A DNA stretch of 22,747 nucleotides from a virus: positions 1-22,747 of the IMG/VR virus record IMGVR_UViG_3300031884_000146. One strand, written 5' to 3'. This document shows positions 1 through 22,747 of this stretch, piece after piece. Position 1 is the stretch's first letter, and each line of letters starts with the position of its first letter. The notes under the pieces are model-generated. The model made no database searches and had not been told where the DNA came from. It was given only the letters and a program-made list of their open reading frames with translations. The position numbers and the translations under genes are program-made.

Positions 1-3000
1 TAGTATTTGCTGCAGGGACAACCTTTAGTGTAGCTTGTAATGCTGGATCTGCTTTGGGTCCAAATAACGGCTTAAATACTGCACTGTTTAGGATCACTGC
101 ATCTGACAACATTTTATAGTCTTGGACGTTTCCATAATCTTGATTTAACTCATCTAGAGTAGGAGGATCAGGTTCAGGAATAGTATTTGTAGTATCTTGA
201 ATATAATTAGTATAAGAAGTATAATATGATTGGGTTAACACGTACAAGTCAATAATATTTGTTACAACTGGATCAATTCTATTTGTATCATTTGAATTAT
301 GTTTGTATTGAAAAGAAAGTCCTTGTCTACCGGGCAATACTGAATATTGAGGTTGCACAATCATAGTATATGAAGGTATAATTACAGTTGGATCTTGCAC
401 AGAAATATAAAATACTCCATTTGGTAAAGAAGGATCATTTGGATTAGTCTGGTTGTACGCATAGAATAATTGTCCAACCGGGTAGTCATACTTAACTACT
501 TCTATTTCTCCTAGAGTAGCATAGCTGTAAACCACTGACGATGATGGCACTAAGTATTCTACTGATAGATTATTAGGGTCAACTACTGTTTCAAAGAAAG
601 TATAGATTCCAGCATTTGAACCGCCATTAACATACCCAGTAATGGTATTGAAGAAATCGGGATTCAAAATCAGTTGTTGATTGTTTACATCAGTTGCCGA
701 GACTTCAATCTGAAATTGATTCGTGTATCCGTCAGGTAGTACTGGTTGACCAACAATGTTCAGTATATAACTTGTTCCCAGCGGTAATGAAGAACCATAC
801 TGAGTATTAATTGGAAGTACATTAATATTATCTTGTATAACAGTTCCTGAAAATGGATCATAAACAATTTGATTCTCGTTGAATATGAATCGGGTGTCTG
901 CGACTGAACCAAAGAAATATTTCGTAGAGTGATAGGTTATAGTATAAACATTGCTATTTGGTGTGCTATAGAAATATACAAAAGCAGCAGGATCATCATA
1001 GGTAGATATTGACCATCTTTCTTGATTGACTAATAAAGAATTATCAAACACAAGACTAAAACTCTGCTGAAGTTCCATTTGAATTACTGCTTGCTGAATT
1101 AAAGTTGAATAAAATACATTATCAAAAACAGGAATAATCTGTGAAATTATCGCACCGGTAGGAATGTACCCACTCAGTGAGATAGGTCCGTTACCATTAG
1201 CAAAATTTCCCTGACCAAAATTACTTCCGTCACCTATAACTGACAACACAGTAGACCAGACATAAGTCGTATCCCCGGGTCCTGGAATACCAGACTGTAG
1301 TCTGTTATTAGAATCAAAATACTTACCTGACGGCGCAGTAAACTGCACGAGAGCCCCGGCTGTTAGATACTTTAGATTATTAGTATTGTATGTACCTACT
1401 ACTATAGGAGATTTTATATCCTGAATCATGTTATATACATAACCTGTCTCAGATCCAGTATCAACGGTGCTTGTCTGCCAATAAACTACACCGTCTCCGG
1501 TTGAGGTGTTTACTGGATATCTAGTATAATTTTGAATATAATACTGATTTGCATCATTTTGTGCCAGTACCGCTGCAAGGTTATTCGTAAAAAATGATAT
1601 TATATCATTAGAGTTGTTCACGGTCAGTGTTAGGAATCCGTCAGTATTATCTTGCCATAACGCACCATCATCACCAAATGAGTTGGTGCTTGAATACTTG
1701 CCTGTAGGATCAAGCAGGTCTAAATTTTTAGATACACCTACGGAAGAACGATTTAATGCTTTAGACTTGACAATTGAACTATAAAGGGTGAACGGGAAGT
1801 TGTTGTAATCTTCTCCGTTAACCATACGATTCTGAGAATAGTAACGGGTAGGAGCACGGAGTCTGATATCATCTAGCGATTCACGGGCCTGGGCATTTGA
1901 TACAGTCAGTGGCAGAGCGAGGCTGACAGTGAGCGTCTGTGCTTTGTTTGTTCTGTCAATATAGGTGAATGAGACAGAGATACCATTCATCTCGCTTGGT
2001 TCAATAGTATATGTAAGGGCATTACCTGCACGGACATATGCCCTGAAGTTTCCTACTGGAATCTCAGAGAACACACCATCACCAAATACATATGACACTT
2101 GGTCATTGAATCCGGAATTTACAGAAAAGATTTTCTTACCACTAGATTCGGTTTGCAGATATGCATTTGAATATACATTAGGTACCTGTACCCACGGGAT
2201 TCTTGTGCCATCAGTAGCAAATTGGTTCAACCAAGTATCTGTATTGTTGACACCTTGAATAGTTCCTATAGGAATGATCTGATTGGAGATTTGTTGTTGT
2301 AGGGCGAAATCGTATGTCTGTAGACTACCCTGCTTGAAATAGAAAAAGAAACCTGTTTGAGGACTGCCAAATCCTAATTGATCATTACGATAAAGCACGT
2401 TGAATCTACCTGAAGGTGCAGGAGGAATCTCATATACATAATCTTCATTCGCGGAAGTCACACTTACGAGTTCAAAGTTCATATTTTGACCACTGATAGA
2501 AGAAGTGAACGGTATGATAGGTAATGCTGTAGGAGCTATCTGAATAGCATATTCACTAGTTGTGACACCTAGAATATCAGCAGTATTACCTGGTTGTCCG
2601 ATTCGTTGCGAACTAACAAAAGCAGCATTCCAGATAGTATTCATCTGATTTAACCAACTGGGATTAGCTGGATCATTCCAGAGAATAGTCGTATTACTCA
2701 GATTCATTCCGGTGATATCAGTTATATTTTGGGTAGTTGATATACCGGTTACCTTTAGATATCCTTGACCTGCCAGATTTCTTTTTGGAGTGTAACTGAC
2801 CAGATTTGCGAGTTTGATCACTGAATCTCTGCGTTGAGCAGTGTCAATAAAATTCTCCCTCGCATTCAAGTCATCTCTGAATGCCAGCCCTTGACCCATA
2901 AATGCGATGATATCAAGTAGCGCGATGTATTCTGAGGATTCAGTAAAGTCATTGAATGTTTCCGGATAGTACAGTTGTAGATAATCAACGAAACTCTTGC

Positions 3001-3109
3001 GTAAAGTTTCATAATCATAACTTTTAAAATCCGCTTGCTGGTAAGTTTGATATAGTGCTTGCCAGTCATTCGTACCGAATAATGCTGCTTGGCGTGATGA
3101 CGTTACCAC
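1..3109 (-). CDS. 6: Baseplate wedge protein gp6 (baseplate J-like), partial at its C-terminus
   Basis: The frame is open on the minus strand from a GTG at 3109 to the left edge, with no stop in at least 1036 codons, so the C-terminus is missing. The N-terminus (SRQAALFGTNDWQALYQTY, then IALLDIIAFMGQGLAFRDDL and SYTPKRNLAGQG) is the well-conserved start of T4-like gp6, which forms the ring of wedges around the baseplate hub. Further in, VRAPTRYYSQNRMVNGEDYN and NRIDPVVTNIIDLYVLTQSY are also typical. I chose the GTG because AAGGAG (3124-3119) lies 9 nt upstream and a TAG in frame closes the ORF at 3127; no ATG occurs before the conserved region. T4 gp6 is 660 residues, so this version is clearly longer. 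The ribosome binding site lies inside the last codons of the upstream homing endonuclease gene. Confidence 0.93.
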   Translation of the reverse strand, partial: MVTSSRQAALFGTNDWQALYQTYQQADFKSYDYETLRKSFVDYLQLYYPETFNDFTESSEYIALLDIIAFMGQGLAFRDDLNARENFIDTAQRRDSVIKLANLVSYTPKRNLAGQGYLKVTGISTTQNITDITGMNLSNTTILWNDPANPSWLNQMNTIWNAAFVSSQRIGQPGNTADILGVTTSEYAIQIAPTALPIIPFTSSISGQNMNFELVSVTSANEDYVYEIPPAPSGRFNVLYRNDQLGFGSPQTGFFFYFKQGSLQTYDFALQQQISNQIIPIGTIQGVNNTDTWLNQFATDGTRIPWVQVPNVYSNAYLQTESSGKKIFSVNSGFNDQVSYVFGDGVFSEIPVGNFRAYVRAGNALTYTIEPSEMNGISVSFTYIDRTNKAQTLTVSLALPLTVSNAQARESLDDIRLRAPTRYYSQNRMVNGEDYNNFPFTLYSSIVKSKALNRSSVGVSKNLDLLDPTGKYSSTNSFGDDGALWQDNTDGFLTLTVNNSNDIISFFTNNLAAVLAQNDANQYYIQNYTRYPVNTSTGDGVVYWQTSTVDTGSETGYVYNMIQDIKSPIVVGTYNTNNLKYLTAGALVQFTAPSGKYFDSNNRLQSGIPGPGDTTYVWSTVLSVIGDGSNFGQGNFANGNGPISLSGYIPTGAIISQIIPVFDNVFYSTLIQQAVIQMELQQSFSLVFDNSLLVNQERWSISTYDDPAAFVYFYSTPNSNVYTITYHSTKYFFGSVADTRFIFNENQIVYDPFSGTVIQDNINVLPINTQYGSSLPLGTSYILNIVGQPVLPDGYTNQFQIEVSATDVNNQQLILNPDFFNTITGYVNGGSNAGIYTFFETVVDPNNLSVEYLVPSSSVVYSYATLGEIEVVKYDYPVGQLFYAYNQTNPNDPSLPNGVFYISVQDPTVIIPSYTMIVQPQYSVLPGRQGLSFQYKHNSNDTNRIDPVVTNIIDLYVLTQSYYTSYTNYIQDTTNTIPEPDPPTLDELNQDYGNVQDYKMLSDAVILNSAVFKPLFGPKADPALQATLKVVPAANT

Positions 3110-3110
3110 C

Positions 3111-3812
3111 TTATTGTACTCCTTCTATTTTAGATAGAATGCAATTTTTAAAATGATATCTTTTCATATTTGACAATCCACCTTTTTTATTACAATGTGG
3201 ACACATAATTATTTGTTGTGGGCCGGAATTTATACCCTTAGCATTTTCTTTTTGTTTCATTCTTGATTCCATTGATCTAGATTCGGTTTTTTTGCCTAGA
3301 TTCCATGGTATGTTTCCCAGCAGCGATCTACTTATATTTTCACATCTTTCAGCAGTAAACTTTACTCCTCGACGAGGTGCAACTGACGCTTCAATATGTT
3401 CTTTGGTTTGTTTTCTTCCTCGGAGTTTTGCCGCCGTCGCTTCAACTGCTTTAGGGTCTCGTTTTTTACCTTTCCCAGTATTTCCATTTCTAATTTTAGT
3501 AGCAATCTGTTTTTTTAGTTGCTCATCGGATACAACTCTACCGGCGGAACCATCGCCACCGTCTGTCTTATTATGTAGTATTCCGGTTCTTTGATCTTTG
3601 CGACCATACCAAATAATAAGTCTTCGTTCAATTGCTAATGCACCAATATCCGTTAAATTTCGTTCAACAATTATTACTCGGTTGAGGGCTTTGGGTGGTC
3701 TAACTTCACCCTTGCCTTTCGTCCATGCACGCAAATCTTTACCTTTACCGATATAATAAGGACTACCGTCTTCACGTAAATATGCGTACACATAAAATTC
3801 TAATGATGACAT
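3111..3812 (-). CDS. GIY-YIG homing endonuclease (Seg-like) inserted between gp25 and gp6
   Basis: A 233-residue protein with an N-terminal GIY-YIG nuclease domain: Tyr7-Val-Tyr9, then PYYIGKG (Tyr19-Tyr20-Ile-Gly22), a likely catalytic Glu62 in IERRLI, and HNKTDGGDG at 80-88. The middle (about 95-195) is rich in Lys and Gly and carries repeated short helices of the kind found in NUMOD-type DNA-binding regions. The C-terminus has a zinc finger, Cys204-x2-Cys207-x12-His220-x3-Cys224. Such free-standing enzymes cut cognate alleles lacking the gene and spread by repair; the exact target is unknown. It sits between two genes that are usually adjacent in T4-like phages. A late-promoter octamer lies 22 nt before the ATG, and the gp6 ribosome binding site falls in its last codons, so gp6 expression has been preserved. 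I infer insertion as a mobile element. Confidence 0.88.
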
Positions 3813-3833
3813 GGCTACTCTCTTTTGATTAAG

Positions 3834-3841
3834 TATTTATC
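3834..3841 (-). promoter_or_regulatory. Phage late promoter octamer GATAAATA upstream of the GIY-YIG gene
   Basis: On the minus strand 3841-3834 reads GATAAATA, matching the NATAAATA late motif of T4-like phages (TATAAATA in T4). It lies 22 nt upstream of the endonuclease ATG at 3812, the right distance for a short leader. The window encodes the matching late sigma factor gp55. Position and match are seen; activity is inferred. Confidence 0.6.
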
Positions 3842-3860
3842 ATTATCAAAAAAGTGGATT

Positions 3861-4373
3861 TTATACTAGTGAGGCGGAATTAGTCTGAGAGTTAAAAAAT
3901 ACACTTAGTGTTTGTGGATTATTAAAGGGGAGAATAGCCATTTGAATTTCTAACAAAATACCGTTTTCTTGTGTGTACGATTTCAAATAATTAATGTCTA
4001 TTCTTGGATCATTCGCTGCGATTCTTCTGATATCGTTTTCTAATAATAATTGTAAGTCGGGTGTATTTGGTTCAAAGATATAATCCCAAATTCCAGTGCC
4101 GAAGCCAGGTTGACCGACTTTTTGTCCTCGTGGAATGTTCAATGCATTGATAAAATCTGTAATTACGAGTTGCTCATCAATAGTAAGAAATTTTTTGCCA
4201 GAGTAGATAGGTGTAATAGTTGAGCCTAACCCTGAAGTAACACCGTATCCATTGATAGGAGTCAATCCATTGGGGCCTACAGCAATATAACTCGTAGACA
4301 TACTGTCAATCTGAATGTTATTACTTCTGGGTTGACAAGCATTTAATGTACTGAATCCGATGTATTGTGGCAT
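3861..4373 (-). CDS. 25: Baseplate wedge protein gp25
   Basis: A 170-residue protein with the gp25-like fold signature in its second half: KVGQPGFGTGIWDYIFEPNT (residues 85-104), then LLLENDIRRIAANDPRI (109-125) and a strand-rich C-terminus. gp25 joins the inner ring of the baseplate and touches the first disc of the sheath; the fold is shared with type VI secretion TssE and contractile injection systems. T4 gp25 is 132 residues, so this one has about 40 extra N-terminal residues. ATG at 4373 is preceded by AAGGAA with a 7-nt gap and by a perfect TATAAATA late promoter. gp5 lies upstream and the inserted GIY-YIG gene downstream, where gp6 would normally follow directly. Confidence 0.9.
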   Translation of the reverse strand: MPQYIGFSTLNACQPRSNNIQIDSMSTSYIAVGPNGLTPINGYGVTSGLGSTITPIYSGKKFLTIDEQLVITDFINALNIPRGQKVGQPGFGTGIWDYIFEPNTPDLQLLLENDIRRIAANDPRIDINYLKSYTQENGILLEIQMAILPFNNPQTLSVFFNSQTNSASLV

Positions 4374-4390
4374 ATCTTATTCCTTTATAG

Positions 4391-4398
4391 TATTTATA
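4391..4398 (-). promoter_or_regulatory. T4-type late promoter TATAAATA for gp25
   Basis: Minus strand 4398-4391 is TATAAATA, the exact T4 late promoter -10 element. It begins at the base directly after the gp5 stop codon (4401-4399) and ends 17 nt before the gp25 ATG. The gp25-gp6 end of the cluster can therefore be transcribed late independently of the long gp5 message. Confidence 0.75.
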
Positions 4399-7300
4399 TT
4401 ATTGGGCGAATTGAGGATTAGATTGTTGGAATGCGTTTACTGCATCCTCAGCAGCAGCTAAAACGGCGGAGGCTGCAAGAAATGCTTGATATGCAGTGGA
4501 AATTCCGGGATCTCCAGCAGGAAGATTATTTTCGGCTGTCATGTACGCACTTTGAGTTATTGCCAGATTACTTAACGCCGATGATACTGCATTCAACAGC
4601 ACGTTATACTGATCAGATAGTGCTTGGTTTGCCGCTTGTTGTGCCTCGTAAGTAGATATCGTATCTGTAGACACTGCTCCAGTCAGATTAGGAGGAGGTA
4701 TTCCCGGATCACCGAGTAGACTTGTTGTCTGGGCAGTGATAGAAGTACGATCATTTGTATTGAAGCCAACTGTAGGAAGATTGATTGCTGCTGGGCCGCC
4801 TGACGCCAACGATGCTATAGAAGATTGCAGTTGTGCGATTCCACCTACTGATAATCCAGCAGAAGCTAGAGAAGTTAATCCTCCTAGTTTACTCGCAGCG
4901 GCACCTAATGCTCCAACAATTCCGTTTATAGACGAAGAAGTTAGATTAGTTAGAGTGTTAGTAGCAGATGTCAATCCTCCTAATGGTCCAGCTGCCGGCG
5001 ACACTGCATTTAATGCTGAAGAATGTGCATTATCTATTAGCCCAGAAAGCGCGGTTGATCCAGGTATGCTGTTGATTGCCCCCTTTGCGTTATTAAGAAC
5101 TGCTGACACTGTGTTTATTCCACCGGGCAGATTGCTTAATCCACTAGCAAGAACTGATGATGTCGCAGCCGATGCTCCTTGTTGGATAACAGATGCTGCA
5201 TTTGATAGAGCCGGCAGTCCGCCTGCTGCTAATGTTGATCCTGCACCAGCAATTGCAGCAACATTGTTTACTGCATTCTCTACTCCACCGATAGTAGTAT
5301 TGAGTGCGTGTCCTGTAACCGCAGCAGATATAGAGTTTGCCGCACCTGTTATACCACCTACCGTAATTCCAGTAGAAGTTCCCCCCACAGCATTGGCAAT
5401 GGATGATAAAGATTTACTCACGGATGATATCTCGCCTGCGACTGACGCAATGCTATTATTTACCGCTCCGGTAGCTTTGGCAATATTACTTAATGAAGCA
5501 GCAGTAGATGTTACCGCTGCTACTGCTCCGGACACGCTGCCAATAGCATCTTTTGCTAGACTAGAAACTGAGCCGGCGGCACCTGCAAGAGAACTCACTG
5601 CTCCGGTCACTTTACCCAATAAAGAACCACTTGCTTGAGAGGTCTGATCGGCAATTGTGGCTGCTGCGGCGGCGTTTGCTTTGGCGATAGCAGTAAGATT
5701 TTGCGGTATGCCGGCTTGTAGTGGAGTAAAAGAATTTTTAATGGCATTAAACGCTGACGCTGCTATGCCTTTGCTTTGGTCTACTAATGAACTGAGGCCG
5801 GGAATTGAACTCATAGCAGTCAATGCACTAGCTACGCCGCCCAGACCACCGGTTAGGTTAGTGGCTAGTTTTGCTGCCGCACTGCCGGCGCCGATAGCAC
5901 TGAGGGCACTATCTATCTTATTAACTGAACCAGTAACCGATGATGCTGCGTTTGCCGCAGCAGACGTAGCACTATTCAATGCGGCGGACCCCGAACCAAC
6001 GAGAGATCCTCCGAGATTATTAACGACTCCAGCCGCGCCGCCACTCAATGCCTTAGAAACCGAATTCGCCGCGCCAGCAAGATTAGCAGCAGCATTAGCA
6101 GCAGCATTCAGTGTTCCTGATACTTGTTTGATTGCATTTATAGTTGATCCCACATCTACAGTCGTTGCTGCGTGAACTAATCCGGTAAGTGCTGCTGGTG
6201 CTTCTTTGCCAGTGATCGCACCAATGGTTGTCAATGCTGTCTGGGCTTTTTGCATACCACTAACGATGCCAGTAGCCTGAGCAGTTGTATTTTTAATCAG
6301 ACTCGTCAGATTTCCTATGCCGGATGCTCCTGTGAATAATGATGCCGGCATCGCTTGTGCTATGTTTGCACCCTGCTGAACGAGCCCAGTGACAAGTGTG
6401 GCGGCTCCTGGTTTTAATATATTACCACTTACTAACTGAGCAGGGGTCTGTGCAAATGCACCTACTGCCGCGACCTTGCCCTCAGATGTTTCAATCACTG
6501 CGGCGCCCTGTGTCACGGCGGCTGCGGCTGGACCTGTTGCCGCAGCAGTTGCTTGAGCAGCTAGAGTTGCACCTGTCGTATTAGTGCTTACGCCAGCCGA
6601 AGGGGCGGCTGTTACAGGTGCAGATGCTACCGTCGCACTTGCCGGCGGAGAAGGTCCGGTCGCTGCTCCAGCAGTATTAGTCGCATCAACTGCCCCAGAA
6701 GGTGCCGGTGGTAAACTAGCAGCGGCATCAAGATTTGTTTTTGCATCCACTCCTTGACCTGCATTAGCCCACGGCGCGTGAGCAGGGGCGCGGGAGCAGA
6801 CAGTGAGTAACTTTGCAGGTGCAGCCATGTAACCCTTTGTGCTGTCATGCAAGGTATCAGTCTGTGCGATGAGGGGGATGCTGGGTACTGATGCTGGCGA
6901 AGTACCGGGAGCCCCGCTGTTTAGATTCACCTTAGAACCGTTAACATACGCCTGGCCACCAGCGACCATAGACGCATCTCCTCCGGCACCCCAAGCAATA
7001 GCGCCGCCTGCTAGACCAGTGATTTTTCCTAATGCACCGAAGTTAATATCAGTAGTAGCTCTCATCTGGGTCGTTGTCTCAGAGTTAGTGTTTATGCTAT
7101 TAGCTTGGAGATTAAATTTCCCCATGGCGTGCATATTAATATCCTGATCTGCGTGGAGATTCAAGTCTCCTTGAGTTCTAATATTGACTGAATTAGTAGA
7201 GTACATATCAATCGTACCTTCTTTACCTAATTCAATATAACTCTGTCCATTAGAGTGAAGTATCATGAGGGTCTGGCCGTCATCGCTCATCAGAATCTGA

Positions 7301-8154
7301 TGGCCCAATGCAGTCCTCAATCTAATTAGCTGGTCTCTACCGATGACATCACCGTCATCCATGACGAGGCTGTGACCTCCCCGTCTTGCAACGACTTGTA
7401 GTTGGGCATCTTTGTCCGGAGTAAGATTGTTGACAACAGTAGAATCATCATATCCGCCCTGATAGATAGGTCTACCAGGAGTAGACACTCCCCAGCCTAC
7501 ACGACTTGCTGCTTCGCGAGATGCACTTGATGATATAGGACCACGAATAGGGTCTCGTATGATTCCTTGTTGATTCATGATTGCAGCAGAATAGCTATGA
7601 ACAGGTCTAGGTGCTGAATTAAATTCCGGACTATTGGTTACTGGCGCATTGTTTGTATTAATGTTTGTTACTGGCAACCTAGTTGCACCACCAAACCCTT
7701 GTGCTTCTCCTTCATTGGCAACGATGTTATCTGCTGAACCAATAGCAGGTACCATGTGCAATGTTTCTGCTGATGGAACTGATCCTATGTAGAAACCATA
7801 GTTAGGATCACCGTTGATAAAGATACAGATAACAGTAGTTCCGATATCAGGAGGAGCGTGCCACATACCGTAGGAACTAGGATTAGATTTATAGGTGCCG
7901 TGACCGTCATTTCCAGCAGTACTCCCGACTTGACCAAAAAAGGTGCTCAGATAACTTACCGTTATCCAGTGATCAGACGAGTCAGAGTCCATTGGTGGCT
8001 TGTCAGATAACAGAACTTTAATTCTTCCTGCTCGGGTAGGATCGATGTTATCCTTAACGATTCCAAAAAGAGGAACCATTTTAGTAATAGCTCCGCCGGT
8101 ATCAGGCTTACTTGATTTGACTGGACCAAATGTTTTAATAGAGTCTATTGGCAT
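4399..8154 (-). CDS. 5: gp5-like baseplate central spike: OB fold and beta-helix, no lysozyme domain, long Ala/Ser-rich tail
   Basis: A 1251-residue protein. Residues about 26-130 form an OB-fold domain like that of gp5/VgrG (MVPLFGIVKDNIDPTRAGRI, then WHAPPDIGTTVICIFINGD). Residues about 250-370 contain alternating short strands (GHQILMSDDGQTLMILHSNG, SVNIRTQGDLNLHADQDINM) typical of the triple-stranded beta-helix needle. T4 gp5 carries a lysozyme domain between these parts; residues 130-250 here show no lysozyme-like motif. From about 415 to 1150 the chain is almost entirely Ala, Ser, Gly, Thr, Asn and Val in repeating helical-looking blocks, followed by a short ordinary C-terminus. T4 gp5 is 575 residues. 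It follows the hub-type gene at 8161-10620 with a 6-nt gap, using a GGAGGAGG site at the end of that gene. Role as puncturing spike is inferred from family; the role of the tail is unknown. Confidence 0.85.
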   Translation of the reverse strand: MPIDSIKTFGPVKSSKPDTGGAITKMVPLFGIVKDNIDPTRAGRIKVLLSDKPPMDSDSSDHWITVSYLSTFFGQVGSTAGNDGHGTYKSNPSSYGMWHAPPDIGTTVICIFINGDPNYGFYIGSVPSAETLHMVPAIGSADNIVANEGEAQGFGGATRLPVTNINTNNAPVTNSPEFNSAPRPVHSYSAAIMNQQGIIRDPIRGPISSSASREAASRVGWGVSTPGRPIYQGGYDDSTVVNNLTPDKDAQLQVVARRGGHSLVMDDGDVIGRDQLIRLRTALGHQILMSDDGQTLMILHSNGQSYIELGKEGTIDMYSTNSVNIRTQGDLNLHADQDINMHAMGKFNLQANSINTNSETTTQMRATTDINFGALGKITGLAGGAIAWGAGGDASMVAGGQAYVNGSKVNLNSGAPGTSPASVPSIPLIAQTDTLHDSTKGYMAAPAKLLTVCSRAPAHAPWANAGQGVDAKTNLDAAASLPPAPSGAVDATNTAGAATGPSPPASATVASAPVTAAPSAGVSTNTTGATLAAQATAAATGPAAAAVTQGAAVIETSEGKVAAVGAFAQTPAQLVSGNILKPGAATLVTGLVQQGANIAQAMPASLFTGASGIGNLTSLIKNTTAQATGIVSGMQKAQTALTTIGAITGKEAPAALTGLVHAATTVDVGSTINAIKQVSGTLNAAANAAANLAGAANSVSKALSGGAAGVVNNLGGSLVGSGSAALNSATSAAANAASSVTGSVNKIDSALSAIGAGSAAAKLATNLTGGLGGVASALTAMSSIPGLSSLVDQSKGIAASAFNAIKNSFTPLQAGIPQNLTAIAKANAAAAATIADQTSQASGSLLGKVTGAVSSLAGAAGSVSSLAKDAIGSVSGAVAAVTSTAASLSNIAKATGAVNNSIASVAGEISSVSKSLSSIANAVGGTSTGITVGGITGAANSISAAVTGHALNTTIGGVENAVNNVAAIAGAGSTLAAGGLPALSNAASVIQQGASAATSSVLASGLSNLPGGINTVSAVLNNAKGAINSIPGSTALSGLIDNAHSSALNAVSPAAGPLGGLTSATNTLTNLTSSSINGIVGALGAAASKLGGLTSLASAGLSVGGIAQLQSSIASLASGGPAAINLPTVGFNTNDRTSITAQTTSLLGDPGIPPPNLTGAVSTDTISTYEAQQAANQALSDQYNVLLNAVSSALSNLAITQSAYMTAENNLPAGDPGISTAYQAFLAASAVLAAAEDAVNAFQQSNPQFAQ

Positions 8155-8160
8155 GTGATT

Positions 8161-10620
8161 TTATCCTCCTCCGTGATCATTTGCGACAGGTTTTCCACCG
8201 GGGCCAGTGTTCGTCACTGGCTGTGCAGGAGTCTGATTTGAGTTTTTAGTGGGGGTTTGGGTTTTAGTAGTGTTGATAGCCGGATCCGTTTTCGTTCCCG
8301 TATTGCTAGTGGTGACCGCAGAATTTCCGGCTGCGGGTCCTGAACCGGTTGGTTTATTAGAATTTGATATTCCTGTCGCTTCAGCAGAGTTAGCATCTTG
8401 ACTTACTTTTCCAAAATCATTTAGAAAACAAGATAAATCTTGAGTAAATTTTCCATTATCAAACTTACTCTTGACTTCTCTTACTTGTAAACTTATGCCA
8501 TGTATTATCTTGTCAAGAGGAGGAGGATACGGGAAAAACAAAATAGAGTTATTGATATTCAGCGTGCCGCCTTCTGACGAATTAACACCGTTGACTTGTC
8601 CAGTATTAGTATAGTCAACTGCTTCTTTAAAATCAATTTCAATAAAAACTTGTCCGCCGTTAGCACTTATAGTAAAACCATCACTTCCGTAATACTTATC
8701 ATACACCTGATTTATACTTGTATCGGAATCCTGAATCAAAAAATCCGGATCTCCTAGAATAGTCACGCTGGCTTCAGCATAGGAATTGTAGTCATAAAGA
8801 CTAGTAAGGTAGTTATTTTGAGCAGTAGCTGCATATCCTTGTGTATTTGTTCTAGGTAAAGGAGATTGGGTGTTGGGAGTTTTTGCATTTTGAGTAGTAC
8901 TAGGGCTTGCTGTTCCGGAAGGCGGAGTTGCCGGACCTGTAGGATTATTTGGATCCGGCGGGGAAACCACGGTACTAGTATAAAGGGTTTCTATATTTTG
9001 TTCATAGCTTATAACTTCACTATTTTCTCCCGTATACCAATACTCATATCTTTTATGCGGCCCATAGTATTTTAAAGTAGAACTAGCATAGCTACTAGCA
9101 ACTACCGGTGTATCATACTCGTGTATCACATAAGTTATATCAGTTATCCAGTTGTTTAACTTTGGATCCCATTTAGCATTTGAAATTTCTGTCGTACATC
9201 GGTACCAACTTATCGGCCGGTCTCTAGAAGATACTATTTCTGGAGGAGCGTTTTTTAATTGATCTGTTTGCAGTGAGGATGCGTATACAACAGTTAGGGC
9301 CTTGCGTAAATATTCGCTTTGCGTAATGACTTGCTGTATTCCCTGAGTTATAGTAGTACTAGAGGTAAAATTTATATTTCTTGAGTTATTTTCAGGGGTA
9401 GCAGTTGTTTCTTTACTAGCATTTGATTGACTAGTTGTTTTGGCGCCACTTCCTGCCCATTTGCTTTTATCTAAATCTGCGGGAGAAACTATCGGAGACT
9501 GTGCGATTATTTCTGCTCCGGGTGCAAATCTAAAATTATATACTATGGGATAGGTTTGTGATCCGGCTTTGACTAGTTTTTGTTGCTCGTCATTAAGTTG
9601 ATTCTTGAGTTTTGTTAGAGCATCTCCTACAGTAGTAGCAGTTATAGGATGATCACTAGGCAAAGTACCTTTGGACTGACTATATGCAGTGCCCGGAGCT
9701 AATCCGGTAGCACTGCATTGATAAGTCATAGTTTTACCATTAATCTTAGAAGATATTCCGGTTATCTGAATATCAAAATATTGCTGGAATAACGATCCAT
9801 CGATTGAACTTGGATCTAACGTAGAACCGAAAAATTGATTTTCTGGTTTAACTAATTTTCCTTGTTGATCATAACCAAAAAATCTTATACCTAATATAAA
9901 AAATTGCTTTGCAAAAGTAATATTTGCTGTATTAGACCCCAAATATTGTGATATAGCGTCAGATGCCCGCTTTAAATTTTGAATGAATGAAAATCCATAT
10001 GGTTCAGTTATAGTAAATTCAATATCAGTAACTATCGCTGCACCTTGCGCCATAACTTGTGTCGTGAAGGTTAGATTGTCAATGTAATAATCAAAGTTAA
10101 ACCCTTCAGCACGGACATCATCGGTGTTGTTTATACCCCCACTTTGGGCAAGGAGGAATGCCCCTCCTTGGTTAGGTATGTTAGCACCAGTCGCTCCGCC
10201 AGAAGGTGCTACGCTTTTTATTGCGTTGATGTTAGTCCTACCTGACGCGATAAAAGCGTCATATGCATCAGGAGTAATCATGTATAAACTTATTTGATAA
10301 GTGTAACTAGCGAACTCTCCTAATGGATTTTTTAATCTTTTTCCTGGGTTTGAAGTGTTTATCGGAGGGGTTGACGTGGTATCAGTCGGAGGCGGTGCAG
10401 ACGCAGTTTGATTGATCGGGCTACTTGCGTTAGCAGGTGCCGTGCCATCTTGACTACTGCTAGGAGCTCCAGGAGAACCTGCTCCACCAGGTGAACCCGG
10501 AGTACCGGTAGTCGGAGTTGATGCAGTATTTGTTGGAGAACTGGGCGTGCCACCGCTTGATCCTGCAGGATTAGGTTGTTTTGCGCCGCTATCGTCGTTT
10601 GCTGACCCGAATAAAGGCAT
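8161..10620 (-). CDS. Large virion structural protein, probable baseplate hub component (gp27 position)
   Basis: An 819-residue protein. Residues 1-95 are a Gly/Pro/Ser/Thr-rich linker. A globular core follows, starting FASYTYQISLYMITPDAYDA and including FNFDYYIDNLTFTTQVMAQG, VTDIEFTITEPYGFSFIQNL and FFILGIRFFGYDQQGKLV. A second ordered block (about 430-560) has SWYRCTTEISNAKWDPKLNN and EYDTPVVASSYASSTLKYYG. The last ~75 residues are again low complexity and end in DHGGG. I recall similar proteins as unnamed virion structural proteins in T4-like cyanophages. It lies immediately before gp5, where gp27 would be functionally expected (gp27 and gp5 form the hub), but I see no direct sequence match to T4 gp27, so that role is an inference. 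Start ATG follows the gp53 stop by 3 nt, implying translational coupling. Confidence 0.65.
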   Translation of the reverse strand: MPLFGSANDDSGAKQPNPAGSSGGTPSSPTNTASTPTTGTPGSPGGAGSPGAPSSSQDGTAPANASSPINQTASAPPPTDTTSTPPINTSNPGKRLKNPLGEFASYTYQISLYMITPDAYDAFIASGRTNINAIKSVAPSGGATGANIPNQGGAFLLAQSGGINNTDDVRAEGFNFDYYIDNLTFTTQVMAQGAAIVTDIEFTITEPYGFSFIQNLKRASDAISQYLGSNTANITFAKQFFILGIRFFGYDQQGKLVKPENQFFGSTLDPSSIDGSLFQQYFDIQITGISSKINGKTMTYQCSATGLAPGTAYSQSKGTLPSDHPITATTVGDALTKLKNQLNDEQQKLVKAGSQTYPIVYNFRFAPGAEIIAQSPIVSPADLDKSKWAGSGAKTTSQSNASKETTATPENNSRNINFTSSTTITQGIQQVITQSEYLRKALTVVYASSLQTDQLKNAPPEIVSSRDRPISWYRCTTEISNAKWDPKLNNWITDITYVIHEYDTPVVASSYASSTLKYYGPHKRYEYWYTGENSEVISYEQNIETLYTSTVVSPPDPNNPTGPATPPSGTASPSTTQNAKTPNTQSPLPRTNTQGYAATAQNNYLTSLYDYNSYAEASVTILGDPDFLIQDSDTSINQVYDKYYGSDGFTISANGGQVFIEIDFKEAVDYTNTGQVNGVNSSEGGTLNINNSILFFPYPPPLDKIIHGISLQVREVKSKFDNGKFTQDLSCFLNDFGKVSQDANSAEATGISNSNKPTGSGPAAGNSAVTTSNTGTKTDPAINTTKTQTPTKNSNQTPAQPVTNTGPGGKPVANDHGGG

Positions 10621-10623
10621 ATA

Positions 10624-10947
10624 TTATGTTCCTAATACTGATTGCAGTGTACTCAGTGTAGGTATATATATCCCTAAACCAGCAGTGAAATTAAAATAAG
10701 GGTCGGGTCCTAGCAGATTAGGATTACGAGAAGCAAATACCCACCATAGACGAGCATCAGTATATAGGTCATAAGCTAGCATGTCTGGTCTATATTGATA
10801 AACTATAGGAATTAAATAATAAACATCGCTCGGATACATCGGTATCGGAAGATAGTTCATCACATCTAGATATTTGTTGTTTATTATGTTAGTATTAGTG
10901 TAGGGACTTGTTGCTGGATAAAAACCCTGATTAGATGATAATGACAT
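10624..10947 (-). CDS. 53: Baseplate wedge protein gp53
   Basis: A 107-residue protein with the gp53 core: YYLIPIVYQYRPDMLAYDLY followed by DARLWWVFASRNPN and a C-terminal GLGIYIPTLSTLQSVL that resembles the LysM-like end of gp53. gp53 clamps neighbouring wedges together in the baseplate. T4 gp53 is 196 residues; this is the shorter form. Its start codon overlaps the stop of the upstream gene by one base (TAATG), and the next gene starts 3 nt after its stop, so the three are probably translated as a coupled set. Confidence 0.82.
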   Translation of the reverse strand: MSLSSNQGFYPATSPYTNTNIINNKYLDVMNYLPIPMYPSDVYYLIPIVYQYRPDMLAYDLYTDARLWWVFASRNPNLLGPDPYFNFTAGLGIYIPTLSTLQSVLGT

Positions 10948-12233
10948 TACCAGAATGCTCCTGTTCCGTTTTGTGTACCTTTTAATAGCTTACCGCTAGC
11001 ATAATCCGTCAGGCTAAACTGATTAGATACTTGATTTCTACTCATCATCGGTACACAACTGATTGACATATTGATTTTTGTAGGTACATATGTTGCCCCC
11101 TGTCCAGCAGATACAGGTGAACTTGGCCATGTTACTGGTTGAGGAGTTCCACCTACCGCCAGCTGTGATCCAGCACCTATTCTTGAATTACTGTTAGCAT
11201 TTGGATTTATGTTTTTCTGCGGAGAACCTGACGATGCAGGGCCAGTAGTTGCTATGTAGTCAACATCAGGGGGAGTCGTGTACGTAAATGATTGTATAGC
11301 CATCGGTTGTCCAGCAAATTGATACTGACCCAATCCATACAGATAGCAGAGAGGCGGGGGTGTACCTGGTTTAGGATTCGTATCCTGTCCGTAAAACATT
11401 TTAGTCATCGTTCTAAAAAAATGTATGACTGCCATAACATAATTTGCCTCAGCTACATCTTGGCATGTAAAGTCGCCTGCAATAGATATATTATCAATAG
11501 AACTGCTTCCGTACTGAAAGACCTTATAATTACTATGCACAAGTGTTGTTGGATCGTATTGAGCATCATAACTTACCGAGATAGTAGGAGTATAAGGGAA
11601 TATGACACCATTTGTTCTGTTCAGTGGACTAAGAAGTACGTTTTTTGGATCTTTGTATAGATAAGTGACACTAGGATCCTGGGACAACGCAACACGCACT
11701 CTCCAATCTGCCTGCGCTACAGCATTTGTTTGATCTTGATTAGCCGGAGTCGCTTGTGCATCTGTTTTTGCAGCAGTTATTCCTGTTCCAGAATTAGGAG
11801 ATGTAATAATAGGCGGAGCCGTCGTCACAATATTAGCATTTACATCAGGAGTGTTTGCAATATCAAGTGTAGTTGGGGCAGTAACTACTTGAATAGGTGT
11901 GTCTGATGTTGCAGAGGACGTTAAGTTAGGATTATTTTCGGGAGTTATCGGAACAGGGGCTGACGAGTCAATTCCAGCGGCGGCGTCTGACACTGCTATT
12001 GCTTTCGCTTGATCATGACTCGTGATTACAGCATCTGTTAATCCAGCGGGTAAAGATGTTCCGGAATATCCTTGAGCTTGTAATGAGTTTAATATGTCTT
12101 CGTTAGGTTTTCCGTAATAAGTGTTCCCGTCCGGATCAGTAATAATATAAGAAACGGATGCAGTGGTAGTATCAACTGTTGCTTGTACTGACCACCCACT
12201 ACTCGTTGTTGCGGTATATGTTCCTATTGACAT
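10947..12233 (-). CDS. Baseplate tail-tube cap/initiator (gp48/gp54-like)
   Basis: A 428-residue protein. Residues 1-170 are Thr/Ala/Pro-rich with one ordered patch near the N-terminus (GWSVQATVDTTTASVSYIIT). From about 175 the conserved domain begins: DWRVRVALSQDPSVTYLY, NGVIFPYTPTISVSYDAQYD, VHSNYKVFQYGSSSIDNISI, GDFTCQDVAEANYVMAVIHF and MFYGQDTNPKPGTPPPLCYL, ending with PTKINMSISCVPMMSRNQVS and LTDYASGKLLKG. This pattern is what I recognise as the gp48/gp54 tube-cap group, proteins on which the tail tube starts to grow; I cannot tell which of the two it is. It is the first gene of the leftward cluster, with a short leader from a late-type octamer at 12274-12267. Start ATG has a weak GGGA site. 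Confidence 0.65.
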   Translation of the reverse strand: MSIGTYTATTSSGWSVQATVDTTTASVSYIITDPDGNTYYGKPNEDILNSLQAQGYSGTSLPAGLTDAVITSHDQAKAIAVSDAAAGIDSSAPVPITPENNPNLTSSATSDTPIQVVTAPTTLDIANTPDVNANIVTTAPPIITSPNSGTGITAAKTDAQATPANQDQTNAVAQADWRVRVALSQDPSVTYLYKDPKNVLLSPLNRTNGVIFPYTPTISVSYDAQYDPTTLVHSNYKVFQYGSSSIDNISIAGDFTCQDVAEANYVMAVIHFFRTMTKMFYGQDTNPKPGTPPPLCYLYGLGQYQFAGQPMAIQSFTYTTPPDVDYIATTGPASSGSPQKNINPNANSNSRIGAGSQLAVGGTPQPVTWPSSPVSAGQGATYVPTKINMSISCVPMMSRNQVSNQFSLTDYASGKLLKGTQNGTGAFW

Positions 12234-12242
12234 GCTTATCCC

Positions 12243-12276
12243 GTGATAAATAAAGTATTCTGATTGTATTTATCAC
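12243..12276. promoter_or_regulatory. Symmetric divergent late-promoter element (perfect 10-bp inverted repeat)
   Basis: GTGATAAATA (12243-12252) and its exact reverse complement TATTTATCAC (12267-12276) flank a 14-nt spacer. Each arm carries GATAAATA, the late -10 octamer: plus strand 12245-12252 points to gp55 and minus strand 12274-12267 points to the baseplate cluster, about 34 nt before its first ATG. The promoters face each other, so each transcript crosses the other promoter. The minus-strand one is the obvious driver of the structural genes; the plus-strand one would let gp55 feed back on its own gene. Confidence 0.6.
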
Positions 12277-12307
12277 TTCAAAAAACTACAAAATTTACCC
12301 GTAACTG

Positions 12308-12336
12308 TTGCAATTTTACAACAGCAACAGTATAAT
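12308..12336 (+). promoter_or_regulatory. Sigma70-type promoter for gp55
   Basis: TTGCAA (12308-12313) and TATAAT (12331-12336) are separated by 17 nt. The -10 is a perfect match and the spacing is ideal; the -35 matches 4 of 6. Transcription would start near 12343, giving a leader of about 17 nt that contains the AAAAGGA site of gp55. It would be read by unmodified host polymerase. Confidence 0.7.
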
Positions 12337-12350
12337 CATATATTGTAAAA
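12314..12350. promoter_or_regulatory. Operator-like inverted repeat around the gp55 promoter -10
   Basis: TTTTACAA (12314-12321) and its exact reverse complement TTGTAAAA (12343-12350) are centred on the TATAAT box; the right arm covers the expected start site and the ribosome binding site. Placement is what an operator would have. No regulator is identifiable in the window, and chance is possible in AT-rich DNA. Confidence 0.3.
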
Positions 12351-12359
12351 GGAATACCA

Positions 12360-13253
12360 GTGTCTATAAAACCAAGAAAACCAATAAATTATCTAAACAA
12401 TCGTGATATCCTAAAAGAAATCCATATCAGCAAAAATAGCTTTTGTTATTATACCCAACCTGAATATCATCGTTATGACCTCATCATTGATATGCCAGAA
12501 GCTGATATTATAACTAGTTTAAAGTTCGCATCAGAACCAGAACAGATTCAAGCAGCAAAAGAAGCGAGAGCAGCTAGGCTCTCTATTGAAACCGAGACTA
12601 AGATTAGTCCTGACGACATTCTTACTGAAGACTTGATTTTTCGCGTGATGACATGGGATCATATTCCATTAAGCCAGAAGCAACCAAGGAAGACTATCAA
12701 GAAGAAGACAGCCAAAGATATTTTAATTTTCTACGATGATGACGGTGAAGAATTTGCTGACTTAGAAGATAAGACGACAAAGGCTGAAGTGGATGATATG
12801 GTCCATGTCAAAGTCAACTTCCCTCCTTTTCAGCATTTCAAGCTAGACGAGACTGGAACTATGCGATGCGTAGGCAAGTCACATTGGATTGGTGGCATTG
12901 AGAACGGACACTTCTCAAAGGATCATGGTAACATCACAAACAAACTCGCTCGCATGTATATGATGCTATGCGAGAAGTATGCTATGAAGTTCAATTGGCG
13001 CGGTTATACCTATAACGATGAGATGAAGAACTCTGCTATCCTTCAACTCACTTATGTTGGTCTAAGATTCAATGAAGCGAAGTCTGCTAATCCATTCGCA
13101 TACTATACTGCGGCTATAACAAATAGTTTCTGTAGGGTACTCAACACTGAGAAGCGTAGCCAGAATATCCGTGACGATATACTTGAAATGAATGGAATGA
13201 ATCCATCATTCTCAAGACAAAATAAGGACATGAAGTTCCAGTTAGACACTTAA
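12360..13253 (+). CDS. 55: Late-transcription sigma factor gp55, with a long N-terminal extension
   Basis: A 297-residue protein starting at GTG 12360, preceded by AAAAGGA with a short gap; no ATG fits better. The C-terminal part (about 190-290) is the gp55 sigma region: KLARMYMMLCEKYAMKFNWR, NSAILQLTYVGLRFNEAKSA and FAYYTAAITNSFCRVLNTEK, resembling sigma region 2, which melts the TATAAATA box. T4 gp55 is 185 residues, so about 110 extra residues lie upstream: an N-terminal block (INYLNNRDILKEIHISKNSF) and an acidic/basic linker. gp55 replaces sigma70 on host RNA polymerase, helped in T4 by gp33 and the gp45 clamp. It opens the rightward block ahead of gp47/gp46, as in T4-like cyanophages, and faces a sigma70 promoter, as expected for a gene needed before late transcription begins. 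Confidence 0.87.
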   Translation: MSIKPRKPINYLNNRDILKEIHISKNSFCYYTQPEYHRYDLIIDMPEADIITSLKFASEPEQIQAAKEARAARLSIETETKISPDDILTEDLIFRVMTWDHIPLSQKQPRKTIKKKTAKDILIFYDDDGEEFADLEDKTTKAEVDDMVHVKVNFPPFQHFKLDETGTMRCVGKSHWIGGIENGHFSKDHGNITNKLARMYMMLCEKYAMKFNWRGYTYNDEMKNSAILQLTYVGLRFNEAKSANPFAYYTAAITNSFCRVLNTEKRSQNIRDDILEMNGMNPSFSRQNKDMKFQLDT

Positions 13254-13267
13254 GGTTACCAGAATCA

Positions 13268-13296
13268 TTGTTTTTTATGATAAAGAGTAGTATAGT
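13268..13296 (+). promoter_or_regulatory. Possible sigma70-type promoter immediately before gp47
   Basis: TTGTTT (13268-13273) and TATAGT (13291-13296) with a 17-nt spacer. The predicted start would fall at or next to the gp47 ATG (13303), which has no good ribosome binding site, so a leaderless message is possible. Weaker than the gp55 promoter; read-through from gp55 is the alternative. Confidence 0.35.
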
Positions 13297-13302
13297 ACAA
13301 GT

Positions 13303-14316
13303 ATGACAAATCTATTTAAAAAAGCAGCAGTCATGACAGACCTTCATATAGGACTGAAGTCAAACAGTGTAATACACAATGAGGATTGCTTAGAATTCGT
13401 ACAATGGTTTGTTAATAAGGCAAAAGAAGAAAGTTGTGATACAGCAATCATTTGTGGTGACTGGCACAACCATCGTGCTAGTATTAACATCCATAGCTTA
13501 CACTATTCAATGCGTTGCCTAGAGTTGTTAAATGCAAATTTCAGCAGAGTCCTGTTCTTGACCGGAAATCATGACCTGTATTACCGAGAAAAAAGAGATA
13601 TCCACAGTGTGGCTTGGGCCGGATACTTAGATAACATTCATATAATAAATGATATTTATACCGAAGGTGACGTAACGCTGTGCCCGTGGTTGGTAGGAGA
13701 TGAAATAAAGCAAGTTAAAAAAATTAAATCCAAATATACCTTCGGACACTTTGAACTTCCTAATTTTTATATGAACGCACAGGTGCTAATGCCAGATCAT
13801 GGGTTTGTCAGCGACGATGATTTTGCAGATACAGGAACCGTATTCTCTGGACACTTCCACAAGCGTCAATCTCGCAAGAACATCTGGTATACAGGGAATG
13901 CGTTTCCGCATAACTACGCTGATGCTGGTGATGATGCTCGCGGTATGATGGTGTTAGAATGGGGAGAAGATCCTGTATTTCATTCTTGGCCCAATCAACC
14001 TATCTTCCGTGTCTACAAACTCAGTTCTGTATTAGACAATCCGAAAGGACTACTCTTGCCAAAAGCTAGCATCCGTGTGCATCTTGACATTGATGTATCA
14101 TATGAAGAGGCTAACTATATCAGGGAGACGCTTATTCCAGAATACAGTCTAAGAGAAGTATCATTGATTCCAATCAAGAACGAGCAACTCTCGCAAGAAG
14201 GTGGCGGTGATATCAAGTTTGAGAGTGTTGACCAGATCGTGCTAGAGAGCATCACTAATATTGAGAGTGAGTTCTATGATTCTAAACTATTGCTAGAGAT
14301 TTATAACGGTCTATGA
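13303..14316 (+). CDS. 47: Recombination endonuclease subunit gp47 (Mre11/SbcD-like)
   Basis: A 337-residue metallophosphoesterase, close to the 339 residues of T4 gp47. The five metal-binding motifs are in order: Asp13-x-His15 (TDLHIG), Gly-Asp53 (CGDWHNHR), Asn89-His90-Asp91 (TGNHDLYY), His149 (FGHFELP), and His184-x-His186 (SGHFHKRQ). With gp46 it forms the SbcCD/Mre11-Rad50-type complex that resects DNA ends for recombination-dependent replication and helps degrade host DNA. All catalytic residues appear intact. The N-terminus (LFKKAAVMTDLHIGLKSNS) matches cyanophage-type gp47 starts; an internal ATG at 13333 would remove it, so 13303 is preferred. Its stop overlaps a downstream ATG (ATGA). 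Confidence 0.95.
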   Translation: MTNLFKKAAVMTDLHIGLKSNSVIHNEDCLEFVQWFVNKAKEESCDTAIICGDWHNHRASINIHSLHYSMRCLELLNANFSRVLFLTGNHDLYYREKRDIHSVAWAGYLDNIHIINDIYTEGDVTLCPWLVGDEIKQVKKIKSKYTFGHFELPNFYMNAQVLMPDHGFVSDDDFADTGTVFSGHFHKRQSRKNIWYTGNAFPHNYADAGDDARGMMVLEWGEDPVFHSWPNQPIFRVYKLSSVLDNPKGLLLPKASIRVHLDIDVSYEEANYIRETLIPEYSLREVSLIPIKNEQLSQEGGGDIKFESVDQIVLESITNIESEFYDSKLLLEIYNGL

Positions 14317-14434
14317 TTATCTTAAAACGATTAAAGAATGCTTTGAACAAGGAATTCCTGCTGAAGAAGCAGCGTCTTTATCTAATCTTAGAATGCTTCC
14401 GTGGAAGCAGAACTTAATGAGGAACTATATTTAA
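14313..14434 (+). CDS. Small ORF between gp47 and gp46, apparently one base out of frame
   Basis: Two overlapping reading frames occur here. The ATG at 14313 overlaps the gp47 stop (ATGA) and starts MIILK, but runs into TAA at 14417 with an unlikely basic sequence. The next frame, open from 14297 to TAA 14432-14434, reads like a real protein (IKECFEQGIPAEEAASLSNL, then RMLPWKQNLMRNYI) and its stop overlaps the gp46 ATG (TAATG), but it has no ATG, GTG or TTG near its start. One extra A in the AAAA run at 14324-14327, or a -1 slip at TTA-AAA, would join them into a 40-residue protein. Function not recognised. It could be a genuine frameshift, an assembly error, or a non-standard start. Confidence 0.45.
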
Positions 14435-14706
14435 TGTCAATTGTACTTAAGAATATCACTCTACGTAACTTCCTTTCTATCGGGGCGGTTTGCCAAGCAG
14501 TCAACTTTGATAGCAAAGAACTCACGCTCATCCTAGGAGAGAATCTGGATCTAGGCGGAGACGGCGCTCGTAACGGTACAGGCAAGTGCGTTGGCATAAA
14601 TACTGTAGTAAAAGTAAGAAACACCGTTACCGGCGAAATATTTGAAACTACTGTAGGAGACTTGTATGCCACCAGCAAAGAAAACCAAACTAGAAATAGT
14701 AAATGA
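14434..14706 (+). CDS. 46: gp46 N-terminal fragment fused to split-intein N-part (IntN)
   Basis: A 90-residue protein. Residues 1-51 are the Rad50/SbcC-like start of gp46: VLKNITLRNFLSIG, LTLILGENLDLGG and the P-loop up to ARNGTGK. Instead of Ser/Thr, Cys52 follows and begins an intein block A: CVGINTVVKVRNTVTGEIFE, then TTVGDLY. The ORF stops 39 residues after that Cys, before any block B. The normal Walker A motif (A-R-N-G-T-G-K-T) is thus cut exactly after its Lys; the missing Thr-Thr is the first extein sequence of the ORF at 15730. ATG 14434 overlaps the previous stop (TAATG) and has GAGG upstream. On its own the product cannot bind ATP. It should splice in trans with the C-part. No upstream start gives a better match to gp46. 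Confidence 0.88.
   Translation: MSIVLKNITLRNFLSIGAVCQAVNFDSKELTLILGENLDLGGDGARNGTGKCVGINTVVKVRNTVTGEIFETTVGDLYATSKENQTRNSK
14587..14703 (+). other. Split-intein N-fragment (IntN), about 39 residues, block A only
   Basis: From Cys (TGC 14587) to the codon before the stop. Block A features: Cys1, Thr6, Val8, a Gly-x-Ile turn and TVGDLY, where ordinary inteins have their first beta strands. The last ten residues (SKENQTRNSK) are encoded by bases that also encode the start of the endonuclease and may be dispensable. Naturally split inteins usually break at the endonuclease position near 90-120 residues; a break after 25-40 residues is the uncommon type known from AceL-TerL-like inteins. Confidence 0.85.
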
Positions 14707-15754
14707 TGTGTTAGATCATAGGATAAAAAACCTAGAACCTAATCTGCGGGCTGAAATATGCAACAAACTCATGGAGCATAAATTTCCCATGACAAGCATG
14801 AAACAATGCGAATCTGCTGCCCGGGCGCTACTATCTTTGCCCGGAATAGGATCAGGAAGCGCCCGATATTGGACTGAACGGGGATGGGACAGTTTGCAGG
14901 CTGAAATAAAAGCCAAAGAGAATATGAAGACTATTAATAAGTCTGCAAATAGAAATAGCCCATACTCAATTATCTTTTGGACTAAAAAAATTAACCCTAA
15001 AACAAACCTCAACTATACTACAGCCGAAGCGGAACAGGAACGAAATTCAAGACGACCAATACGAAAGGAATATTGGATTGCAAAGGGATACAATGAAGTG
15101 GATGCTATAGAATTAGCCAAAGCCCAAAAATTAAAAAATAATATAGCCGGTGCTGCAGGATCAAAAAATCGTAGCCCGAGCAGATTGCGAGCGCATAGTC
15201 ATCGAACCGCTGACTACTGGATGCTGCGTGGTTTTTCGGAAGACGATGCGATTGCTAAGGTGTCAGCAGCACAAAAATTGTTCTCCATTGATACATGTAT
15301 ATCAAAGTACGGTGAAATTGAAGGGAAGAAAGTTTGGAGTGCTAGGCAGAAACAATGGTTAAACTCGCTAAAAGCATCCGGGATTCACGGTGGATACTCT
15401 AAAATATCAATGACCTTTTTTACTCATATAAGCGAAAAAATTCCTGACATATTGTTCGGGGTAAATGAAGCAATAATCACTGTTTCCGGATTATCGTACA
15501 CGGTCGATTGTTTACACCAAACTAACAAAAAAATAATAGAGTTTTTCGGTGACTATTGGCATGCGAACCCTATCAAGTTTTCAGCCGGTGATATGATAAA
15601 AGGTAAACTTGTTGAAAACATATGGAAACATGACGAAAATAAATTAAAGACACTAACCGATGCCGGTTATCAAGTACTAGTAGTATGGGAATCGGAATAC
15701 AATAAGGACAAACAAGGAACAATAGACCAATGCGTAAACTTTCTGAATCACTAA
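14666..15754 (+). CDS. Vsr-like (EDxHD-type) homing endonuclease nested between the split gp46 halves
   Basis: A 362-residue protein in a different frame from both neighbours. It starts 41 nt before the end of the IntN gene (AGGAG at 14655-14659, 6 nt before the ATG) and ends 25 nt inside the IntC gene. The C-terminal domain (about 240-355) is Vsr-like: YTVDCLHQTNKKIIEFFGDY with Asp281 and Glu292, Trp298-His299, Lys-His322-Asp323, then YQVLVVWESEY. This matches the EDxHD family described with fractured genes. Upstream are three copies of a Tyr-Trp-x2-[Arg/Lys]-Gly-aromatic motif at Tyr68, Tyr136 and Tyr184, likely DNA-binding repeats, and CISKYGEIEGKKVWSARQ. The likely job is to cut uninterrupted gp46 near the P-loop codons and so spread the whole cassette. 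Target not determinable here. HNH and GIY-YIG motifs are absent. Confidence 0.82.
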   Translation: MPPAKKTKLEIVNDVLDHRIKNLEPNLRAEICNKLMEHKFPMTSMKQCESAARALLSLPGIGSGSARYWTERGWDSLQAEIKAKENMKTINKSANRNSPYSIIFWTKKINPKTNLNYTTAEAEQERNSRRPIRKEYWIAKGYNEVDAIELAKAQKLKNNIAGAAGSKNRSPSRLRAHSHRTADYWMLRGFSEDDAIAKVSAAQKLFSIDTCISKYGEIEGKKVWSARQKQWLNSLKASGIHGGYSKISMTFFTHISEKIPDILFGVNEAIITVSGLSYTVDCLHQTNKKIIEFFGDYWHANPIKFSAGDMIKGKLVENIWKHDENKLKTLTDAGYQVLVVWESEYNKDKQGTIDQCVNFLNH

Positions 15755-16101
15755 CACGCAAGTTTGTAGATAGTGTAAGTTTAGAAAATTTAGAAATTGA
15801 GACCGATACCGGTTGGCAACCGATAACCCATATTCATAAAACTATACCATATGATGTATGGGAAATATACACAGCCAGCGGATTACATCTAGAATGTGCA
15901 GATGATCACATCGTCTTTGATCATAACTATAACGAAATTTTTGTTAAGAATCTTATAGCAGGTGTTTCGTGTATTCAAACTAGCATCGGTTTGGACCGCA
16001 TTAAATCGGTAACTAGAAAGTCTTACGCCGAAAACATGTATGACATTACCGTTGATTCCCCTGATCATCGTTATTATACTAATAATATTCTATCTCACAA
16101 T
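15730..16101 (+). other. Split-intein C-fragment (IntC), 124 residues with blocks B, F and G
   Basis: Block B is GLHLECADDHIVF (residues 51-63), with His60; the usual Thr three places before the His is Ala57 here. Block F is ENMYDITVDSPDHRYY and block G is NNILSHN, with penultimate His123, terminal Asn124 and Thr at +1. There is no endonuclease domain inside. The first dozen residues (MRKLSESLTRKF) overlap the end of the endonuclease gene and look like an added leader. Confidence 0.87.
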
Positions 16102-18027
16102 ACGACACTCATCCAAGGTTTGTCTTATGTCCTGTTTGGTTCCCCCATCAATAACATCCGCAAAGACAATCTGATCAATCGTACCAACGGTAAAGGTATG
16201 ATGTGTACCCTTGAGTTCTCTGCTCATGGCACTGAATACAAGATTGAGCGTGGACGCAGACCAAATACACTCCGATTCTATGTCAATAACAATCTTCAAG
16301 AAGGCAAAGATGATGCCCAAGGAGAAAACAAGGAAACCCAGGTTCAGATAGAACGGGCTATCGGAATGACTCCTGATATGTTCAAGCACATCATTGCATT
16401 GAACACATATTCAGAACCATTCCTCTCTCTGCCTTCAGGTGAACAGCGAAAGATCATTGAGCAACTGCTTGGTATCACCCTTCTATCAGAGAAAGCAGAA
16501 ATACTAAAAGAAAAGATCCGTGACAACAAGGACACTATTCAATTAGAAGAATTCCGGGTCAAGGCTATCGAAGAAGCCAACAAGCGTGTCCAAGAACAGA
16601 TCGAGGCTCTGAAGCGAAGGCAGAATCTATGGCTTAAGAAGCATGATGAAGATTTAAGCAAGTTAGTCAACGATTATGATGAATTGAGTAAGATAGACGT
16701 TGAAGCCGAACTTCAGGCTCACAAAGATTTAGCAGTGTACAACGACAACAAGAAGAGGAAAGATACTCACGATTCCTTGATTGCCCGGCAGATCGCCTGG
16801 AAGCAAAAGATAGATGCTGATCTCAGTGCTTTGCAGAAGTCATACGACAAACTGAGTCACATTGATATAGATGCTGAACTACGGACTCATAAAAATTTAG
16901 CCGAATATAACAGGAGATCAGCCGAATTATCTAGCATTACTACGGAGATCGCGACTCTAGGAGTCAGTATCGCTAAAGAACAGAAAGCGATTGACAAATT
17001 AGAAACCGAGATCAAGACCCTAGAAAGCAACACCTGCTATGCTTGTGGGCAAGATTTCCATACGCATAATCATGATAAGGTCTTGTCAAACAAGAGGATT
17101 CTTCTAGAAGGTGCAAAGAATGATCTTGCCCAATTCCAGATTGCTCTAGAAAAAAATAAAAATTCTGTATTCATTTTGGGCGCGATTCCCGAACCTTATT
17201 ATAAGACTGAATATGAGGCTATCAAGCATAGTTCTGAACTCGAAAACATCCAAAATCAGATCAATGCAAAGAAGGGAGAATCTGATCCGTATGCTGACCA
17301 GTTGTGCGATTATTCTGACATCGTTCTAGGAACCATACCGGTAACGCACTATGATACTGAAGCAGAGGCAATCGAACATCGCAGTACTGTCGCGAATCTT
17401 CTGCGGCATATCGCTATCAAGGATGCTGAGGTTGACCCATACGCAGAACAAGTCTCTGACATGGAGAAACAAGCCCTACAAGAGATTGACTTCAACAAGA
17501 TCAATCAACTCACCCGTACCGGAGAGCATCTGAAGTTCCTCCTTGATCTGCTGACTAGCAAGGATTCCTTCGTCCGCAAGAAGATCATTGATCAGAATTT
17601 GTCTTATCTGAATTCTAGGCTCACAAACTATCTTGACAAGATCGGGCTACCACACACAGTCATCTTCAAGAACGACTTGTCAGTTGAGATCACAGAACTC
17701 GGTAGAGAGTTGGATTTCTATAACCTTAGCAGGGGAGAGATGAACCGTCTCATTCTTGGATTATCCTTCGCGTTTAGAGATGTATGGGAAAATCTTTACT
17801 GTCCCATCAACGCGATATTCATTGATGAGTTAGTCGATGCGGGGATGGATAGTGTAGGGATTGAAAATTCTATGGCTCTGCTTAAAAATATGACTAGAAC
17901 TCGAAACAAATCAGTGTGGTTAATCAGTCATAAAGATGAGTTGGTTAATAGAGTAGATAGTGTAGTTAAAGCAGTAAAGGAGGGAGGATTTACTTCCTAC
18001 TGTAGTGAAAAAGAGTCGGAAAGATAA
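15730..18027 (+). CDS. 46: Split-intein C-part (IntC) fused to gp46 C-terminal region (Rad50/SbcC-like ATPase)
   Basis: A 765-residue protein. Residues 1-124 are IntC, ending NNILSHN. Thr125-Thr126 complete the P-loop and LIQGLSYVLFGSP continues gp46. Next come the N-terminal ATPase lobe (to about 260), an ascending coiled coil, a zinc hook Cys436-x2-Cys439 (TCYACGQ), a descending coiled coil, and the C-terminal lobe with signature YNLSRGEMNRLILGLS (664-679), Walker B AIFIDELVDAGMD (695-707) and switch His734 (WLISHKDEL). After trans-splicing gp46 would be 692 residues, against 560 in T4; the excess is in the coiled coils, where each arm contains a duplicated segment. ATG 15730 has AAGGAA 10 nt upstream, inside the endonuclease gene, so the fragment is separately translated. 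It partners gp47. Without splicing it lacks a P-loop. Confidence 0.93.
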   Translation: MRKLSESLTRKFVDSVSLENLEIETDTGWQPITHIHKTIPYDVWEIYTASGLHLECADDHIVFDHNYNEIFVKNLIAGVSCIQTSIGLDRIKSVTRKSYAENMYDITVDSPDHRYYTNNILSHNTTLIQGLSYVLFGSPINNIRKDNLINRTNGKGMMCTLEFSAHGTEYKIERGRRPNTLRFYVNNNLQEGKDDAQGENKETQVQIERAIGMTPDMFKHIIALNTYSEPFLSLPSGEQRKIIEQLLGITLLSEKAEILKEKIRDNKDTIQLEEFRVKAIEEANKRVQEQIEALKRRQNLWLKKHDEDLSKLVNDYDELSKIDVEAELQAHKDLAVYNDNKKRKDTHDSLIARQIAWKQKIDADLSALQKSYDKLSHIDIDAELRTHKNLAEYNRRSAELSSITTEIATLGVSIAKEQKAIDKLETEIKTLESNTCYACGQDFHTHNHDKVLSNKRILLEGAKNDLAQFQIALEKNKNSVFILGAIPEPYYKTEYEAIKHSSELENIQNQINAKKGESDPYADQLCDYSDIVLGTIPVTHYDTEAEAIEHRSTVANLLRHIAIKDAEVDPYAEQVSDMEKQALQEIDFNKINQLTRTGEHLKFLLDLLTSKDSFVRKKIIDQNLSYLNSRLTNYLDKIGLPHTVIFKNDLSVEITELGRELDFYNLSRGEMNRLILGLSFAFRDVWENLYCPINAIFIDELVDAGMDSVGIENSMALLKNMTRTRNKSVWLISHKDELVNRVDSVVKAVKEGGFTSYCSEKESER
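16618..16953 (+). repeat. Protein-level tandem duplication in the ascending coiled coil of gp46 (56-residue period)
   Basis: Residues 297-352 and 353-408 of the ORF at 15730 align without gaps: Arg-Gln, Trp, then DEDLSKL/DADLSAL, DYDELSKIDVEAEL / SYDKLSHIDIDAEL and AHKDLAVYN/THKNLAEYN. Period 56 residues equals eight heptads, so coiled-coil phase is kept. The zinc hook follows the second copy. Confidence 0.75.
17176..17475 (+). repeat. Protein-level tandem duplication in the descending coiled coil of gp46 (50-residue period)
   Basis: Residues 483-532 and 533-582 align: LGAIPEPYYKTEYEAIKH with LGTIPVTHYDTEAEAIEH, and later SDPYADQ with VDPYAEQ. It lies on the other side of the zinc hook from the 56-residue duplication and at a comparable distance from it. 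Confidence 0.75.
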
Positions 18028-18030
18028 ATA
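18023..18030 (+). promoter_or_regulatory. Late promoter octamer GATAAATA upstream of the second GIY-YIG gene
   Basis: Plus strand 18023-18030 is GATAAATA, overlapping the gp46 stop codon, 60 nt before the endonuclease ATG at 18091. It is the same octamer found before the other GIY-YIG gene. Confidence 0.55.
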
Positions 18031-18033
18031 GTT

Positions 18034-18063
18034 GTGAGTCGCGGGAGTGCAATCCCCACTCAC
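18034..18063 (+). other. Stem-loop after gp46, in the leader of the GIY-YIG gene
   Basis: GTGAGT (18034-18039) pairs with ACTCAC (18058-18063), and GGGA (18043-18046) with TCCC (18053-18056), loop GTGCAA. There is no T-run after it, so it is a weak terminator at best. It may be a 5' mRNA structure of the late endonuclease transcript. Confidence 0.4.
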
Positions 18064-18090
18064 TCTAATGCTATCAAAGGAAACATCAGC

Positions 18091-18840
18091 ATGAATATTT
18101 ATCACCCTACTATTCCATATATCTATAAGTGGACACACCTTGCTACCGGCAAATGGTACATAGGATCAAAAGTTAGACAGGGATGGAACCCTGATCGTCA
18201 CGAAGAATACCTTTGCTCAAGTAAAGAAGTAAAACCACTAATCTTAGAAAATAGAGAAGAGTGGATATATGAAATATTACATACCGGTGATCCTGAATAC
18301 ATTGTGTCTTTAGAAACTACTATATTAATCAGTTTAGATGCACGAAATGATCCTATGAGCTTTAATCAACACAACGGTGACGGTTTATATAATCGTTTCG
18401 GTGTTAAAGAAAACAAAGAGACGAGACTAAAAAAGCGAGAAGCAAGATTAGGTGCAAAGAATCCTATGTTTGGTAAAAAAGGTAATCTATCACCTCATTA
18501 TGGAAAAACTTATTCTGATGAGCGGCGTGAGAAACAAAGCTCTGGGGTAAAAAAATATAGCGAATGTCGTCCTGCTGCACACAACGAAAACATCTCTAAA
18601 TCATTGCTAGGAAATCCTAAACTATCGGCTAGAATGCAGGGCAAGAATAACCCGATGTTTGGTATTCCGGCATCGGATTACAATAAAGCGATGACAACTT
18701 TGAAAAATTCAGGAGATAACAATCCAATGAAGAAGCCGGAGCATCAACGCACATGCGATCATTGCGGTAAAACGGTTGCTAAAAATCATTATACAATGTA
18801 TCACGGCGATCAGTGTAAAAGTAACCCAAATGCTCTGTAG
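18091..18840 (+). CDS. GIY-YIG homing endonuclease with NUMOD3-like repeats and zinc finger
   Basis: A 249-residue protein from ATG 18091, chosen because AAAGGAA lies about 8 nt upstream and the GIY-YIG motif starts at residue 10; an in-frame GTG at 18034 lies inside a stem-loop. Residues 10-25 carry Tyr-Ile-Tyr and KWYIGSK; Glu75 (SLETTIL) is the likely catalytic Glu; FNQHNGDG follows at 91-98. The DNA-binding half has NUMOD3-type motifs GAKNPMFGKK (121-130), GKNNPMFGIP (184-193) and GDNNPMKK (208-215). The C-terminus is a zinc finger, Cys222-x2-Cys225-x12-His238-x3-Cys242, with exactly the spacing of the finger in the GIY-YIG gene at 3111-3812. Placed directly behind gp46 with its own late promoter. 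Probably mobile; its target could be nearby phage genes. Confidence 0.87.
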   Translation: MNIYHPTIPYIYKWTHLATGKWYIGSKVRQGWNPDRHEEYLCSSKEVKPLILENREEWIYEILHTGDPEYIVSLETTILISLDARNDPMSFNQHNGDGLYNRFGVKENKETRLKKREARLGAKNPMFGKKGNLSPHYGKTYSDERREKQSSGVKKYSECRPAAHNENISKSLLGNPKLSARMQGKNNPMFGIPASDYNKAMTTLKNSGDNNPMKKPEHQRTCDHCGKTVAKNHYTMYHGDQCKSNPNAL

Positions 18841-18878
18841 AAAATATATTGACTACTTCACAAGAGATAAATCATAGT

Positions 18879-19445
18879 ATGACATCTCCTAGCAAAACAA
18901 AAGGATCAGGGTTCGAACGAGAGGTCGCTAAGTTTCTTAGCGGATTATACAGTGAATCATTCGTTAGAGTTCCTAATTCCGGTGCCTACATTGGCGGAGC
19001 AAATGCCTATCGCAAAACAACGTTAGACGGAAATCAAGCGAAGTCTTTCAAAGGCGACATTGTTCCTCCTGACATTTGGACTCACTTTAATTCTGAATGC
19101 AAAAACTATGCAGACTTCCCCTTTCACTTACTGCTTACCGGCAACTGTAAACAATTTGATACTTGGTTAGGTCAACTTATGACAGTAGCTGATGAAGATG
19201 ATTTAAATATTTTATTCCTCAAGGTTAGTCGTAAGGGCAAGTATGTTGCAGTCCAAACTAAGTTCACTTGGGTCACCGACAACTTTTTATACTACAGTTC
19301 ATCTAAGACAGGTGACTGGCTAATAATAGAATTCGAACATTTTTTTCAGCACAACAAAGACCTTCTTAAAGCATATTCAAGCACAGTGACACCAACAGAC
19401 ACCACGTCAGGCAACTTGCTCACTATCAACACCGCTTTAGCTTAA
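18879..19445 (+). CDS. PD-(D/E)XK nuclease, Holliday-junction-resolvase-like
   Basis: A 188-residue protein from ATG 18879. Motifs: Glu14 in GSGFEREVAKFLSGLY, Asp60 in FKGDIVPPD, and Glu73-Cys-Lys75 (SECKNY), the order and spacing of Hjc-like PD-(D/E)XK enzymes. The N-terminal SKTKGSGFERE is typical of these resolvase-like nucleases. The final 25 residues are Thr/Ser-rich and probably disordered. A TTG at 18849 would add ten residues, but it has no ribosome binding site and the conserved domain starts after the ATG; TTGACT there may instead be a promoter element. Position after gp47/gp46 fits a role in recombination or junction processing, which is inferred. It may act on branched DNA during replication or packaging. 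Confidence 0.7.
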   Translation: MTSPSKTKGSGFEREVAKFLSGLYSESFVRVPNSGAYIGGANAYRKTTLDGNQAKSFKGDIVPPDIWTHFNSECKNYADFPFHLLLTGNCKQFDTWLGQLMTVADEDDLNILFLKVSRKGKYVAVQTKFTWVTDNFLYYSSSKTGDWLIIEFEHFFQHNKDLLKAYSSTVTPTDTTSGNLLTINTALA

Positions 19446-19457
19446 AAACACAGAACC

Positions 19458-19930
19458 CTACATTGATGTTTGGTCGGGGTACCTCGACTCTCCTTGAGAA
19501 GATGTGAAATACCATCAACGGATCTGGAGTCAGCTTGGATAATAATTATCCAAGGAATACCGAGAGGGCTCTCGTTAGGTTAAGCGAACCCTCAATGAGC
19601 CTGCATCTATTTTGTCTTGATGGTGCAGGACATGCGTTGCCGAAGGATTAGGTGTGTGCCACCTAATAGCTTCACTACAGTCCCATTAAACTTTACAGGG
19701 CAACCGGTGGCGTCATGCAGCACCAATAGCTAGTGTGACGGGGAACAGACAACACAGGATGACAGGACGTAGCAATATGATCCAAAATCTGTGGTAGTGC
19801 TGAGTAGCACTACCATGGCTTCCTGAACAGCAATGTATTAAAGAAGAGATGAATAAACAACTACGATTGAAAAGCGTATACCGAAACGAGCAAAGCGAGT
19901 AAGGTATAAGTTGTCTGAAGGACAACTCTA
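19458..19930 (+). ncRNA. Candidate large structured noncoding RNA (about 480 nt)
   Basis: The nuclease gene ends at 19445 and no convincing ORF occurs before the terminators at 19939. The stretch holds many helices: 19463-19468/19513-19518 enclosing 19473-19477/19484-19488; 19534-19542/19546-19554 (9 bp); 19564-19568/19589-19593 enclosing 19572-19576/19583-19587; 19600-19607/19622-19629; 19642-19645/19670-19673 with 19647-19654/19660-19667 (8 bp); 19789-19801/19806-19818 (13 bp, GAGU loop); 19877-19882/19903-19908 inside 19857-19862/19909-19914. Four helices contain G.U pairs if read from the plus strand, which would be A.C mismatches on the minus strand. I see no tRNA, group I or group II intron core. 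Large ornate phage RNAs (GOLLD, ROOL) are a possible relation that I cannot test by eye. Confidence 0.5.
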
Positions 19931-19938
19931 AAAGGAAA

Positions 19939-19966
19939 AGAGAGAACTAAATGAATAGTTCTCTCT
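19939..19966 (-). terminator. Intrinsic terminator of the gp26-gp51 transcript
   Basis: On the minus strand AGAGAGAACTA (19966-19956) pairs perfectly with TAGTTCTCTCT (19949-19939) around a 6-nt loop, followed by TTTCCTTTT. It lies 30 nt after the gp51 stop. It could also stop plus-strand transcripts, though the T-run there is short. Confidence 0.75.
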
Positions 19967-19967
19967 T

Positions 19968-19995
19968 AGAGAAAACTAAATGAATAGTTCTCTCT
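19968..19995 (-). terminator. Second copy of the terminator hairpin, directly after gp51
   Basis: A near-identical hairpin 29 nt upstream on the minus strand, beginning right after the gp51 stop codon. AACTAAATGAATAGTTCTCT recurs at 19945 and 19974. The one arm difference makes a G.U pair in minus-strand RNA but an A.C mismatch in plus-strand RNA, which indicates the minus strand is the functional transcript. Confidence 0.6.
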
Positions 19996-20226
19996 TTAGA
20001 AGAATGGAATGTTGGATTGTTTCGTTATTTCTAGGTTACTTTCTACCAATTCGCTGATAGATTTCCTTTCAAAATCGCTCATGTTAAGAACATCTTCATA
20101 CGTCGCGCCCCCTCTCATATACCATGACAACTGCAATGCTTCTTTTTTTAATGATTGAACTTCTTTTTCATATCTTTCGATGAGCTTCTGAACTTCCTCC
20201 GGAGAGGATTTAAGAAGCCTTATTCG
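19996..20226 (-). CDS. 51: gp51-like baseplate hub assembly protein, entered by -1 frameshift from gp26
   Basis: The frame is open from 20247 to TAA 19998-19996 and encodes an evident protein: LLKSSPEEVQKLIERYEKEV, then ALQLSWYMRGGATYEDVLNM, SDFERKSISELVESNLEITK and a C-terminal IPFF. WYMRGG-x-[TS]YEDV and the PFF end are what I recognise in gp51-type proteins of T4-like phages. There is no ATG, GTG or TTG before the conserved part; the only near-start codon is an ATA overlapping the gp26 stop. It lies in the -1 frame relative to gp26, and a canonical slippery site and stem-loop sit at the junction, so the likely product is a gp26-gp51 fusion: 273 residues of gp26 plus 76 from this frame. In T4, gp51 is needed for hub assembly but is not found in the virion. 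Coordinates start at the first codon after the slip. Confidence 0.72.
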   Translation of the reverse strand, partial: RIRLLKSSPEEVQKLIERYEKEVQSLKKEALQLSWYMRGGATYEDVLNMSDFERKSISELVESNLEITKQSNIPFF

Positions 20227-20232
20227 AAAAAA
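20185..20232 (-). promoter_or_regulatory. Programmed -1 frameshift signal: slippery heptamer, spacer and stem-loop
   Basis: On the minus strand gp26 ends GAT TTT TTC GAA TAA, giving the heptamer T_TTT_TTC (20232-20226). After an 8-nt spacer a stem begins: CTTCT (20217-20213) pairs with AGAAG (20189-20185), and TCCTC (20208-20204) pairs with GAGGA (20199-20195) around loop TCCG, a cUNCGg-type tetraloop. A -1 slip moves the ribosome from gp26 into the gp51 frame just before the gp26 stop. Confidence 0.62.
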
Positions 20233-21044
20233 TCTGATGGGCTTATGCTAAAGGTTTGTTCGTATTGGTGCTTGCAACTTTCGCATTCAATCTTTAGCGG
20301 TTTAACCTCAGTGTCTGAACGTATTTTTGCATTGGTATCTCTGATTTTAGCATACTCGACACGTCCGCAACTCTTCAAGAAGTCTAGAATAAACTCTTCT
20401 TCTCTAACTTCTGCTGTAGGGGTTTTAATGTACTCGATGGATTGGCTAAGGATTTTCATAGTAAGGGAAGTAAGATTTTCTAATGCTGCCTTAGTTATTT
20501 TATTTCTAGCGGCATCGTCTTTGGTATCATCTAGCTGTGAAAAAGTTCTCTGCAACTCGAATTGTCCTAAAGCGGCCTCATTCATAATCTCGTATGTTAT
20601 AGGTTTGTACTTGATGGAAAGATCACCTAATTCCAAGATAGAATCATAGTCCCCTGCTTTTAACGTACTCAAGACTCCAGTCAAGTTTACTCCGACGGTA
20701 TTAGTCTCTTTACATTCCGGACAATCTGATATTATTTCTGTAATTTCATTGCCGGATGCGATCTTGATTGCGATAAGAATAGAATCTATATCATTACTGC
20801 TTACTTGCCATGGATCCTTGATTGCTGGAATACAACTTTTAATTAGTTCTGCTAGCGCAGTACCGTTGAACAATGCATCAGGAGTCCTTGCAGTGATCTC
20901 GTCAATCGCGGTCATAGGATATACAGGGAGTTCTCCGGTTTCGGGGAACTCGATAACTTTCGGTGGATAGTCTTTCCCTTGCGATGGAAGTTTGATGTAT
21001 ACTGCTGGCCTTCTAAAATACTGTCTTAGTGGATTGTTGTCCAT
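20220..21044 (-). CDS. 26: Baseplate hub protein gp26
   Basis: A 274-residue protein whose first third (NPLRQYFRRPAVYIKLPSQG, then ELPVYPMTAIDEITARTPDA and LFNGTALAELIKSCIPAIKD) matches gp26-type hub proteins of T4-like cyanophages. Two Cys-x2-Cys pairs, 108/111 (DCPECKE) and 254/257 (ECESCKH), could bind one zinc ion. The ATG at 21044 has GAGGAA upstream and a short leader from an AGTAAATA box. Its last codons contain the slippery heptamer leading into gp51. The arrangement, a hub/assembly protein with a -1 extension beside a tape-measure-like gene, recalls the G/GT tail-assembly chaperone pair of other tailed phages; that comparison is an inference. Confidence 0.83.
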   Translation of the reverse strand: MDNNPLRQYFRRPAVYIKLPSQGKDYPPKVIEFPETGELPVYPMTAIDEITARTPDALFNGTALAELIKSCIPAIKDPWQVSSNDIDSILIAIKIASGNEITEIISDCPECKETNTVGVNLTGVLSTLKAGDYDSILELGDLSIKYKPITYEIMNEAALGQFELQRTFSQLDDTKDDAARNKITKAALENLTSLTMKILSQSIEYIKTPTAEVREEEFILDFLKSCGRVEYAKIRDTNAKIRSDTEVKPLKIECESCKHQYEQTFSISPSDFFE

Positions 21045-21138
21045 ATGTTCCTCATAAAAATTGGGTTATTTACTAACGATAAATACAAATATATTTAGTT
21101 ACCTTAATATACCCTAAATTTAAAGTTTGGAAATATAT
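21045..21138. promoter_or_regulatory. Divergent promoter region between gp26 and the tape-measure-like gene
   Basis: GATAAATA on the plus strand (21078-21085) lies about 53 nt before the ATG at 21139. On the minus strand 21074-21067 reads AGTAAATA, a weaker match, 22 nt before the gp26 ATG. TATTTA (21067-21072) and TAAATA (21080-21085) are mirror-symmetric, so the two boxes are back to back and point outward, unlike the facing pair at 12243-12276. Confidence 0.5.
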
Positions 21139-22747
21139 ATGGATCCGGAACAATTAGAAGCGTTTAACGAGCAAATGCGTCAATTAAATGAGGCATTGGG
21201 TAATTTCGGTAAATCTGCCGAACAGGCCGCTTCTAGCCAACAACGAATTCCCGGCACTGTTGGTGGATTTATTAGTAGCATTACTAATGCTACTAAATCT
21301 CATAACGAATATGTCGGTGCATTAGGATCCTTAAAAAAATCACATGATATGGGGGCCGCATCTGCATTAAATTTTGGAAAAGGTTTGGATGCTAGTTTAG
21401 GGGCAGTTAGTAGTTTTGCTAAAGCGATGAACGAGGGTGGTGGATCCTTCGCGAAGTATAATGATAGTTTATCTAAAGCAGGAGACGCTGCACTTGCATT
21501 TGGTGCAATGTTTGGTCCTGAAGGAATAATAATCGGGTTAGTTATAAAAGGATTTACTGCACTAGCAGGAGTACTCAATAAGCAATCTGACGCACTCTTA
21601 AAGGCATCTGATGACATTAGTCAGATGGGTGCCGCAGGCTCATTTTCAACTGACAAATTACAACAGATGGCTAATCAGGTAGGTTTGACCTCTACTGATT
21701 TAGGTAAACTAACTAAGCCTATGCAAAATATGCATGGTGGGTTACAAACGCTCGGCGGATCTATGGACGAGGCCGTAAAAAAGTTCGCTCAAATGAATCA
21801 GGTAACTCCGGAAGTTCGTAAGAATTTCCAAAGATTGGGGTTTGACGACGAAAAAAGAATCCAAGCAACTGCTGATTATGTGCAACTCCAAAGAAGTTCA
21901 GGAGCAATGCTGGCTAAAGATCAGCTAACGCAAAGAGCCCTGCAAACTAGTTCTCAGGATTATACCGAAAACTTAATAAAACTCAGTGCAATAACCGGAA
22001 AATCTATTGAAGAAAATAAAAAAGAACAAGAAATTGCTCGTGCTAATGTGGCATGGAAAATTCAAGAACACAAATGGGCAACTGAAAGACAGGCTGCGGT
22101 GGACAAGGGAGACGATACCGCAGTAAAACGAATTGATATGCAGCGAGCCGCCGCCAATAAGATGATGGATGACGCACAGGCTGCCGGAGGCCCTGCCATG
22201 GCAGCAGCAGCAGCAACGACTTATCTTACTGGGGCCGTGACCAAAGCAGGCGCTGGATACGCAGCTGCGGGTCTTGATATTAGAAAAATGGCAGATGCAG
22301 CTAAAGACGGTAGTTATAAACAAGGTCAACTTGTTGATGCATATGATAAAGGTATGGATAGATTTGAAACTATGGCAGGGTCAAGTCTAGCTTTATCGGA
22401 TAAACTGCAACAGTTTACTCATATAACTGACAAAACATTAGCTGATTCTAACACTAGACAAGCGCAAGCTATGAATGGCGAGAATAGAGTTCAGGCTGCT
22501 CAAGCTGAAGCAGATAAAATAGCTGCAAATAAAGCAGGTAAGGGACCTGTTGCTGAAGACCCACGACAAATGGCAAGAAATGCTTTAACTGAAGTAGAAA
22601 GAAGTGTTAAAGTAGCAATGGATGGTCTTTTAGCAGGATTTGGAGCATTAACTCTTGCTGCTGGAGCAGCAGCACTTGCTTTAGGAGGTTTGGCTGGCGG
22701 CGGAGGAATATTAGGTAAAATTGGTGGACTACTAGGCGGAGGCGGCA
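21139..22747 (+). CDS. Tape-measure-like tail/virion protein, partial at its C-terminus
   Basis: The frame is open from ATG 21139 to the right edge (536 codons, no stop); the C-terminus lies outside the window. A weak GGA site precedes the ATG. The protein is helical and rich in Ala, Gly, Gln, Lys and Met, with two hydrophobic segments, about 116-146 (FGPEGIIIGLVIKGFTALAG) and about 493-520 (LLAGFGALTLAAGAAALALG), followed by a Gly-rich run. Long helical chains with interspersed membrane-like helices are typical of tape-measure proteins, which set tail length and pass into the host membrane on infection. It resembles no T4 protein that I can name; T4 gp29 is the functional counterpart. A late octamer upstream fits a structural gene. 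It could instead be another Ala-rich virion protein. Confidence 0.55.
   Translation, partial: MDPEQLEAFNEQMRQLNEALGNFGKSAEQAASSQQRIPGTVGGFISSITNATKSHNEYVGALGSLKKSHDMGAASALNFGKGLDASLGAVSSFAKAMNEGGGSFAKYNDSLSKAGDAALAFGAMFGPEGIIIGLVIKGFTALAGVLNKQSDALLKASDDISQMGAAGSFSTDKLQQMANQVGLTSTDLGKLTKPMQNMHGGLQTLGGSMDEAVKKFAQMNQVTPEVRKNFQRLGFDDEKRIQATADYVQLQRSSGAMLAKDQLTQRALQTSSQDYTENLIKLSAITGKSIEENKKEQEIARANVAWKIQEHKWATERQAAVDKGDDTAVKRIDMQRAAANKMMDDAQAAGGPAMAAAAATTYLTGAVTKAGAGYAAAGLDIRKMADAAKDGSYKQGQLVDAYDKGMDRFETMAGSSLALSDKLQQFTHITDKTLADSNTRQAQAMNGENRVQAAQAEADKIAANKAGKGPVAEDPRQMARNALTEVERSVKVAMDGLLAGFGALTLAAGAAALALGGLAGGGGILGKIGGLLGGGG

What the first reader, a model, noticed from the sequence alone, without database searches (positions are those of the whole stretch)
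14434..18027. gp46 recombination ATPase is split by a trans-splicing intein exactly in the Walker A P-loop
ORF 14434-14706 ends its extein at ARNGTGK and continues with a Cys-led intein block A; ORF 15730-18027 opens with an intein C-part ending His-Asn and resumes with Thr-Thr-Leu-Ile. Joined, they restore an A-x4-G-K-T P-loop and a complete Rad50/SbcC-like protein. Two separately translated ORFs with an intervening gene mean function requires protein trans-splicing. Fractured genes with split inteins are known from phage-rich metagenomes for other replication proteins; I do not know of one reported in gp46. ATP binding by the SbcCD-type complex would depend on splicing, which could time recombination late in infection.
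Basis: partly seen in the sequence, partly recalled or inferred. Interest (0 to 1): 0.92.

Follow-up and report, generated by a model that had tools for sequence, protein, structure and literature searches.

The report
Phage gp46 split by mobile intein
A DNA-recombination gene of an uncultured phage is broken into two halves at its ATP-binding site by a mobile split intein carrying its own DNA-cutting gene, so a working enzyme very probably has to be stitched together after translation; the arrangement is a known kind, found here in a gene where we saw no earlier report.

Summary
Window 14434-14706 (N half), 14666-15754 (homing endonuclease, +1 frame) and 15730-18027 (C half) form a fractured gp46 (SbcC/Rad50-like) gene, broken between Lys and Thr of Walker A by a 39-aa N-intein and a 124-aa C-intein. 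Five other records match over 3594 nt with 0-2 differences. Of 79 related gp46 loci, 67 are contiguous at this junction and 11 fractured. All 25 distinct fractured gp46 inteins read keep the splicing residues; two lost the endonuclease yet stay split. Twenty fractured records, up to 289 kb but none known complete, show no second gp46.

The C-intein folds like VidaL; relatives sit at the same step in phage TerL, one DnaB-like and one AAA protein. Intein dS is below extein dS in 10 of 10 chosen pairs, as homing predicts.

Fractured genes, atypically split inteins and P-loop insertion are known; gp46 as host appears new in the literature searchable here. In TerL relatives the endonuclease is overprinted inside an open intein frame. 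Splicing is inferred, not assayed. Timing control is unsupported.

The parts
14434..14706 (+). gp46 N-half ORF (90 aa): N-extein to Walker A Lys (14434-14586) plus N-intein, 39 aa (14587-14703), stop 14704-14706
   Evidence: AGGA at 14420-14423 upstream of the ATG. The ORF listing gives a longer GTG start at 14401
14587..14703 (+). N-intein with Cys1 (block A)
14655..14659 (+). AGGAG, Shine-Dalgarno-like, for the endonuclease, inside N-intein codons; 6 nt from ATG 14666
14666..15754 (+). homing endonuclease ORF, 362 aa, +1 frame relative to both gp46 halves; C-terminal Vsr-like nuclease domain
15714..15719 (+). AAGGAA, Shine-Dalgarno-like, for the C half; 10 nt from ATG 15730
15730..16101 (+). 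C-intein, 124 aa, HINT fold, block B CADDH, block F YDITVDSPDH, ends His-Asn
15730..18027 (+). gp46 C-half ORF (765 aa): C-intein plus C-extein
16102..18024 (+). gp46 C-extein from Walker A Thr, with CxxC hook (CYACGQ), LSRGE signature, Walker B (FIDE)
   Evidence: motif labels recalled, read by eye
13303..14316 (+). gp47 / SbcD-like nuclease, partner subunit, directly upstream

Best explanation
gp46 is a fractured gene. A mobile cassette (N-intein, homing endonuclease in the +1 frame, C-intein) has homed into the codons for Walker A, between Lys and Thr. Each half of gp46 is translated from its own start: the N half carries a 39-residue intein fragment, the C half a 124-residue fragment. The fragments associate, Cys1 and Thr+1 carry out trans-splicing, Asn124 cyclises, and the 692-residue gp46 with an intact A-x4-G-K-T P-loop results and pairs with gp47. 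The endonuclease is translated from an internal Shine-Dalgarno-like site inside the N-intein codons and spreads the cassette to empty sites. Shown: anatomy, exact junction, empty sites, conservation, HINT fold of the C part, low divergence of the cassette. Supported but weaker: Vsr-like nuclease domain. Inferred: separate translation (from starts and stops), trans-splicing itself, cutting of the empty site, and need of gp46 for phage growth.
For: Exact contiguity of the halves in phrog_77 and 67 of 79 loci with an uninterrupted junction. Among 31 chosen gp46 loci, 25 have distinct C-intein DNA, from two divergent gp46 types: block B A-D-x-H, block F Asp and His, His-Asn and +1 Thr/Ser in 25 of 25; Cys1 in the 24 N parts read and in the last (L181) through L182. 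A 31-member C-intein alignment has invariant D58, H60, D105, H113, H123, N124. Profile hits to VidaL (6e-12) and gp41-1 (2e-11) in the PDB; model pLDDT 92.6, best fold match VidaL, 31% identity over 102 columns, rmsd 1.4; Pfam Intein_splicing hits 27 of 31 members at E <= 0.01 (the window's own score, 29.4 bits, is below the curated 35.8). Homing: in 10 of 10 chosen pairs N- and C-intein dS lie below both exteins, and in the 8 pairs with both endonucleases theirs does too; L130/L151 0.14 (N-intein), 0.32 (C-intein), 0.34 (endonuclease) against 1.1 and 0.82; L222/L223 0.30, 0.04, 0.16 against saturation. dN/dS of the C-intein 0-0.21 in ten pairs. Split kept without endonuclease in L183 and L180. 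ATG or GTG at or next to the first C-intein codon in 25 of 25. I-Bth0305I and Vsr by Foldseek, prob 1.00 and 0.99. No second gp46 in 20 fractured records.
Against: No splicing was observed. The Thr of block B is Ala in all 25 gp46 C-inteins read. One locus (L154) has a frameshift in the N-intein, but L156, L158 and L161, with identical C-intein DNA, have it open. Two of 25 C-exteins are interrupted: L153 by a frameshift and L167 by a stop after 55 residues; 5 are cut by contig ends and 18 run complete to a stop. The records are fragments and none is rated 90% complete, so a second gp46 is not excluded. The full-length endonuclease model is weak (pTM 0.35; Foldseek E 0.06 for I-Bth0305I, three mitoribosomal chains rank above it), and its alignment found nothing in the PDB by sequence. 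The dS contrast is modest in L130/L037 and L155/L164 and near saturation in L174/L176; pairs were chosen by me and are not independent, and overlap with the endonuclease may by itself lower dS in the N-intein. The GGAG before the endonuclease is partly dictated by conserved Gly-Glu/Asp codons. Only 16 of 25 C halves have a clear AGGAA site.
Confidence: 0.91

Rival explanations
1. The halves are joined during translation by programmed frameshifting (+1 into the endonuclease, -1 out of it), giving one continuous intein-endonuclease polypeptide that splices in cis.
For: The three ORFs overlap (41 and 25 nt) and the halves share one frame with the endonuclease at +1 in most lineages; not in L132, L165 and L180.
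Against: No X-XXY-YYZ slippery heptamer in either overlap of the window. Start codons stand at the C-intein start in 25 of 25. L183 has no endonuclease and a plain stop between the halves, and in L180 the former endonuclease start now opens the C half. In L037 the endonuclease is frameshifted while both halves are intact.
Confidence: 0.04
2. The insertion is removed from the mRNA (group I or II intron with endonuclease), and the intein-like parts are irrelevant.
For: Phage introns with endonucleases occur; ICP1 TerL is RNA-spliced (PMC10448857, passages seen).
Against: No Rfam match at E <= 1 in 13200-18900. Protein-level conservation and purifying selection on both intein parts, HINT fold.
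Confidence: 0.01
3. gp46 is dead or dispensable here and the halves are decaying, or another recombinase replaces it.
For: Fragments cannot exclude an intact copy elsewhere. Two of 25 C-exteins (L153, L167) and one N-intein (L154) are interrupted.
Against: 18 of 25 C-exteins are complete and 5 more are open to the contig end; the window's is complete and repeated in other assemblies; L154 is contradicted by sister contigs; C-intein dN/dS 0-0.21; no second copy in 20 records up to 289 kb.
Confidence: 0.03
4. The two halves assemble non-covalently into a working ATPase without splicing.
For: Split proteins can complement (general knowledge).
Against: Splicing residues would not be expected to stay conserved in 25 distinct loci; the intein would lie inside the P-loop of an unspliced complex.
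Confidence: 0.01

Closest known systems
Fractured genes with split inteins and Vsr-like homing endonucleases (Dassa et al. 2009; recalled, paper not held, title seen in reference lists)
   Same: N-half ORF, free-standing endonuclease, C-half ORF; split intein; Vsr-like nuclease domain; phage-rich metagenomes
   Different: Host gene is gp46; the split point is near the N end; the endonuclease overlaps both halves in the +1 frame
Atypically split inteins: VidaL, Cat (structures), PolB16 OarG (PMC10189870, passages seen), AceL-TerL (recalled)
   Same: Short N fragment and long C fragment; VidaL is the best sequence and structure match
   Different: Host protein; 31% identity to VidaL over the aligned part
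TerL P-loop inteins: Ackermannviridae TerL (Kuja, BX-1, Coodle) and mycobacteriophage TerL1-a (PMC5050341, passages seen)
   Same: Same Lys|Thr step of Walker A; the three Ackermannviridae C parts are 42-50% identical to the window's
   Different: Those three are continuous; host is TerL
SCTP-2 phage gp46 (MF360958, gene 539)
   Same: Intein at the same K|TT junction of gp46
   Different: Continuous, starts with Ala by eye, matches the gp41-1 intein; annotated as hypothetical
ShiLan-type out-of-frame HNH insertions (PMC11855218, abstract, outline and passages seen)
   Same: Endonuclease read in another frame inside an in-frame insertion
   Different: No splicing domains; here an intein surrounds the overprinted endonuclease (TerL relatives) or is split (gp46)
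Split PolB intein of Pseudomonas phage MIJ3 (PMC6892783, passages seen)
   Same: Split intein in a jumbo phage replication gene with an endonuclease gene between
   Different: PolB host, HNH endonuclease, intein starts with Ser

Membership tests
Split intein | Nucleophile at position 1 | tested here: met
   Cys1 in 25 of 25 distinct gp46 inteins (24, L181 through L182)
Split intein | Block B His (TxxH) | tested here: met
   His invariant in 31 of 31; the Thr is Ala in 31 of 31, a position known to vary (recalled)
Split intein | Block F Asp/His and C-terminal His-Asn, then Cys/Ser/Thr | tested here: met
   D105, H113, H123, N124 invariant in 31 of 31; H113 is Gln in two of 17 in the wider set, Coodle and SCTP-2 TerL; +1 Thr/Ser in 25 of 25 gp46 loci
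Split intein | HINT fold | tested here: met
   C part only: pLDDT 92.6, VidaL first, 45 chains at E <= 0.001, inteins or intein-like domains in the rows listed
Split intein | Two separately translated polypeptides | tested here: met
   Stops and start codons; sequence evidence only
Split intein | Protein trans-splicing activity | not testable with these tools
   needs co-expression
Fractured gene (Dassa type) | Endonuclease ORF between the halves | tested here: met
   362-aa ORF, relatives in other loci
Fractured gene (Dassa type) | Vsr-like nuclease | tested here: inconclusive
   I-Bth0305I prob 1.00 and Vsr prob 0.99, but E 0.06-0.09 and pTM 0.35; weak NCBIfam vsr match, E 0.025. L132 and L138 end in another domain (MUG113 hit for L138)
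Atypically split intein | Short N fragment, long C fragment | tested here: met
   39 aa and 124 aa
gp46 / SbcC-Rad50 | Walker A after joining, hook CxxC, signature, Walker B, SbcD partner | tested here: met
   phrog_77 E 1.2e-88 for the C half and 1.6e-4 for the N half, motifs by eye, gp47 next door
Group I/II intron | Catalytic RNA | tested here: not met
   no Rfam match at E <= 1
Homing element | Less divergence in the element than in its host gene | tested here: met
   N- and C-intein dS below both exteins in 10 of 10 chosen pairs; C-intein below half of the lower extein in 7; weaker in L130/L037 and L155/L164, near saturation in L174/L176
Homing element | Endonuclease cuts the empty site | not testable with these tools
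   needs a cleavage assay

The most novel reading that the evidence does not exclude
The gp46 fracture belongs to one family of P-loop-targeting inteins in which the homing endonuclease is written in the +1 frame with its start inside N-intein codons. In TerL relatives the intein frame is still open through the whole endonuclease (0 stops against 14-23 expected), so one stretch of DNA encodes two proteins. The split gp46 form is then what is left when that second frame is no longer kept open and the C half takes its own start: overprinting, not domain insertion, would be a route to atypically split inteins.
Probability: 0.35. Interest if true: 0.78.

Novelty: new member of a known kind. Interest (0 to 1): 0.62.

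Why it matters
It adds a recombination ATPase to the genes known to be fractured by split inteins, at a site where the unspliced halves cannot form the P-loop, and supplies many natural, diverse split inteins with short N fragments (25 distinct gp46 inteins) for protein engineering. It shows one intein family at the same Lys|Thr/Ser step of unrelated phage ATPases (gp46, TerL, and single DnaB-like and AAA cases). The TerL relatives with an overprinted endonuclease make the origin of atypically split inteins testable.

Tried and rejected
Frameshifting: no slippery heptamer in either overlap of the window, start codons and endonuclease-free split copies instead. RNA intron: no Rfam match. Assembly artefact: five further records with 0-2 differences over 3594 nt. 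Intact second copy: none in 20 fractured records (9, 2, 9), with the caveat that none is rated 90% complete. G000 is only the window itself; the model AAA_23 found nothing there. Promoter and terminator scan: more matches than shuffles, nothing usable. A tree of 71 C-inteins does not resolve deep forks: host genes cluster (7 changes against 25.4 shuffled), but a single origin per gene is not excluded, so number and direction of jumps between TerL and gp46 stay open. Endonuclease alignment against the PDB by sequence: nothing. One search classified L148-L234 and seven earlier loci: L161 was too short and L228, L231, L233 fell to neither reference. In one search no N part was found by motif in 15 of 73 loci; these, and loci without a long +1 endonuclease, were not in the overprinting test, and one search tested 22 loci of my choice. 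The claim of control over recombination timing found no support.
Full report
What is there. The N half (14434-14706) encodes 51 residues of gp46 up to the Walker A lysine (GARNGTGK) and then a 39-residue N-intein starting with Cys. The C half (15730-18027) starts with a 124-residue C-intein that ends His-Asn and resumes with Thr-Thr-Leu-Ile. Between them lies a 362-residue ORF (14666-15754) in the +1 frame, overlapping the N half by 41 nt and the C half by 25 nt; the two halves share one frame. phrog_77 (SbcC-like subunit) matches the N half at positions 294-333 and the C half at 334-956. gp47 (phrog_100) lies directly upstream and a late sigma factor before it.

It is real and widespread. A scan of viral contigs with the C half found 94 relatives and kept 79 distinct loci. 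In 67 of the 79 the two exteins are contiguous at exactly the lysine-threonine junction, 11 are fractured, and one lacks the N region. Six of the 11 are near-identical to the window and come from other records; over 3594 nt five of these differ from it at 0, 0, 0, 2 and 2 positions, and the sixth (L039) holds only part of the C half. The rest (L037, L047, L053-L055) are diverged. Of 31 gp46 loci that I chose, 25 have distinct C-intein DNA: block B A-D-x-H, block F Asp and His, His-Asn and a +1 Thr or Ser in 25 of 25, and Cys1 in the 24 N parts read there; the N part of L181 was read through L182. L154 carries a frameshift in its N-intein, but three contigs with identical C-intein DNA do not. 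C-exteins: 18 of 25 complete, 5 cut by contig ends, 2 interrupted (L153 by a frameshift, L167 by a stop after 55 residues). The gp46 host genes fall into two types; the L132-type C-extein is 23% identical to the window's while the C-intein is 61% identical.

It is an intein. The C-intein profile finds VidaL (6e-12), gp41-1 (2e-11), Cat, DnaX, PolB16 and NrdJ-1 among solved structures. Its model (pLDDT 92.6) matches VidaL best (31% identity, rmsd 1.4), with 45 chains at E <= 0.001, inteins or intein-like domains in the rows listed. Pfam's Intein_splicing matches 27 of 31 members at E <= 0.01, the window's member below the curated cut-off. The N fragment is short and the C fragment long, as in atypically split inteins (PMC10189870, passages seen).

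How the parts are translated. AGGAG stands 6 nt before the endonuclease ATG and is written in the N-intein codons for Val-Gly-Asp; AAGGAA stands 10 nt before the C-half ATG. GGAG or GGGG precedes an ATG at the same place of the N-intein in 22 of 25 gp46 loci (not seen in L154, L174, L181), though conserved Gly-Glu/Asp codons partly dictate this. ATG (GTG in L134) stands at or next to the first C-intein codon in 25 of 25, with a clear AGGAA before it in 16, mostly in the window-like type. The window's overlaps contain no slippery heptamer and the region no Rfam match. In L037 the endonuclease is frameshifted while both halves stay open. In L183 it is gone and one stop codon separates the halves, the C half keeping its own AGAGGAA and ATG; in L180 it is gone and its start now opens the C half. 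So the split is kept without the endonuclease, and C-intein dN/dS is 0-0.21 over ten pairs.

A mobile cassette. In ten pairs that I chose (nine gp46, one TerL; not independent), N- and C-intein dS lie below both exteins in 10 of 10, and the endonuclease's in 8 of the 8 where it was measured. L130/L151: 0.14 (N-intein), 0.32 (C-intein), 0.34 (endonuclease) against 1.1 and 0.82. L169/L178: 0.23, 0.25, 0.16 against 0.84 and 1.2. L222/L223: 0.30, 0.04, 0.16 against saturated exteins. The C-intein is below half of the lower extein in 7 pairs; the contrast is modest in L130/L037 (0.42 against 0.70) and L155/L164 (1.4 against 1.6), and L174/L176 is near saturation. The endonuclease's C-terminal domain resembles I-Bth0305I and Vsr (Foldseek probability 1.00 and 0.99, E 0.06 and 0.09), with the full model weak and chance hits ranked above. 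L132 and L138 carry a different C-terminal domain that looks GIY-YIG-like to me (MUG113 hit for L138 only), which suggests a swapped nuclease.

A family aimed at P-loops. Cultured Ackermannviridae TerL proteins carry continuous inteins at the same K|TT step (Kuja, BX-1, Coodle), 42-50% identical in the C part. Of L148-L234, hosts were gp46 (two types) and TerL, with four unclassified, of which one is followed by an AAA domain (L228) and one by a DnaB-like domain (L233). SCTP-2 has an intein of another type at the same junction of gp46, continuous and annotated hypothetical. P-loop insertion between Lys and Thr is called classic in PMC5050341 (passages seen). The C-intein tree (71 rows) clusters by host gene, but its deep forks are open.

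Overprinting in TerL relatives. One search tested 22 loci. In 17 split ones (13 gp46, 4 TerL), stops in the intein frame across the endonuclease number 35-57, close to synonymous shuffles for most; L173 (9 of 1000 shuffles as low) and L155 (31 of 1000) lie somewhat below. In five TerL loci (L196, L197, L219, and the close pair L222 and L223) there are none, against means of 14-23, and 0 of 1000 shuffles reach zero. L189 also has the open frame but was not in that test. In L222/L223 the endonuclease frame has dN/dS 0.08. So the endonuclease is overprinted in a continuous intein. The nearest precedent seen is the ShiLan insertion, which has no splicing domain (PMC11855218, abstract, outline and passages). 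Whether split or overprinted came first is open.

Literature. No held paper has both 'split intein' and 'gp46'. Searches with fractured genes, SbcC, AceL-TerL, Rad50, recombination endonuclease subunit, P-loop and phage, overlapping reading frame and VidaL showed no title or abstract start that names a split intein in gp46; beyond listings, passages of six papers were read. Dassa et al. 2009 is not held and is described from memory. Intein databases and supplements were not searched, so priority for gp46 is not proven.

Verdict. Kind: new member of a known kind, with an overprinted-endonuclease variant in its sister elements.

Noticed in passing
L196, L197, L219, L222, L223 (TerL loci): Homing endonuclease of 278-313 aa overprinted in the +1 frame inside an open intein frame: 0 stops against means of 14-23 in synonymous shuffles. 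L189 shows the same open frame.
   Followed up: partly
L118:1918-4683 (SCTP-2 phage, MF360958): Unannotated continuous intein, Ala first by eye, at the same gp46 K|TT junction.
   Followed up: partly
L132:2214-3266 and L138:2998-4005: Endonucleases related to the window's but ending in another domain, GIY-YIG-like by eye; Pfam MUG113 for L138 only.
   Followed up: partly
L122:4001-4894 (SCTP-2 TerL): TerL C half starts with a split C-intein, and a second intein-like start seems to follow after RGLSISLLY (by eye); the N half was not located.
   Followed up: no
L153 and L167 (gp46 C-exteins): C-extein broken by a frameshift (L153) or an early stop (L167); error or decay not distinguished.
   Followed up: partly
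window 18034-18840: NUMOD3 / homing-endonuclease ORF right behind gp46, a second endonuclease next to the same gene.
   Followed up: no
window 3111-3812 (minus strand): ORF that looks GIY-YIG-like by eye, with a weak NUMOD3 match (E 0.26), next to baseplate-like genes.
   Followed up: no
L233 and L228: Same intein family in a DnaB-like helicase and an AAA ATPase from bacterial MAG contigs, again at a P-loop.
   Followed up: partly
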